A program made the position numbers and the translations under genes. A stretch of 64,000 bases of DNA from Halarcobacter anaerophilus (GTDB taxonomy: Bacteria; Campylobacterota; Campylobacteria; Campylobacterales; Arcobacteraceae): positions 372,001 to 436,000 of the forward strand of contig NZ_CP041070.1 of the NCBI RefSeq assembly GCF_006459125.1. Reading direction: 5' to 3'. Shown one piece after another: positions 1 through 64,000 of the stretch. Under the pieces are notes generated by a model. That model had not been told where the DNA came from. It saw nothing but the letters and a program-made list of their open reading frames with translations, and searched no databases. Every line of letters begins with the position of its first letter. Within the stretch, counting starts at the first letter, position 1.

Positions 1-2446
1 CTACAATAGGAGCAATATTTTTAATCCAGTCGCCTGCTTTGATTGCCGTATTTTTAGATCCTGCAACCAACATTACTTTTTCGCCTTTTGGCTGAATAAG
101 CATAATAGCGACTTTCTCATTTCCGTTTTTATAATCATCAACTATTTTTTTAATATCACCGTTTTTTACGATATCTACAACTATTTTTGTATCGCCTATA
201 AGCTCTTCATTAATAGGAGCGGCAACTGAGTTTTGTGCAAGTTCCAACTCTTTTTTAAGCTCTTTTATTTGATCTTTTAATTTTTTAATACCTAAAAGGA
301 CATCACTGTTTTTAACTTCTGTTTGCACTTCATTCATTTTAGAGATAATATCTTTTGTGTATTTAATAGCCGACAATCCGCAAACAGCTTCTATTCTTCT
401 AACTCCTGCACTGACTCCCGATTCTTTTGTAATATAAAAAGAACCTATATCATGAGTATTTCTTACGTGAGTTCCACCGCAAAATTCAACAGAAGCATCT
501 TCAAAGCTTACAACTCTTACAACATCTCCGTATTTCTCACCGAACATAGCTATTGCGCCTTTTTCTTTGGCTTCTTCAATAGGTAACTCTTCGGTTTTTC
601 CTTCAATACCTCTTGCAATCATTGTATTTACTAGATCTTCAACTTCTTCTATCTCTTCGTTTGTCATAGCTTTAGGGTAAGTAAAGTCAAATCTTAGTCT
701 ATTTGCATCATTTAATGAACCTGCTTGTGAAACAGTATCTCCAAGTACCATTTTTAAAGCACTTTGAAGTAAATGCGTTGCAGAGTGGTGTTTTGCTATT
801 TCCCATCTGTTTACTACAACTGCCGAAACTTTTTCATCTTTTGTTAAAGTTGATTTTTCAACCGATACTTTAGATAAATTAACTCCGTGGAATTTTTGAG
901 TTGTTTTAACAATAGCAATATGTTCATCATCTTCTAATGCGCCCACATCTCCTTCTTGTCCACCGCTTGTAGCATAAAACGGAGTTTTGTCAAGCATCAC
1001 CCAACCTTTTTCACCTTTAGATAATTTTTCTACTTCATTGAAACTTTCATCTAGCAGTGCAACTATTTTACTGTCGTATGTTGTATGATTATATCCTACG
1101 AATTCATTTATTCCGTATTTTTCAATTAAGGCTTTGAAATCACCCTCTTTAGCAGCGTCTCCGCTACCTTTCCAAGCAGCTTTTGCTTTTGTTTTCTGCT
1201 CATTCATAAGTTCGTCAAATTTTTCTACATCAACTTGGATATTTTTGTCTCTTAACATATCTTGAGTTAAGTCTAAAGGGAAACCTTTTTCATCATAAAG
1301 TTTAAATGCAATTTCACCGCTGAACAGCTCTTTTGTTTTTTCAAGCTCTTCATTAAATAAAGCCATACCCGATTCAATAGTTTTGAAAAATCTCTCTTCT
1401 TCTAAAGTTAATTGTTCTTTTACATATTTTTTCTGTTCAATAAGCTCTTTATAATGAGAACCCATAATATCGCAAAGTGTATCATAAAGTTTTGCCATAA
1501 AAGGCTCTCTAAAGCCAAGAAGGTATCCGTGTCTTACGGCTCTTCTCATAATTCTTCTGTTTACATAAGGTCTTCCTTCATTTCCAAAAAGAATACCTTG
1601 GCTTAACATAAAAGCATTGGCTCTTAAATGATCCGCAATTACTCTATATGAACCGATTGTTTCAGATGTTACTTTTTTACCTGATAATTCTTCAATCTTT
1701 TTTATAATAGGTTGAAAGTTAGATGAATCAAAGTTATTAAAAACACCTTCTTTGATTGCAATAACTCTTTCTAAACCCATACCTGTATCTATTGAAGGTT
1801 TAGGAAGAGGTGTTAAAGTACCGTCTGCACTTCTTTCATACTGCATAAAAACTAAATTCCAGATCTCTAAAAATCTGTCACCGTCTCCACCCATTTTATC
1901 TTCAGGAGAGTTGAAATTTTCTGCACCTTGATCATAAAAAATTTCAGAACAAGGTCCACATGCACCGGTGTCACCCATTGACCAAAAATTATCTTTATCC
2001 CCGAATCTCATAATTCTTGAAGGATCAATATGTTTTGACCAAATTTCAAAAGCTTCATCGTCACTGTCATGAACCGTAACCCATAATTTCTCAATAGGAA
2101 GAGCTAAGTTTACCGTAATAAATTCCCATGCGTAAGCTATTGCATCCTCTTTGAAATAGTCTCCGAAAGAGAAATTTCCTAACATCTCAAAAAGTGTATG
2201 GTGTCTTGCCGTATAACCGACATTTTCTAAATCGTTATGTTTCCCTCCGGCTCTTACGCAAAGCTGACAAGATGTTGCTCTTGGGTTTTTAGGTCTAGGA
2301 ACAGCTCCCGTAAAAATATCTTTAAATTGTACCATTCCCGCATTTGTAAACATTAATGTAGGATCATCGGGCACTAACGGCATTGATGATATTACTTCAT
2401 GTCCTTTGTTTTTAAAAAACTCTAAATACTCTTTTCTAATATCCAT
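1..2446 (-). CDS. alaS: Alanyl-tRNA synthetase, 3' end cut by the window edge
   Basis: Charges tRNA-Ala in the cytoplasm. Reading the minus strand from the ATG at 2444-2446 (start [11 protein letters not shown]) gives one open frame of about 815 codons that runs off the window, so the last part of the C-terminal domain is missing. The class II catalytic core comes first. The editing domain follows, with the zinc-ligand motif HHSATH and later CGGTH. The family is usually about 850-880 residues, so only a short tail lies outside. It diverges from trxA across 139 bases. Identity is seen directly from translated motifs and is secure. Confidence 0.96.
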
Positions 2447-2546
2447 ATAAACTACCCATATTAAATTTGGGACTTATTCTAACTAAAAATTTATTTATGA
2501 TAGATTAGGGGTATAAAAGATACAACTTTTTTTAAGGTTTAATAAG

Positions 2547-2552
2547 TATAAT
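2547..2552 (+). promoter_or_regulatory. Probable -10 box of the trxA promoter
   Basis: TATAAT lies 34 bases before the trxA ATG, in the divergent alaS/trxA region. A Shine-Dalgarno-like AAGGA lies at about 2575-2579. No clear -35 is seen, as expected for T-rich Campylobacterota promoters. A second weaker TATAAA-like box lies nearer the gene. Confidence 0.5.
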
Positions 2553-2585
2553 TTTGAATAAGTACATTATAAAAAAGGAAAAAAC

Positions 2586-2903
2586 ATGGGTAAATATATA
2601 GATTTAACTCCTGAAAACTTTAAACAAGTTACTGGTTCCGGCGTATCATTGGTAGATTTTTGGGCTCCATGGTGTGGACCTTGTAGAATGATTGCTCCTG
2701 TAATCGAAGAGTTAGCAGAAGAGTTTGAAGGGAAAGCTAACATTTGTAAAGTTAATACAGATGAGCAACAGGACTTAGCAGTAGAGTATGGAATTAGATC
2801 TATTCCAACTATTATTTTTATGAAAGATGGAGAAATAGTCGATCAAATGGTTGGTGCCTCATCAAAGCAAGCTTTTGTTGATAAAATTAACTCTTTCTTA
2901 TAG
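2586..2903 (+). CDS. trxA: Thioredoxin
   Basis: A 105-residue single-domain thioredoxin, the small cytoplasmic thiol reductant that keeps proteins such as ribonucleotide reductase and peroxiredoxins reduced. The active site WCGPC is seen with cysteines at residues 30 and 33, and the cis-proline loop SIPT follows in the C-terminal half. Length is typical for the family. It is a single-gene unit with its own promoter, ending in a bidirectional hairpin shared with dcuB. Its reductase partner is probably trxB at 21107, which is not adjacent. Confidence 0.97.
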
Positions 2904-2922
2904 GAGAGGTTAAGCTTTAGAT

Positions 2923-2962
2923 AAAAAAAGGGAGACGGATTTTATTCTGTCTCCCTTTTTTT
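2923..2962. terminator. Bidirectional intrinsic terminator between trxA and dcuB
   Basis: A 14-base perfect stem (2923-2936 with 2949-2962) carries AAAAAAA on its left arm and TTTTTTT on its right arm around a GC-containing core GGGAGAC/GTCTCCC. This gives a U-run for transcripts from either side. The loop is 12 bases. It fits the convergent ends of trxA and dcuB. Confidence 0.9.
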
Positions 2963-2977
2963 GTAGAGAAAAACTTT

Positions 2978-4321
2978 TTAAATAATTCCATATAATTTCG
3001 CTAATATAAATCCTACAGTTGAAGCTGTACCTACTCCAAGAATTCCAGGAATAATAAAACTATGATTTATAACAAATCTACCTATTCGTGTAGTTCCTGA
3101 TCTATCAAAACTAATTGCTGCTAAATCACTTGGATAAGTCGGTAAAATATAATAACCGTAACAAGCAGCAGCAAATGCAGCAATAACACCCGGGTCAACA
3201 CCGACAGATAAAGCAATAGGCACAATTGCGGCTAATGCAGCACCTTGTGAGTTAACCAATTTAGATACAAATACAAGAACTAATGCATATGCCCAAGGAT
3301 ATTGTGCAACAATATTTCCCATTACATCTTTGATATCACCGATATGCGCACCAAACATTGTTTTTGTCATCCATGCAACACCGTAAACAGCGATTAATGC
3401 AACCATACCTGATTTAAATACTGCGTTGCTTGAAATATCTTTTGGTTTAACTTTTGCAACTACAAAGATAATTGCCCCCGCTGTTAACATAAACATTTGA
3501 ATTACGTAAACCATAGATAAAGCTTTTCCATTTACAATTGGTCTCATTTCAGGGAATGCTCCCAAGATTGCTACAACAACAATTGCCCCTAAGAAAATCC
3601 ACATTGCATTCCATTGAGATTGTGGCAATTTTTGATTTAGCAATGTTGTATTTTCACCGTAAATATATTTTTTTGTTTCAGGATCTTTAATTTTTTCTTG
3701 AAACTCTTCATCATCTTCTAAGTCTTTACCTCTAAACATACTCCAAAATCCTATAACAAGTACACCACAGATAGCACCAGGAATAGTAATAGACAATAAC
3801 TGAACTAAGTCAAGTTCATTACCGTTGATCATAGTATGCCCAGAAAGCATTGCCACTAGTGAAACTACTGCAACAGATACGGGAGAAGTTATAATTCCCA
3901 TTTGTGCGGCAATTGTACTAGCTGCCATAGGTCTCTCAGGTCTAATTCCTTTTCTAATTGCAATGTCATAAATAATAGGCAACATTGTATATACTACATG
4001 TCCTGTACCACATAAGAAAGTTAATGTTAACGTACTTAACGGAGCCAAAAATGTAATATGTTTAGGATGTTTTCTTAACAAACGTTCTGCTAATTGCAGC
4101 ATTACATCCAAACCACCTGATGCTTGTAGCGTAGCTCCTGCTGTAATAACCGCTAACATTACAAGCATAACTTTTATAGGAGGATTACCAGGAGGCAAAC
4201 CAAACCCAAACACAAGTAATACTACTCCTATACCACCGAATAACCCTAGTGCAAGACCACCTTTTCTTGCGCCCATGAATAATACTGCTAAAACAATAAT
4301 TAGTTGAATTGTAAAATCCAT
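2978..4321 (-). CDS. dcuB: Anaerobic C4-dicarboxylate antiporter, DcuB type
   Basis: A 447-residue inner-membrane protein with about ten hydrophobic segments, which exchanges fumarate, aspartate or malate for succinate during fumarate respiration. The N-terminal region ([15 protein letters not shown], then [11 protein letters not shown], then [16 protein letters not shown]) follows E. coli DcuB closely rather than DcuA. The paralogue at 11307 follows DcuA. The ATG is preceded by GGAGC. It is transcribed away from the sensor kinase at 4482 and its leader contains the palindrome at 4345-4360. Transport direction and preferred substrate are family knowledge, not shown here. Confidence 0.93.
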
Positions 4322-4344
4322 AATAGCTCCTTTTTTTCATTCTA

Positions 4345-4360
4345 ATGAATGTTTATTCAT
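4345..4360. promoter_or_regulatory. Palindromic operator candidate upstream of dcuB
   Basis: ATGAAT-GTTT-ATTCAT is a perfect inverted repeat with a 4-base spacer, 24 bases upstream of the dcuB ATG. A second inverted repeat, CATTC-TAAT-GAATG at 4338-4351, overlaps it. The same ATGAAT-N4-ATTCAT arrangement occurs upstream of aspA at 14169-14184. The position suggests binding near or downstream of the dcuB transcription start. The regulator is unknown; the adjacent response regulators are obvious candidates. Confidence 0.55.
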
Positions 4361-4472
4361 AATGTAATTGTAAAGATATAAAGTGTTATTAGTATGACAA
4401 TTTAAAAAAGTATAAAGAAAATAAACTAATATTAAAAAATAAGTCTAGTGATATTTATTTTTAATGTAATTT

Positions 4473-4481
4473 TGCTATTAT
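4473..4481 (+). promoter_or_regulatory. Extended -10 element directly before the first sensor kinase
   Basis: TGCTATTAT (TG-N-TATTAT) ends at 4481, one base before the first possible ATG of the kinase at 4482. A start site about seven bases past the -10 would fall at about 4488, exactly on the second in-frame ATG. There is no Shine-Dalgarno sequence in front. This suggests a leaderless mRNA. Confidence 0.5.
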
Positions 4482-6659
4482 ATGAAGATGAAAAAATTAT
4501 TATTCCTATTTATTTTACTTTTTACTATCAATCTATCTGCTTCCTCTATTCTTATTTTGAATTCTTATCATAAGGGATATGAATGGAGTGATAACATTAT
4601 AAACGGAATGGAAAATTTCTTTTATAAAAAAAGGGATTTAGATATTAATATTTTATATATGGATTCAAAAAGGGTTACTTCAAAAGAGTATTATGAAAGT
4701 TTAGAAAAACTTTATAAAGTTCAATTAAAAAATAGAAAATATGATTTAATTATTGCAGTCGATAGATTTGCATATGATTTTATCTTGAAAAATTATTATG
4801 AATTTTTTACGACTGAACCTATATTAGCAGTAGGAATAGAAAACTTTTCATATGAAAAAGCAGAAAAATATGGTGTTGCAAACAGGGTTTCTGCACTTTT
4901 AGAAAAAAGAGATCTACAAGGCAATGTAGATATTATAAGAACAATTTTCCCTAGCATTAAAAAACTTTATATAATAAATGATAAAAGTTTAAATGCTTTA
5001 CATACTGAACCCCTTATTTACAATCTAATAGATAATTTTAACGGAAGTTTTGATTTGATTTATCTAAAAGAGGATAATTTAGAAAATTTAAAAAAGAAGT
5101 TTTCAGAAAAAGAAGAGTCTAGTGCGGCACTTTTTATAAGATTTTATAAAAATAAAAACGGAGAGTTAAATAAAAACCAAGAGATAGCAGATTTTATAAA
5201 AAATGCCAAAATACCTATTTTTGTTACAGATTCTATTTTTATAAAAAGAGGAGCTACTGGAGGGAAAGTTATAGATTTAAACAGGTTTGGGCAGACATCA
5301 GGACAGATGGCATTGGATATTTTGTCTAAAAAAACTAATAAAATTGTAGAATCCAAAGATCTATATTATATTTTTGATTCTACAAAACTGGGTGAATTTA
5401 CGCTTCCTGTTGATGCTTTAAAAGTACCTTATGAATTGGTTAATAAAAGATTGACCTATTATGACAGACACAGAGGATTTATAAATTTTGTTTTTACGAT
5501 TTCTCCTCTTTTGATTTTTTTAATTTTAGGACTTATTCATAATATATATATGAGAAAACAGGTTGAAAAGGATTTAAGAAGAAGAATAGAGTTTGACGAA
5601 ACTTTGTTAAATGCTATAGAGAGTCCTATTTTTTGGGAAGATTTTCAAGGTGTAATTGTTGATTCCAATGAAACATTCTGTAAACTTTTGAAATTGACTT
5701 GTAAAGATTTATATGGGAAAAAACTTGAAGACTTTAAAAATAATAAATATGTAAAAAGTGTTATAGAAATACTTGATAAATATAAACAGAATGAAGATGA
5801 AAATTATGAGTTTGATTACTTTGATGATAATTTGAAAAAAAGAATATATTTGGTAAAACAAGAGAAATTTAAAGATGAAAAAACAAAATCAGAGGGGTTT
5901 GTTACAATCTTTACCGATATTACAAAAGAGAAAGAGATAACTTTGGAAAAACAGAAAAATAGACAGTTTGTTATTCAGCAAAGTAAATTGGCAGAAATAG
6001 GTGAAGTTTTTTCCTCTATTGCCCATCAATGGAAATCTCCTCTTGTTGAAATAACTGCAATAGCCCAAGAACTTTTTTATACAAAAAAGTGTAAAGATTT
6101 AAAAGAAGATGACAGCTTTGTAAAAGATATAATGAATCAAGTAACATATATGACAAATACTATAAATGATTTTCAAAAATTTATAATGCCTTCAAACAAA
6201 GAAATTGAATTTAATATTAAAGAGGCGATTGAATCAATGCTTCAAATAGTACATCACAATATGAAATATAATAATATAAAAATATCTTTGTATATAAAAG
6301 AGGATACAAAGCTTGAAGTTTATGGATATAAAAATGAGTTTATGCAATCATGTTTGAATATAGTAAATAATGCAAAAGATGCCTTGTTAAGCAAAGATTA
6401 TAAAAATAGAAGAATTGATATAAAACTTTTTAATGAAAAAAATTGGTTAATTATTAAAATAAAAGATAATGCCGGTGGAATAAAAAAGAAAAATATGAAT
6501 AAAATCTTTGAACCTTATTTTACAACGAAAGATAACGGTCACGGGATAGGTCTTTATATGACGAAAGTTATAATTGAGGATAAAATGAAGGGTAAAATTT
6601 TCGTAGAAAATGTAGAGGAGGGAGCTATGTTCACTATAAAATTGGAACAAAACCGATGA
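4482..6659 (+). CDS. Membrane sensor histidine kinase with ABC-substrate-binding-like sensor domain (copy 1)
   Basis: A 725-residue hybrid of a periplasmic sensor and a kinase. A signal peptide or first membrane segment (about 1-20) precedes a periplasmic region to about residue 325 that resembles the ABC_sub_bind family (LILNSYHKGYEWSDNI near the start, GATGGKVIDLNRFG near the end). A membrane segment lies at about 335-358, then a PAS-like domain, then the H-box SSIAHQWKSPL with phospho-acceptor His515. The N-box NIVNNAKDAL and the ATP-lid motifs DNAGGI and GHGIGLYM follow. Its stop overlaps the response regulator start as ATGA, so the pair is one unit. The true start may be Met3 at 4488. 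The ligand is unknown; context suggests aspartate or C4-dicarboxylates. Confidence 0.85.
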   Translation: MKMKKLLFLFILLFTINLSASSILILNSYHKGYEWSDNIINGMENFFYKKRDLDINILYMDSKRVTSKEYYESLEKLYKVQLKNRKYDLIIAVDRFAYDFILKNYYEFFTTEPILAVGIENFSYEKAEKYGVANRVSALLEKRDLQGNVDIIRTIFPSIKKLYIINDKSLNALHTEPLIYNLIDNFNGSFDLIYLKEDNLENLKKKFSEKEESSAALFIRFYKNKNGELNKNQEIADFIKNAKIPIFVTDSIFIKRGATGGKVIDLNRFGQTSGQMALDILSKKTNKIVESKDLYYIFDSTKLGEFTLPVDALKVPYELVNKRLTYYDRHRGFINFVFTISPLLIFLILGLIHNIYMRKQVEKDLRRRIEFDETLLNAIESPIFWEDFQGVIVDSNETFCKLLKLTCKDLYGKKLEDFKNNKYVKSVIEILDKYKQNEDENYEFDYFDDNLKKRIYLVKQEKFKDEKTKSEGFVTIFTDITKEKEITLEKQKNRQFVIQQSKLAEIGEVFSSIAHQWKSPLVEITAIAQELFYTKKCKDLKEDDSFVKDIMNQVTYMTNTINDFQKFIMPSNKEIEFNIKEAIESMLQIVHHNMKYNNIKISLYIKEDTKLEVYGYKNEFMQSCLNIVNNAKDALLSKDYKNRRIDIKLFNEKNWLIIKIKDNAGGIKKKNMNKIFEPYFTTKDNGHGIGLYMTKVIIEDKMKGKIFVENVEEGAMFTIKLEQNR

Positions 6660-7312
6660 AAGTTTTAGTACTTGAAGATAATGAAAGACTTTCTAACGTT
6701 ATTAAACAAGCATTGATTGAAGAAGGTTATATTGTTGATTGTTTTTATGATGGAGATGAAGCTTTTGAAGTTTTAGGAAATGGCTATTCATGTTTTATTT
6801 TGGATATAAATGTTCCCAATTTAGATGGAATATCAATTTTAGAATATATAAGATTAAATCATTCCAATACTCCTGTAATAATAATTAGTTCAAATCATGA
6901 TTTGGAAAAAGTTCAGAAATCTTATGAAACAGGCTGTGACGATTATCTTAAAAAACCTTTTTATATCTTTGAGCTTGTGCAAAAAGTAAAAAAATTTTGT
7001 AATTCAGAAGGTCAGTATATTGTCTTTAATGATTTGTTTAAATATGATTTCCAAAACCATATTTTATATAAAGATAAAGAAGAGATAGAATTAACAAAAA
7101 AAGAGATTTTATTTTTAGAACTTTTTGTAAAAAACCTTCACCACCTTGCCTCTTATGAAGAGATAGAGGAATATGTATGGGAAGGAGAAGAGACAAATCT
7201 AATTAATATCAGGGGAATGATTAAAAGGCTTAGAAAAAAAATTCCCGAAGATGGAATTGTTATTGTTAAAGGATTGGGTTACTCTTTAAATAAAAATGTG
7301 AAAATCATTTGA
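6656..7312 (+). CDS. OmpR/PhoB-type response regulator (copy 1)
   Basis: A 218-residue cytoplasmic transcription factor, partner of the kinase at 4482, whose stop it overlaps by four bases. The receiver domain occupies about 1-115, with acidic residues E7 and D8, phospho-acceptor Asp50 in FILDINVP, the switch serines in IIISSNHD and the conserved lysine in LKKPF. A winged-helix trans_reg_C domain follows (about 145-215: LTKKEILFLELF to KGLGYSLN). Part of the receiver coding sequence (6818-6903) is an exact inverted copy of the regulator at 7305. The two genes converge and their ends overlap. Target genes are not shown by the sequence. Confidence 0.9.
   Translation: MKVLVLEDNERLSNVIKQALIEEGYIVDCFYDGDEAFEVLGNGYSCFILDINVPNLDGISILEYIRLNHSNTPVIIISSNHDLEKVQKSYETGCDDYLKKPFYIFELVQKVKKFCNSEGQYIVFNDLFKYDFQNHILYKDKEEIELTKKEILFLELFVKNLHHLASYEEIEEYVWEGEETNLINIRGMIKRLRKKIPEDGIVIVKGLGYSLNKNVKII
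6818..6903 (+). repeat. 86-base perfect inverted repeat, left arm
   Basis: This stretch of the receiver domain of response regulator 1 is identical, base for base, to the reverse complement of 7717-7802 in response regulator 2. Mismatches resume at 6817 and 6904. It covers the codons from the asparagine in VPNLDG to the HD in SSNHDL, including synonymous positions. Confidence 0.9.
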
Positions 7313-7964
7313 CTTCCACTTCTGTTGCGTTCATTGAATAACCGATTCCTTTTACAATTTTAATAGAGTTCTCAGGAATTTTTTTTCTTATTCTTTTTAC
7401 CAAAGCTCTTATATTCATTAGTGTAGAGGGATCTCCTTCCCATACATATTCTTCAATTTCATCGAAACTAAATACTCTATGGATATCTTTTGCCAAAAGT
7501 TCAAGAAGTAGAATCTCTTTTTTTGCCAATTTTATCTCTTGCTGGTCTTTTATTAAAAATCTTTTGTCAAAATCAAGAATATATCCTTCTCCTAGATCTA
7601 TTTTTGTGGCTTTCAAAGAACAAAGTTTTTGAATTTTCTGGGTTAATTCATACATAAAAAACGGTTTTTTGAGATAATCGTCACAACCTGTTTCATAAGA
7701 TTTTTGTATTTTTTCTAAATCATGATTTGAACTAATTATTATTACAGGAGTATTGGAATGATTTAATCTTATATATTCTAAAATTGATATTCCATCTAAA
7801 TTTGGAACATTAATATCTAAAATAAAACATGAATAACCATCTGCCAATGCCGTTAAGGCATCTTCTCCATCATAAAAACAATCAACTATATAACCGCATC
7901 TTGTAAGTGCATTTTCAATTAGTTTGCACAATCTTTCATTATCTTCAAGAACTAATATTTTCAT
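7305..7964 (-). CDS. OmpR/PhoB-type response regulator (copy 2)
   Basis: A 219-residue paralogue of the regulator at 6656. It has a receiver domain with phospho-acceptor Asp50 and an identical core from GYSCFILDINVP to the LKKPF lysine apart from one Ile/Val change. A diverged linker and a winged-helix DNA-binding domain ending KGIGYSMNA follow. The start lies 20 bases inside the end of its kinase gene (7945), with GGAGAG in front, so translation is probably coupled. The two regulators are convergent: the 8-base string TCATTTGA at 7305-7312 carries both stop codons, and no terminator lies between. The DNA-binding domains differ more than the receivers, so they may read different sites or different variants of one site. 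Confidence 0.9.
   Translation of the reverse strand: MKILVLEDNERLCKLIENALTRCGYIVDCFYDGEDALTALADGYSCFILDINVPNLDGISILEYIRLNHSNTPVIIISSNHDLEKIQKSYETGCDDYLKKPFFMYELTQKIQKLCSLKATKIDLGEGYILDFDKRFLIKDQQEIKLAKKEILLLELLAKDIHRVFSFDEIEEYVWEGDPSTLMNIRALVKRIRKKIPENSIKIVKGIGYSMNATEVEVK
7717..7802 (-). repeat. 86-base perfect inverted repeat, right arm
   Basis: Reverse complement of 6818-6903, inside the receiver domain of response regulator 2. Flanking sequence is similar but interrupted by synonymous and non-synonymous differences, so the identical block stands out. Confidence 0.9.
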
Positions 7965-10155
7965 TGAAACTCTCCATTCTTATAATAAATTTTGCACCTT
8001 GTGCCGTATTCTTTGCTTTAATCTCTCCGCCTATTTTATCTTCTATAATCAGTTTTGCCATATAAAGACCTATTCCGTGACCGTTTACTTTTGTTGTAAA
8101 ATAGGGTTCAAAAATCAAGTTTAAATTCTCTTTGGGAATACCTTCTCCGTTATCCTCAATCTCTATTTGTATACATTGATTTATATTTTTTATAGAGATA
8201 AGAATTTCTCCTTTTTTTATTTTAGATTTTGCCCTTTTTTTTATTATGGAATCTTTTGCATTATTTACTATATTTAATAAAGTTTGCATCAATTCATTTT
8301 TATAACCAAGTATCATAAGGTTTGTTTTAGGGGCTACTTCTACATTTACATTTATATAATTATATTTCATGTTGTGTCTGATGATTTCAAGCATTTCATA
8401 AACAGATTCACTTATATCAAAAACCGATTTTTTAGTAGAAGGCATAATAAATTTTTGAAAATTATTAATAGTTTCAGTCATATATCTTACTTGAATCATA
8501 ATATCATTCACGTATTTGTTATTTACTTCATCTATTTCACCTTCTGCATTAAATATTTGTTCCTGAGCAATAGTGGCAATCTCGACCAAAGGAGATTTCC
8601 ATTGATGGGCAATAGAGGAGAAGATTTCGCCGATTTCGGCAAGTTTACTTTGTTGTATTATAAACTCTTGGTGTTTTGCTTTTTCCGCTATGGCCTGTCT
8701 CTCTTTTGTAATATCTGTTAAAACCGTAACCGTACCGCTTGTTTTGTAAATATTTTCTATATAATCTGTTTGATGAATCAAATATATTTTTTCTTTGTTA
8801 TGGTTGTTTTTTATTATTAATTCATTGTTTCCTAGTTTTTTATTAATAAAAGGTTTTAAAAGTTCTTTTATAGAAGAGTTCTCAGCTTCTTCAAGTGATT
8901 TTGCAATGTTAAGATTATTTACTTCTTTAAGTTTCATAAATTCATTAAATTTTGTATTTGACGTGACTATTTTACCTCTTTCATCCTGCCATACGATAGG
9001 ACTTTTAATGGCATTTAAAAGAATTTTGTCTAATTCTATTCTTTGTTGTAATATCTTTGAACTGCGAATTTTAAGTATTAAATTATGAATAAGACCGAAA
9101 ATAAGAAGAAGTAAAAATGGTGAAATTATAAATACCGTGTCAATAAATTTTCTGTATCTATCGAAAAAAGATTTAGGAAAGTTGACATATACAAATTTGT
9201 CTTTTAAATTTCTTAGATTTAATTGAAATTTTTGAGCTTTTTTATAATCAAAAATAAGTTCATAATAATCTTCTTTTTTAATAAAAGGCATTTTTATATC
9301 TTTATTTAGTATAGATAATATATCTTTCCCTGCATCTAAACCTAAATGATTTACATTTACAAGTTTTCCTCCTGCTGACCCTTTACCTATAAAAAGAGTA
9401 TCAGTAGTAAAGACGGGAAGATTAGAATTATTTATAAAATTTGCGATTTCGCTGTTTTTATAAAGTTTACCGTGTCTGTCGTTGTAAAATCTGACAAAAA
9501 GTATTGCTTCATTTTTTCTATATTTTGAAAATTTTTTAGATAATTCATTCAAAGTTGATTCTCTTATATACTCTATATCAATATTCTCTTTTTTTTGTTG
9601 AATAAGTTTTTGTATAAAAGGATCACTATCTTTCCCGTTTTTACTTGCATCATTTATAATATAGAGTTTTTTAAGTTTTGGGATTAACTTTTGAATAATA
9701 TTTACTGTCTCTTTTATTGCTCTTTTTTCAAGTAGACCTGAAACTTTTTTTTCAAGTCCGTATTTTTTTACATCCTCTTTTGAATATTGCTCTATTCCTA
9801 TAAAATAAAGAGGTTCATTTTTAAATAGTTCTTTATAATTTTGTAATGAAAATTCATATGAAAATTTATCAAGAGCAACTATCAAATCATAATTTGCTTT
9901 TTTTAACTGCACTTGATACAGCTCTTTTAATTCTTTATAATATTCAGCAGAAGCTATTCTTTTTGAATCCATGTATAAAACGTTTATATTAATATTTGTA
10001 TTATATAAAACTTTTTCTATACCTGTAATAACTTTATCGCTCCACTGAAAACCTCTATGATATGAGTTTATTATGAGTACATTTTTATTTTCCAATGCAA
10101 AAAGAAGAGTGTGGAAAAAACATAGAAGAAGAATAACTAGAGCAAATTTTTTCAT
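7945..10155 (-). CDS. Membrane sensor histidine kinase with ABC-substrate-binding-like sensor domain (copy 2)
   Basis: A 736-residue paralogue of the kinase at 4482 with the same layout. A signal segment (about 1-20) is followed by a periplasmic ABC_sub_bind-like region (LIINSYHRGFQWSDKV near the start, GSAGGKLVNVNHLG near the end), a membrane segment at about 345-365 and a PAS-like region. The H-box SSIAHQWKSPLVEI carries His517, followed by the N-box NIVNNAKDS and the ATP-binding motifs DNGEGIP and GHGIGLYM. The sensor regions of the two kinases are clearly related but well diverged, so they may recognise different ligands. It is followed by its regulator and lies downstream of the asparaginase gene, from which a terminator separates it. 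Confidence 0.85.
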   Translation of the reverse strand: MKKFALVILLLCFFHTLLFALENKNVLIINSYHRGFQWSDKVITGIEKVLYNTNININVLYMDSKRIASAEYYKELKELYQVQLKKANYDLIVALDKFSYEFSLQNYKELFKNEPLYFIGIEQYSKEDVKKYGLEKKVSGLLEKRAIKETVNIIQKLIPKLKKLYIINDASKNGKDSDPFIQKLIQQKKENIDIEYIRESTLNELSKKFSKYRKNEAILFVRFYNDRHGKLYKNSEIANFINNSNLPVFTTDTLFIGKGSAGGKLVNVNHLGLDAGKDILSILNKDIKMPFIKKEDYYELIFDYKKAQKFQLNLRNLKDKFVYVNFPKSFFDRYRKFIDTVFIISPFLLLLIFGLIHNLILKIRSSKILQQRIELDKILLNAIKSPIVWQDERGKIVTSNTKFNEFMKLKEVNNLNIAKSLEEAENSSIKELLKPFINKKLGNNELIIKNNHNKEKIYLIHQTDYIENIYKTSGTVTVLTDITKERQAIAEKAKHQEFIIQQSKLAEIGEIFSSIAHQWKSPLVEIATIAQEQIFNAEGEIDEVNNKYVNDIMIQVRYMTETINNFQKFIMPSTKKSVFDISESVYEMLEIIRHNMKYNYINVNVEVAPKTNLMILGYKNELMQTLLNIVNNAKDSIIKKRAKSKIKKGEILISIKNINQCIQIEIEDNGEGIPKENLNLIFEPYFTTKVNGHGIGLYMAKLIIEDKIGGEIKAKNTAQGAKFIIRMESFNENISS

Positions 10156-10181
10156 TTTAAAACCTTTAATAAAAGAACCTT

Positions 10182-10187
10182 ATTATA
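10182..10187 (-). promoter_or_regulatory. Probable -10 box for the second kinase/regulator pair
   Basis: Reads TATAAT on the minus strand, 26 bases before the kinase ATG, immediately after the asparaginase terminator and preceded by T-rich sequence. It gives this pair its own transcript, separate from the aspA operon. Confidence 0.5.
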
Positions 10188-10194
10188 CTCAAAA

Positions 10195-10219
10195 AAGAGA
10201 AGAGAAAAAATCTTCTCTT
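10195..10219 (-). terminator. Intrinsic terminator after the asparaginase gene
   Basis: A 9-base perfect stem, AAGAGAAGA (10195-10203) with TCTTCTCTT (10211-10219), and a 7-base loop. On the minus strand the stem is followed by TTTT then GAG. It ends the aspA-dcuA-asparaginase operon before the second sensor kinase. Confidence 0.75.
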
Positions 10220-10225
10220 CTTTTT

Positions 10226-11302
<1,077 letters not shown>

Positions 11303-11306
11303 CTAT

Positions 11307-12611
11307 TTAAGATAAAATGATTCCACCTAATATGAAACCAAAAAATACGCTTAAACTGATTGCTAAAACTCCCGGAATCATAAAAGGGTGATTAAATACA
11401 AGTTTTCCGATTCTAGTTGAACCTGTATCATCCATTTCTACTGCTGCAAGTAGTGTAGGGTAAGTAGGTAATACAAATAAAGCACTAACTGCTGCAAATG
11501 ATGCAACGGCAGTTACGGGATCAACACCTAAAGCAAGGGCTGCGGGCATTAATGCTTTTGTTGTAGCACCTTGAGAATATAAAAGCATACTTGCAAAAAA
11601 TAGTGCAACAGCTAGCATCCAAGGATACTGATTTAGTAAAGTACTTGCAAAATCTTTAATTTCTCCAAGATGTGCTCCTACAAATGTAGTTCCTAACCAT
11701 GCAACACCTAATACACAGACACAAGCACTCATACCTGATTTAAAAGTTGATGCACTGATAATTTTTGAAGTATCGACTTTACAAGCTAAACTAATAATTG
11801 TTGCACAAGCTAACATAAATACCATAATCGCTGCATTTCTTGGAAGAGAAGGGTCAGTGATTATTGCAACTTTTTTACTAATTAAAGTTGCATATGTTAC
11901 AACTGAAAAGATTGTAAGTATAAAAATCAAAACAGATAATTTTGCACCTTTTTTAATTTCAATATCACTTTTACCTCTTAATTTAACCAAGCCTTTTTTT
12001 AGTCTTTCTTGATATACAGAATCATCTTTTAAGTCTTTACCTAAGAAATTACTAACAAAAGCCGTAATCATACAAGCAACAAATGTTGTTGGAATACAAA
12101 CTGCCAATAACTGAATGTAGCCTACTCCAAGAGGTTCTAAAATTCCACTTAAAAAAACAACTGCTGCTGAAATTGGTGAAGCAGTAATAGCAATTTGTGA
12201 AGCTACAACTGCAATACCAAGCGGTCTTGAAGGTCTAATACCTTGTTCTTTGGCAACTTCCGCAATTACAGGAAGAGTTGAATATGCAGTGTGTCCAGTC
12301 CCTGCTAAAAGTGTCATAAAATATGTAACTGCAGGAGCTAAATATGTAATATGTTTTGGGTTTTTTCTTAAAATATTTTCTGCAATTTTAACCATATAAT
12401 CTAAACCGCCGGCAACCTGCATTGCTGCAATTGCAGCAATAACAGACATAATAATCAAGATAACGTCGATTGGAATACTTCCGGGTTCTAGTCCAAAAAA
12501 CAGACATAGAATTAATACCCCGATACCACCTGCATAACCTATACCGATACCACCCATACGAGCACCTAAAAATATTGCACCTAATACAACTACAATTTCT
12601 AAACCTAACAT
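11307..12611 (-). CDS. dcuA: C4-dicarboxylate/aspartate transporter, DcuA type
   Basis: A 434-residue inner-membrane antiporter with about ten hydrophobic segments. The sequence tracks E. coli DcuA: ARMGGIGIGYAGGIGVL, MQVAGGLDYMVK, ITASPISAAVVFLSG, and a C-terminal FVLPTYPTLLAAVEMDD. In this family DcuA handles aspartate uptake and aspartate/succinate or fumarate exchange. It lies 31 bases after aspA and 31 before the asparaginase gene, a compact operon that couples uptake to use. It is a paralogue of dcuB at 2978, with which it shares the overall fold but not the N-terminal sequence. Confidence 0.94.
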   Translation of the reverse strand: MLGLEIVVVLGAIFLGARMGGIGIGYAGGIGVLILCLFFGLEPGSIPIDVILIIMSVIAAIAAMQVAGGLDYMVKIAENILRKNPKHITYLAPAVTYFMTLLAGTGHTAYSTLPVIAEVAKEQGIRPSRPLGIAVVASQIAITASPISAAVVFLSGILEPLGVGYIQLLAVCIPTTFVACMITAFVSNFLGKDLKDDSVYQERLKKGLVKLRGKSDIEIKKGAKLSVLIFILTIFSVVTYATLISKKVAIITDPSLPRNAAIMVFMLACATIISLACKVDTSKIISASTFKSGMSACVCVLGVAWLGTTFVGAHLGEIKDFASTLLNQYPWMLAVALFFASMLLYSQGATTKALMPAALALGVDPVTAVASFAAVSALFVLPTYPTLLAAVEMDDTGSTRIGKLVFNHPFMIPGVLAISLSVFFGFILGGIILS

Positions 12612-12642
12612 CTTCTCCTCCTTCTTTTTGTTTACCTAAGGG

Positions 12643-14049
12643 TTATTTGATTAATCTTGGTTTAATCATATTTTCAGGTTTGATAATATCTTCAAGCTCT
12701 TCTTTTGTTAAAAGACCTCTTTTTAAAACAATGTCGTATACTGATTGTCCGCTATCTAATGCTTCTTTAGCCACTGAAGTTGAGTTTTCATAACCGATAT
12801 GCGGATTAAGAGCAGTTACCAGCCCGATAGAATTAACAACAAGATTTTTACAATGCTCTTTATTTGCAGTAATTCCGTCAATACATTTATTCGCTAATGT
12901 TTCAAAAGCATTTTTCATCATATTAATTGAATTAAATAAGTTAAAAGCAATTACAGGTTCAAATACATTAAGTTGTAATTGACCGCCTTCACTAGCCAAT
13001 GTAATTGTTACATCTGCACCGATAACTTGAAATGCAACTTGATTTACAACTTCAGGAATAACAGGGTTAACTTTACCAGGCATAATTGATGAACCAGGTT
13101 GCATTGCAGGAAGGTTAATCTCATTTAAACCGGCTCTTGGTCCACTGCTTAGAAGTCTTAAATCATTACAAATTTTTGAAATTTTTGTCGCAATTCTTTT
13201 TAATACTCCTGAGATTTGTACATAAGCTCCTGTATCTTGTGTAGCTTCAACTAAATCTTTTGCAGTTTTAAACGGTCTTCCCGTAACATCTTGAAGTTTT
13301 TCTTCTACTAAATGTGCATATTCAGGATGTGAGTTGATACCTGTTCCGATTGCAGTAGCACCAAGATTCATCTCTCTTACTAATTGTTGGGCTTCAAGTA
13401 ATCTTTGAATATCCTCTTCAATCATTGTAGAGAATGAGTGAAACTCTTGTCCCAATGTCATAGGTACAGCATCTTGAAGTTGAGTTCTACCCATTTTAAT
13501 GATATCTTTGAACTCTTTTGATTTTTTACCTAAAGAATTTTTCAAAATAGTCATTGCATCTACAAGTTCGTAAATTTTTTCATATAAAGCAATTCTAAAT
13601 GCTGTAGGATATGAGTCATTTGTAGATTGTGATTTATTTACATCATTGTTTGGATGTAAAAAAGCATATTCACCTTTTTTGTGACCTAAGATTTCAAGTC
13701 CTCTGTTTGCAATAACTTCATTTGCATTCATATTGATAGAAGTTCCGGCTCCGCCTTGGATCATATCAACAACAAACTCTTCGTGCAAAGCACCGTCCAT
13801 AATCTCATCACAAGCTTCACAAATTGCATTTTTTTTGTTCTCTTCAAGTAAACCCAATTCATAATTTGCCAATGCACAAGATTTTTTCACTTTTACAAGA
13901 GAAGTTATAAATGCAGGGAATTGAGAAAGAGTAATTCCTGTAATATTGAAGTTCTCTTTTGCTCTTAATGTTTGCACACCATAATAGACTTTTTCTGAGA
14001 TTTCTCTATCTCCAATTAAGTCATGTTCCATTCTTTTAGTCATTTTCAA
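12643..14049 (-). CDS. aspA: Aspartate ammonia-lyase (aspartase)
   Basis: A 468-residue cytoplasmic enzyme converting aspartate to fumarate and ammonia. The fumarase/aspartase superfamily signature GSSIMPGKVNP lies at residues 319-329, and the aspartase-like N-terminal region (LIGDREISEKVYYGVQTLRA) rules out fumarase C. It is the first gene of aspA-dcuA-ansB. The 285-base upstream region carries the palindrome at 14169-14184. Its product, fumarate, is the substrate of the frdCAB complex encoded next door, so asparagine and aspartate can serve as both nitrogen and electron-acceptor sources. Confidence 0.96.
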   Translation of the reverse strand: MKMTKRMEHDLIGDREISEKVYYGVQTLRAKENFNITGITLSQFPAFITSLVKVKKSCALANYELGLLEENKKNAICEACDEIMDGALHEEFVVDMIQGGAGTSINMNANEVIANRGLEILGHKKGEYAFLHPNNDVNKSQSTNDSYPTAFRIALYEKIYELVDAMTILKNSLGKKSKEFKDIIKMGRTQLQDAVPMTLGQEFHSFSTMIEEDIQRLLEAQQLVREMNLGATAIGTGINSHPEYAHLVEEKLQDVTGRPFKTAKDLVEATQDTGAYVQISGVLKRIATKISKICNDLRLLSSGPRAGLNEINLPAMQPGSSIMPGKVNPVIPEVVNQVAFQVIGADVTITLASEGGQLQLNVFEPVIAFNLFNSINMMKNAFETLANKCIDGITANKEHCKNLVVNSIGLVTALNPHIGYENSTSVAKEALDSGQSVYDIVLKRGLLTKEELEDIIKPENMIKPRLIK

Positions 14050-14168
14050 TCCTTTTATAAATATTAAATAAATCTTAAAAATAATACTTAAGGTTTATCT
14101 TTAATTAAAAGAATTTTAATCGTCTAAAATGAACTAAAAGTGATGTTTCTCTGTTTTTTCAAAAAACT

Positions 14169-14184
14169 ATGAATAAATATTCAT
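14169..14184. promoter_or_regulatory. Palindromic operator candidate upstream of aspA
   Basis: ATGAAT-AAAT-ATTCAT is a perfect inverted repeat, 120 bases upstream of the aspA ATG. It matches the dcuB site in half-sites and spacing; the 17-base ATGAATAAAYATTCATT is common to both when the dcuB site is read on the minus strand. Candidate -10 boxes for aspA lie between it and the gene (for example TATTAT on the minus strand at 14081-14086), so here the site sits upstream of the promoter, an activator-like position. Confidence 0.55.
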
Positions 14185-14227
14185 TCTTGTAAAAAAATAT
14201 GCTTTAAGGTTTGAATAAGTGAGGGGG

Positions 14228-14262
14228 ATAAGAGCTTTAGCCTATTTATCTAAAGCTCTTAT
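14228..14262. other. Strong 13-base stem-loop without a U-run, downstream of the fumarase gene
   Basis: The arms 14228-14240 and 14250-14262 are perfectly complementary (core TAAGAGCTTTAG) around a 9-base loop. Neither side is followed by a T-run, so it is not a classic intrinsic terminator. It may protect or end the frdCAB-fumarase mRNA, or act as a DNA site. It separates that operon from the aspA promoter region. Confidence 0.6.
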
Positions 14263-14334
14263 ATAGGACAATTAAATTAATAAGAAGCTAATGTTTTTTT
14301 TATTTTTGCACCTCCTATGTTAAGTTTAAACTCT

Positions 14335-15825
14335 TTAAATAGTTCTCCATTTTTTAGGACCTGTAGTATGAATAGAGTTACCCTCAGTGTCAACGGCAAC
14401 CGTAACAGGCATATCTTTAACCTCAAACTCGTAAATAGCTTCCATTCCCATCTCTTCAAATGCAAGAACTTTAGCACCTTTAATAGATTGTGAAATTAAA
14501 TAAGCAGCTCCGCCTGTTGCAATTAAATACATTGATTTATACTCTTTGATTAAATCAATTGTAGGTTGTTTTCTCTCTGCTTTTCCAATCATTCCCATGA
14601 TTCCGATTTCCATCATATCTTTAGTAAATTTATCCATTCTTGTTGATGTTGTAGGTCCCGCAGGTCCAACTACTTCATTACCTACAGGATCAACAGGTCC
14701 GACATAATAGATAAATCTATCTTTTAAATCTACTCCGTTTGGTAGCGGTTTACCTGCATTTTTATATTCAACTATTTTTTTATGTGCTGCATCTCTTGCT
14801 GTTAAGATTTTTCCTGATAGAAGTAATGTATCTCCTGATTTAAATTGAGACAAGTTCTCTTTTGTTAAATCTTCAATATTTACTCTTTTAATTGTATCCA
14901 TTGGTAATTCAATATCTGGCCATAGATCTAAATCCGGTTTATTAAACGTAGCAGGTCCGTTTCCGTCTAATTCAAACTCTATATGTCTAGTAGCTGCACA
15001 GTTTGGAATCATAGCTACAGGTTTAGATGCCGCGTGACAGGGATAATCTAAGATTTTAACATCAAGTACGGTTGTAATACCACCTAATCCTTGAGCTCCC
15101 ATACCTAGTTTATTAATATCTTCATATAGTTTAAGTCTTAACTCTTCAACTGCGTTTTTAGGACCTCTTGCTTTAAGTTCATGAATATCTAAATGACCCA
15201 TTAAAGACTCTTTTGCCATTAGCATTGCTTTTTCGGGATTTCCACCGATACCGATACCTAAAATTCCAGGAGGACACCATCCTGCTCCCATATGTGCTAC
15301 ATTTTCCATAACCCAGTCATAAATACTATCAGATGGATTTAAAACAGTGAATTTTGATTTATTTTCACTTCCTCCACCTTTTGCTGCAACTGTTATCTCT
15401 ATTTTATCTGAGTTATTTACACTATAATGAATAACAGCAGGAGTATTATTTTTTGTATTTTTTCTCTCCCCTGCAGGATCACTTACGATTGAGTATCTTA
15501 GTGTATTATCAGGATCTGTATATCCTTGTGCTACACCTGCGTTTATAATATCTTCTAACTCATTTTGGATATCAAGGTCTGCTTTTGTACCTACTTTTAT
15601 AAATACGTTTACACTTCCTGTATCTTGGCAAAGAGGTCTATGTCCCATTGCACACATTTTTGAGTTTATTAATATTTGTCCGATTGCATTTTTTGCTGCT
15701 TCACTTTTCTCTTTCTCATATGCTTCTACCATCCCTTTTACGAAATCTTCCGGATGGTAGTACGATATATATTGTATTGCGTCTGCGATACTTTGTTGAA
15801 TATCTTTCTCTGTAATTTTTTTCAT
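14335..15825 (-). CDS. Fumarate hydratase, class I (iron-sulfur), fused alpha and beta parts
   Basis: A 496-residue cytoplasmic [4Fe-4S] dehydratase interconverting malate and fumarate. The alpha part is N-terminal, with the cluster-type cysteines at Cys66 in PLCQDTGSVN, about 182 in GAGWCPPGILG and about 275 in IPNCAATRH. The beta part follows (DRFIYYVGPVDPVG, GPTTSTRMDKF). Single-chain class I fumarases such as E. coli FumA/FumB have the same order and are about 548 residues. It follows frdB by 80 bases, with GGAG before its ATG, and extends the frd operon by one reductive TCA step. Tartrate dehydratase is the alternative, but the context favours fumarase. Confidence 0.9.
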   Translation of the reverse strand: MKKITEKDIQQSIADAIQYISYYHPEDFVKGMVEAYEKEKSEAAKNAIGQILINSKMCAMGHRPLCQDTGSVNVFIKVGTKADLDIQNELEDIINAGVAQGYTDPDNTLRYSIVSDPAGERKNTKNNTPAVIHYSVNNSDKIEITVAAKGGGSENKSKFTVLNPSDSIYDWVMENVAHMGAGWCPPGILGIGIGGNPEKAMLMAKESLMGHLDIHELKARGPKNAVEELRLKLYEDINKLGMGAQGLGGITTVLDVKILDYPCHAASKPVAMIPNCAATRHIEFELDGNGPATFNKPDLDLWPDIELPMDTIKRVNIEDLTKENLSQFKSGDTLLLSGKILTARDAAHKKIVEYKNAGKPLPNGVDLKDRFIYYVGPVDPVGNEVVGPAGPTTSTRMDKFTKDMMEIGIMGMIGKAERKQPTIDLIKEYKSMYLIATGGAAYLISQSIKGAKVLAFEEMGMEAIYEFEVKDMPVTVAVDTEGNSIHTTGPKKWRTI

Positions 15826-15905
15826 TTTTTCTACACTCCTATAAGTAAGTTGTTTTACAAACCTTTTACAGTCGACAATTCTTTTTTAAATGTGTGCAAT
15901 TAGAC

Positions 15906-16631
15906 TTATGAACCTTTTACTGTTGCTAATTTTCTTCTCATATATGCAATTTTATTTTGTAAAGGAAGATGTTTTGGACAAGTATCTTCACAACCAAGAA
16001 GTGTCATACATCCAAAAATACCGTTATCATCACCAACTAATTCATAATAATCTTCTGCATCTCTTTCATCATGGGGATCACATTCAAATCTTGCAATTCT
16101 GTTTAATCCTACAGCTCCGACGAAATCTTCTTTAATAAGTTTTGTTCCGCAACCTGCTACACAACAACCGCACTCAATACATCTGTCAAGTTCAAATACG
16201 GCATCTGCAACTTCCGGTTCTATAGGTTCTTCAATGTTTGAAATATCAATCTCTTTTGAAGAGTGAATCCATGATTCGACTCTTTTACTCATTGCATCCA
16301 TCCATTCCCCTGTATTAACAGATAAATCTTTTATAAGTTTAAAAGTAGGAAGAGGAAGTAATACAATCTCTTGGGGTAAATCTTTTGTTAATGTTCTACA
16401 AGCAAGTCTAGGTCGACCGTTAATCATCATTGCACAACTTCCGCAAATACCTGCTCTGCAAACAAAGTCAAAACTAAGACCTGCATCCATGGTTTCTCTG
16501 ATTTGTGTAAGAGCAAGATAGATTGTCATACTATCTGCTTCTTTGATTTTATATTCTTGGAAATAAGCTCTTAGCTCATTCTTATCTTGCGGGTTATATC
16601 TAAGAACTCTTATTGTTAATTCTCTAGCCAT
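15906..16631 (-). CDS. frdB: Fumarate reductase iron-sulfur subunit
   Basis: A 241-residue electron-transfer subunit linking the FrdC hemes to the FrdA flavin at the inner membrane. The three cluster motifs are in order: CRAGICGSC with a later cysteine for 2Fe-2S (about 62-84), CIECGCCVAGC for 4Fe-4S, and CMTLLGCEDTCPKHLP for 3Fe-4S. It starts two bases past the FrdA stop codon, with its Shine-Dalgarno GGAGA inside the last FrdA codons, so translation is likely coupled. Confidence 0.97.
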   Translation of the reverse strand: MARELTIRVLRYNPQDKNELRAYFQEYKIKEADSMTIYLALTQIRETMDAGLSFDFVCRAGICGSCAMMINGRPRLACRTLTKDLPQEIVLLPLPTFKLIKDLSVNTGEWMDAMSKRVESWIHSSKEIDISNIEEPIEPEVADAVFELDRCIECGCCVAGCGTKLIKEDFVGAVGLNRIARFECDPHDERDAEDYYELVGDDNGIFGCMTLLGCEDTCPKHLPLQNKIAYMRRKLATVKGS

Positions 16632-16632
16632 T

Positions 16633-18612
16633 TTAATCTCCTAATCTTACATTTCTTTTTTTATACTCTTCTTGTAATTCAAACGGCATAAGTGCATCTT
16701 GGATTTCATATCTGTCTTTTTCTTTTGATTCCATCTCTTCTTTTATATGGTCAACTTCTAGTTGTCTTTTTGCACTTAAAGGATTTTCTATTAAATTACC
16801 TTTTGCTCCGTATCCTCTAAATCCGGGAGGAATTTCCATTTTCATAATATCTAACGGCTCATACTCAACTGTCGGCATAGTATTTCCATCTTTCCATGAA
16901 GTAAGTGTTCTTTTTAACCAGTTTTCATCATCTCTTTTTGGATAATCTTCTCTTGTATGAGCTCCTCTTGATTCAGTTCTGTCAAGTGCACCTTTAGCTA
17001 CACAAAGTGCAACTTTAAGCATCATTGGAACTCTATATGCTTCTTCAAGTTCAGGGTTTGCTGATAATTGTTTATTTTTGACAGCAACATTTTGAGATTT
17101 GATATAAAGTTGTTCAAGTTCAGTAACTGCACTTAAAAGTCCATTCCCATCTCTAAAGATACCAACATGTTCTTGCATGATTTTTTTCATTCTGTTTTTG
17201 ATTCTAAACACATCTTCACCTGAATCTTTTGATACAAGTTCTTTCATGTATGCTTCTTTTTCAAAAACAAATTTTTCAATAACTTCTGTTTTAATATCTA
17301 CTTGGTTCGCAATACAATAATCAGCAAAATAGTTACCGACAATCATACCTGCAACAACAGTTTCAGAAACTGAGTTACCGCCAAGTCTGTTAAATCCGTG
17401 CATATCCCAACAAGCAGCTTCACCGGCACTAAATAGTCCATTTAAAGTTTGTGATTCACCTGTTGGTTTAGTTCTAATACCACCCATAGAGTAGTGTTGC
17501 ATTGGGTGAACCGGTGCCCAACCTTTTCTTCCTTCATCTGCCGGGTCAATACCGGCAAAGTATTCACAAATCTCTTGTACGTCTCTTAAATTCTTTTCAA
17601 TATGTTCTCTACCTAAAATTGAGATATCAAGCCAAAGGTGTGTACCGTAAGGAGATTCTACACCTTTACCTTTTCTCATATGTTCAACCATTCTTCTAGA
17701 TACAACGTCTCTACTTGCAAGGTCTTTTTTCTCCGGCTCATAATCAGGCATAAATCTGTGTCCGTCTTTATCTCTTAGAACTCCACCGTCTCCTCTACAA
17801 CCTTCAGTTAATAGAATACCTGATGGGAAAAGTGGAGTTGGGTGAAATTGAACTGCTTCCATATTTCCTAATTTTGCAACACCTGTTTCTAAAGCAATAG
17901 CAGTACCGATACCTTCACAAATTACTGCATTCGTAGTAATTTCAAAAATTCTTCCGTAACCACCTGTTGCTATTAAAGTTCCTTTTGCAACATATGCTGC
18001 AATTTCACCTGTGATTAAATCTCTTACAACTGCACCGTAACATCTATTGTTTTCATGAATTAAAGCGATTGCTTCTTTTCTATCTTCGATATTTACATTT
18101 AATTTTAAAGACTCATTTGCAACGGCAAAAAGCATTGTATGACCTGTAGCATCGGAAGTATAACAGGTTCTCCATTTTTTTGTACCGCCGAAGTCTCTTG
18201 AATTGATAAGTCCGTGTTTATTATCTTCTTCAAAAATTGTTGTTCTTTTTGTATTGATGACTGCTTCATGGTTTCCTTTTTTTATTCTTGTCCAAGGAAC
18301 ACCCCAAGAAGCCAACTCTCTAATTGCTTTTGGTGCTGTTGTAACAAACATTCTTGCTACTTCTTGATCACATCCCCAGTCCGAACCTTTTACGGTATCC
18401 GCAAAGTGAACATCTTCATTATCACCTTCACTCATTTTTGCATTACCTAATGAGGCTTGCATACCGCCTTGTGCTGCGGCACTATGAGATCTTTTTACCG
18501 GAACAAGACTCAAAACCGTTGTACTTAAACCTTTTTTAGCAGCTGCAACCGCAGAACGTAATCCTGCTAATCCGCCACCTATAACTAATGCATCACAATA
18601 TTTAATTTTCAT
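16633..18612 (-). CDS. frdA: Fumarate reductase flavoprotein subunit
   Basis: A 659-residue catalytic subunit reducing fumarate to succinate. The Rossmann dinucleotide-binding motif is at the N-terminus ([12 protein letters not shown]). The flavin-attachment motif [10 protein letters not shown] carries the FAD-linking histidine, His43. The active-site-type segments HPTPLFPSG and [10 protein letters not shown] lie further on. Gene order C-A-B and length match the Wolinella/Campylobacter fumarate reductases, which use menaquinol and in some species also work as succinate dehydrogenase. Confidence 0.97.
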
Positions 18613-18622
18613 AGCAAAACCC

Positions 18623-19390
18623 TCATCTTTTAATTATTTCTATTGAATTATTTGGATTATATTTCATAGGTACATGATCGGCTCTTTCAATACCTATTTT
18701 AATATAAGCTAAAAGAGTAAATGCTCCTAAGACCAAAAAGAAAAAGCTGATGATTTTTTTTGCTTTAATCATTTTTTTTCTGTTCTCTTTTGGATTTTCT
18801 CCATCAAACCAGCCCCATTTCATTGCAGCTCTATAAAGTCCTATTGACCCGTGAAGTTCCACGCAAATTAATAAAACCATATATAAAAGCCACATATGTT
18901 CACTAACAACTCTATGTGAGCTTGAATATGGACCTATATTCTCCGGTTGAGTAAACATAATATACAAATGAATCATTGCCGCAAACATCATAATAAGACC
19001 ACTAATCCATTGAAACATCCACATTGAAGTATCTGTATGTTTCATCATCTTTGCATGTTCTCTTATTCTAAGATAGGCACGATAAGAAATAGGAAATTTT
19101 CGTATTCCAAGTATTGCATGTACAATAAAAATCACAGTTACTGCTGCAACAAAAATACTTACGATAAAAGGTAAGCCTTCATCAAAAATAAAGTTCAGTT
19201 CAAACATCTTTGTAACTGTATACATAGCTTTTTCACCAAAAAGAATTGTGGATACAAAAAACATATGTGCCATCATAAAAATTGCAAGAGCAACTCCTGT
19301 AGCTGTCAACGCTTTGTCCAGTTTTGCAGGAATTCTACTTTTTTTACCTTCTGGATCTGTACCAGTAAAGGCTTCTATAATTTTCTCCAT
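18623..19390 (-). CDS. frdC: Fumarate reductase cytochrome b subunit
   Basis: A 255-residue membrane anchor with five hydrophobic segments and histidines placed in the helices (for example [33 protein letters not shown]) consistent with the di-heme b type of Wolinella FrdC. It accepts electrons from menaquinol and passes them to FrdB. It is the first gene of frdC-frdA-frdB-fumarase, with AGGAG before its ATG and its own promoter upstream. Confidence 0.94.
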
Positions 19391-19462
19391 TCTCTTCTCC
19401 TTTAAGAGGTTTTTAACGATGGTGAAAGTTTACAAATGCAAAGTGACTTTAATGTGATTTTT

Positions 19463-19468
19463 AGTATA
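19463..19468 (-). promoter_or_regulatory. Probable -10 box of the frdCAB operon
   Basis: Reads TATACT on the minus strand, about 73 bases upstream of the frdC ATG, within AT-rich sequence. It gives a leader of about 65 bases. No FNR-type site could be recognised nearby. Confidence 0.45.
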
Positions 19469-19503
19469 AAATTTTAAATTTATTTTAATTTTTAGGTAAA
19501 AGT

Positions 19504-19527
19504 GTACAAAAACTTGCGTTTTTGTAC
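19504..19527 (-). terminator. Hairpin at the end of the amino acid symporter gene
   Basis: GTACAAAAAC (19504-19513) pairs perfectly with GTTTTTGTAC (19518-19527) around a 4-base loop. The distal arm touches the symporter stop codon. On the minus strand the stem is followed by ACTTTTACC, a weak U-run. Confidence 0.5.
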
Positions 19528-20849
19528 TAATTTTTGAAATATCTGTTTGTCTCTTCAGATACTACTTTAGAAAGAAGTAGAAGTGCGATTAAGTTTGGAA
19601 TTGCCATTAATCCATTTGCCAAATCAGAGAAGTTCCATACAAGTTTAAGTTCTGTCATGGCTCCGACTACAATAAAACTGACAAAAACAATTCTGTAAAC
19701 TTTGATTGATTTATCTCCGAAAATATACTCAAAGGCTCTTTCTCCGTAATATGACCAACCAAGAATCGTTGAATATCCAAAAAGAATTGTCGCAATTACT
19801 ATTATTATTGATCCAAAATCTCCTAAAAAGAATTGAAAACTTTTTAAAGTAAGTTCTCCTGCACTTCCTCCTGTTGTCCAAACGGGAGCCATTAAAATAA
19901 TAACGGCAGTCATTGTACAAACAACCAAAGTATCAATAAAAGTTTGAGTCATAGATACAAGAGCTTGTTTTACGGGATCGTTTGTTTTAGCCGCAGCTGC
20001 TGCAATAGGAGCAGAACCCAAACCTGATTCATTTGAAAATACACCTCTTGCAATACCGTATCTAATAGCTGCCGCAACTGCCGCACCTGCAAAACCTCCT
20101 CCTGCTGCAATAGGATTAAAAGCATGGTAAAAAATAAGATAAAAAGCATCACCTACTTTGTCATAGTTTGTAATAATAATTATTAAAGAGGTAAGAACAT
20201 AAGCAATTATCATAAAAGGAATTAAAAAAGAGGTTGTTTTTCCTATTGATTTAATACCGCCTATTATAACAAAAGAAGTAATAGTAAGAAGAATAATCCC
20301 CGTAACCCAAGTAGGAGTATTAAACTGTGAACTCATTGCGTTTGCAACTGCGTTTGATTGGGTCATATTCCCTATACCGAAAGAAGCAACTACTGTAAAA
20401 AGTGCAAAGGCAAAGGCAAGTTTGGGCATTTTTAATCCCTCTGCAAGATAATACATAGGTCCGCCTTTATAGCCGTTTTTACCTTTTTGTCTATATTTTA
20501 CGGCTAATATTGCTTCTGAATATTTTGTCGCCATTCCGACCAAACCCGTAATCCACATCCAAAAGACTGCTCCTGGACCACCGAAAGTAATTGCCGTTGC
20601 AACTCCGACAATATTTCCTATTCCCACTGTTGCGGCAAGTGCCGTCATAAGTGCTTGAAAATGGGAGATATCACCTTTTGCACTTTTTTCTTTATGAAAA
20701 ATCAGTTTTATTGCATGACCTAATGCCCAAAACTGCATACCTTTTAAACGAATTGTTAAAAATAATCCTGTTCCCACAAGAAGAACAAGCATGGGAATTC
20801 CCCATACGAAGCCTGAAGCTTGAGATATAAATTTATCTAATATTTCCAT
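19527..20849 (-). CDS. Sodium/proton:alanine/glycine symporter (AGCS family)
   Basis: A 440-residue inner-membrane transporter with about ten membrane segments importing alanine or glycine with a cation. Family landmarks are visible: GIGNIVGVATAITFGGPGAVFWMW near residue 80, YKGGPMYYLAEGL, and ARGVFSNESGLGSAPIAAAA. It is transcribed alone, divergently from trxB, with AAAGGA before its ATG. Substrate preference cannot be read from sequence. Confidence 0.92.
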   Translation of the reverse strand: MEILDKFISQASGFVWGIPMLVLLVGTGLFLTIRLKGMQFWALGHAIKLIFHKEKSAKGDISHFQALMTALAATVGIGNIVGVATAITFGGPGAVFWMWITGLVGMATKYSEAILAVKYRQKGKNGYKGGPMYYLAEGLKMPKLAFAFALFTVVASFGIGNMTQSNAVANAMSSQFNTPTWVTGIILLTITSFVIIGGIKSIGKTTSFLIPFMIIAYVLTSLIIIITNYDKVGDAFYLIFYHAFNPIAAGGGFAGAAVAAAIRYGIARGVFSNESGLGSAPIAAAAAKTNDPVKQALVSMTQTFIDTLVVCTMTAVIILMAPVWTTGGSAGELTLKSFQFFLGDFGSIIIVIATILFGYSTILGWSYYGERAFEYIFGDKSIKVYRIVFVSFIVVGAMTELKLVWNFSDLANGLMAIPNLIALLLLSKVVSEETNRYFKN

Positions 20850-20994
20850 TATGAATCCTTTATAGCAAAGTATGTATAATACCTTAGAAGTAGTTAAATT
20901 TTTATCAATAATAATTCGTCAAAGCTGACATTTATATGAATTATTGTTTAATTTGACAAAAATTACTAAAAGAAAAATATTATCCATATTGTGG

Positions 20995-21024
20995 AATTTA
21001 ATTAAGCCTAAGATTAATTAAATT
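20995..21024. promoter_or_regulatory. Inverted repeat in the trxB promoter region
   Basis: AATTTAATTAA and TTAATTAAATT are perfect complements with an 8-base spacer. They lie four bases upstream of a TATTAT box (21029-21034) that could be the trxB -10, so a protein bound here would cover the -35 region. No known operator is recognised. Confidence 0.4.
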
Positions 21025-21106
21025 TTAGTATTATTGTGCCCTTATAAAAAAGAGCACAAGTGAATTACATTTTTTATTTAGTATAACAAAGAAAAAGGAT
21101 GAATTT

Positions 21107-22036
21107 ATGTTAGATTTAGCAATTATTGGTGGAGGTCCTGCCGGACTTACTGCAGGTTTATACGCAACTAGAGGTGGTTTAAAAGATGTAACTATGTTTG
21201 AAATGGGTATGCCAGGCGGTCAAATTACAGGAAGTTCGGAAATTGAAAACTATCCGGGACAAGGTGAGATAATGTCAGGTATGGATTTAATGCAAAACTG
21301 GCCTGAACAATGCCAAAAATTCGGTTTGAAACATGAAATGAGTCAAGTAAGCAGAGTAACTAAAAACGGAGATATCTTCACTGTTACAACTTCTGACGGG
21401 AAAACACAAGAAGCAAAATCAGTTCTTCTAGCAACGGGTTCAGTTCCAAGAAAAGCCGGATTTAAAGGTGAAAATGAGTTTTTCGGTAGAGGAATTTCAA
21501 CTTGTGCAACTTGTGACGGATTTTTCTATAAAAATAAAGAAGTAGCATTAGTAGGCGGTGGTGATTCTGCTTTGGAAGAGGCAGTTTATTTATCAAAAAT
21601 TTGTTCTAAAGTATATTTAGTTCATAGAAGAGATACTTATAGAGCAGCGCCAAGTACAATAGAACATATGAAAGCTTGTGAAAACATAGAAGAAGTGACA
21701 AATGTAACTGTAGAAGAGGTTTACGGAGATGCTTCGGGAGTTACGGGTCTTAAAGTAAAAAGCAAAGAGTCAGGGGAAATTAGAGATTTAGCAGTTCCCG
21801 GTGTTTTTGTTTTTGTCGGAAGAGATGTATTAAATGAACCTTTAAAACAAGAAGACGGTTCTTTTCTTTGCGATTTAGATGAGCAAGGACAAGTTATTGT
21901 TGATTTAAAAATGAAAACATCGGTTCCGGGACTATATGCGGCAGGTGATGTTAGAATTGATGCAGCAAAACAAGTTGTATGTGCAGCGGGTGACGGTGCA
22001 ACAGCAGCTGTAAATATAATTGAATATTTAGGATAA
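21107..22036 (+). CDS. trxB: Thioredoxin reductase
   Basis: A 309-residue homodimeric cytoplasmic flavoprotein passing electrons from NADPH through FAD to thioredoxin. It shows the FAD-binding GGGPAGL at 8-14, the redox-active CATC at residues 133-136, an NADPH-binding [10 protein letters not shown], and the C-terminal FAD motif LYAAGDV. Length is typical. It heads a tight run with dapB (12-base gap) and purF (10-base gap) that are not functionally related. Confidence 0.96.
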
Positions 22037-22048
22037 GAGGAAAATTTT

Positions 22049-22819
22049 ATGATTAATGTAGGTATTCTGGGAAGTACAGGAAGAGTAGGTTCACTTTTAA
22101 TTGATGATTTAGAACTTGATCAAGAGGCAAATTTGTCTGCTTGTCATGTTGTAAACAAACTAAAGAAGAGTGTTCCTGAAGGAACTGTCGTAACAAATGA
22201 TATAAGAACTTTAATAGATTCTTGTGATGTTGTAATTGATTTTTCTGCTCCTGCGGCTACTCAAAGCCTACTAGAAGAAGTTGTAGAAAACGGTGGAAAA
22301 CCGTTGGTAATTGCTACAACAGGTTTTAATAAACATCAGCAAAACCTCCTTATAGAAGCTTCAAAAATTGTTCCTGTTTTATATGCGACAAATATGAGTT
22401 TGGGAATTGCAGTTTTAAATAAATTGGTATCTCTTGCAAGTAAAGCTTTAAGAGATTTCGATTGTGAAATTGTGGAACAGCATCATAGATACAAGGTTGA
22501 TTCACCTTCAGGTACGGCATTGACTCTAGCAGAACATGCCGCACGTGCAAGAGATTTGGATTTAGATACGGTAAGAGTATCAGGTAGAGACGGTGTAATC
22601 GGCGCTAGAACAAAAGATGAGATAGGCGTGATGAGTTTAAGAGGTGGAGATATTGTAGGGAAACATACGGTTGGTCTTTACAATGACGGTGAATTTATAG
22701 AGCTTCATCATACTGCAACTTCAAGAAACACTTTTTCAAAAGGTGCTATAAAAGCTGCTAAATGGTTAATAAACCAAGAAGCCGGTTTATATTCAATCAA
22801 TGACTGTTTAGGTTTATAA
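22049..22819 (+). CDS. dapB: 4-hydroxy-tetrahydrodipicolinate reductase
   Basis: A 256-residue enzyme of the diaminopimelate/lysine pathway that reduces the dehydrated product of DapA with NAD(P)H. The N-terminal nucleotide-binding motif reads GSTGRVG, and the catalytic signature EQHHRYKVDSPSGTAL lies in the middle. It is placed between trxB and purF, apparently in one transcript. Confidence 0.95.
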   Translation: MINVGILGSTGRVGSLLIDDLELDQEANLSACHVVNKLKKSVPEGTVVTNDIRTLIDSCDVVIDFSAPAATQSLLEEVVENGGKPLVIATTGFNKHQQNLLIEASKIVPVLYATNMSLGIAVLNKLVSLASKALRDFDCEIVEQHHRYKVDSPSGTALTLAEHAARARDLDLDTVRVSGRDGVIGARTKDEIGVMSLRGGDIVGKHTVGLYNDGEFIELHHTATSRNTFSKGAIKAAKWLINQEAGLYSINDCLGL

Positions 22820-22829
22820 GAGGTTTAAC

Positions 22830-24179
22830 ATGTGTGCAATAGTTGGAATTTACGGTAATGAGAATGCTGCGAGATTAGCCTCTTTGGCTCTTTTTTCTAT
22901 GCAGCACAGAGGACAAGAAGCAACAGGAATTTCATCTTCTTGTGAAGGTAAAATTTATACAAAAAAAGATAGAGGTTTGGTTTCTGAAGTTTTTAATAAC
23001 AAAGCTTTAGAATATTTAAAAGGGGATATGGCAATAGGGCATAATAGATACTCTACTGCAGGAAGCGATTCTATTTTGGATGCACAGCCTGTATTTGCAA
23101 AATATAAGCTGGGTGAAATATCTATAGTTCATAACGGAAATTTAATTAATAAAGAAGAAGTTAGAAAAGAGCTTATAGACAATGGTGCAATTTTTCAAAC
23201 AGGTATGGATACGGAAAATCTTATTCATTTAATCGCTAAAAATTCGAAAGATAGATTAAGAGATAGAATAGTAGAAGCTCTACAAAAAACTATCGGAGCA
23301 TATTGTTTTATTATTCAATCAAGAAATAAACAGTTTGTAATAAGAGATAGATACGGAATCAGACCTCTGTCTTTAGGAAGATTAAAATCAGGGGGTTATA
23401 TAGTTTCAAGTGAAACTTGCGCTTTTGAATTAGTTGATGCTGAATTTATAAGAGATATAAGACCGGGAGAGATGTTGATTTTCTCTAAAAAAAGCGATGA
23501 ACCTGAATCTATTCAACTTTTTGAACCTGAGTTTAGACCTTGCGCTTTTGAATATGTATATTTTGCAAGACCTGATTCTGTAATTGACGGTAAAAATGTT
23601 TATATGACAAGAGAAAATATGGGGAAAACTCTTGCAAGAAATGATAAAAACAGCCATATAAAAGCCGATATGGTTATACCTGTTCCAGATTCGGGAGTTC
23701 CTGCAGCACTTGGATATTCGCAAGAAAGCGGAGTACCTTTTAAATACGGAATTATCAGAAATCATTATGTGGGAAGAACTTTTATTGAACCTACTCAAGA
23801 GATGAGAAATATGAAAGTCAAGATGAAACTATCTCCCATGAGATCATTAATTGAGGGTAAATCTCTGCTTGTAATCGATGATTCTGTTGTAAGAGGAACT
23901 ACTTCAAAAAGAATAGTTAGAATGTTAAAAGAAGCAGGAGCCAAAGAGGTACATTTCAGAGTTGCAAGTCCTGAAATAAAATTCCCTAATTTTTACGGAA
24001 TCGATACTCCAAATCAAGATGAACTTATCTCCCATAGAATGACAAAAGATGAAATCTGTGAATATATTGAAGCAGATAGTTTGGAATATCTATCTATTCA
24101 AGACTTAGTAGATTCTATAGGAAACGACAGACATTACGCATTAGAAAGTTTTGACGGTGACTATTTCGTTACAAAATAA
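22830..24179 (+). CDS. purF: Amidophosphoribosyltransferase
   Basis: A 449-residue enzyme making phosphoribosylamine from PRPP and glutamine, the first step of purine synthesis. The protein starts MCAIVGIYG, so Cys2 becomes the N-terminal nucleophile of the glutaminase domain. The PRPP-binding loop LLVIDDSVVRGTTSKR lies in the C-terminal phosphoribosyltransferase domain. It overlaps the following radical SAM gene by about 29 bases. Confidence 0.96.
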   Translation: MCAIVGIYGNENAARLASLALFSMQHRGQEATGISSSCEGKIYTKKDRGLVSEVFNNKALEYLKGDMAIGHNRYSTAGSDSILDAQPVFAKYKLGEISIVHNGNLINKEEVRKELIDNGAIFQTGMDTENLIHLIAKNSKDRLRDRIVEALQKTIGAYCFIIQSRNKQFVIRDRYGIRPLSLGRLKSGGYIVSSETCAFELVDAEFIRDIRPGEMLIFSKKSDEPESIQLFEPEFRPCAFEYVYFARPDSVIDGKNVYMTRENMGKTLARNDKNSHIKADMVIPVPDSGVPAALGYSQESGVPFKYGIIRNHYVGRTFIEPTQEMRNMKVKMKLSPMRSLIEGKSLLVIDDSVVRGTTSKRIVRMLKEAGAKEVHFRVASPEIKFPNFYGIDTPNQDELISHRMTKDEICEYIEADSLEYLSIQDLVDSIGNDRHYALESFDGDYFVTK

Positions 24180-25158
24180 CAATATTTCTATAAAAAATCA
24201 GAAAACAAAAGAAGTACTTACCATAGGTAGGTACTTTAAAAAAAAGTTTAAACAAAAAGTTTATAAAACACCTATTTCAATTTCAGGATTTACTTGTCCT
24301 AATATTGACGGTACTGTTGCCAAAGGTGGATGCAGTTTTTGCGAAAACGATTCCTTTTCTCCAAATTTACAAGAGAGAAAACCAAGCTTCAAATTAAATC
24401 CCAGAGTCGATAAAAATCCTTTTTTAGATAAACAGCTTATGCAGTTAGAGATGCAGTTTAATGCAACAAAACAAAGATTGGAAAATAAATTCGGTGCAAA
24501 AAAATTCATAGTCTATTTCCAATCTTTTACAAATACTTATGCTCCTCTTGAAACTTTAAAAGCTCTGTATACAAAAGCTCTTAGTTTTGATAATGTAATC
24601 GGTTTATCAATCGGTACAAGAACTGATTGTATGACAGATGAGATATTAGACTTTTTAGAAGAGTTGTCAAAAGATAAGGAGATTTGGGTTGAGTATGGAA
24701 TACAATCTTTTTACGATAATACTTTAGAAAGAATAAACAGAGGAGATGACTCTTCAAATATTAAAAAGTGGATTACAAAAACAAAACAAAGAGGTTTGAA
24801 TGTTTGCGGACATTTAATCTACGGACTTCCCGATGAAACTCAGGAAATGATGCTAAACACTTTTAAACAGACAGTTGAGTTAAAAGTTGATTCAATAAAG
24901 TTTCATCCTTTGTATGTAGTTAAAAATACACTTCTTACAAAAGAGTATAAAAGAGGTCAATTTACTCCAATAACAGAAGATTTATATGTGGATACGGTTG
25001 TAAAATCAATTAAAAATCTACCTGAGGGAATCTCTGTTCAAAGAGTAACGGCAGGAATAGAAGACAGCTCTCTTCTAGCACCTCTTTGGTGTAAAAATAA
25101 ACATAATCAAATAAAAAAAATAAGAAAAGCCTTATTAAAAGAGGGATTAAAATACTAA
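24151..25158 (+). CDS. Radical SAM protein, YhcC/TIGR01212-like
   Basis: A protein of about 335 residues of unproven function. The SAM cluster region reads FTCPNIDGTVAKGGCSFC; this widely spaced first cysteine before CxxC is typical of the YhcC group rather than the standard CX3CX2C. A TIM-barrel-like body follows (WVEYGIQSFYDNTLERINRG). The longest frame starts with TTG at 24151; a GTG at 24157 is equally possible. Either start overlaps the end of purF, which implies coupled translation. It converges on the LysR gene. Confidence 0.82.
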   Translation: MTVTISLQNNNISIKNQKTKEVLTIGRYFKKKFKQKVYKTPISISGFTCPNIDGTVAKGGCSFCENDSFSPNLQERKPSFKLNPRVDKNPFLDKQLMQLEMQFNATKQRLENKFGAKKFIVYFQSFTNTYAPLETLKALYTKALSFDNVIGLSIGTRTDCMTDEILDFLEELSKDKEIWVEYGIQSFYDNTLERINRGDDSSNIKKWITKTKQRGLNVCGHLIYGLPDETQEMMLNTFKQTVELKVDSIKFHPLYVVKNTLLTKEYKRGQFTPITEDLYVDTVVKSIKNLPEGISVQRVTAGIEDSSLLAPLWCKNKHNQIKKIRKALLKEGLKY

Positions 25159-25176
25159 GAGTCTTCTCTTAGTATT
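25151..25176. terminator. Bidirectional hairpin overlapping both stop codons
   Basis: An 11-base perfect stem (25151-25161 with 25166-25176, core ACTAAGAG/CTCTTAGT) and a 4-base loop. The radical SAM stop codon lies in the left arm, and the LysR stop codon begins at the right end. The downstream T-runs are short on both sides (ATTTTAC and TTAA). Confidence 0.65.
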
Positions 25177-26071
25177 ATTTTACTTTTAACAGATAGTCTA
25201 CGACATTTTCAATAAATGCGTCATGTTTTCTATCTTTTCTGTAAGCAATATAAAGTTTTCTCGACATCTTATGATTACCGATTCTTGATTCATATAAAGC
25301 ACCGGCTTTAAGAAGTGATTCAATAGCATTTCTTGATACGATTGAAACTGTCGGTCTTTCGTTTTTGTCAGAGTGTAAAACTGTTTGAACAATAGTTGTT
25401 GCACTTGTAACTTCACTTGTAACATCAAAAGTGTCACAATCGGGATAATTTGCTCTGTCTAAAGACTCTTTAAAAATAAGTCTTGTATGAGAATCCGGAT
25501 TTCTACATACCCATTTATAAGATAATAAATCATCGGCTTTAGCTTTAGCAGGCAGCTCTTGATTTGAGAATATTACGATTTCATCATCCATCCATTCTCT
25601 ATATATTATATTCTCGTCAGGGATATAGTTTTCAACCAATGCCATATCAATTTTTTTATCTAATAAATCTTCAATAGCTTTATGAGAAACTGAAACATTT
25701 ATTGATACATCATTGTTGATATTCTCTTTTAGATTATTTAAAAATCTAGGCAAAATATAATTTCCGATTATAAATGAAGCTCCAAATACAAAAGTAACAT
25801 CTTTGTTCATTATTTTAAGTAACTCTTTCTCTGCATTGTTTACGCATCTTTCAATTTTTTGTGCAATAGAATATAGCATTTGACCCTCTTTTGTAAGTCT
25901 AATACCGTTTTTCTTTCTATCTACAACCTGCACATCTAAGTAGTCTTCAATAAATTTCATTTGTTGAGTTACTGCCGGTTGTGATATGCCTAATTTTGCA
26001 GATGCTTTAGAAAAAGATTTCTCTCTTACTACTGTTAAAAAAGTCTCTAATTTTGCAAAATCTGTTAACAT
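25175..26071 (-). CDS. LysR-family transcriptional regulator
   Basis: A 298-residue DNA-binding regulator. The winged helix-turn-helix is N-terminal (residues about 5-65: FLTVVREKSFSKASAKLGISQPAVTQQMKFIE). It is followed by a two-lobed periplasmic-binding-protein-like effector domain beginning about residue 95 (FVFGASFIIGNYILPRFL). The effector is unknown. It is divergent from the helicase at 26189, and a 16-base palindrome lies in between, a plausible autoregulatory site. The neighbours give no pathway hint. Confidence 0.9.
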   Translation of the reverse strand: MLTDFAKLETFLTVVREKSFSKASAKLGISQPAVTQQMKFIEDYLDVQVVDRKKNGIRLTKEGQMLYSIAQKIERCVNNAEKELLKIMNKDVTFVFGASFIIGNYILPRFLNNLKENINNDVSINVSVSHKAIEDLLDKKIDMALVENYIPDENIIYREWMDDEIVIFSNQELPAKAKADDLLSYKWVCRNPDSHTRLIFKESLDRANYPDCDTFDVTSEVTSATTIVQTVLHSDKNERPTVSIVSRNAIESLLKAGALYESRIGNHKMSRKLYIAYRKDRKHDAFIENVVDYLLKVK

Positions 26072-26111
26072 ACTTGGTTACCTTTTATAATTTGTAATGA
26101 TAATAATAACA

Positions 26112-26127
26112 TTTGTTTATAAACAAA
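26112..26127. promoter_or_regulatory. 16-base perfect palindrome between lysR and uvrD
   Basis: TTTGTTTATAAACAAA is self-complementary. It is centred about 48 bases upstream of the LysR-family ATG and about 43 bases upstream of the helicase -10 box. LysR proteins commonly bind palindromes upstream of their own gene. The sequence is AT-rich, so chance is possible. Confidence 0.45.
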
Positions 26128-26159
26128 AATATTAAAGAAGAGTTAATTTATAGAAATTA

Positions 26160-26168
26160 TGATATAAT
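26160..26168 (+). promoter_or_regulatory. Extended -10 promoter of the UvrD/Rep helicase
   Basis: TGATATAAT is a full TG-N-TATAAT element ending 20 bases before the helicase ATG. GGAGAG lies between, giving a short leader. Confidence 0.65.
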
Positions 26169-26188
26169 TTATATTAAATGGAGAGAAA

Positions 26189-28243
26189 ATGTCGGAAAAT
26201 TTTTTAAATTCACTAAATAAATCACAACAAATTGCGGCACAACATATAGACGGTGCGCTGTTGATTTTAGCAGGTGCAGGTTCAGGGAAAACAAAAACTA
26301 TTACAACAAGACTCGCTTATTTAATCTCCATAGGAATCGATCCTAGCTCTATTTTGACTCTTACTTTTACGAACAAAGCTGCCACGGAAATGAGAGAAAG
26401 AGCTTTTTCAATGATTGATCCTAATATGATAAATACTCCTCCTTTGTTATGTACTTTCCATAAATTCGGTCTGCTTTTTTTAAAATTTTATATGACGGAA
26501 TTAGGTAGAAAAAACTCTTTTATAATAATTGATAATGATGATAAAAAAAGAATTTTAAAATCTATTGACAAAGAGATTACAACCTCTTTATTGGTATCGG
26601 AAATCTCAAAATATAAAAATACTCTTTTAACCCCAAGTGAAGCAAAAGCAGCAGCACAATTAAAACTTTATCAACAAATAGCGGATATATATGAAAAATA
26701 TGAGGCATACTTATTAAAAAACAATTTGGTAGATTTTGATGATTTACTTCTTCTTCCTTATTTAATTTTGGAGAAGAATGAGCAATTAGCCAAGCAAATA
26801 AGTGAAAAATATCAATATGTGATGGTTGATGAGTACCAAGATACGAATGAACTGCAATACAAACTTCTAAGAAAATTATGTTTTACTCATGAAAATTTAT
26901 GTGTAGTAGGAGATGACGACCAATCAATTTACGGCTGGCGTGGAGCAACCATAAAAAATATTTTGAATTTTGCAGATAACTTTAAAGATACGAAAGTTAT
27001 AAAACTAGAAGAGAATTATAGATCTACAGATACAATCTTAGAGCATGCTAATCAACTAATAGAACATAACAGAGACCGTTTAGGTAAAAAACTTATAGGA
27101 ACTAGACAAAAAGGCGACAGCGTAAAAGTTTATGAGTCTCAAGATGAAACTGAAGAGACAAGAAAAATTATAGACGATATAAAAAAACTTATAATAGAAG
27201 GTGAATCTGCAAAAGATATAGCAATACTTTTTAGAGTTAATGCCCTTTCAAGATCTTTAGAAGAGGGCTTTAACAAAGCAGGAATCAACTATAAACTAAT
27301 AGGCGGTATGAAGTTCTACGAAAGAGCGGAGATTAAAGATTTAATCGCATATTTTAGAATATTAACTAATTCAACCGATAATTTCTCTTTTAAAAGAGTA
27401 GTAAATAAACCAAAAAGAGGAATCGGAAAAACCACTATAGAAAAACTTGATGCAAAGTCTATTGAGTTAAAAAAACCTATTTTCTCAATTATTGAAGAGA
27501 GTTCACCTGAAGAACTTACTGCAATAGTAGGTAAGAAAAACTCAAGAACACTTAAAGTTTTTATTGCTTCAATAATGGACTTAAGAGATACTTTAGAAGA
27601 ATCAAAAATGAGATTTTTGGATCTTTTTGAAGATACTTTTGATTATAGAGCCTCTTTTGATTCCGTTCCAGACGGTTTTGACAGACAAGCAAATATCGAT
27701 GAGTTTTACGGATATATCAGAGATTTCTTTATACAAAATCCTCATCTTAATTTGGAAGATTTTTTAAATGAGATTGCTTTAGAATCCGAACAGGGTGAAT
27801 TAAACGATCAAGCTGTTTCAATGATGAGTATTCACTCTTCAAAAGGTTTAGAGTATAAACATATCTTTATAATAGGGCTTGAAGAGGGATTTTTTCCCAT
27901 TATCGGGGAAGGAAGCAATATTGAAGAAGAGAGAAGATTAGGATATGTCGCAATTACGAGAGCAATGGACAGATTAACTCTATCTTTTGTTCACTCAAGA
28001 TTTTATAAAGGTAAAAGAGCAACCTTGCTAAAAAGCAGATTCTTAAGTGAATCGGGACTTATTAAAGGCAGTTTGACTATTGAAAAACAATCTTCTTATA
28101 AAAAAGGAGATTTGGTACAACATAAAATTTTTGGAATGGGAAGAGTTCAAAAAGCATCAAAAGCTGGAAAAGATTATAAACTAACAATTAATTTTGGCGG
28201 AACTAGAAGAGATATCCTTTCATCTTTTGTTGAAAAAATCTAA
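26189..28243 (+). CDS. ATP-dependent DNA helicase, UvrD/Rep family
   Basis: A 684-residue superfamily 1A helicase unwinding DNA 3'-5' in repair or replication restart. Motif I is GAGSGKT at 29-35, motif II is in VDEYQDTNELQ, motif III in GDDDQSIYGWRGA, and late motifs include SIHSSKGLEY and VAITRAM. Length is close to Rep and PcrA. Whether it is the UvrD or Rep orthologue cannot be settled here. It precedes truB with only four bases between. Confidence 0.92.
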   Translation: MSENFLNSLNKSQQIAAQHIDGALLILAGAGSGKTKTITTRLAYLISIGIDPSSILTLTFTNKAATEMRERAFSMIDPNMINTPPLLCTFHKFGLLFLKFYMTELGRKNSFIIIDNDDKKRILKSIDKEITTSLLVSEISKYKNTLLTPSEAKAAAQLKLYQQIADIYEKYEAYLLKNNLVDFDDLLLLPYLILEKNEQLAKQISEKYQYVMVDEYQDTNELQYKLLRKLCFTHENLCVVGDDDQSIYGWRGATIKNILNFADNFKDTKVIKLEENYRSTDTILEHANQLIEHNRDRLGKKLIGTRQKGDSVKVYESQDETEETRKIIDDIKKLIIEGESAKDIAILFRVNALSRSLEEGFNKAGINYKLIGGMKFYERAEIKDLIAYFRILTNSTDNFSFKRVVNKPKRGIGKTTIEKLDAKSIELKKPIFSIIEESSPEELTAIVGKKNSRTLKVFIASIMDLRDTLEESKMRFLDLFEDTFDYRASFDSVPDGFDRQANIDEFYGYIRDFFIQNPHLNLEDFLNEIALESEQGELNDQAVSMMSIHSSKGLEYKHIFIIGLEEGFFPIIGEGSNIEEERRLGYVAITRAMDRLTLSFVHSRFYKGKRATLLKSRFLSESGLIKGSLTIEKQSSYKKGDLVQHKIFGMGRVQKASKAGKDYKLTINFGGTRRDILSSFVEKI

Positions 28244-28247
28244 TCAT

Positions 28248-29099
28248 ATGCAAAAAAGACTTTATGATAATAAGCAGTTAAATAAATTAATTGTTGTAAA
28301 TAAACCCATAAATAGAAGTTCAAACTCGTATTTAAATGAAATAAAAAGAAAATACAGAAATAAAAAAGCAGGTTTTAGCGGAACTTTAGATCCTTTTGCC
28401 TGTGGATGTTTAATTGTAGCTTTCGGTCAATACTCAAAACTTTTTAATTATCTAAAAAAAACACCAAAAACTTATAAAGCGGTAATTTGGTTGGGAACAG
28501 TATCTAAGTCTTTGGATATAGAGAATATTGATTCAATAAACAATGAAGAGAAGATAAACGAAGAGCTTTTAAAAAAAGAGATAAAAAATTTAATTGGAAT
28601 ACACGAATATTATCCTCCAAAATTTTCGGCAAAAAAAATCAACGGGAAAAGAGCTTATGCAATGGCTAGAAACGGTGAAGAAGTTGAAATGAAAAAATCA
28701 AAAATGGAAATTTTTGATACAAAGTTTATTTCATACAGACACCCTTTTATAACTTTTGAAGCAACAGTTAGTGAAGGCTCATATATAAGAAGTCTGGCAC
28801 AAATTTTACTTAGAAAATTAGAAAGAGTAGGTACTTTAAGTTTTTTAAATAGATTAAATGAGGGTAAGTTTAAATTTGAAAATGAAAAAGATTTGAATCC
28901 TTTAGAGTATTTGGATCTAAAAGAGAATATCTATTTAGGTGATAAAAGTTATTTTGAAAACGGTAAAAAAATTCAAAAAAAATTTTTAAAGATACAAGAA
29001 GAGGGAGAGTATATAATCAGGTTTGATGATTTTTTCAGTATAATCCGAATTGATAAAGATGAAGTAAAATATATGTTAAATAAGGTAAATTTAAATTGA
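28248..29099 (+). CDS. truB: tRNA pseudouridine synthase B
   Basis: About 283 residues; makes pseudouridine 55 in the T-loop of tRNAs. The catalytic region KAGFSGTLDPFACGCL carries the active-site aspartate, and KFSAKKINGKRAYAMAR follows. I take the ATG at 28248 (MQKRLYDNKQL), just after the helicase stop. An upstream in-frame TTG at 28194 would add 18 residues lying wholly inside the helicase gene. The stop TGA overlaps the ispE TTG start. Confidence 0.92.
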   Translation: MQKRLYDNKQLNKLIVVNKPINRSSNSYLNEIKRKYRNKKAGFSGTLDPFACGCLIVAFGQYSKLFNYLKKTPKTYKAVIWLGTVSKSLDIENIDSINNEEKINEELLKKEIKNLIGIHEYYPPKFSAKKINGKRAYAMARNGEEVEMKKSKMEIFDTKFISYRHPFITFEATVSEGSYIRSLAQILLRKLERVGTLSFLNRLNEGKFKFENEKDLNPLEYLDLKENIYLGDKSYFENGKKIQKKFLKIQEEGEYIIRFDDFFSIIRIDKDEVKYMLNKVNLN

Positions 29100-29860
29100 T
29101 TAGAAGATCTTATGCAAAAGTCAATATTTTTTTGAAAATTTCAGGAAAAAGAGGAAATTATCACGAAATCGTCTCTAGATTTGTAAAAGTACCCTCTTTA
29201 TATGATTTAATTACTTTTGAAGAAGGAGTGTTCGAAACTTTTTCATTAGTGGGAAATTTTGGATGTGAAACCAAAAAAAATACAATATATAAAGCATATG
29301 AAAAATTAAAAGAGAATTTTCCTAAAATTGAAGAATATTTTAAAAAAAATTGTGTAATAGTAAATAAAAAGATTCCTGAGTTCGCAGGTCTTGGCGGAGG
29401 AAGTTCAAACGCCGCAACTTTTATGCTTATGGTAAATGAAGCTTGTAATTTAGAACTTTCTAAAGATGAATTAGCACAAATAGGTGTTCAAATAGGAGCA
29501 GACGTTCCTTTTTTTATATATGAATATAACAGTGCAAATGTAACGGGAATCGGTGAAATCGTAGAAAAGTTTGAAGAAGAGATTTTAGATTTTGATATTA
29601 TAACTCCTAATATCAAATGTAACACGGCAGAGATTTTTACAAGATTTAGAGATAAATTTTATAAAGAAATTAAAAAAGATGAAAAAGAAAAGCTGCTAAA
29701 TTTAAAATCTAAGCAGATTATGAAGATGTATAATATCTTTGAAGCCAACGATCTTTTTGAACCTGCGGCGGATTTATATGTGAAATTAAATGATTTTAAT
29801 AAAAACAACTATTTCTTCAGCGGCAGCGGGAGTTCTTTTTTTAAGGTAAAATATGAGTAA
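29096..29860 (+). CDS. ispE: 4-diphosphocytidyl-2-C-methyl-D-erythritol kinase
   Basis: A 254-residue GHMP-family kinase of the non-mevalonate isoprenoid pathway. [11 protein letters not shown] at the start and the ATP-binding loop [16 protein letters not shown] near residue 95 identify it. It starts with TTG, overlapping the truB stop as TTGA, and overlaps smpB by eight bases. ispH of the same pathway is at 62311. Confidence 0.92.
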
Positions 29861-30326
29861 AAAAGAAGTAAAAAAAAATTTAGTATTTAAAAACAGAAAA
29901 GCTTTCCATGATTATGAGATATTAGATACTCTTGAAGTAGGAGTAGTTTTAGAAGGAAGTGAAGTAAAAGCTGCAAGGCAAGGAAGAGTGAATTTAAAAG
30001 ATTCACATATTAGAATTATAAAAAATGAAGTTTTTGTTTTAAATATGCATATTACACATTTAAGTACGACTCACAGTACCTACCGACCTGATGAAAAAAG
30101 AGCAAGAAAACTTTTGCTTCATAGAAAAGAGATAGAAAAACTTTACTCAAAAGTTACAAAAGACGGAATAACATTGGTTCCTCTTAAATTGTATTTTAAT
30201 TCAAAAAATATAATAAAAATGCAAATAGCAACTGCCAGAGGTAAAAAACTTCATGATAAAAGAGAAGATTTAAAACAAAAAACAATGAAGAGAGAAGCTC
30301 AACAAGCTCTTAAAAATTTCAGATAA
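29853..30326 (+). CDS. smpB: SsrA-binding protein
   Basis: A 157-residue partner of tmRNA in rescue of stalled ribosomes. Recognisable segments are [23 protein letters not shown] and the basic C-terminal tail ([21 protein letters not shown]). It overlaps the end of ispE by eight bases. No tmRNA gene was seen in the window. Confidence 0.95.
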
Positions 30327-30408
30327 TTAAGATTACCTTAAAAAAAAATATTTATTAGATTGATTAAAAAAAGTGTTAATTTTTTGTTAAATTTAAGTTT
30401 GTGTTAGC

Positions 30409-30414
30409 TATTAT
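30409..30414 (+). promoter_or_regulatory. Probable -10 box of the cbb3 oxidase operon
   Basis: TATTAT, enclosed in the short inverted repeat AGCTA-TTAT-TAGCT (30406-30419). It would start transcription about 50 bases before the ccoN ATG. I found no convincing FNR box in front. Confidence 0.4.
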
Positions 30415-30469
30415 TAGCTGAATAAGTGACAGAAAAGTGACTTGTAAAAAAATTAGTAGGAGGAGATTG

Positions 30470-31936
30470 ATGCAAAACGGCGCACGAATTGAGTATGATT
30501 ACTCGGTTGCGAAGTTATTTACTTTTGCAACTATTCTGTTTGGTATCATTGGTTTAACGTTAGGTGTAGTTCTAGCGTTTCAATTAGCATTTCCTGAGTT
30601 AAGTAATTTAGCAGGGGAGTATGGTACATTCAGTAGATTAAGACCTATCCACACAAATGGTGTTGCTTTTGGTTTTACTCTTAGCGGTATCTTTGCTACA
30701 TGGTATTATGTTGGGCAAAGAGTTTTAAAAGTATCTCTTAAAGAGTCACCATTTTTATTGGCAATCGGTAAACTTCATTTTTATGTTTACTTTATTACTA
30801 TTCTTTTAGCGGTAGTTACACTATTTGCTGGTGTTACAACTTCAAAAGAGTATGCTGAGTTAGAGTGGCCTATAGATTTACTTGTAGTTGTTTTTTGGGT
30901 ACTTTGGGGTATTTCAATTTTTGGACTTATAGGAATTAGAAGAGAAAGAACTCTATATATTTCTCTTTGGTATTATATTGCATGTTTTATTGCAATTGCA
31001 ATGTTATACTTATTTAATAACTTGGAAGTTCCGACTGCACTAGTATCAGGATATGGTTCATGGATTCACTCAGTATCTATGTATTCAGGTACAAATGATG
31101 CCTTAGTTCAATGGTGGTATGGACACAATGCTGTTGCATTCGTATTTACAACACCTATTATTGCTATGATTTATTATTTTTTACCAAAAGAGTCTGGACA
31201 AAATGTTTACTCTTATAAATTATCTATCTTGGCATTCTGGGGATTGATGTTTGTTTATCTTTGGGCTGGAGGACACCACTTAGTTTACTCTACTGTTCCT
31301 GACTGGATGCAAACTATGGGTTCTGTTATGTCTATTGTTCTTATTTTACCATCATGGGGATCAGCTATTAATATGCTTTTAACAATGAAAGGTGAATGGC
31401 AACAATTACAAACTAATACGTTAATTAAATTTATGGTATTAGCTTCAACTTTCTATATGTTATCTACAATAGAAGGACCTATTCAATCAATTAAATCTGT
31501 TAATGCAATTGCACACTTTACAGATTGGATTCCAGGTCACGTACATGACGGTGTATTAGGATGGGTTGCATTTATGATTATGTCTGCACTATTCCATATG
31601 GCACCAAGAATTTACGGAAGAGAAATTTATTCTAAATCATTACTTGATACTCAATTCTGGTTACAAACAACCGGTATCGTATTATACTTTACATCAATGT
31701 GGATTGCAGGTATTACTCAAGGTATGATGTGGAGAGCTTATGACGAATATGGTTCATTGGTTTACTCTTTTATTGATACTGTAACAGTATTACATCCATA
31801 TTACACAATTAGAGCTGTTGGTGGGTTATTATACCTAATTGGATTCTTTTTATTTGCATATAACATGTACAAAACTGCAACAGCAGGTAGAGTACTTGAT
31901 AAAGAACCAGTAAATGCTTCGCCAGTAGCAGCGTAG
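30470..31936 (+). CDS. ccoN: Cytochrome c oxidase cbb3-type, subunit I
   Basis: A 488-residue catalytic membrane subunit with about twelve helices, reducing oxygen at a heme b3-CuB centre. Metal-ligand regions are visible (YGHNAVAFVFTTP, AGGHHLVYSTVPDW, GHVHDGVLGW). I use the ATG at 30470, preceded by a strong AGGAGGAG. An upstream in-frame GTG at 30437 would add eleven residues but has no good ribosome site. It is the first gene of the oxidase operon, a high-affinity terminal oxidase for microaerobic growth. Confidence 0.96.
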   Translation: MQNGARIEYDYSVAKLFTFATILFGIIGLTLGVVLAFQLAFPELSNLAGEYGTFSRLRPIHTNGVAFGFTLSGIFATWYYVGQRVLKVSLKESPFLLAIGKLHFYVYFITILLAVVTLFAGVTTSKEYAELEWPIDLLVVVFWVLWGISIFGLIGIRRERTLYISLWYYIACFIAIAMLYLFNNLEVPTALVSGYGSWIHSVSMYSGTNDALVQWWYGHNAVAFVFTTPIIAMIYYFLPKESGQNVYSYKLSILAFWGLMFVYLWAGGHHLVYSTVPDWMQTMGSVMSIVLILPSWGSAINMLLTMKGEWQQLQTNTLIKFMVLASTFYMLSTIEGPIQSIKSVNAIAHFTDWIPGHVHDGVLGWVAFMIMSALFHMAPRIYGREIYSKSLLDTQFWLQTTGIVLYFTSMWIAGITQGMMWRAYDEYGSLVYSFIDTVTVLHPYYTIRAVGGLLYLIGFFLFAYNMYKTATAGRVLDKEPVNASPVAA

Positions 31937-31952
31937 AAAGAAGGAGGTTAAA

Positions 31953-32636
31953 ATGTTTCATTGGTTTGAACAAAGACCGTTTTTCTTTGCGGTACTAGTA
32001 TTTATTTTCGTTGCATTTGCAGGTATTGTTGAAATAATCCCTGATTTTGCTAAACAATCAAGACCTACAGTTGGTACAAAACCATACACATTATTGGAGT
32101 TAGCTGGTAGACAAATCTATATCAAAGACTCTTGTAATGCTTGTCACTCACAATTAATTAGACCATTTAAATCTGAAACAGATAGATATGGTATGTACTC
32201 TTTATCTGGTGAGTATGCTTATGATAGACCATTTTTATGGGGATCAAAAAGAACAGGTCCGGATTTAAAAAGAGTCGGTAACTACAGAACTACAGATTGG
32301 CATGAAAACCATATGATGGAACCTGCATCAGTAGTTCCAGGTTCAATTATGCCGGCATACCCTCATATGTTTACAAATTTGGTAGATTTGGATACTGCAT
32401 ATGCTGAAGCTTATACAGTTAAAACAGTATTTAATACACCATATGACGTTGATATTGACGGTGATGGAAAAGTTGATGTAGCTTTAGGTGATTATGATAC
32501 AGCTATTGCAAAAGCTAAAGAAGAAGCAAAAGCGATTGCTGCAGATATGAAACACCAAGCTGTAAAAGATGCCGTTGCTAACGGTCAAGTTCCTGAAATA
32601 GTTGCATTAATTGCATATTTGAATTCTTTAAAATAA
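31953..32636 (+). CDS. ccoO: Cytochrome c oxidase cbb3-type, subunit II (mono-heme)
   Basis: A 227-residue membrane-anchored cytochrome c. One N-terminal helix (about 10-30) precedes the heme motif CNACH at 61-65 followed by SQLIRPF, and methionine-ligand candidates (EPASVVPGSIMPAYPHM). Near residue 167 the sequence Asp-Ile-Asp-Gly-Asp-Gly-Lys-Val-Asp resembles a calcium-binding loop, an oddity discussed in the findings. GGAGG lies before the ATG. Confidence 0.95.
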   Translation: MFHWFEQRPFFFAVLVFIFVAFAGIVEIIPDFAKQSRPTVGTKPYTLLELAGRQIYIKDSCNACHSQLIRPFKSETDRYGMYSLSGEYAYDRPFLWGSKRTGPDLKRVGNYRTTDWHENHMMEPASVVPGSIMPAYPHMFTNLVDLDTAYAEAYTVKTVFNTPYDVDIDGDGKVDVALGDYDTAIAKAKEEAKAIAADMKHQAVKDAVANGQVPEIVALIAYLNSLK

Positions 32637-32645
32637 GAGGTTAAA

Positions 32646-32870
32646 ATGGATCAAGAAGCTTTACTTACATTTCATGGATATGCTAAGTTTTTTTTAATTT
32701 TTATTGTTTTTGTCATATTTTACTCTTATGCTTACTCTATTTATAAAAGAGACAAGAAGGGTGAAAGAGATTTTGAAAAATATTCAAACTTAGTTCATGA
32801 TGATGATGCTTCAAATGATCCTCTCGAAAATAGAAAAGAAGAAAAAGAGAATAAAGAGAAGGAGAAATGA
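32646..32870 (+). CDS. ccoQ: Cytochrome c oxidase cbb3-type, small subunit CcoQ
   Basis: A 74-residue single-helix protein (hydrophobic about 11-30) with a highly charged, lysine/glutamate-rich tail. CcoQ proteins stabilise the oxidase complex. It is placed between ccoO and ccoP as usual, and its stop lies one base before the ccoP start. Confidence 0.85.
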   Translation: MDQEALLTFHGYAKFFLIFIVFVIFYSYAYSIYKRDKKGERDFEKYSNLVHDDDASNDPLENRKEEKENKEKEK

Positions 32871-32871
32871 T

Positions 32872-33762
32872 ATGAAATCTATGGTAATAGGTGGAATTAT
32901 TCTTATCATCGCTTTAATAGCAGGAACTTACTATGTAGCAGGTGACGCTTTTAACAGTGATGACTATGTAAATAGTTTAACATTTTTAGGTGCAATTGCA
33001 ATTATCACTATTACTGTGTTTGTAGCGCTTAAATATGTAAATCAAATTAAAAATGATACGGCTAGCGGTGAGTTAGCTGAAGAAAAATGGGACGGTATCG
33101 GTGAATATAGAAACCCGATTCCTACTGGATGGGCATTGGCATTTATCGGAACAATGGTTTGGTTATTATGGTACTGGACTATCGGTTATCCAACAAATGG
33201 ATTTTCTCAAATTGGACAATGGAATGAAGAAGTAAATGATTATAATGCAAAATTTGCTTCAAAATGGGAAAACCCTTCTGAAGATACTTTAGTTTCTATG
33301 GGACAATCAGTATTTTTGGTACAATGTGCACCTTGTCACGGTGTTGATGCAGAAGGTATCAACGGAAAAGCACAAAACTTAACTCACAGAATCTCTAAAG
33401 AGAGTGTTGAGTATGTTATTAAAAACGGTTCAAACAATTTAGTAACTGCTTTCCCTGCAGGTATGCCTCCAATGATGCTTACGGAACAAGCTGATATTGA
33501 TGCGGTTTCTACATATGTTGCGGGTGGATTTAAAGGTGAACAACCTGCTGCTTTCGCAGTATGTGCAGGATGTCACGGAGCAGATGGAAAAGGTATGGCT
33601 TTTGTTGGTCCTAATATCAGAAATTATGATGATGCTTTAGTACTTGCTGTATTAACTAACGGTAAAAAAGGTCATATAGGTTCTATGCCTAGCTTTAACG
33701 ATAGATTAAATCCAACACAAGAAAAAGCATTAGCTGCTTACATTAGAAGTATAGGAGAGTAA
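32872..33762 (+). CDS. ccoP: Cytochrome c oxidase cbb3-type, di-heme subunit III
   Basis: 296 residues. Three hydrophobic segments (about 4-24, 36-55 and 86-105) precede two c-type heme motifs, CAPCH at 152-156 and CAGCH at 231-235. It accepts electrons from a periplasmic donor and passes them to CcoO and CcoN. The start is the ATG at 32872 behind GGAG. A longer in-frame reading from 32797 would lie inside ccoQ and begin with a lysine-rich stretch, so I reject it. Confidence 0.95.
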   Translation: MKSMVIGGIILIIALIAGTYYVAGDAFNSDDYVNSLTFLGAIAIITITVFVALKYVNQIKNDTASGELAEEKWDGIGEYRNPIPTGWALAFIGTMVWLLWYWTIGYPTNGFSQIGQWNEEVNDYNAKFASKWENPSEDTLVSMGQSVFLVQCAPCHGVDAEGINGKAQNLTHRISKESVEYVIKNGSNNLVTAFPAGMPPMMLTEQADIDAVSTYVAGGFKGEQPAAFAVCAGCHGADGKGMAFVGPNIRNYDDALVLAVLTNGKKGHIGSMPSFNDRLNPTQEKALAAYIRSIGE

Positions 33763-33763
33763 A

Positions 33764-34003
33764 ATGGCTGGAAATACACAAATGAATGACAATGAAAGAG
33801 GTCTTTTCTCTTTAATGCACGGTATTAGTGGTATGTTAATTGCAGTTGTTTTACTTCTAACAATTTTATTTGTTCTAGGTTTTAATGCTGTAATGGTACA
33901 ACAAAGAGAAGCTCAAAATTATTATAAAATTAACCAAGATTTGAATGGTTTAAAAGCTATAAGTCATGATAATCATAAACAATATGAGCTAAGCGGCAAA
34001 TAA
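33764..34003 (+). CDS. Small membrane protein of the cbb3 operon, DUF4006-like
   Basis: A 79-residue protein of unknown function with one central hydrophobic helix (about 22-45) and polar ends. It starts one base after the ccoP stop. A small protein of this kind follows ccoP in Campylobacter relatives, and the position suggests a role in assembly or stability of the oxidase. Assignment to DUF4006 is from memory of the family and should be confirmed by profile search. Confidence 0.7.
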   Translation: MAGNTQMNDNERGLFSLMHGISGMLIAVVLLLTILFVLGFNAVMVQQREAQNYYKINQDLNGLKAISHDNHKQYELSGK

Positions 34004-34013
34004 GGAGAACTTC

Positions 34014-34106
34014 ATGTATAAACTAATTTGGCTTTTAATGGGAGCAGTTGCAGTTGCATCTGTATATTTAGCTTTTTTTGACTCTACAAGAGTGTTTGTC
34101 GGTTAA
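34014..34106 (+). CDS. 30-residue single-helix membrane peptide in the cbb3 operon
   Basis: ATG at 34014 with AAGGAG seven bases upstream, and 30 codons to TAA at 34104-34106. The stop shares a base with the next ATG as TAATG. The peptide begins MYKLIWLLMGAVAVAS, is hydrophobic through about residue 21 and ends in a polar FDSTRVFVG. Gene spacing, ribosome site and overlap all match real operon genes. Tiny subunits of this type accompany other terminal oxidases (CydX, CcoQ, CcoM), so it may be an oxidase accessory. No homologue is recognised. Confidence 0.65.
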   Translation: MYKLIWLLMGAVAVASVYLAFFDSTRVFVG

Positions 34107-34732
34107 TGAAAAGCTTTAATTACTTTAAAGTAGCAGTGATTTCACTGCTACTTTTTTTATCTACAAATTTATATGCAAGCAAATTTATTTTAAATGACGG
34201 CGGTATAATTGATCATAGAGCAATTGAAAAAATTGAACAAATAGGTTCTGAAGCTAAAAACAGACTTGGCGTAAATATTTATGTTTATGCACAAAAATCT
34301 TTGAACTTAGATGAAGATATATCAACAAAAGATAAAATTAAGTATATAAAAGAGTATGAATCTAAAATTGTTAAAACTCTGGCAAAACCTTATGTACTTC
34401 TTACAATCTCTTTAGAAGATACTCATGTAAATTTAATTGTATCTAACGAATTAAAAGATGTTGTTGATAAAAATGATATTTTAAACGACTATGTAGTACC
34501 ATTACTTGCTTCAAAAGATAAGAACTCGCTGTTTGCAAAAGCTAGTGCAGCTATATTAAACGGTTATGCGGCAATAGCAGATATAATTGCAGATTCTAGA
34601 AATATAGAATTAAAAAGCAGTATAGGAAGTTCAGGTAAAGTTGCCGGAACTATTTGGAAAGTATTTATGTATACTTTAATTGTAGTTGGTCTTTTACTTT
34701 ATACTTTTGCAGTTTTAAGAAGAAGAAAATAG
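34106..34732 (+). CDS. Exported TPM-like protein in the cbb3 operon
   Basis: 208 residues: signal peptide (about 1-24, ending LYAS), a soluble domain of about 140 residues resembling the TPM fold (IEKIEQIGSEAKNRLGVNIYVYA, then LLTISLEDTHVNLIVSN), and a C-terminal membrane helix (about 180-202) with an RRRK tail. It is therefore probably a periplasmic domain anchored at its C-terminus. Related TPM proteins are linked to photosystem repair or respiratory-complex assembly, but the role here is unknown. It overlaps the preceding small ORF by one base. Confidence 0.65.
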   Translation: MKSFNYFKVAVISLLLFLSTNLYASKFILNDGGIIDHRAIEKIEQIGSEAKNRLGVNIYVYAQKSLNLDEDISTKDKIKYIKEYESKIVKTLAKPYVLLTISLEDTHVNLIVSNELKDVVDKNDILNDYVVPLLASKDKNSLFAKASAAILNGYAAIADIIADSRNIELKSSIGSSGKVAGTIWKVFMYTLIVVGLLLYTFAVLRRRK

Positions 34733-34744
34733 GACGTTTAAATT

Positions 34745-35305
34745 ATGAAAAGAAATTATTGGCCTTTGTTTTTTATTGCTATATTTTCCTTTGCTTTCGG
34801 AATGATTGTTTGGACTATTCATTCGGCAATAAAAGTGCCTGTTAACCAAGATGAAACTTTTTTAAGTTCTTATCATGATGTAGACAGGGATTATAATAAA
34901 ATTGTAAATTCAAATAAAGCATTTGAAAAAAAATATAAGCTTGAACTAACAATAAACAAAAAAACATTTGATTTGGAATACAAAGATATGTTTTTGGCTC
35001 AAAGAGCAATTGAAGAAAAATCAAAACACAAAGATATTTTTAATAATGGACAAAATATTATTAAAGTTGCAGTCTTAGATAAAAAAACTGATACTTTTAT
35101 AAAAGATTTTGATATTAAAATCAGAGTTTCAAGACCAACAAGTCATGAACATACAGTTGATTTATTAAATAAAGATTTTTCTAAAAACGAAAATGGATAT
35201 GACGTAAGTATTGTACTTCCTTTTAAAGGAAACTGGAATATTACTGGTAAAATTGCTCTTGGCAGTGATATAGGATATTTTTATATAAAATCAAATGCAA
35301 TCTAG
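34745..35305 (+). CDS. ccoH: FixH/CcoH-like oxidase assembly protein
   Basis: A 186-residue protein with an N-terminal membrane helix (about 7-27) and a periplasmic domain. It ends with the FixH-like pattern VLPFKGNWNITGKIALGS followed by GYFYIKS. FixH/CcoH proteins are needed for stable assembly of cbb3 oxidase. The end overlaps the nuclease gene at 35295 by eleven bases, so they share a transcript. Confidence 0.78.
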   Translation: MKRNYWPLFFIAIFSFAFGMIVWTIHSAIKVPVNQDETFLSSYHDVDRDYNKIVNSNKAFEKKYKLELTINKKTFDLEYKDMFLAQRAIEEKSKHKDIFNNGQNIIKVAVLDKKTDTFIKDFDIKIRVSRPTSHEHTVDLLNKDFSKNENGYDVSIVLPFKGNWNITGKIALGSDIGYFYIKSNAI

Positions 35306-37643
35306 AACAAAACTTCTAGTTTTCCCTACCTCTAGATCAATAAGAGAGTATGTAAACTCCCAAAAAGAGTTTAATACTCTTCTTCCTGCAATAATAACAA
35401 TAGACGAACTTTTTAAAAAATCACTTGTTTTTGAAAACAAAAAGTATCTTGATGAAGATGAAAGATTTTTGTATTTAAAAGAAGCGGTAAAAAACGTAGA
35501 TTTGGATTCTCTTGGAATCTCTTCAAGTTTTTCATATTTTATTAAACAAAGTGATTATATATATAGATTTTTCTTGGAATTAGCAAGTGAAAATGTTGAT
35601 ATAGAATCTATAAGCAGTATTGACACTTATGGGTTTTACAGTGAGCATTTAGAGATATTAAAGAAGATAAGAAAAAACTTTTTAGAGATATTAGATAGAG
35701 AAAATTTTGTCGACAGAATAAATTTCTCAAAATACTTTAGTATAAACAGCGACTTTATCAAAAGATATAATGAAATTGAGTTATATTTTGAAGGTTATTT
35801 TACCAAGTTTGAATTTGAAATTATAAAATCAATAACAAAATATTCCAAGCTTATGATATCTTTTGTATATAATCAGTTTAATGAAAAATCTATTGAAAAG
35901 TTTATAGAGTATGGGTTTGATTTAACCTTGGAAAATAGTTACACTATAGATTTTTCAAATAAAATGATTCTTGAAGAGAAAAAATTAGTTAAGAAATGTG
36001 AAAATATAGAGATAAAAGGTTTCAGTTCTAGAGTTAATCAAATTGCTTTTATTAAAAAAGCAATTGTTGATTTGGTAAACAAAGGAATAAACCCTTCAAA
36101 AATAGCTCTTATTCTTCCGGATGAATCTTTTACTACTACAATCTCACTTTTTGACAATGAAGGCTATTTTAACTACGCTATGGGCTTAAATATTTACAGT
36201 ACGAATCTATTTAAAACTATAGACGCTATATATGCTTATATGAATGAGAGTGAAATAAAAAATATTAAAAATCTTGAGTTTATAGATTGCAATAAAGAGC
36301 TTGTCGATAAACTTTTTAAAGCTAATTGGAATAAAATTATCACAATTGAAATATTTGAAGAGATTATAAAATTTTTTATTTCAAAAGAGACAAATAAAGA
36401 GCTTCTTGAAAAGTTTAACGAACTAATTTACAAGCTTTATAAAATCGTTTTTTCATATGAAGATAAAATAAGATTAAAAGATGTTTACAAAATCTTTTAT
36501 CAAAGAGTTGTGAAGCTTACTTTAGATGATATAAATTCGGGAAAAGTTACTGTAATGGGACTTTTAGAGAGTAGAAGACTAGAGTTTGATGCTGTTATTA
36601 TTTGTGATTTTAACGAAAGTTTTATTCCTAAAAGAAGTTTAAAAGATAAGTTTTTATCTACAAAATTAAAACAAAGTGCAAATCTTCCAACATCTGTTGA
36701 TAGGGAAAATCTACAAAAATACTATTATGAAAGATTAATTAACAATTCAAAAAATGTATATATTTCATATGTAAAAAATGAAAATGAGCAGATTTCAAGA
36801 TTTGCAAATCTACTTTTTAAAGAAGATATCGATGAAAATTTATATGACAATAGTTATAAACATATTTTATATAAAAGCAGTAATTTAAAGCATTTTTCAA
36901 ACGAAGTTATCTTAGATATAGATTTATCTAAACTAACATGGAGTGCAAGTAGTTTAAAAGAGTTTTTGGAGTGTAAAAGAAAGTTTTATTTAAATCATAT
37001 TTTAAAAATTAAAGAGCATGACATCTCTTTAAAACCAAAAGGGTATGAACTTGGTAATATTATTCATAAAACATTAGAAGAGTTTTACAAAGAAAAAAAC
37101 AGAGACTATAAAACTCTTTTAGATATTTTTAATAAAAACCGAACCGAAAACAGTTTTTTAAATCTTGAATTGGAAATCTGGAAAAAAAGGCTGAAAGAGT
37201 TTATTGAAGAAGAAGATAAAAGAGTAAAAGAAGGCTTTATAAATATAGAACAGGAAAAAGCTTTTTTATTTGATTTTGATGGAATAAAGTTAAGAGGAAC
37301 GATTGATAGAATTGATAAAAAAGAGGATCAGTTTTATGTAATTGATTATAAAACAAGCAGTAATTTAAAAGTTGATTCAAAAAAGAATTATGATAAATCA
37401 AAAGATTTTCAACTGGAGTTTTATTATCTTGCTATAAAAAAATTATATGAAGCAAAAGCTATTAATACTTTATATTATGACTTATATGAGATGAAACTAA
37501 AAGAAGAGATTGCTTTAGAAGAGAAGTTAGAAGTTTTAAAAGATATTTTTAGCACCTTTAAAACTCAAAAAGTAAATTTCGACAAATGTGAAAGCCTGCA
37601 AACCTGCCAATATTGCGTTTATTCAACCATTTGCAATAGATAA
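35295..37643 (+). CDS. addB: AddB-like helicase/nuclease subunit for double-strand break repair
   Basis: A 782-residue protein with a UvrD-like but degenerate N-terminal helicase region. The C-terminal PD-(D/E)XK nuclease shows GTIDRIDKKEDQFYVIDYKTS, framed by an iron-sulfur-type cysteine set: one in FLECKRKFYLNHI and three in TCQYCVYSTIC. This matches AddB, which with AddA resects DNA ends. Placement directly after the cbb3 accessory genes is also seen in Campylobacter. No addA follows; the UvrD-like gene at 26189 lacks a nuclease domain. Confidence 0.8.
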   Translation: MQSRTKLLVFPTSRSIREYVNSQKEFNTLLPAIITIDELFKKSLVFENKKYLDEDERFLYLKEAVKNVDLDSLGISSSFSYFIKQSDYIYRFFLELASENVDIESISSIDTYGFYSEHLEILKKIRKNFLEILDRENFVDRINFSKYFSINSDFIKRYNEIELYFEGYFTKFEFEIIKSITKYSKLMISFVYNQFNEKSIEKFIEYGFDLTLENSYTIDFSNKMILEEKKLVKKCENIEIKGFSSRVNQIAFIKKAIVDLVNKGINPSKIALILPDESFTTTISLFDNEGYFNYAMGLNIYSTNLFKTIDAIYAYMNESEIKNIKNLEFIDCNKELVDKLFKANWNKIITIEIFEEIIKFFISKETNKELLEKFNELIYKLYKIVFSYEDKIRLKDVYKIFYQRVVKLTLDDINSGKVTVMGLLESRRLEFDAVIICDFNESFIPKRSLKDKFLSTKLKQSANLPTSVDRENLQKYYYERLINNSKNVYISYVKNENEQISRFANLLFKEDIDENLYDNSYKHILYKSSNLKHFSNEVILDIDLSKLTWSASSLKEFLECKRKFYLNHILKIKEHDISLKPKGYELGNIIHKTLEEFYKEKNRDYKTLLDIFNKNRTENSFLNLELEIWKKRLKEFIEEEDKRVKEGFINIEQEKAFLFDFDGIKLRGTIDRIDKKEDQFYVIDYKTSSNLKVDSKKNYDKSKDFQLEFYYLAIKKLYEAKAINTLYYDLYEMKLKEEIALEEKLEVLKDIFSTFKTQKVNFDKCESLQTCQYCVYSTICNR

Positions 37644-37712
37644 TTTCACAATATTGTAAGAAAAAAATGGTTATTTTGTAAACAACTAACTATAAAGAAA
37701 ATTTTCTATTTC

Positions 37713-37721
37713 TGATATAAT
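37713..37721 (+). promoter_or_regulatory. Orphan extended -10 promoter on the plus strand
   Basis: TGATATAAT, identical to the element before the helicase gene, lies 70 bases after addB. No plus-strand gene follows for almost 6 kb. It is the basis for the small RNA candidate at 37728. Confidence 0.4.
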
Positions 37722-37727
37722 TTCTTT

Positions 37728-37905
37728 GTTCTACTAAATTTTATAAATTTAATGAATAGACTTTTTTCAAGTTTATTCTTAAATTTATAAGCTGCTAAAT
37801 TATAATCCAAAATAAAAGTAATAATGTTAATAAATTTTAAATAAAATTAAAAAAGTTAAAAATTTGTGCATAAAAAAAGGTTAGAGAAGATTCTCTAACC
37901 TTTTA
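37728..37905 (+). ncRNA. Candidate small RNA downstream of addB
   Basis: Inferred from the orphan -10 at 37713-37721 and two downstream hairpins: a 10-base stem at 37754-37763/37769-37778 with one G-U pair, and the 12-base stem at 37875-37904. The latter is a strong terminator for the opposite-strand porin but has TTTT in its right arm for this strand too. There is no ORF of note inside. The first hairpin could equally be the addB 3' end. Confidence 0.25.
37875..37904 (-). terminator. Intrinsic terminator of the first porin gene
   Basis: AAAAGGTTAGAG (37875-37886) pairs with CTCTAACCTTTT (37893-37904) around a 6-base loop. On the minus strand the stem runs into TTTTTTT. A further short inverted repeat (37906-37929) lies next to the porin stop codon. 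Confidence 0.85.
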
Positions 37906-37927
37906 AATTTAAGTTTTAAGACTTAAA

Positions 37928-39142
37928 TTAGAAAGAGTATTGTACGTGAACTCTTCCCATAGTCCCATCTTCGTCAGAGTCATCAACATCTAAATCACCA
38001 AATTGTACATATGTAGTAAAGTTTTTACTCATTGCATAAGAAACTTTTGCATAAACTTCGCTTACATCATCACCGTCGTCACTGCTATCATAATCAGCTT
38101 CTGAATAGTATAAACCAACGTTGATTTTATCAGTTACATCAGCAGCAACATGTGCATATATGTATTCCGTATCAGGAGTACCGTCGGCAGTTACTCTCCA
38201 GTGGTAGTCCATATTTGTAGCAGAACCTGAATCAATATATACTAAACCACCGTCTGAACCGGCTTCACCGTAAGCTGCAAACGCAGAGAAGATACCCATA
38301 TTTGCACTTAATCCAAGTTGCCATAACTCTTGGTCATCATCTGTTCCAAGGTATTTTTCAACAGTTCCATCCGGAGATAAAGAAGTATATCTTGCAAATG
38401 GAGCTAATGTTACAGCACCAAGATCCCAAGAACCGTTTAAACCAACTGTATATGAATCAAATTTGTCATCTAAATCAGAATAAAAAGCATCTAAATTGAT
38501 TCCCATAAATGAAGCCATTAAACCAAGTACATAAATATCTTCTGAACCGTCTATACCGGTATCTAACTTTCTATCTTCATCATATGTATATTTATTACCT
38601 GTTTCTGCAGAGTTAAAGTTAGTTTGGTTAAAATATGCACCAACTAAAGTTACAGGTCCGGCAGTATAAGCTGCAACGGCACCGGTACCGGTTTGTTCAT
38701 CACCCATAGAATCTCTAGCTACAGTCCATGGAGTATCAACAGCTTGTTTACCGACAGTTAACGATAAATTTTTTACACCTGTATATGTAAAGTTAACTTC
38801 TGATAAATTTGCATTTAGGTTATCATCACTATCATTTGAAGTTCCTAAAATTGCCTCTCCGTTACTATCGTCATCTGCACCAATGATAAATCTCATATTT
38901 GCAGTTATATCATCGTTAACTTTTGATTTAAGGTTTACGGCAATTTTATAGTTATTTGTTGCACTATCACTTCTTTCGTCAGATTTTTTACCCTTTGCCT
39001 GATCTTCATAATCATTATATCTGTATGCTACCGTACCGGATACATCAACATTTTTAATAGCTTCTGCCAACGGTTGAGCAGATGCAGTTGTTCCGGCAAG
39101 TGCCAGAGCAGCAATTAAGCTCATTTTTGTAAATTTAGTCAT
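37928..39142 (-). CDS. Outer-membrane porin, Campylobacterota major-porin type (first copy)
   Basis: 404 residues with a signal peptide (about 1-22, cleavage after ASA), then LAEAIKNVDVSGTVAYRYNDY. Alternating beta-strand pattern and aspartate-rich loops follow, and the protein ends VQYSF with the C-terminal phenylalanine used for outer-membrane insertion. It is a paralogue of the porin at 41112 with similar N-terminal 40 residues and the shared motifs NLSLTVGKQ and TPWTVA. It is probably a trimeric cation-selective channel, by family analogy. It is monocistronic, with its own promoter and terminator. Confidence 0.85.
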   Translation of the reverse strand: MTKFTKMSLIAALALAGTTASAQPLAEAIKNVDVSGTVAYRYNDYEDQAKGKKSDERSDSATNNYKIAVNLKSKVNDDITANMRFIIGADDDSNGEAILGTSNDSDDNLNANLSEVNFTYTGVKNLSLTVGKQAVDTPWTVARDSMGDEQTGTGAVAAYTAGPVTLVGAYFNQTNFNSAETGNKYTYDEDRKLDTGIDGSEDIYVLGLMASFMGINLDAFYSDLDDKFDSYTVGLNGSWDLGAVTLAPFARYTSLSPDGTVEKYLGTDDDQELWQLGLSANMGIFSAFAAYGEAGSDGGLVYIDSGSATNMDYHWRVTADGTPDTEYIYAHVAADVTDKINVGLYYSEADYDSSDDGDDVSEVYAKVSYAMSKNFTTYVQFGDLDVDDSDEDGTMGRVHVQYSF

Positions 39143-39171
39143 TTTGTTCCTTTTGTGTTAAAGTAGAAATA

Positions 39172-39177
39172 ATTATA
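39172..39177 (-). promoter_or_regulatory. Probable -10 box of the first porin
   Basis: Reads TATAAT on the minus strand, 30 bases upstream of the porin ATG, with AAGGAA as ribosome site. Confidence 0.55.
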
Positions 39178-39233
39178 CATAAATAATTTTAAATGATTAT
39201 TAACATAATTGTAAAAAAAATATACATTTTTGT

Positions 39234-40328
39234 TTATTTTGATTGGGAAATTAGTACATCTTCTATAATTTTTGTAATATCACCGTCTAAAATAGCCTCA
39301 ACGTTTGAATATCCTATATTACTTCTTGTATCTTTTACTTGTTGATAAGGTTGCAATACATATGATCTAATTTGGTGTCCCCAACCTATTTCACTTTTTT
39401 CCACGCCGTCTGCTTTGGCTTTTTGTTTATCAAGTTCAAATTCATAAAGTCTCGATTTAAGCATTTTCATAGCACTGGCTTTATTTTTATGTTGAGATCT
39501 GTCGTTTTGGCACTGTACGACTATACCTGTCGGAATATGAGTGATTCTAATAGCTGATTCTGTTTTATTTACATGTTGTCCGCCTGCACCGCTTGATCTA
39601 TAAGTATCTATTCTTATATCTTTATCTTCAATTTCTATATCTATATTATCATCAACCTCAGGACTTACCATAACCGAAGCAAAAGAGGTATGTCTTTTTG
39701 CATTTGAATCAAAAGGTGAGATTCTAACAAGTCTGTGAATACCGTTTTCAGCTTTTAAATATCCATAAGCATTTTCACCTTTTATTATAAAAGAGACATC
39801 TTTTAGACCAGCTTCTTCTCCATCTTGATAGTCTAATACTTCAACTTTAAAATTTGATCTCTCTGCCCATCTTAAATACATTCTATAAAGAATTGAAGCC
39901 CAGTCTTGAGATTCCGTTCCTCCTGCTCCGGGATGTATAGAGACTATTGCATTTGAAGAATCATCGGGATTGCTAAGCATTACGGAAATCTCGGTACCTC
40001 TTATAAGTGCTTCAAGATCTGCTGCTTCATCATAAAGCATTTCTATAGTTTCCTCGTCATTGTCTTCCAAAGCCATTTCATAAAGTTCATTTGTACCGTT
40101 TAGAGCATCATTGGCTTTATCATATTTTGAGAGTTTAGATAAAATTCTGTTTTTTTCAATTCCGATTTTTGTAGCATTTTTTATATCATTCCAAAAATCG
40201 GGATCGGCTTCTTGTTTTTCTATCTCTTTTAATCTTGAGTTAAGTCGTTCAGGTTTTAATATATTTTTTATATTTTCAAGTTTTTTATTTAAAAGTTTTA
40301 AAAGTTCTGAATATTCATAGGCATCCAT
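39234..40328 (-). CDS. prfB: Peptide chain release factor 2
   Basis: A 364-residue class I release factor reading UAA and UGA. The tripeptide SPF at 204-206 marks RF2, and the GGQ that triggers peptide release is at 249-251 ([15 protein letters not shown]). The frame is uninterrupted from the ATG, so the programmed +1 frameshift found in E. coli prfB is absent here. It starts three bases after the cytochrome gene ends. Confidence 0.97.
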
Positions 40329-40331
40329 TTG

Positions 40332-40988
40332 TTATTTAGATTCCTCTGTTTTTTCTTGTTTCTCTTTTTTTTCATCTTTTAAAGCTTGAATATATGAATA
40401 TACATTTTTTATATCACCGCTATCCATAATATTTGCATAAGGAATCATTCTAAAGGCTTGACCTCTGTCATATTCACCTAACATATAATCTCTAAGCGTA
40501 GTTTGAAACTCTTCCAAGTCCAAAGCTATTAAAGCTCTTGATGTACCGTATTCTTCATCTGCTTTTTCTCCATGGCAACTTTGACATTTATCAATATAGA
40601 GTTTTTTACCGCTTCTTGACATTCTTTGTCTAGCTTGTTCTTTTTTTACCTCTATTTCAACTTTTTTTCTCTCTTCAAGTCTTTGTAAAATTCTTTGTTC
40701 TAGTTTTTCTTCACTTATAGAAGAAGCTTGTTGGTGCATATCTTTTTTGAAAATATAGATATAGTTTGTACCTGAGTTAGTTTTTTGAATATTAATATCA
40801 TCTATACTCCACCCCTCTTTTTTCATATCTTGAACACTCTTAGTAGAACCACATGCTCCACCGTCTAAAGGCGTAGTCTCTATTGTAGCCATTGATTTAT
40901 GATTTTCTTTAAAACACATTGTAGTTTGGGCAAAAGCTATAGATAAAGTAGCAATTGATGATAAAGTCACAGTTGTAAGTAGTCTCAT
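40332..40988 (-). CDS. Periplasmic c-type cytochrome
   Basis: 218 residues: signal peptide (about 1-20), a first domain with two cysteines (Cys25 and Cys46), a charged, probably coiled stretch (about 90-125), then one heme motif CQSCH at 135-139 with a possible methionine ligand in FRMIPYAN. The tail is lysine/glutamate rich. It is a mono-heme electron carrier or sensor of unknown role. It may be co-transcribed with prfB. Confidence 0.78.
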   Translation of the reverse strand: MRLLTTVTLSSIATLSIAFAQTTMCFKENHKSMATIETTPLDGGACGSTKSVQDMKKEGWSIDDINIQKTNSGTNYIYIFKKDMHQQASSISEEKLEQRILQRLEERKKVEIEVKKEQARQRMSRSGKKLYIDKCQSCHGEKADEEYGTSRALIALDLEEFQTTLRDYMLGEYDRGQAFRMIPYANIMDSGDIKNVYSYIQALKDEKKEKQEKTEESK

Positions 40989-41014
40989 TCTTATCCTTTA
41001 AAAAAATTAAGGAT

Positions 41015-41023
41015 ATTCTATCA
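41015..41023 (-). promoter_or_regulatory. Probable promoter of the cytochrome-prfB unit
   Basis: Reads TGATAGAAT on the minus strand (an extended -10), about 27 bases upstream of the cytochrome ATG, with AAAGGA between. Confidence 0.45.
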
Positions 41024-41054
41024 TAAATTAGTTAAATAAAATTTGAGTAAAAAA

Positions 41055-41081
41055 AAAGCCGGAAGTAAAACTCCCGGCTTT
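41055..41081 (-). terminator. Intrinsic terminator of the second porin gene
   Basis: AAAGCCGG (41055-41062) pairs with CCGGCTTT (41074-41081), extended inward by AGT/ACT after one mismatch. On the minus strand it is followed by an unbroken T-run of about nine. It is the most GC-rich terminator in the window. Confidence 0.9.
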
Positions 41082-41111
41082 GAATTTAGTTTAGTAGTTT
41101 AAACTTTTAGA

Positions 41112-42362
41112 TTAGAAAGTATATTGGATTTGAAGTCTTCCGATAGTAGTATCTCTATCTTTACCGTCATCAATATTTTCTTTTTCCATTTCACCGAATC
41201 TAATATATCCACCGAAATTTTTAGACATTTTATATGTTGCTTGTAAATAATACTCTGTATCAGTAAAATCACCGCCGTCTCTAATATCCTTATCATCTAC
41301 CTCTAATTGGTTATAGTTTAATGAGATATTTAATGAATCTAGAACTTGTGCATCTACAGAACTTTTTAAGAATGTTGCATCAGCATAACCGTTTGCTGTT
41401 AAATTCCATCCATGTAGATTTGTTTTAGAAGAGTCATTATCTAAAGCAACAAGTCCACCGTCTTCATCAGTCCAAGCATAAGCAACTTTTGCTCCAAAGA
41501 TACCAATATTGATTCCTGCATAAACTTTTGCTAAAGAGTTGTCATTATCAAGAGCTGTTAGTGCATCTGTAATTTCATCATCTAAATCTAAGTAAGTATA
41601 TCTTGCCCCAAGATTTAATTTAACTGCATCAATATTGAATTTGGCATCTGCTCCAACCGTATATGTATCAAATACCTCATCCATATCTAAATACCAAGCA
41701 TCTAAAGCTACAGGTCCGATACTACCTAAAAGACCGATTGTAACAATATCTTCAGCACCGTCAATTACATCTTTTACATCTACATCTTCATAACCATTAC
41801 CATTTATTTTTGCATCATTTAGATCTAAATTTGTTTGGTTAAAATATGCAGCTGCAACAGTCACAGGTCCAAGATTCGAAAGTGCTAAAATACCTGTACC
41901 GGTTTGTTCTTGACCATCTATATCGATTGCAACAGTCCAAGGAGTAGTTAAACCTTGTTTACCGACATTAACTGTAGTATTTTTAATCCCTGTATATGAG
42001 AAATAAACTTGAGATAGTTTTACATCAACATTCTCATCACTATGATCTCCATCTCCTCCACTTGAATGGTTTAATGAAGCAAAATCACCTGAGCTTGTGT
42101 CGCTACCTATTATAAATCTAGTAATAGCAGTAACATCATCATTTACTTTTGCTTTCGCTGTTAAACCGATTTTATATTTATTGTTATCTTTCTCATCTAC
42201 TCCGTCTTTATAGTTTTTATCAGATGAATAATCATCGTATCTATAAACAACAGAACCGGATACGTCAACGTTTTTGATAGCTTCAGTTAATGGTTGAGCA
42301 GAAGCAGTAGTACCAGCTACTGCAAGAGCAGCTACTAAACTCATTTTTGCGAATTTTTTCAT
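41112..42362 (-). CDS. Outer-membrane porin, Campylobacterota major-porin type (second copy)
   Basis: 416 residues; signal peptide (about 1-22, ending ASA), then LTEAIKNVDVSGSVVYRYDDY, beta-strand repeats and a C-terminal LQIQYTF. It is a paralogue of the porin at 37928, separated from it by prfB and a cytochrome gene. It has an unusual leader (GC-rich, structured) and a very strong terminator, which suggests a highly expressed mRNA; I would guess this copy is the main one. Confidence 0.85.
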   Translation of the reverse strand: MKKFAKMSLVAALAVAGTTASAQPLTEAIKNVDVSGSVVYRYDDYSSDKNYKDGVDEKDNNKYKIGLTAKAKVNDDVTAITRFIIGSDTSSGDFASLNHSSGGDGDHSDENVDVKLSQVYFSYTGIKNTTVNVGKQGLTTPWTVAIDIDGQEQTGTGILALSNLGPVTVAAAYFNQTNLDLNDAKINGNGYEDVDVKDVIDGAEDIVTIGLLGSIGPVALDAWYLDMDEVFDTYTVGADAKFNIDAVKLNLGARYTYLDLDDEITDALTALDNDNSLAKVYAGINIGIFGAKVAYAWTDEDGGLVALDNDSSKTNLHGWNLTANGYADATFLKSSVDAQVLDSLNISLNYNQLEVDDKDIRDGGDFTDTEYYLQATYKMSKNFGGYIRFGEMEKENIDDGKDRDTTIGRLQIQYTF

Positions 42363-42377
42363 TTGTTCTCCTAAATT

Positions 42378-42453
42378 TTACAAATTTGTAAGTCAGTTAA
42401 CCGGACGCGCGAATAATCTAGGCTTTCTAGATATTTTTCCGGATGACCGCTGC
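42378..42453 (-). promoter_or_regulatory. Structured leader of the second porin mRNA
   Basis: On the transcript this region runs from about 42453 to the porin start. It contains paired CCGGA/TCCGG blocks (42401-42405 and 42438-42442) enclosing an inner stem ATCTAG/CTAGAT, then the 14-base palindrome TTACAAATTTGTAA at 42378-42391 just ahead of AGGAGA. It includes GCGCG in a genome of low GC. Confidence 0.45.
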
Positions 42454-42456
42454 ATA

Positions 42457-42462
42457 ATTTTA
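42457..42462 (-). promoter_or_regulatory. Probable -10 box of the second porin
   Basis: Reads TAAAAT on the minus strand. It would start the transcript near 42450 and give a leader of nearly 90 bases. Confidence 0.45.
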
Positions 42463-42552
42463 CATAAGTAAATTTTAAAGTATTCTTAAATAGATATTAA
42501 ATGTAACCAAGTTGTAAACTTTTTAAAGAAAAATTTAAAATATATGAGTTGA

Positions 42553-42867
42553 TTATTTTTTTATTGAGACTATGCAGTTGTTTAAAATATTCGGTTTTGT
42601 GATCTTAATTTTCAGCTTTTTTATAGGGTAACTTTTCTTTAAAAAGTTTTTTATAAAAAGTATTGCCTCTTCTATAAGTTGAAACTTCTGCTCTTTCATT
42701 ATATTCTCAATATCCAAGGCAATTTTTGAGTAGTCTATAAAAGATGAAAAATCTTCGTATTTATATTTAAAAGAGACATTAATTAGAACTTTTTGTTCTT
42801 TATTCCTTTCAAAATCCAAGATTCCTATTATACAATAAAAAGTAAGATTATTTATTGAAATTTTCAT
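42553..42867 (-). CDS. folB: Dihydroneopterin aldolase (FolB-like)
   Basis: A 104-residue small tunnelling-fold enzyme of folate synthesis. The family pattern is visible (GILDFERNKEQKVLINVSFKY; a glutamate-rich middle QLIEEAILFI; a C-terminal KIKITKP). It follows plsY by 27 bases, the same pair order as in Campylobacter. Slightly short and divergent, but the fold pattern is convincing. Confidence 0.82.
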   Translation of the reverse strand: MKISINNLTFYCIIGILDFERNKEQKVLINVSFKYKYEDFSSFIDYSKIALDIENIMKEQKFQLIEEAILFIKNFLKKSYPIKKLKIKITKPNILNNCIVSIKK

Positions 42868-42894
42868 TTATAAAACTGTTTAAGAAAAAAGTTT

Positions 42895-43518
42895 TTAAAT
42901 AACTCTTTTCTCTTCTCCTTTTATTAGTCTTATAATATTAGGTAAATGTTTATAATATACGATAAAAGCTATTATATACATAGGAGCATTGCTTCCTACA
43001 TTTAATCCGTTATTTAGTATAAGTGCGGCAATTATAACAGCCGTAAGTCCTAAAAGTGAAGATAAAGAAGAGATTTTTAAAACTTTTCCGAAAACAAACC
43101 AGACGAGAGCACCTATTAAAGTAGGAATAGGAATTAATACTAAAAATACTCCAAGTCCCGTAGCAACACCTTTACCACCTTCTAAACTAAGAAAAACAGA
43201 ATAACAGTGACCCAAAACGGCTAATACTGCAATTCCCCAAAGAGTTGCATCACCGGCACCTGCTGCCATTGCTATTAATAAAACTATTGTTCCTTTTAAA
43301 GCATCTAAAATAACAGTTGCAATGCTAAGTTTTTTTGCTAAAGAGGGGTTAGTCTGTTTTACTACTCTTAAAACATTGGTTGCTCCTATTGAACCGCTTC
43401 CTTGCTCTTTTATATTAACTTTGGCAAAAATCTTTGCTAAAAGGAGTCCAAAAGGGATTGAACCTGCTAAATAGGCAAGAAGATAGAATAAAATGTTAAA
43501 GTTAAAAAGAAAATCCAT
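42895..43518 (-). CDS. plsY: Acyl-phosphate:glycerol-3-phosphate acyltransferase
   Basis: A 207-residue inner-membrane enzyme with about five helices making lysophosphatidate, the first acylation of phospholipid synthesis. Family motifs AGSIPFG, GSGSIGATNVLR and GGKGVATGLG are all visible. It is first in a plsY-folB unit, divergent from nadA. Confidence 0.94.
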   Translation of the reverse strand: MDFLFNFNILFYLLAYLAGSIPFGLLLAKIFAKVNIKEQGSGSIGATNVLRVVKQTNPSLAKKLSIATVILDALKGTIVLLIAMAAGAGDATLWGIAVLAVLGHCYSVFLSLEGGKGVATGLGVFLVLIPIPTLIGALVWFVFGKVLKISSLSSLLGLTAVIIAALILNNGLNVGSNAPMYIIAFIVYYKHLPNIIRLIKGEEKRVI

Positions 43519-43559
43519 ATAAACCCTTAAAATTTTTATATTTAAATTTAGTAAAGTGG

Positions 43560-43565
43560 ATTATA
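43560..43565 (-). promoter_or_regulatory. Probable -10 box of plsY-folB
   Basis: Reads TATAAT on the minus strand, 42 bases upstream of the plsY ATG. Confidence 0.5.
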
Positions 43566-43637
43566 ACTAAAAATTTGTTATATTCACATTTAATTAAAAT
43601 ATGATGACTTAATGAATTTTTAACTTAAGGTACAAAA

Positions 43638-44627
43638 TTGAACTTTAAAGAAGAGATAAATAGATTAAAAAAAGAGTTAGATGTTACACTTGTAGCACAC
43701 TTTTATCAAAGAGATGAAGTTTTTGAATTAGCCGATATTACGGGAGACTCTTTAGAATTAGCCAAAAAAGCAAAAGAGACAAACTCAAAATATATAGTTT
43801 TTTGCGGTGTCGGATTTATGGGCGAGAGCGTAAAAGTTTTAAGTCCCGAAAAGACTGTTCTAATGCCGAAAATAGCCTGTTGTGCAATGGCTAGAATGAT
43901 TGATGAGGGATATTATGAACAAAATCTTAAAATAATCAACGAAGCAGGAATTCCAAACGAAAATATTTTACCCATAACTTATATAAATTCGAGTGCGGCA
44001 GTAAAAGCAAAAGTAGGTGAAATGGGCGGTATGGTTTGTACTTCTTCAAATGCTTATAAAATTATTGAAAAAGGTTTGGAATCAGGCAAGAAAATATTTT
44101 TTGTTCCGGATAGATGTTTAGGGCAAAATTTTGCAAAACAGATGAACCTTAAATCTTCGGTTGTAGGTGATGGAACAAATTTAAAAGAAGCAGATATTAT
44201 CTGTTATAACGGTTTTTGTTCGGTTCATCAGCTTTTTACGCCAGATGATGTAGAATTTTACAGAGAAAAATATCCGGATATTTTAGTTGCGGTTCATCCG
44301 GAGTGTGACCCGAGTGTTTGTGATGCTGCTGATTTTGTAGGTTCGACTTCTCAATTAATAAACTATATAAAAGAGTTACCGATAGAGCAAAAAGTTGTAG
44401 TTGGAACAGAGTTTAATATGGTAAACAGATTAAGAGATAAAAATACATATATCTTAAGTTCTACAAAACCTGAGTGTCCTACTATGAATGAAACAACATT
44501 GGAAGACGTATATAAAACATTAAAATCAATTGAAGATAATAATATAAATGAAGAGACCTTGATTAAAGTTGATGATAATGTTATCAAATGGGCAAAAGTT
44601 GCCCTTAAAAGGATGTTAGAGATATGA
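43638..44627 (+). CDS. nadA: Quinolinate synthase
   Basis: A 329-residue 4Fe-4S enzyme condensing iminoaspartate with dihydroxyacetone phosphate in NAD synthesis. Recognisable are VAHFYQRDEVFELADITGDSL, MPKIACCAMA and HPECDPSVCDAADFVGSTSQ. It starts with TTG behind TTAAGG; no ATG is available nearby. The end overlaps nadC as ATGA. Iminoaspartate derives from aspartate, so it competes with AspA for substrate. Confidence 0.95.
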   Translation: MNFKEEINRLKKELDVTLVAHFYQRDEVFELADITGDSLELAKKAKETNSKYIVFCGVGFMGESVKVLSPEKTVLMPKIACCAMARMIDEGYYEQNLKIINEAGIPNENILPITYINSSAAVKAKVGEMGGMVCTSSNAYKIIEKGLESGKKIFFVPDRCLGQNFAKQMNLKSSVVGDGTNLKEADIICYNGFCSVHQLFTPDDVEFYREKYPDILVAVHPECDPSVCDAADFVGSTSQLINYIKELPIEQKVVVGTEFNMVNRLRDKNTYILSSTKPECPTMNETTLEDVYKTLKSIEDNNINEETLIKVDDNVIKWAKVALKRMLEI

Positions 44628-45445
44628 TAAATACTAAAAAATTTGTAAAAAATGCTATTATTGAGGATAACGGTAGAGGAGATCTTTTTTACGATGTAGC
44701 TCCAAAAGGAAAATTCAAAGCAAAAGTTATATCTAAAGATGACGGAGTTTTAGCCGGTGAAACCTATGCGAAAGCTTTGGCAAAAACCGAAAAATTTGAT
44801 TGTAAGTTTTTAAAGCATGACGGGGAAAAAGTAAAAAAAGGTGATGTAATAGCAGTTCTTGAAGGCAAAGCTTCAATTTTACTTTCAAGTGAAAGAACTT
44901 TTTTAAATATGCTTCAACATGCAAGCGGTATAGCAACTATGGCAAATAAATTCGCTTCTAAAATAGAAGATTTAGATGTAGCTTTGCTTGATACTAGAAA
45001 AACAAGACCTCAATTAAGAGATTTTGAAAAATATGCAAGTAGAGTAGGCGGAGCAATTAATCATAGACTTGGGCTTGATGATTGTTTAATGTTAAAAGAT
45101 ACTCATTTAAGAACAATAAAAGATTTAAAAGCTTTTATAAAAAATGCAAGAAAAAGAATTTCTTGGGTTACGAAAATTGAGATTGAGTGTGAGACTTTTA
45201 ATCAGGTAAAAGAGGCAATGAAAGCAGGTGCCGATATTATAATGTGCGATAATATGAGTTTTGAACAGATAAAAGAGGTTGTTGAGTATAGAAACAAAGT
45301 CTATCCTTATATTCTTTTGGAAGCTTCGGGAAATATTACTTTGGATACAGTAAGAGATTATGCTCTTACAGGTGTAGATGCTATTAGCAGCGGAAGTATT
45401 ATCCATCAGGCTACATGGTTGGATTTTTCAATGAAGTTTGATTAA
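44624..45445 (+). CDS. nadC: Nicotinate-nucleotide pyrophosphorylase (carboxylating)
   Basis: A 273-residue enzyme converting quinolinate and PRPP to nicotinate mononucleotide, the step after NadA. Family segments: LNMLQHASGIATMA, LDTRKTRPQLRDFEKYA, HRLGLDDCLMLKDTH and LEASGNITLDTV. It overlaps nadA by four bases, forming one translational unit. Confidence 0.96.
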   Translation: MINTKKFVKNAIIEDNGRGDLFYDVAPKGKFKAKVISKDDGVLAGETYAKALAKTEKFDCKFLKHDGEKVKKGDVIAVLEGKASILLSSERTFLNMLQHASGIATMANKFASKIEDLDVALLDTRKTRPQLRDFEKYASRVGGAINHRLGLDDCLMLKDTHLRTIKDLKAFIKNARKRISWVTKIEIECETFNQVKEAMKAGADIIMCDNMSFEQIKEVVEYRNKVYPYILLEASGNITLDTVRDYALTGVDAISSGSIIHQATWLDFSMKFD

Positions 45446-45483
45446 TTTACAATTTGTTAATAAAACTTAGGCATACTTAAAAG

Positions 45484-46473
45484 ATGAAAAAAGACTTTAT
45501 TTTAAACAATAAAATTAATATGACTAATTTTTCAAAAGCTTTACAGCTTATTGAAAAGAGTAGATATATTTTGGTAATAACTCATGTAAATCCGGATGCA
45601 GACTCTATCTCATCTGCTCTGGCTTTGTCAAATCTGTTTCATGAGAACAAAATAAAACACAAAGTTTTTAATATAAGTTCTGATTTGCCCAGAAATTTAG
45701 ATTTTATAAATAGATTTGATAAAATTACGGATCAATTGCCTAAATTTTTTGATTTGGTAATATCTTGCGATTGTTCTTCGAAAAAAAGATTCGGGTTTGA
45801 AGTAGATGAATCAATCAAATTGATTAATTTTGATCATCATGCCTCAAATGATAATTTCGGAGATATAAATTTAGTTGATCCTATGAAGAGTTCAACAGCA
45901 GAAATAATATATGATTTTTTTAGATTTAACGGTCTTTATATAACAAAAAACAGTGCAACTGCACTTTATGTTGGGATATATGATGATTCTTTGGCTTTTT
46001 CTTTAAACAGATGTGATGAATTGACTTTTGAAAAAGTAAATCATTTAGTTGAATTTGGAGCAAGTCCTTCTGAAATAGCAAATAAGATAAAAAGAAGAGA
46101 TTCTTTAGCTAAATATAGAATTATTCCAAAAATTTTGGAGAGTATGGAGCTTTATGATGAAGGTAAAGTTGCAACTATTTATGCAAAAGATGAGTGGTTT
46201 AAACAAACAGGAGCCCACAATAGGGATTGTGAAGAGGCTTTAAATATGGTAATGAGAATACAAATAGTCAAAGTAGCACTGTTTGTAAGAGTAGTAAACG
46301 GTGTAAGTAGAATTAGCCTGCGTTCAAAAGATAAAATCAATGTTTCTAAAATAGCTGCTAACTTCGGCGGCGGAGGGCATATTAACGCTGCAGGTTTTTC
46401 TATTGATTCTACGGATATTCAAAGTGTAAGAAAAAAAGTTTTAAAGGAAATACTTGAGACGACAAAAGAGTAA
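45484..46473 (+). CDS. nrnA: DHH/DHHA1 phosphoesterase, NrnA-like oligoribonuclease/pAp phosphatase
   Basis: A 329-residue enzyme of the DHH superfamily, likely degrading nanoRNA or pAp. Metal-binding motifs THVNPDADSISSA, CDCSS and DHHASND occupy the N-terminal half, and the DHHA1 glycine motif GGGGHINAAG is near the end. Substrate choice between nanoRNA, pAp and c-di-nucleotide products cannot be decided. The 3' end overlaps the peptidase gene by 20 bases. Confidence 0.88.
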   Translation: MKKDFILNNKINMTNFSKALQLIEKSRYILVITHVNPDADSISSALALSNLFHENKIKHKVFNISSDLPRNLDFINRFDKITDQLPKFFDLVISCDCSSKKRFGFEVDESIKLINFDHHASNDNFGDINLVDPMKSSTAEIIYDFFRFNGLYITKNSATALYVGIYDDSLAFSLNRCDELTFEKVNHLVEFGASPSEIANKIKRRDSLAKYRIIPKILESMELYDEGKVATIYAKDEWFKQTGAHNRDCEEALNMVMRIQIVKVALFVRVVNGVSRISLRSKDKINVSKIAANFGGGGHINAAGFSIDSTDIQSVRKKVLKEILETTKE

Positions 46474-47830
46474 TTTAGTAAATATTGTTTTAGGATTAGT
46501 TTTTATTCTAATAATAGGCGGTGCAGCATTTGTATATTTTTCACCTCTTTTTGAAAAAGAACCGGCAAAAATCGTATTAAAAAGTACGGGATATTGGAAT
46601 TTAAAAGATGATTTAACGGTTGAACTTTCCGATAAAAGCGGGATAAGGTCGTACAAAGTTTACTATAAAACTAATAATAATGTTGAAGAGATTGCCCAAA
46701 ATAATATTTCTGCAAAACAAGATAAAGTAATTTTTAATATAAAACCTATATCTTTGACTCCGAATATAAAAAAAGTTACAATTGCCGTTGAAGCATATGA
46801 TAACTCATTTTGGAACTTTTTTAAAGGTAATGCCACATATAAAGAGTTTACTTTGGATATTGATAGAAAAAGACCCCTAGCAAGAGTTCTTGCAAACTCA
46901 TATAATATTAGAAGAGGCGGTAGTGCTGCAGTTGTCGTTGAAGTAAAAGATGAAAACTTAAAAGATAAGTATATAACTTTTAACAATGATTACAGATTTG
47001 AACTTATTCCTTATATTAAAGAGGGATTTTATATGGCAATTGTAGCTTGGCCTATAGATATAAAGTTTGATCAGTTTAGCAGAGTAAATCTTATAGCTGT
47101 TGATGAAGCTAATAATAAAACTATAACAAAAATACCTTTTTATATAAAAGATTTAAAAATAAAAAATGATAATTTAAATATTTCAGACGGTTTCGTATCT
47201 CAAGTATCTATTCCGGTTTTAGAAAAAAGCGGTTATGATATACCTGAAAAAACCGTTGATATCTTTATTAAAGAAAATGAAGATTTAAGAGCAAATAACG
47301 TAAAGACAATTAGAGAAGAGTCGGTAAAAAATATGTCAAAAGAGTTGGTCTCTAATTTTAGGATTAAACCTTTTAGAAGATTAAGCGGTTCTAAAACGGT
47401 TGCCGGATTTGCAGAACGAAGATCATATTTTTATGAGGGAGAAAAAATTGATGAAGCCTGGCATTTGGGAGTTGACTGGGCAAGTATCAAACATGCGGAT
47501 ATAAAAGTATCAAATAAAGGGAAAGTAGTTTTTAGCAACTATTTGGGAATTTACGGTAATAGTTTGATTATTGATCATGGGTTTGGTTTACAAACTTTAT
47601 ATGCTCATACAAGTCAATTTAATGTTGCAAAAAATGAAGAAGTAAAAGCAGGACAGGTTATTGCAAATACGGGAAGTACAGGAGCTGTATTTGGAGATCA
47701 TTTACATTTTGGTTTATTAGTTCAAGGTATAGAAGTAAATCCTTTAGAGTGGATGGATAAGAATTGGATAAAAACCAGAGTATCAAATATTTTAGATGAA
47801 GCAAAACAAGAGATAAGAAGTAGCAAATGA
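46454..47830 (+). CDS. Membrane-anchored M23 (LytM) peptidoglycan endopeptidase
   Basis: 458 residues. An N-terminal membrane helix (about 9-29) is followed by a long periplasmic region and a C-terminal M23 domain. The zinc motifs are HLGVDWA and, 100 residues on, the HLHFG pair. It probably cuts peptidoglycan cross-links and shapes the cell, as relatives do in Campylobacter and Helicobacter. The start is TTG at 46454 with AAAGGA, inside the nrnA end. It overlaps lpxC by four bases. Confidence 0.88.
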   Translation: MRRQKSNLVNIVLGLVFILIIGGAAFVYFSPLFEKEPAKIVLKSTGYWNLKDDLTVELSDKSGIRSYKVYYKTNNNVEEIAQNNISAKQDKVIFNIKPISLTPNIKKVTIAVEAYDNSFWNFFKGNATYKEFTLDIDRKRPLARVLANSYNIRRGGSAAVVVEVKDENLKDKYITFNNDYRFELIPYIKEGFYMAIVAWPIDIKFDQFSRVNLIAVDEANNKTITKIPFYIKDLKIKNDNLNISDGFVSQVSIPVLEKSGYDIPEKTVDIFIKENEDLRANNVKTIREESVKNMSKELVSNFRIKPFRRLSGSKTVAGFAERRSYFYEGEKIDEAWHLGVDWASIKHADIKVSNKGKVVFSNYLGIYGNSLIIDHGFGLQTLYAHTSQFNVAKNEEVKAGQVIANTGSTGAVFGDHLHFGLLVQGIEVNPLEWMDKNWIKTRVSNILDEAKQEIRSSK

Positions 47831-48732
47831 GACAAAGAACAATAGAAAAAAGTGTTGAAATAGTAGGAATCGGACTGCATAAAGGAGTTCCCGTAAAAAT
47901 GAGGCTAGAACCTCTTGAGGCAGATATGGGAATAGTCTTTTACAGAGTTGATGCAGGAGTTTCAATTCCTCTTAAAATAGAAAATGTAGTTGATACGCAA
48001 ATGGCAACGGTTATAGGAAAAGACGGAGTTGTTATTTCGACTGTAGAACATATTTTATCAGCTATTTATGCTTACGGAATTGATAATTTAAGAATTGTTT
48101 TAGATAATGATGAGGTTCCCGTTCTTGACGGAAGTTCTTCAGGATATTGTATGCTGATTGATGAAGCCGGGATAAAAGAGTTAGAGAAATCAAAAAAAGC
48201 AATAAAAATTAAAAAAGATGTTGAAATAACAACCGAAGACGGTAAAAAAGTAGCTTTAAAACCTTCAAACCATATAATATATGATTTTTCAATAGATTTT
48301 GAGCACCCTGTAATAGGACATCAAGAGTTTAATTTTGATTACTCTATTGAAGAGTATAAAGAGAATATCAGTAGAGCAAGAACCTTTGGATTTTTACATG
48401 AAGTACAATACCTTAGAAGTAAAGGTTTAGCACAAGGTGCTTCAATGGAAAATGCTATTGTTTTAGATCATTCAAAAGTATTGAATCCTGACGGATTAAG
48501 ATATGATGACGAGTTTGTAAGACATAAAATTCTTGATGCAATCGGCGATATGGCTCTATTGGGTTATACTCTTGTTGGAGAATATAATGCTCATAAAGGA
48601 AGCCATCATTTAAATCACTTATTAACAAAAAAACTTTATGAAGATGAAGCAAATTATGAAATTATTGATTTAGAAGAGGCGCAAGACGAGGCAGAAGTAT
48701 TTGAACTTGCATACTCAAGGGTTGAAGCATAA
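47827..48732 (+). CDS. lpxC: UDP-3-O-acyl-N-acetylglucosamine deacetylase
   Basis: A 301-residue zinc enzyme committing to lipid A synthesis. It begins RQRTIEKSVEIVGIGLHKG. The zinc-ligand regions STVEHILSA and DEFVRHKILDAIGDMALLG, and the HKGSHHLNH segment, are all present. It sits in the conserved M23-lpxC-tsaB-like-thrB order. The ATG overlaps the peptidase stop as ATGA. Confidence 0.96.
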   Translation: MRQRTIEKSVEIVGIGLHKGVPVKMRLEPLEADMGIVFYRVDAGVSIPLKIENVVDTQMATVIGKDGVVISTVEHILSAIYAYGIDNLRIVLDNDEVPVLDGSSSGYCMLIDEAGIKELEKSKKAIKIKKDVEITTEDGKKVALKPSNHIIYDFSIDFEHPVIGHQEFNFDYSIEEYKENISRARTFGFLHEVQYLRSKGLAQGASMENAIVLDHSKVLNPDGLRYDDEFVRHKILDAIGDMALLGYTLVGEYNAHKGSHHLNHLLTKKLYEDEANYEIIDLEEAQDEAEVFELAYSRVEA

Positions 48733-48735
48733 TAT

Positions 48736-49188
48736 ATGACGGAAGTTTTAGTTATTAGTATTTCAAAGCCCCTTTTAGTTGGAGTTTACAAAGATAAAAA
48801 ACTAATTAAAGTTTTTGAAAATGACGGGATGACTTCTGATGTGTTGCCTTTGATTTTTGAAGAGATATTAAAAGAGTTTAAATTAGATAATATATATTAC
48901 GTAAATACACCGGGGTCATATATGGCTATTAAAGTTGCATATGTTTTTTTAAAAACTCTATGTATAACACAAAATATAAGTTTAAGAGCTTGCAGCGGTT
49001 TTGAGTTTAATGAAAATTCTCCTATTAAAGCTTTGGGTAAAAAGTATTTTATAAATAGCAAAAACGGTGTTAAAGTTGATTTTTTAGAAAATAACAGTAG
49101 AATGTCAGCTTTTAAATTGCCAGATGTTTTGAAAGATATTAATTTTAGTACTCAAACACTGCCAATTTACAATTTACCAGCAGTTTAA
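48736..49188 (+). CDS. tsaB: Short TsaB-like protein (tRNA t6A modification)
   Basis: 150 residues. The segment [22 protein letters not shown] matches the PGSF-type glycine loop of TsaB, the ASKHA-fold partner of TsaD in threonylcarbamoyladenosine formation. The protein is shorter than E. coli TsaB (about 230), lacking much of the second lobe, as is usual in Campylobacterota. It is called from this motif and from position between lpxC and thrB; divergent, so less certain than its neighbours. Confidence 0.65.
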
Positions 49189-49199
49189 AAGGAAAAAGT

Positions 49200-50081
49200 T
49201 TGAAAATATGCGTGCCTGCTACAAGTGCTAATTTGGGACCTGGTTTTGATACTTTGGGATTAGCGATATCTTTGTATAATCAAGTTATTATAAAACCGTC
49301 AAAATTTCATAGCGTTTCTTTAAAAGGAGAGGGTGCAAACAATCCTATTCTTAAAGATAATAATATGTTTATTGCTATATTTAATGATTTTTATCATAAC
49401 TTATCAAACAAAAAAAGACACTTTAGATTTGAATTTACCAATGATATTCCTTTATCAAGAGGACTTGGAAGTTCTTCTGCGGTTATAGTTTCTGCAATTG
49501 CCAGTGCATATGCAATAGAAGGGATTAAAATAGATAAAAATAAACTTTTGAATTTGGCATTAGCTTATGAAAGTCATCCTGATAATATAACTCCTGCTGT
49601 AATGGGTGGCTTTAATGTTGCAGCTGTAAAAGACAATGAAGTTAAATATATTAAAAAAAATATGCCAAAATCTTTAAAAGCAGTTGTAGTTATTCCAAAT
49701 AGACCGATTTCTACACAGTTGGCAAGAAAAGCATTACCTTACAAATATTCAAAAGAGGATGTTACATTTAATATTTCTCACTCATCACTGCTTACGGCAG
49801 CTTTTATGAGTGAAGATTGGAAAATGTTAAGAATAGCTTCTCAAGACCAAGTACATCAAAAATATAGAATGAAACAGATGCCGGAACTTTTTGATGTTCA
49901 AAAAACGGCTCTTAAAAGCGGTGCACTTATGAGTACACTCTCAGGTTCCGGCTCAACACTTTTTTCAATGGCATTTAATGATGATGCAAGTAGAATTGAA
50001 AAAGAACTTAAAAAAAGATTCCCCCATTTTAAAGTTTTAACAAGAGACTTTAATAACAGCGGCGTAACAATAGAGTATTAA
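49200..50081 (+). CDS. thrB: Homoserine kinase
   Basis: A 293-residue GHMP kinase phosphorylating homoserine in threonine synthesis. It begins [16 protein letters not shown]; the ATP-loop region is [16 protein letters not shown] at about 85-100, and the C-terminal GSGSTLFS is present. It starts with TTG behind AAAAGGA. Confidence 0.95.
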
Positions 50082-50116
50082 AAAAACATTAAATTTAAGT
50101 AAATTTAGGTATAATA

Positions 50117-50395
50117 TTGACTATTTTAAAAAGACCAATACGAACATGTGTCATTTGCAGAGGGAAATTCCCTCAAAATGAGCTACTTCGTTTAAAATGT
50201 GAGGATAAAAAACTTGTACCATTTGACAATAATGGCAGAAGTTTTTATATCTGTAATGATTGTCTTTCTATTATTGAAGATTCACAAAACAATCAAAAAG
50301 ATTTGAAAAAACTTGAAAAAGCACTTTTTAGAGTGTGTAAAAATAAAGATGACTATTTAGGACAACTTAAGGAGATATTAACGCATGTCAGATAA
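50117..50395 (+). CDS. ylxR: YlxR-family (DUF448) nucleic-acid-binding protein
   Basis: 92 residues with the family signature RTCVICRGKFPQNELLRL and RSFYIC. It lies directly before infB and overlaps it by eleven bases, as YlxR commonly does. Function is poorly defined; relatives bind RNA or RNase P. The only start is TTG at 50117. A TATAAT box ends two bases before it (50110-50115), an odd placement. Confidence 0.85.
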   Translation: MTILKRPIRTCVICRGKFPQNELLRLKCEDKKLVPFDNNGRSFYICNDCLSIIEDSQNNQKDLKKLEKALFRVCKNKDDYLGQLKEILTHVR

Positions 50396-53036
50396 TGTAA
50401 GAGTTTATGAGATAGCAGAAGAGGCGGGAGCAAGCAGTAATGAAGTAGTTGCTAAAGCCAAAGATTTAGGAATTGAGCTTAAATCCCCTCAAAGTGCAGT
50501 TTCATTTGAGGATGCTGAAGAAATAGCAAATTATATAATGACCGGTAAAAGCAGCAGATTAAAGAAAAAACCGGCAAAAGTAAAAAAAGTAGTTACTAAA
50601 AAAGAAGATTCGCCAAAAGAGAGTAGTAACGAAGAAAATGAGCCTATTAAAGCAACAAAAAATGAACAAACTGAAGTAAAAAAAGTTGAAGAGTCTGATA
50701 AAAAAGATGAACCCAAAAAAGATAAACCTTTAAAAAGCGTAACTCCTAATAAAATCGTTCCAAAAAGAAGAGGTCTTAAAATAATTAAAAAAAGGAAGGA
50801 TAAAGAAGATACAAAACCTCTACCTTCCAATAATGAAATATCAGTAAATGATAACCAGCCTAAAAAAGCAATGAAATCATTAAGCGAAATTCTAGGCGGA
50901 AGCGATGTAGAAGAGAAAAAAACTGCTCCTTTACCTCCTAAAAGTACTGAAACTAAAGTCTCTGCTAAGAAAAAAGAGAAGAAAAAACAACCTGCAAAAT
51001 CTCATGAACATGGAAAAGTGATTGAGTTTGAAGCTGAAACAAAAGAAGATTTTAAATCAAGTAGCAGTGATGAATCTTTATTAGGAGAAGAGGTAGTTCT
51101 TCTTGATATGGGGCTTACTGATACATCAAAAATCTTTGAAGATCATAATAAAAGCCATGATAATAAAAAACAATCAAGAGCATCTAAACCGGCAGCTTTC
51201 GGAAACAGACCTCAAGGTTTAAAAAGAGGAAAAAGAAAGAAAAGAGTAAAACATACGAAAGAAGAAGTATCTATTACTGAAGTTACGATTCCTGAAGATA
51301 TTAGAGTATATGAGTTTGCAGAAGCTTGCGGTAAATCTCCTTCAGAAGTAATCTCTGTACTTTTCGGTTTAGGAATGATGGTTACCAAAAATGATTTCCT
51401 TAAACAAGATGAATTAGAGATTTTAGGGGAAGAGTTTGGAATAGAAGTTACCGTAAAAGATGCTTTAGAAGATGCAAATTATGTTGAAGAGTATCAAGAA
51501 GAAGAGATAGATGAATCTCATTTTGTAACAAGACCTCCTGTAGTAACAATTATGGGACACGTTGATCACGGTAAAACTACTTTATTAGATAAAATTAGAA
51601 GTTCTAAAGTTGCTTCAGGTGAAGCAGGTGGGATTACCCAACATATTTCAGCTTATACAATTAAACAAAACAATCAAAAAATTACATTTGTTGATACTCC
51701 GGGACACGCAGCTTTCTCTGAAATGAGAGCAAGAGGTGCAGACGTTACTGATATCGTAATTATTGTTGTTGCAGCAGATGACGGTGTTATGCCTCAAACA
51801 GAAGAGGTTATTTCCCATGCAAAAGCTTCAGGTTGTCCGATTATAGTTGCCGTAAATAAAATGGATAAAGAAACGGCAAATATGGATATGGTAAAAGCTC
51901 AAATGGCTGAAAGAGATATGACACCTGTTGATTGGGGTGGAGATATTGAGTTTATTGGAGTTTCTGCTCGTACTGGAATGGGAATCGATGATTTATTAGA
52001 AAATATTTTGCTTCAATCAGAAATCCTAGAACTTAAAGCAGATCCTAGTGCAAAAGCAAAAGCCGTTGTTGTTGAATCTTCGTTAGAAAAAGGTAGAGGA
52101 CCTGTTGCTACTGTTATTGTTCAAAACGGAACATTAAGAGTAGGGGACAATGTTGTATGTGATACTACATACGGTAGAGTAAAAGCAATCACAAATGATT
52201 TGGGAAAACCTGTTAAAGAGCTTACTTTATCTGAAACAGGTTCAATATTAGGTCTAAATGAAGTTCCCGGTGCAGGTACTATAATGGTTGGTCAAGACTC
52301 TGAAAAAGAGGCTAGAGAGATTGCAAACAGAAGAGCTGAACATGTAAGAGCTAAAGAGTTGTCAAAATCTACAAAAGTATCTTTAGAAGAGATGAGCGGA
52401 CTTATTGCAGAAGGTAAAATAAAACAACTTCCTGTAATTATCAAAACAGATGTTGCCGGTTCTTTGGAAGCAATTAAAGGTTCATTGGAAAAAATCCAAA
52501 ACGAAGAGGTAAAAGTAAGAGTAATTCATGCAGGTGTAGGTGGAATTACCGAATCTGATTTAGTACTTGCAAGTGCTAGTGAAGGTTGCATTATTTTAGG
52601 ATTTAACGTAAGACCTACCGGATCGGTTAAAAGTAAAGCAAAAGCAGACGGAATTACAATTAATACTTATTCTGTTATTTACGATTTAATTGATGATGTA
52701 AAAGATGCTTTATCAGGAATGATGAGCGCCGTTATCAGAGAAGAAAATACAGGTCAAGCAGAAGTTAGAGATACTTTTGTTGTTCCAAAAGTAGGAACAG
52801 TTGCAGGATGTTTAGTAACTGACGGTAAAGTAATTAGAGGCGGTCACGCAAGAATTATTAGAGACGGTGTAGTAACATATACAGGTAAAATTTCATCACT
52901 TAAAAGATTTAAAGATGATGTTAAAGAGGTTGCTAACGGTTATGAATGCGGTATTATGTTTGAAAAATTCAACGATATAAAAGTTGGAGATTTTATTGAA
53001 ACATTTATCCAAATAGAAGAAAAAGTACATATTTAA
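50385..53036 (+). CDS. infB: Translation initiation factor IF-2
   Basis: An 883-residue GTPase positioning initiator tRNA on the ribosome. An IF2_N-like module is at the N-terminus ([17 protein letters not shown]). A long lysine/glutamate-rich linker (about 50-260) follows, then a second IF2_N-like module ([16 protein letters not shown], about 305). The G domain has GHVDHGKT at 391-398, then DTPGHAAF and NKMD, and the C-terminal initiator-tRNA-binding domains end the protein. Order ylxR-infB-rbfA-rimP is conserved. Confidence 0.97.
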
Positions 53037-53055
53037 TAATAAAAAGAGTTAAGTC

Positions 53056-53412
53056 TTGAAGAGTATAAATTTACAAAGAACAGAATCTCTGCTTATGGAG
53101 TTGATTCCAGAGGCTTTATCAACACTAAATGATGATAGAATCTGTTCTCTTCCTATAACAGGAGTAAACTGTAAAAACGGTAAATATGATGCAACCGTTT
53201 ATTTTGACGGAAGTGATTTTAGTGAAAAAGAGATACCTGGAATTATTTCTGCTCTTACTAAAGCTAACGGAAGAATAAAGTCTTACGTCTTAAGTGCAAC
53301 AGGATGGTATAAATGCCCTGTATTTAAGTTTGTAAATGACAAATCATTAGAGTCGTCAAATAGTATTGATGAACTTTTTAGACAAATTGAGCAACAAAAG
53401 AGTAAATCATGA
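53056..53412 (+). CDS. rbfA: Ribosome-binding factor A
   Basis: A 118-residue KH-fold-like 16S rRNA maturation factor. It is identified by position (infB-rbfA-rimP), by length and by its pattern ([19 protein letters not shown] near the start). It starts with TTG; the end overlaps rimP by four bases. Confidence 0.85.
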
Positions 53413-53837
53413 ATTTAGAAGAATCAATCGAAATAGCAGTAAAAGGTTGCAAAGCACAACTTTATGACATAGTTACTTTAAAAGAGAATGATAAAAATAT
53501 TTTCAGAGTTTATGTTACTTCTAAAGAGGGAATATCGTTAGATAAATGTGCCGAAATTAGTAGAATGATCTCTCCTATTTTAGATATTGATGAACCTATG
53601 CAAGGTAAATATAACCTTGAAGTCAGCTCTCCGGGAATTGAAAGAAAATTAAAAAAGAGACTTCATTTTAAATCTTCAATCGGTGAGAAGGTAAAATTAA
53701 AAGATTTTGATAAAAATATAATCAAAGGTGAATTAATTGAAGCCAATGATGAAAATATCAAAATTAAGACTAAACATGGAGAAGAGATAGTTCCTTATGA
53801 TGAAATATCTTCTGCTTCTACTTATTTTGAATGGTAG
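53409..53837 (+). CDS. rimP: Ribosome maturation factor RimP
   Basis: A 142-residue 30S assembly factor. It shows the N-terminal alpha/beta domain with [18 protein letters not shown] and the motif [14 protein letters not shown], then a small Sm-like C-terminal domain. In many genomes it precedes infB; here, as in Campylobacter, it follows rbfA. Confidence 0.92.
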
Positions 53838-53847
53838 GATTTTATAA

Positions 53848-54855
53848 ATGAAAATTGATGATAACTTCTTTATGAAGTTAGCCATTGATGAAGCTTGGAA
53901 ATATCAACTTTTAACTTATCCTAATCCTGCAGTTGGCTGCGTTGTTGTAAAAAACGGTGAAATTCTTGCAATAGAAGCTCATAAAACTGCAGGTGAAGCC
54001 CATGCAGAAGTAAATGCACTAAAAGCTGCATTTTTAAAAAAAAATCCAAATGACTTATTAAAATTAAAAAAAACTTCAGATGAAATACATCAATATCTAA
54101 TAAAAAACCATAATAATTTTTTTACTGATTGCATAGTTTATGTTACTTTAGAACCTTGTAATCACATAGGTAAAACTCCGGCATGTTCAAATTTGTTAAA
54201 AGAGTTAAAACCAAAAAGAGTGGTAATTGCTCATAAAGATACCAACAAAGAAGCATCAGGGGGTATAGAAACCCTTAAAAATGCAAATATAGATGTAAGT
54301 CTTGGATGTATGCAAAAAGAGGCGTATGATCTTTTGTATCCATTTATTAAATGGACAGAAAGTACTTTTGTATTTTTTAAAATGGCAATGACTCTAAACG
54401 GTTCGATTGACGGTAAAATTTCTTCAAATCAAACTTTGGCATATACTCATACCCTAAGAGATAAAATTGATTTAATGCTAATAGGAGGAAATACGGTTAG
54501 AACTGATAGACCTACTTTAGATGCAAGATATATAGCAGGTCGTTCTCCTAATATAATGATTTATTCAAAAAATAAAATATTTGATAATAATATTCCACTA
54601 TTTAAAATTCCAAATAGAGATGTCTTTATAAGTGATGATTTATTTAAATTGCTTGATTATAAATTTGTTATGGTAGAAGGAACATACAATTTGATGAATA
54701 TCTTAAAACAGAGAATAGATTTTGTAGTACTTTTAGTAAATCCAAAAATCAGAAAAGGATTAAACGCTGTAAATGAGATAGATATAGATTTCGAAATTCT
54801 TCATGAAAATTTTATTGGATCAGAAAAAGTAATTTATTTGAGAAAAAAAGATTAG
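53848..54855 (+). CDS. ribD: Bifunctional riboflavin biosynthesis deaminase/reductase
   Basis: 335 residues: a cytidine-deaminase-like domain with zinc motif HAEV starting at His52 and PCNHIGKTPAC (about 103-113), then a reductase domain from about residue 170 (FKMAMTLNGSIDGKI). It catalyses two consecutive steps of riboflavin synthesis. It is last in the long forward run that begins at nadA. Confidence 0.93.
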   Translation: MKIDDNFFMKLAIDEAWKYQLLTYPNPAVGCVVVKNGEILAIEAHKTAGEAHAEVNALKAAFLKKNPNDLLKLKKTSDEIHQYLIKNHNNFFTDCIVYVTLEPCNHIGKTPACSNLLKELKPKRVVIAHKDTNKEASGGIETLKNANIDVSLGCMQKEAYDLLYPFIKWTESTFVFFKMAMTLNGSIDGKISSNQTLAYTHTLRDKIDLMLIGGNTVRTDRPTLDARYIAGRSPNIMIYSKNKIFDNNIPLFKIPNRDVFISDDLFKLLDYKFVMVEGTYNLMNILKQRIDFVVLLVNPKIRKGLNAVNEIDIDFEILHENFIGSEKVIYLRKKD

Positions 54856-54996
54856 ACTCTTTTTTTATTCAAAAAATTTATAAAAATCTTTTTATTATAT
54901 ATTATTTAAAATTATTTTAAACCCTTAAAACTCCTAAAAATGACCTTACTTTATAGATTTTATATTTGTTTATAAATTATACATATCAATTTTTAA

Positions 54997-55015
54997 TATA
55001 ATTATAATTATTATC
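54997..55015. promoter_or_regulatory. Fur box candidate upstream of the TonB receptor
   Basis: TATAATTATAATTATTATC matches the 19-base Fur consensus at 16 positions by my count. It lies about 49 bases upstream of a TATAAT box in the intergenic region. AT-richness inflates the match, but the downstream genes are iron-uptake-like. Confidence 0.55.
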
Positions 55016-55063
55016 ATAAATTATTAAGAATGTATATTTATTATATAATTGTATATAACTAAC

Positions 55064-55069
55064 TATAAT
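55064..55069 (+). promoter_or_regulatory. Probable -10 box of the TonB receptor operon
   Basis: TATAAT, 71 bases upstream of the receptor ATG, with AAAGGAA as ribosome site. It is the last of several TATAAT-like strings in this stretch. Confidence 0.4.
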
Positions 55070-55139
55070 AAAAATTAAACAAAACTTTATATTTCTAACG
55101 TTATATTTCAAAGTAAATAACGATGAAAGGAACTGTTAA

Positions 55140-57323
55140 ATGAAATATAAGAGCTTAGTAATGCATACAGCTTTGTTACTATTAATTAATTCTGATACTT
55201 TTGCAGATGAAAATTATGATTTGCCGGAAGTAGATATAGAGACTCACAATAACTTAACTGACAATGACAGTGCAATTGGAAGTAAGAGTGTAACAACTTC
55301 GGCAGAAATCAAACTTTTTGATAGTGCAGAATTAATTAATCCATATAAAGCTATTTCTTTAGAACCAGGTGTTGACATACGTTTTAATGATCCTTTGGGA
55401 ATGAGTATAACTCACAAAATACGTGGAAAATCAGATAGAAATGTCGGTGAAACCCTTGAAGGATTGCCTCTAAAAGGAATTGGTCCAGGTGGAGGGCTTT
55501 CAACAATGGTTGATATTGAAAATATTGATTATATCAATGTAGAAAAGGGTGCGATTAAAGCAGACAGCGGGTTTGGTTACGGAAGTGACAACGGTATGGT
55601 TGATATGAATTTTAAAGCTCCTTCAAGTAATTTTAGCACTGTTATAAAGCAAGTTTTTGGAAGTGATAGTTTATCAAAAACTTATATGCGTGTGGATACG
55701 GGTAATATAGAAGATACTGCAAAAATTTTTATTTCAGGCTCATATACTGATGCTGATAAATGGAAAGGTGAAGGTAAAGCTACCGAGCGTAAAAATTTTG
55801 AATTTGGAATAGCAAGTACGTCTAAGCAGGATATAAAATGGGAGCTTTACGGAATTTACAATGATGAGAAAAAGCACGGATATCAAGGACTAACTTTTGA
55901 GCAGAGTAAAGATTTATCTGAGTATAAGGATTTGGATTATCAAACTGATGATCCTGCAAAATCTGATTACTATGATTATCATAGACAAGATTTTGAAACC
56001 TATGCAATTTTAGGAAAGGTTGAAGTTCCTTTAAGTAGTAAAGACTCTTTTACTCTAAGACCGTATTTTTTACATGATAAAGGAAAATCTTGGTCTACAA
56101 CTTCTACTAATATTATTGAGTGGATTGTGGACCATGATACATATGGAGTAGTTGCGGAATATGCACATAAAATTGATAACGGAAAAATAAAGTTAGGTTA
56201 TTGGTATCAAGAAGATGAACCTCCGGGACCTCCTACAACTAGGAAACTAAGAGAATTTGGTACCTATGAATTCTCAGCATGGGAAAGGCTTATAGATGTA
56301 GAAAAAAACAGTATATTTCATGCTCCATACATAACGGCTGAAAAAGAGTTCGGTAATACTGTTGTTGAAGCAGGATTGAAATATTTATGGTTAAGTACTC
56401 CTACTCTAAAAAGTTATGATGTGACAGGAATAGGGGATGTAAGTTATGAATCTGCACTCTCTAAAGCAAATAATGAGGAGTTTACATTGAACTCCAATAC
56501 ATATGAAGTCTTCTTACCTAATATAGGGTTAACGCATTATATAAATGATAACTCTTATATTAGAGCAAGTTACGGACGCAACTATAATACTCCCCAATAT
56601 GGATTAGGAGGTGGAGTTGTAACATATTACAGAAAAATGCATATGTCTGAAGATACCCTGCAAGATATGTGGGATAATATAAAACCTGAAGAATCTGACA
56701 ATTTTGATATAGGTTACGGTTACGGGACATCGACTTGGAAAACTGATACAACATTGTTTTACTCTGATGTAAAAAACGTAGCAGGTTCTTTTTATGATCC
56801 AGCTTTGGATTTTACATACCAGCAAAATATGGCAAAAGCACAATCTTACGGTGCAGAACTTGCTGCAAGCTATAAAGTACTTGATAATTTAAATTTAAAT
56901 CTATCTCTTACTTATAATAAATATGAGTTTAAAGAAGATGTTGAAACAAGTGCCGGAACTACAATAAAATCAAAAGGTCAGCAACTTCCAGATGTACCTG
57001 AATTTACAGGTAATTTATCACTTGTATATGATTATCAGGGATATAAATTAAGCCCTATACTTCGATATTTAGGTAAACGATATGCTGATGTTGAGAATAA
57101 ATATAGTGTTGATCCTTATTGGTTATTGGACTTTTCTGTTCATAAAGAGTACTCTTTTGGCAACAAAAAAAGATTAGATCTATCTTTTTCTGTTACTAAT
57201 TTATTAGATGAAGAGTATATTTCTACTATTTCAACTTCAGATACAAGTGATGATGAGGCAAAAGCTACTTATCTTGTGGGTGCACAAAGAAGTCTGTTTT
57301 TTTCAGTTCAATACAGGTTTTAA
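55140..57323 (+). CDS. TonB-dependent outer-membrane receptor
   Basis: 727 residues. A signal peptide (about 1-22, ending TFA) precedes a plug domain (about 40-170; PGVDIRFNDPLGMSITHKIRG, then NIDYINVEKGAIKADSGFGYGS) and a 22-strand-type barrel ending SLFFSVQYRF. It imports an iron chelate or another large nutrient using energy from TonB. The Fur box candidate and the paired binding protein favour iron. No TonB or ExbBD genes are nearby. Confidence 0.9.
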   Translation: MKYKSLVMHTALLLLINSDTFADENYDLPEVDIETHNNLTDNDSAIGSKSVTTSAEIKLFDSAELINPYKAISLEPGVDIRFNDPLGMSITHKIRGKSDRNVGETLEGLPLKGIGPGGGLSTMVDIENIDYINVEKGAIKADSGFGYGSDNGMVDMNFKAPSSNFSTVIKQVFGSDSLSKTYMRVDTGNIEDTAKIFISGSYTDADKWKGEGKATERKNFEFGIASTSKQDIKWELYGIYNDEKKHGYQGLTFEQSKDLSEYKDLDYQTDDPAKSDYYDYHRQDFETYAILGKVEVPLSSKDSFTLRPYFLHDKGKSWSTTSTNIIEWIVDHDTYGVVAEYAHKIDNGKIKLGYWYQEDEPPGPPTTRKLREFGTYEFSAWERLIDVEKNSIFHAPYITAEKEFGNTVVEAGLKYLWLSTPTLKSYDVTGIGDVSYESALSKANNEEFTLNSNTYEVFLPNIGLTHYINDNSYIRASYGRNYNTPQYGLGGGVVTYYRKMHMSEDTLQDMWDNIKPEESDNFDIGYGYGTSTWKTDTTLFYSDVKNVAGSFYDPALDFTYQQNMAKAQSYGAELAASYKVLDNLNLNLSLTYNKYEFKEDVETSAGTTIKSKGQQLPDVPEFTGNLSLVYDYQGYKLSPILRYLGKRYADVENKYSVDPYWLLDFSVHKEYSFGNKKRLDLSFSVTNLLDEEYISTISTSDTSDDEAKATYLVGAQRSLFFSVQYRF

Positions 57324-57326
57324 GCA

Positions 57327-58373
57327 ATGAAAATTGTATATATAATTTTATTAATAAATCTTTTTTTAATTGGAGCCTATCCAAAAGATACGGATAACAA
57401 ATGTGAAAAAATCGTTAAAGATTATTTAAATAAAGAGATATGTATTCCTAAAAAAATCAATAAAATTGCAATTACCTGTTATGGCGGGGCATCACAAGAA
57501 ATTGCACTGTTTATGGGAGGAGATAAAATTGTTGCACAACCTAGTGTAAGTAGATTTAAAGAGTTTGTAAAAGTATATCCCAATCTTAAAGATGTACCTA
57601 GTATAGGCTCTTTTAGTGATGTTAATATTGAGGCATTAATGGATGTAAATCCTTCAATTGTTTTTGTTGGTGCCACATCATATCAAATGAATAACAGAAT
57701 TTCACAAATGGGCTTTCCCGTATATACTTTGGGAATAGGTAAGCATAGTATAGATTCTTTATTGGAAGAGTTTTTGCATTTAGGTAAAATACTTAATGTT
57801 GAGCCTAAAGCAAAAGAGTTAGTCTCTTATTGGAAACAAACTTTATTGGCTATTAATAATAATCTTAAAGATATACCTGAAAATAGACAAAAAAGAGTCT
57901 ATTATACAACTAAAAAAAGAAAATATTCATCACAATGGAAAAAAAGTTGGGTTGATGAATTTATAAATTTAGCAGGTGGAATTAATGTTGCTGCTAAAAC
58001 TGCAATAGAAGGTGAAAGATCTATAGAGACTCTTATTTTATGGGATCCTGATGTTATTGTTACTATAAGAAGTCCTTTTAAGAATCAAAATGCAACTGCT
58101 TTTAGAGATAATCCCGCTTTGCAAAATATTAAAGCTATTAGAGAAAAACAAGTATACGAAGGTCCTGTTGGAACTTTTTGGTGGGACAGACCCTCTCCTG
58201 AGTCGATTTTAGGTATTGTTTGGCTGGCTAAAATTCTTTATCCAACGCAAATGGAAAACATTAATTTAAAAAAAGAGACTAAAAACTTTTTTTTGAAGTT
58301 TTATAATTATAAGGTTTCTGATGAGGAATATATGAGTTTTTTTGAGAACAAAAAAGCATCTTTATCGCTATAA
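57327..58373 (+). CDS. Periplasmic substrate-binding protein for iron chelate or cobalamin-type ABC uptake
   Basis: 348 residues; N-terminal signal segment (about 1-18) without an obvious lipobox. A Peripla_BP_2-type two-lobed fold follows, with VPSIGSFSDVNIEALMDVNPSIVFVG in the first lobe and LILWDPDVIVTI in the second. It starts three bases after the receptor stop, so both are expressed together. No permease or ATPase genes follow, so those must be encoded elsewhere. The substrate is unknown, probably a ferric chelate. Confidence 0.85.
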   Translation: MKIVYIILLINLFLIGAYPKDTDNKCEKIVKDYLNKEICIPKKINKIAITCYGGASQEIALFMGGDKIVAQPSVSRFKEFVKVYPNLKDVPSIGSFSDVNIEALMDVNPSIVFVGATSYQMNNRISQMGFPVYTLGIGKHSIDSLLEEFLHLGKILNVEPKAKELVSYWKQTLLAINNNLKDIPENRQKRVYYTTKKRKYSSQWKKSWVDEFINLAGGINVAAKTAIEGERSIETLILWDPDVIVTIRSPFKNQNATAFRDNPALQNIKAIREKQVYEGPVGTFWWDRPSPESILGIVWLAKILYPTQMENINLKKETKNFFLKFYNYKVSDEEYMSFFENKKASLSL

Positions 58374-58384
58374 AAGCGATAAAG
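58360..58384. terminator. Hairpin between the convergent binding-protein gene and efp
   Basis: CTTTATCGC (58360-58368) pairs with GCGATAAAG (58376-58384); the binding-protein stop codon lies in the loop. On the minus strand a TTTTTT run follows four bases after the stem, so it suits efp better. The plus strand lacks a U-run. Confidence 0.55.
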
Positions 58385-58398
58385 ATCAAAAGAGTTTA

Positions 58399-58962
58399 TT
58401 ATTTAACTTTTTCTAAATATTCACCTGTTTTTGTATCTACTTTGATAACATCATCTTCAACTAAGTGAAAAGGTATTTGAACTACTGCACCTGATTCCAA
58501 AGTTGCAGGTTTTTTACCTCCTTGAGAATCACCTTTAAAGTTTGGCGGTGTATCAACAATCTTTAGTTCTACAATAGCAGGCGGCTCAACTGTAATAGCA
58601 TCACCGTTGAAAAACATCATATCAACATTCATTCCGTCAATAATCCATTTTTCAGTATCTCCTACTTGATCGTGAGTTAATCCAATTTGTTCATAAGTTT
58701 CATTATCCATAAATTGCATCATATCACCGTCATCATATAAATACTGCATTGTTCTTTGTTGTAAATCGGGAGTTGTACATTTATCCCCAGCATGAAAAGT
58801 TTTTTCGATAACTTTTCCGTTTAAAAAGGATTTGATTTTACATCTAACAAAAGCAGCACCTTTCCCCGGTTTTACATGTTGATACTCAACAATTTTATAA
58901 GGTACTCCGTCAATCTCAATTTTTAGACCTTTTTTTAATTCACTCATTGAAATATTTGCCAT
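58399..58962 (-). CDS. efp: Elongation factor P
   Basis: A 187-residue three-domain factor relieving ribosome stalling at polyprolines. The loop KPGKGAAF carries Lys34 at the site modified in many bacteria. C-terminal domains are complete. It lies 12 bases after serA and is the last gene of rpsA-serA-efp. Confidence 0.97.
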
Positions 58963-58974
58963 CTTGGATTCTCC

Positions 58975-60561
58975 TTAAATTTCTACATATGAAACTGAAA
59001 TTGCAGCTTCAATATTGCTAATCTCTTCTAAAATTTTGCTGTTAATTGAGTTATCAACTAAAATAATTGCAAGGGCGTCTTTATTTTTACCTCTTGCTAG
59101 TCTAAAGTCAGAGATATTAATATTTCTATCTCCTAAAAGTTTACCGACTGTTCCAATTACACCTGGAATATCGTTGTTTCTCATAATTATCATTTTTCCC
59201 TTAGGTTCAATATCAAAATCAAATCCGTTAAGTTCAACGATTCTTTGTACATTGTCGTCAAAAACTGTTCCTGAAATAGTGCTTACACCGTTTTCAGTTG
59301 TTAGTTTTAGAGTGATTTTATTGCTATATCCGCTTGTTGATTTCATTTCAGAAGTTTCAAAAGTAATACCTTTATCTTCTGCTAAAAATTTTGCATTTAC
59401 ATAGTTTACATCACTTCCTGCAGATACGCTTAAAGCTCCGACAGCAGCAAAAGTACTCAATGAATCTAAATACTCTTTTATATCTCCTTGAGCACAAACA
59501 GCGATTGATCTGATTGGTGATCTATCTCTTTGTGCTGCTAAAAATGCAATTTTTTGTGTTAATTCAATGTAAGGTTTCACAAAAGAAGGAATTTTACTCT
59601 CATCTATTGGAAGATTAAGAGCATTAGGGTATGAAACACCTCTTGCTGAATCAATAGCATTTTGTGCAGCTTGCACCGCAATTTTCTTTTGAGACTCTTT
59701 TGTATTTGCCCCTAAGTGTGCAGTTACAGTTATATTAGGTAAATCTAAAAGTTTGTTATCAATTGCAGGTTCTTTTTTAAATACGTCGATTCCTGCCATT
59801 GCAATTTTACCTGATTTTAGGTTGTTATATAGGGCATCTTCATTATATAAACCACCTCTTGCACAGTTAATCAAAATTACACCGTCTTTCATTTTAGCTA
59901 TCTCTTCTTCACCAATCATATCGATAGTCTCTTTGTTTTTAGGTGTATGAATCGTAATAATATCACAAGCTAAAATATCATCAAAGTTTGTAGTATATTC
60001 AATTCCTAAATCTGTTGCTTTAGTTGATGGAATATAAGGGTCATATGTTACAACTTCCATCTCAAAGCTTTTTGCTCTAAGTCCGACTCTGTGACCTATA
60101 TTACCAAAACCTATAATTCCAAGTTTTTTACCAAAAAGTTCATTCCCATACCAATCTTCTCTTTTCCAGATTCTGTCATTTTTTAGTTGGTTGTGAGCAT
60201 AAGGAAATTTTCTCATACAAGAAAGCATATGTGTCATTGTAAGTTCAACTGCCGCAATTGTGTTTGCTGTAGGAACGTTCATAGCAATGATACCTCTTTT
60301 GCTACAACCTTCCATGTCAACATTATCATATCCAACACCGGCTCTAATTACGGCTTTAAGATTTTTAGCTGCATCTAAAAACTTTTCATCAACATCAGTT
60401 GAAGATCTTGTAATAACAATATCCGCGTCTTTGATTACATCTAATAAAGATGTTTTATCAATATCTGCAGCATATACATAATTTACATCTTCTGTATTCT
60501 TTAAGATGTTTAAACCATCTTCATGAATATGGTCACAAACAACAATAGTATGTTTACTCAT
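58975..60561 (-). CDS. serA: D-3-phosphoglycerate dehydrogenase
   Basis: A 528-residue long-type SerA starting serine synthesis. It has a substrate domain, the NAD-binding motif GFGNIGHRVG at about 145-155, and the catalytic segment TVTAHLGANTKES. An intervening domain follows, then a C-terminal ACT domain (IIMRNNDIPGVIGTVGKLL), the usual place of serine feedback. It follows rpsA by 19 bases. Confidence 0.96.
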   Translation of the reverse strand: MSKHTIVVCDHIHEDGLNILKNTEDVNYVYAADIDKTSLLDVIKDADIVITRSSTDVDEKFLDAAKNLKAVIRAGVGYDNVDMEGCSKRGIIAMNVPTANTIAAVELTMTHMLSCMRKFPYAHNQLKNDRIWKREDWYGNELFGKKLGIIGFGNIGHRVGLRAKSFEMEVVTYDPYIPSTKATDLGIEYTTNFDDILACDIITIHTPKNKETIDMIGEEEIAKMKDGVILINCARGGLYNEDALYNNLKSGKIAMAGIDVFKKEPAIDNKLLDLPNITVTAHLGANTKESQKKIAVQAAQNAIDSARGVSYPNALNLPIDESKIPSFVKPYIELTQKIAFLAAQRDRSPIRSIAVCAQGDIKEYLDSLSTFAAVGALSVSAGSDVNYVNAKFLAEDKGITFETSEMKSTSGYSNKITLKLTTENGVSTISGTVFDDNVQRIVELNGFDFDIEPKGKMIIMRNNDIPGVIGTVGKLLGDRNINISDFRLARGKNKDALAIILVDNSINSKILEEISNIEAAISVSYVEI

Positions 60562-60580
60562 TTTTACTAATTCCTTGAAC

Positions 60581-62233
60581 TTACTTAATTTGGTCTTTTA
60601 AAAGATCACCTAGTGTCATTGACGAATCATCGTTAACTGCTTTTAAAACTTCTCTTTCTTGTTGTTGTTCTAATCTTTTTACAGATAATCTAACTCTGTT
60701 TTTCTTTGTATCAATATTGATTACTACAGCTTCTAATTCATCACCGACATTAACTTCTTCTGCATTTAAAGGACCGAAATCTTCATTTCTTATTAGACCG
60801 TCTAAGTTATCGGCTAATTTTATAAAAATACCGAAATCTTTTTTATCTTTTACAGGTCCTTTTACAATATCTCCGACTTTATGTTCGTTTTGGAAATTTT
60901 TTGCAGGAGAGTCACTGATCTCTTTTACAGATAATGAGATATTCTCTTTTTCTTTGTCAATTTTGATAATTTTAACTTCTACTTCATCACCTTTTTTATA
61001 AAGTGATTTACATTTTGAATTTGATTCCCAAGAAGCTTCTTCATTATGTAATAAACCGTCAACTTCACCAATAGTAACAAAAGCACCGAAATCAGTAAGT
61101 GTTGCAACTTTACCTTTTACTACATCTCCTACTTTATTCTCTTTTAGGAATTTTGCGAAAGGTTTTTCTTGTAAGTTTTTAAGAGATACTCTTAATCTTT
61201 TTTTATCAACGTCAAGTTCAATAACTTCAACATTAACTTCTTCACCCAATGTTAAAACATCTTTTGGATTTTTTAGATTTTTGTTCCAAGAAATTTCAGA
61301 AATATGTAAAAGTCCTTCAATATCATTTCCTAAATCAACAAAAGCACCGTAAGATTCAAAGTTAGAAACAGTAACAGTGATAGTATCACCTACTTCTAAT
61401 TCATCTTTAATCTCTTCCCAAGGATTAGGAAGTGCAGCTTTGATAGATAAAGATAGATGTTGTTTTGCTTTATCATAAGATAAAACTACAACCGGAACTT
61501 CATCACCTTCGTTATAATAATTTGCAGGATTAACAGGACCTTTATAAGAGATTTCATTGTAATTTACAAGTCCGTCGATTCCACCTAAATCAATAAACAT
61601 ACCGTAAGATGTGATTTTTTTAACTGTTCCTGTTACAGGTTCATTTTTTTCTAAAATTTCAGTTACTCTTGAATCTTTTTCAAGTTTTGCTTCTTCAATA
61701 AGTTTTTTTCTAGATACAATAATTGAATTTTGTGCATTATTTACTTTTAAAACTTTTGCTTTTACTTTTTTCCCTATTGCACCTTGAGTTTTTAAATAAG
61801 ATTGTGCCATAGGCATAAAGTATTCTAAGCCAGTTTCATCTTCAATTATAAAACCGCCTCTGTTTTTAACAGAAACAATTTTACCTTCAATTACAACATC
61901 TTCTATATTTTCTCCATGCTCTTTTACAAAAGCATCGAATTTTTCTTTTTGAAGAACTTTTTTATAAGAAATCGATGGTCTTTCACCTTTAGTTCCCATC
62001 AACATTACAGGAATTGTATCTCCTGCTTTGAATTGAACTTCACCACCGATTGTTATTTCAGAGATATTAAGTCTACCTTCTATTTTTTGACCAACATCAA
62101 CAAGTACACTATCACCAGTAATTTCAACAATTACACCATCAACTACAGAGTTATTTTCAGCATTCTCAAAAGACTCTTCAAGCATTTGCGCAAAATCAAA
62201 GTCTTCACCTAGTTCTATATCATCGATACCCAT
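60581..62233 (-). CDS. rpsA: 30S ribosomal protein S1
   Basis: A 550-residue protein with six S1 RNA-binding repeats, starting near residues 30, 112, 200, 283, 370 and 455. Each carries the FxxYG(A/M)F-type core, for example SYGMFIDLGGIDGLV and SYGAFVDLGNDIEGLL. It helps mRNAs bind the ribosome. It is first in rpsA-serA-efp with AAGGA before the ATG. Confidence 0.96.
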   Translation of the reverse strand: MGIDDIELGEDFDFAQMLEESFENAENNSVVDGVIVEITGDSVLVDVGQKIEGRLNISEITIGGEVQFKAGDTIPVMLMGTKGERPSISYKKVLQKEKFDAFVKEHGENIEDVVIEGKIVSVKNRGGFIIEDETGLEYFMPMAQSYLKTQGAIGKKVKAKVLKVNNAQNSIIVSRKKLIEEAKLEKDSRVTEILEKNEPVTGTVKKITSYGMFIDLGGIDGLVNYNEISYKGPVNPANYYNEGDEVPVVVLSYDKAKQHLSLSIKAALPNPWEEIKDELEVGDTITVTVSNFESYGAFVDLGNDIEGLLHISEISWNKNLKNPKDVLTLGEEVNVEVIELDVDKKRLRVSLKNLQEKPFAKFLKENKVGDVVKGKVATLTDFGAFVTIGEVDGLLHNEEASWESNSKCKSLYKKGDEVEVKIIKIDKEKENISLSVKEISDSPAKNFQNEHKVGDIVKGPVKDKKDFGIFIKLADNLDGLIRNEDFGPLNAEEVNVGDELEAVVINIDTKKNRVRLSVKRLEQQQEREVLKAVNDDSSMTLGDLLKDQIK

Positions 62234-62277
62234 TTTATTCCTTCGTATTAACCGTTTTTTTTTATTAAATGGTCATG

Positions 62278-62283
62278 ATTATA
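62278..62283 (-). promoter_or_regulatory. Probable -10 box of rpsA-serA-efp
   Basis: Reads TATAAT on the minus strand (in GATATAATC), 44 bases upstream of the rpsA ATG, in the 77-base gap after ispH. Confidence 0.6.
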
Positions 62284-62310
62284 TCGAAAGTTTACTTAAA
62301 AAAAATAAGT

Positions 62311-63144
62311 TTAATGCTTTTGTACTGAATCTACTACTTGTTGAATTATCCAATCGGGAGTTGATGCACCTGCGGTGATACCGCATAACTCTTTGTCTTT
62401 GAACCAGTTTTTATCTATTTCTTGAGCATTTTCTATTAAATAAGAATCTTTGCAATTTTCTAGACAAATTGAGTGTAATTGTTTTGTGTTTGAAGAGTTT
62501 TTTCCTCCAATTACAACCATTACGTCTACTTCTTTTGAGAGTTCTCTTGCCGCATCTTGATTTTCAAAGGTTGCATCACAAATAGTATTAAATACTCTAA
62601 CCTCTTTATTTTTAAGAATAAGTGCATTTACAATTTCAAGATATATCTCTTTTTTTCTTGTAGTTTGCGCTACAGTAGCAATTTTGTCATATTTAAATTC
62701 TATATTTTCTAAATCCTCTTTTGTCATTACTACATGTACGTCATCGGTATCTTTACCGTATGATTTTACACCTTTAACCTCGGGATGATGTTCGTCTCCG
62801 AAAATTAGAATTGAGTAATTCTCTTCGGACATTTTTTTTACGATTTGTTGAGGAGTAGTAACAAAAGGGCAAGTGGCATTTATAACTTTTGCACTTTTTT
62901 GTTTTAGTTCTTTTAAATCACGTTTTGGAATACCGTGGGTTCTAATAATAACCGTATCTTTTGGTTTTACTTCGGAAATATTTTCATAAAGACCTACGTT
63001 ATAATCGTTTTTTAGTCTGTCTATCTCATTTTGGTTATGAATAAGAGGACCCATAGTTGCAGCATTTTTATACCCTTCAGCTATTTTGATAGCTCTTTTT
63101 ACTCCAAAACAAAATCCGTAACTAGAAGCTAGTTTTACTTTCAT
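62311..63144 (-). CDS. ispH: 4-hydroxy-3-methylbut-2-enyl diphosphate reductase
   Basis: A 277-residue iron-sulfur enzyme, the last step of the non-mevalonate pathway. Three conserved cysteines are seen: Cys12 in YGFCFGVKRA, one in INATCPFVT near residue 93, and one in NTICDAT near 190. The catalytic-type HHPEV motif is also present. It is three bases from aroA. The ispE gene of the same pathway is at 29096. Confidence 0.96.
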   Translation of the reverse strand: MKVKLASSYGFCFGVKRAIKIAEGYKNAATMGPLIHNQNEIDRLKNDYNVGLYENISEVKPKDTVIIRTHGIPKRDLKELKQKSAKVINATCPFVTTPQQIVKKMSEENYSILIFGDEHHPEVKGVKSYGKDTDDVHVVMTKEDLENIEFKYDKIATVAQTTRKKEIYLEIVNALILKNKEVRVFNTICDATFENQDAARELSKEVDVMVVIGGKNSSNTKQLHSICLENCKDSYLIENAQEIDKNWFKDKELCGITAGASTPDWIIQQVVDSVQKH

Positions 63145-63147
63145 ATA

Positions 63148-64000
63148 TTATCCTCTTAAACTCTCTAAAATCTCTTTAAAATTCGGAAATGAAGTTAAAA
63201 TACAATCTACATCTTGAATATCCATACCGCAAATCAATCCTGCTATTGAGAAGCTCATAGCAATTCTATGATCTCCGTGCGAATCTATTGTTGCGTGTTT
63301 TAGACTTCCGCCCGTGATCTCATATCCGTCTTCAAACTCCGTAAAATTTACACCGCATTTTTCTAAGTTTGTAACAACAGATTTTATTCTGTCTGATTCT
63401 TTTACTCTTAACTCTTTTGCATTTTTTACTACAGAAGTGCCTTTTGCAAGACTCATAACAATAGCTAAAGCCGGAAGTTCGTCAATTAACCAAGAGATAT
63501 GCTTATCTACAACTACTGCATTAAGCTCTTTATATTTAACTTCAATATCGCCGATTGGTTCATAAATATTCTCTTTTTCTATAAAATTTACTTCAACTCC
63601 CATCTTCTTAAGAATCTCATACGCTCCGATTCTTGTAGGGTTCAAACTTACATTTTTTAGAACTACTCTGCTATTTGGTGTTATTGCTGCTGCAACGGCA
63701 AAAAAGAAAGCAGAACTAGGATCTGCGGGAACGGTTATATTAAGAGGTTTTAAAGCTCCTTTCAAAGGATGAATATTAATATATCCCTCTTTATCCGTTT
63801 CAATTTTAGCGCCCATACCTTTTAACATTCTTTCCGTATGGTCTCTTGTTAATTCATTCTCTTTGTATTTTGAAACACCTGTTGCTCTAAGTGCTGCTAA
63901 AATCATTGCTGATTTAACTTGTGCAGAATCTACGGGTGAATTGTAGATAAACGGTTTTAACTCTTTTACTCCTCTAATAAAAAGCGGAGCTTTATTCCCG
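63148..64000 (-). CDS. aroA: 3-phosphoshikimate 1-carboxyvinyltransferase, 5' end cut by the window edge
   Basis: The C-terminal two thirds (about 284 codons) of EPSP synthase, which joins shikimate-3-phosphate and phosphoenolpyruvate in aromatic amino acid synthesis. The frame continues upstream of the first internal ATG (63906) to the window edge. That segment includes [17 protein letters not shown], a recognised family region, so the start lies outside. The C-terminal part shows [17 protein letters not shown] and [13 protein letters not shown]. Confidence 0.95.

Follow-up and report, generated by a model that had tools for sequence, protein, structure and literature searches.

The window analysed here, a stretch of 64,000 nucleotides from Halarcobacter anaerophilus, raises the question of how two similar two-component systems came to face each other in mirror image, and what each of them senses and controls. 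As described in the initial annotation, four paralogous genes lie tail to tail at positions 4482-10155 (Table 1), where the genes for RR_A and RR_B overlap by 8 nucleotides. HK_A and HK_B share 48% identity, and RR_A and RR_B share 66%. The A and B pairs are mutual best full-length matches in the genome, followed by two further full-length pairs at 36% and 35%. From names read from the sequences, one of these (pair C) adjoins LutABC, a TRAP transporter and a GlcD-like oxidase, and the other (pair D) adjoins a Psr-like oxidoreductase.

Table 1. Genes and sequence elements of the two systems and their surroundings (positions in the window).
Feature	Position	Strand	Description
Dcu1	2978..4321	-	Dcu-family C4-dicarboxylate transporter (NF009136); divergent from HK_A
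Palindrome TGAATGTTTATTCA	4346..4359	.	CRP/FNR-like spacing; 11 sites of this kind in 3.02 Mb
Putative A box TGTCATACTAATAACACTT	4381..4399	-	operator proposed for RR_A; best match in the genome
HK_A	4482..6659	+	725 aa; signal/TM1, ABC_sub_bind periplasmic sensor, TM2, PAS, H-box (DHp), HATPase_c
RR_A	6656..7312	+	218 aa; OmpR-type response regulator (receiver and Trans_reg_C)
Receiver core of RR_A	6782..6961	+	probable conversion donor
RR_B	7305..7964	-	219 aa; OmpR-type response regulator
Receiver core of RR_B	7659..7838	-	probable conversion recipient
HK_B	7945..10155	-	736 aa; domain layout as in HK_A
13-bp hairpin	10191..10223	-	between ansB and HK_B; followed by TATAAT
ansB	10226..11275	-	type II asparaginase
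Dcu2	11307..12611	-	DcuA-type C4-dicarboxylate/aspartate transporter (NF006927)
aspA	12643..14049	-	aspartate ammonia-lyase (TIGR00839 above cut-off); first gene of the B operon
Putative B box TCACTTTTAGTTCATTTTA	14125..14143	-	operator proposed for RR_B; only perfect copy in the genome
Palindrome TGAATATTTATTCA	14170..14183	.	CRP/FNR-like spacing; upstream of the B box

The sensor regions of both kinases matched the ABC_sub_bind family (PF04392) above the Pfam gathering cut-off of 25.9 bits, with 32.5 bits for HK_A and 38.5 bits for HK_B, the latter from the isolated domain, as the full-length protein gave no match. AlphaFold models of the sensors (mean pLDDT of 93.1 for B and 92.7 for A) found their best fold matches in the TrpX-type binding proteins 3lft, 3lkv and 6hni with Z scores of 22-23 (for 3lft, Z of 22.7 with sensor A and E of 2.4e-13 with sensor B), and a profile built from 70 sensors reached 6hni and 3lkv by sequence too. 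Pfam further assigned PAS and HATPase_c to HK_A, HATPase_c to HK_B, and Response_reg and Trans_reg_C to both regulators. The Pfam HisKA model matched neither HK_A nor HK_B, and an H-box, EIGE[VI]FSSIAHQWKSPL, was seen in the kinase alignment. With a HATPase_c kinase and a regulator carrying Response_reg and Trans_reg_C, each pair is a two-component system of the OmpR/PhoB type. The earlier proposal that the sensors are of the binding-protein type, fused to a PAS/kinase, was thus borne out by the Pfam scores and by the superposition of the models onto TrpX-type proteins. The accompanying claim, that the ligand domains had diverged and the signalling parts had stayed alike, was not supported. 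The sensors are 45% identical, and the identity is 50% in TM2 and the linker, 36% in PAS, 64% in DHp and 51% in the CA domain; in the regulators it is 83% in the receiver and 48% in the DNA-binding domain. The putative cleft residues are largely common to A and B.

To place the two pairs in their genomic context, we surveyed the neighbourhoods in 104 Arcobacteraceae genomes. Where present, the A locus mostly reads trxA, transporter, HK_A and RR_A, the transporter being Dcu1 or a DASS protein (PF00939) that takes the position of Dcu1 in many relatives. The B locus reads aspA-dcuA-(ansB)-HK_B-RR_B. A and B lie tail to tail in eight of the 104 genomes and are unlinked in five others; in genus g15 and in genome G054 the pairs are far apart, and each is flanked by neighbours of its own. 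A without B is found in many genomes. In three genomes that lack B, fum and frdB directly follow RR_A, so the B block (aspA-dcuA-ansB-HK_B-RR_B) is either there or missing as a whole between RR_A and fum/frd, and it appears to move as a unit. The operon with a B-type kinase was also found in Sulfurospirillum, with S. diekertiae JPD-1 and S. cavolei among the carriers, as well as in metagenome bins of other Campylobacteraceae, and its neighbourhood is conserved in termite-gut Campylobacteraceae as well; in the named Sulfurospirillum genomes, the HK-RR pair lies directly downstream of aspA, dcuA and ansB. In the kinase tree, the A rows form one clade (99*). In one of the tail-to-tail genomes, G033, the A kinase groups with its own genus and the B kinase with the genus of the window, and the 3' half of its RR_A likewise falls with the likely donor side. 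From these sequences, both the B kinase and that half of RR_A in G033 look transferred, and the pattern fits arrival of the block via homologous recombination in which a breakpoint lay within RR_A.

The receiver core is the sole stretch in which A and B of the window are similar beyond the level of orthologues, with 98% identity in amino acids and 94% in nucleotides; the RR_A core is only 85-86% identical in nucleotides to its nearest orthologues. In this core, RR_B shares 23 sites with its own RR_A only, as compared with 7 shared only with the RR_B orthologue of G056. The C-terminal half shows the reverse, with 27 sites shared with its own RR_A only and 76 with the G056 orthologue only. A tree of the core in which the B rows are kept together was rejected (p-AU 0.038). 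We then compared same-genome with cross-genome similarity between A and B in seven tail-to-tail genomes using 5040 pairings. In core nucleotides, the same-genome similarity was higher than the cross-genome similarity, and 7 of the 5040 pairings were as high; at synonymous codons of the core, the values were 75.0% and 67.4%, and 21 of the 5040 pairings were as high. The N-terminal 42 residues of the regulators in these genomes had no same-genome excess, and the DNA-binding part had a weak one at synonymous codons (283/5040). In the five unlinked genomes, the same-genome effect was smaller (6-7 of 120). The simplest reading of these sequences is that the near-identical receiver core arose by gene conversion from A to B.

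Footprinting of aligned promoters revealed two different conserved elements, each located just before a -10 element. The element before aspA, ATCACTTTTAGTTCATTTTA, is an imperfect 11-nucleotide direct repeat and is found in Arcobacteraceae promoters whether A and B are linked or unlinked. The element before DASS and Dcu1, TGtCAyAyTAA-TGyCAy, is likewise an 11-nucleotide repeat. With up to three mismatches allowed, the B box was present in 16 of 16 aspA promoters (shuffled mean of 0.04) and in none of 28 A-type promoters, and the A box in 7 of 7 Dcu1 and 19 of 21 DASS promoters (26/28 transporter promoters) and in 1 of 16 aspA promoters; as the consensuses were drawn from the promoters in which they were then counted, it is the cross-counts that carry weight. 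Genome-wide, matches to either box below the best one showed no excess over a reversed-pattern control. Related repeats were seen in D-type and Sulfurospirillum promoters. Conserved boxes of this geometry are candidates for the kind of operator sought for OmpR/PhoB-type regulators, with 11-nucleotide direct repeats near the -10. We infer from these elements separate putative operators for RR_A and RR_B, each regulator acting as a local activator. Because the two operators differ, cross-talk between A and B at the promoter level is disfavoured.

Other elements were considered as well. An A-box-like site with 2 mismatches before a hydrogenase gene was rejected as a target of RR_A, being not conserved in relatives. 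The palindrome TGAAT-N4-ATTCA was rejected as a shared regulator site: elsewhere in the genome it stands before hydrogenase, hyp and oxidoreductase genes, which suggests an anaerobic element of wider use. In the gap between ansB and HK_B, a hairpin followed by a -10-like hexamer recurs in most relatives, although the sequence of the hairpin does not. Judging from this arrangement, the HK_B-RR_B pair probably has a separate, weaker transcript of its own.

The above observations bear on how the mirror image arose. The initial annotation had proposed that a local inverted duplication produced two parallel or cross-talking sensors. Indeed, among full-length paralogues in the genome A and B are nearest to each other, their arrangement is that of a mirror image, the 5' halves of the regulator genes are similar in inverted orientation over 345 nucleotides at 83%, far above chance, and the DHp helices are similar enough that cross-talk in phosphotransfer is possible. 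Yet each pair has orthologues at separate loci in other genomes, with different conserved neighbours, A occurs alone in many genomes, Sulfurospirillum has B in the same operon, the near-identity is limited to the receiver core, and the operators are different. A recent local inverted duplication that gave rise to parallel or cross-talking sensors is therefore improbable in our judgement. HK_A/RR_A and HK_B/RR_B instead appear, from their sequences and contexts, to be old paralogues that became neighbours. The annotation had stated that different closest relatives of the two pairs in other genomes would speak against its proposal; this is partly the case, as each pair has its own orthologues and context, but A and B are still related within one kinase family. 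The kinase tree does not fix the root of that family, and a duplication in inverted form that long predates the family would be compatible with it. An ancient duplication of whatever geometry would lie behind A and B, and a local inverted one is superfluous. It is also possible in principle that the receiver cores are alike through selection to keep common partners, and not through gene conversion, as A and B resemble each other most in DHp and the receiver. We find this unlikely, since the same-genome excess extends to synonymous codons, mainly those of the core, and is stronger where the genes are adjacent, and since RR_B of the window has A-type residues that are absent from its B orthologues.

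What the sensors bind may be approached from their neighbours. Paralogues of the two systems adjoin transporters of the DASS, Dcu, DcuC, SDF, TRAP, TRAP-TAXI and LrgAB families, and most other paralogues whose neighbours were read have a carboxylate transporter or a set of carboxylate enzymes next to them; beside pair D is a Psr-like oxidoreductase. The occurrence of these organic-acid transporter families argues for carboxylate ligands. Arg145 and Arg222 of HK_B are retained in both A and B and have no counterpart in paralogue C, which is lactate-linked; they would face the binding cleft, a placement judged from strand ends in the model rather than from a ligand complex. From the neighbours and these two arginines, the sensors would bind a C4-dicarboxylate or aspartate/asparagine. 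Indirect support for the reading of the two systems as local activators of uptake genes comes from Sulfurospirillum multivorans, in which aspA, dcuA and ansB showed the three largest transcript decreases in cells grown with PCE versus fumarate (lfc of -8.75 to -9.11); the HK-RR pair was absent from the genes listed as changed (PMC7755780). The fumarate effect could come from another regulator. A different reading is that the signal for the sensors is an aromatic or other amino acid and that the carboxylate neighbours reflect general anaerobic co-regulation. The closest structures are of the TrpX type, such as 3lft with Trp and CD0873 (6hni), the solved relatives of the sensors bind aromatic amino acids and not dicarboxylates, and the CRP/FNR-like palindrome stands in both promoters as well as before hydrogenase genes. 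However, the organic-acid transporter families beside the paralogues are unrelated to one another, no ABC transporter was recognised in the neighbourhoods read, and the A box was retained while the transporter family was exchanged. We consider amino-acid ligands unlikely, if still a serious alternative, and favour carboxylates.

We propose, as a probable account of the locus, that the locus carries two distinct two-component systems, insulated from each other and belonging to a single Campylobacterota family with TrpX-type sensors, which act as local activators of genes for C4-dicarboxylate and aspartate/asparagine uptake and became neighbours through the B block, with the receiver core homogenised. 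In this model, the TrpX-type domain would be the sensing part built into a PAS/histidine kinase. HK_B would sense periplasmic C4-dicarboxylate or aspartate/asparagine and pass phosphate to RR_B, which would bind the 11-nucleotide direct-repeat box just upstream of the aspA -10 element and activate, rather than repress, aspA-dcuA-ansB. HK_A and RR_A would respond to a related carboxylate and, via a different box, activate the transporter encoded next to them, which is Dcu1 in the window and DASS in many relatives. The loci would have become adjacent when the B block was inserted beside HK_A-RR_A (or lost elsewhere), and gene conversion would later have homogenised the receiver core, each regulator keeping its DNA-binding domain and operator. 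On a broader scale, we lean towards the view that the family expanded in Campylobacterota as TrpX-type kinases, each with its own transporter operon and a dedicated direct-repeat operator, in which the transporter can be swapped for a non-homologous one (DASS for Dcu) under a constant sensor and operator, and sensor-operon blocks move between genera as units. The analysis proposes a regulator for the aspartate/fumarate uptake genes in Arcobacteraceae and Sulfurospirillum and names a putative operator for each regulator and a candidate ligand class. It also provides a clear case of a transporter replaced under a retained sensor and operator, and another of localised gene conversion between tail-to-tail regulators.

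Binding-protein-family sensor domains are already known in kinases generally (PMC9602780). Full-text literature searches, with most subscription journals outside their coverage, yielded no characterised ABC_sub_bind kinase and nothing on such a kinase family. The TrpX-type ABC_sub_bind proteins 3lft, 3lkv and 6hni have the same family and fold, but the sensors here are only 12-16% identical to them, are borne by a kinase and have no ABC transporter alongside. TorT-TorS and similar systems, whose entries are among the fold matches of the sensor models, also drive a kinase with a periplasmic type I binding-protein fold. In the TorT-TorS type a binding protein feeds the kinase, whereas here the binding domain is fused to it, and no stand-alone binding protein was noted among the genes around HK_A and HK_B. 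In the related genus Campylobacter, RacRS and Cj1000 of C. jejuni control the aspA/dcuA fumarate genes, and repression of aspA by RacRS was reported in the presence of nitrate or TMAO (PMC6682613); the likeness drawn here lies in the genes controlled. The proposed working also resembles DctBD and DcuSR, in which sensing of periplasmic carboxylates is linked to Dcu or other carboxylate transporters and fumarate metabolism. Two-component systems for C4-dicarboxylates are indeed known, such as DcuSR. DcuS has a sCache_3_2 sensor (PF17203), for which the whole genome gave no match with a positive E. coli control, whereas HK_A and HK_B have ABC_sub_bind domains of the type I binding-protein fold, and their regulators are of the OmpR/PhoB type (Trans_reg_C) and not of the DcuR type. 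The A and B systems probably fill the role of the unrelated DcuSR of E. coli.

The palindrome TGAAT-N4-ATTCA is found at 11 sites genome-wide, several of them upstream of hydrogenase, hyp and oxidoreductase genes, and those preceding hydrogenase genes are kept in relatives. It is probably a CRP/FNR-family operator. A second motif, AATATCATA[TA]CTTTTTCAT, lies upstream of the TRAP transporter and LutABC genes on either side of pair C, a further kinase-regulator pair of the same genome, and is a candidate operator of its regulator, RR_C.

Positions of the two motifs
Motif	Location	Remark
TGAAT-N4-ATTCA	window 4346-4359 and 14170-14183; also L176, L181, L182	
AATATCATA[TA]CTTTTTCAT	L006 6204-6298 and 11854-11933	common to both stretches

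Kinases resembling that of the B pair (HK_B) also adjoin DcuC (L065, L145 and L167), in L065 together with aspartate carbamoyltransferase-like and dihydroorotase-like genes; the genes may form a cluster that breaks down carbamoyl-aspartate or pyrimidines and has a dedicated sensor. In L132 and L159 a chemoreceptor-like gene sits between ansB and the kinase, an arrangement suggesting that the same operon is coupled to taxis. B-type kinases of about 615 aa without a PAS domain adjoin aspA in Sulfurospirillum and some Arcobacteraceae (L087, L088, L128, L148).

In genus g15, where the A and B pairs are unlinked, a diverged second A-like pair adjoins trxA (L050, L052, L054, L056, L060, L080); in three of these loci (L052, L054, L056) Dcu1 and the A pair lie in tandem with it. 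Elsewhere in the window's genome, a stand-alone ABC_sub_bind protein (L001, 340 bits) is likely a true transporter binding protein.
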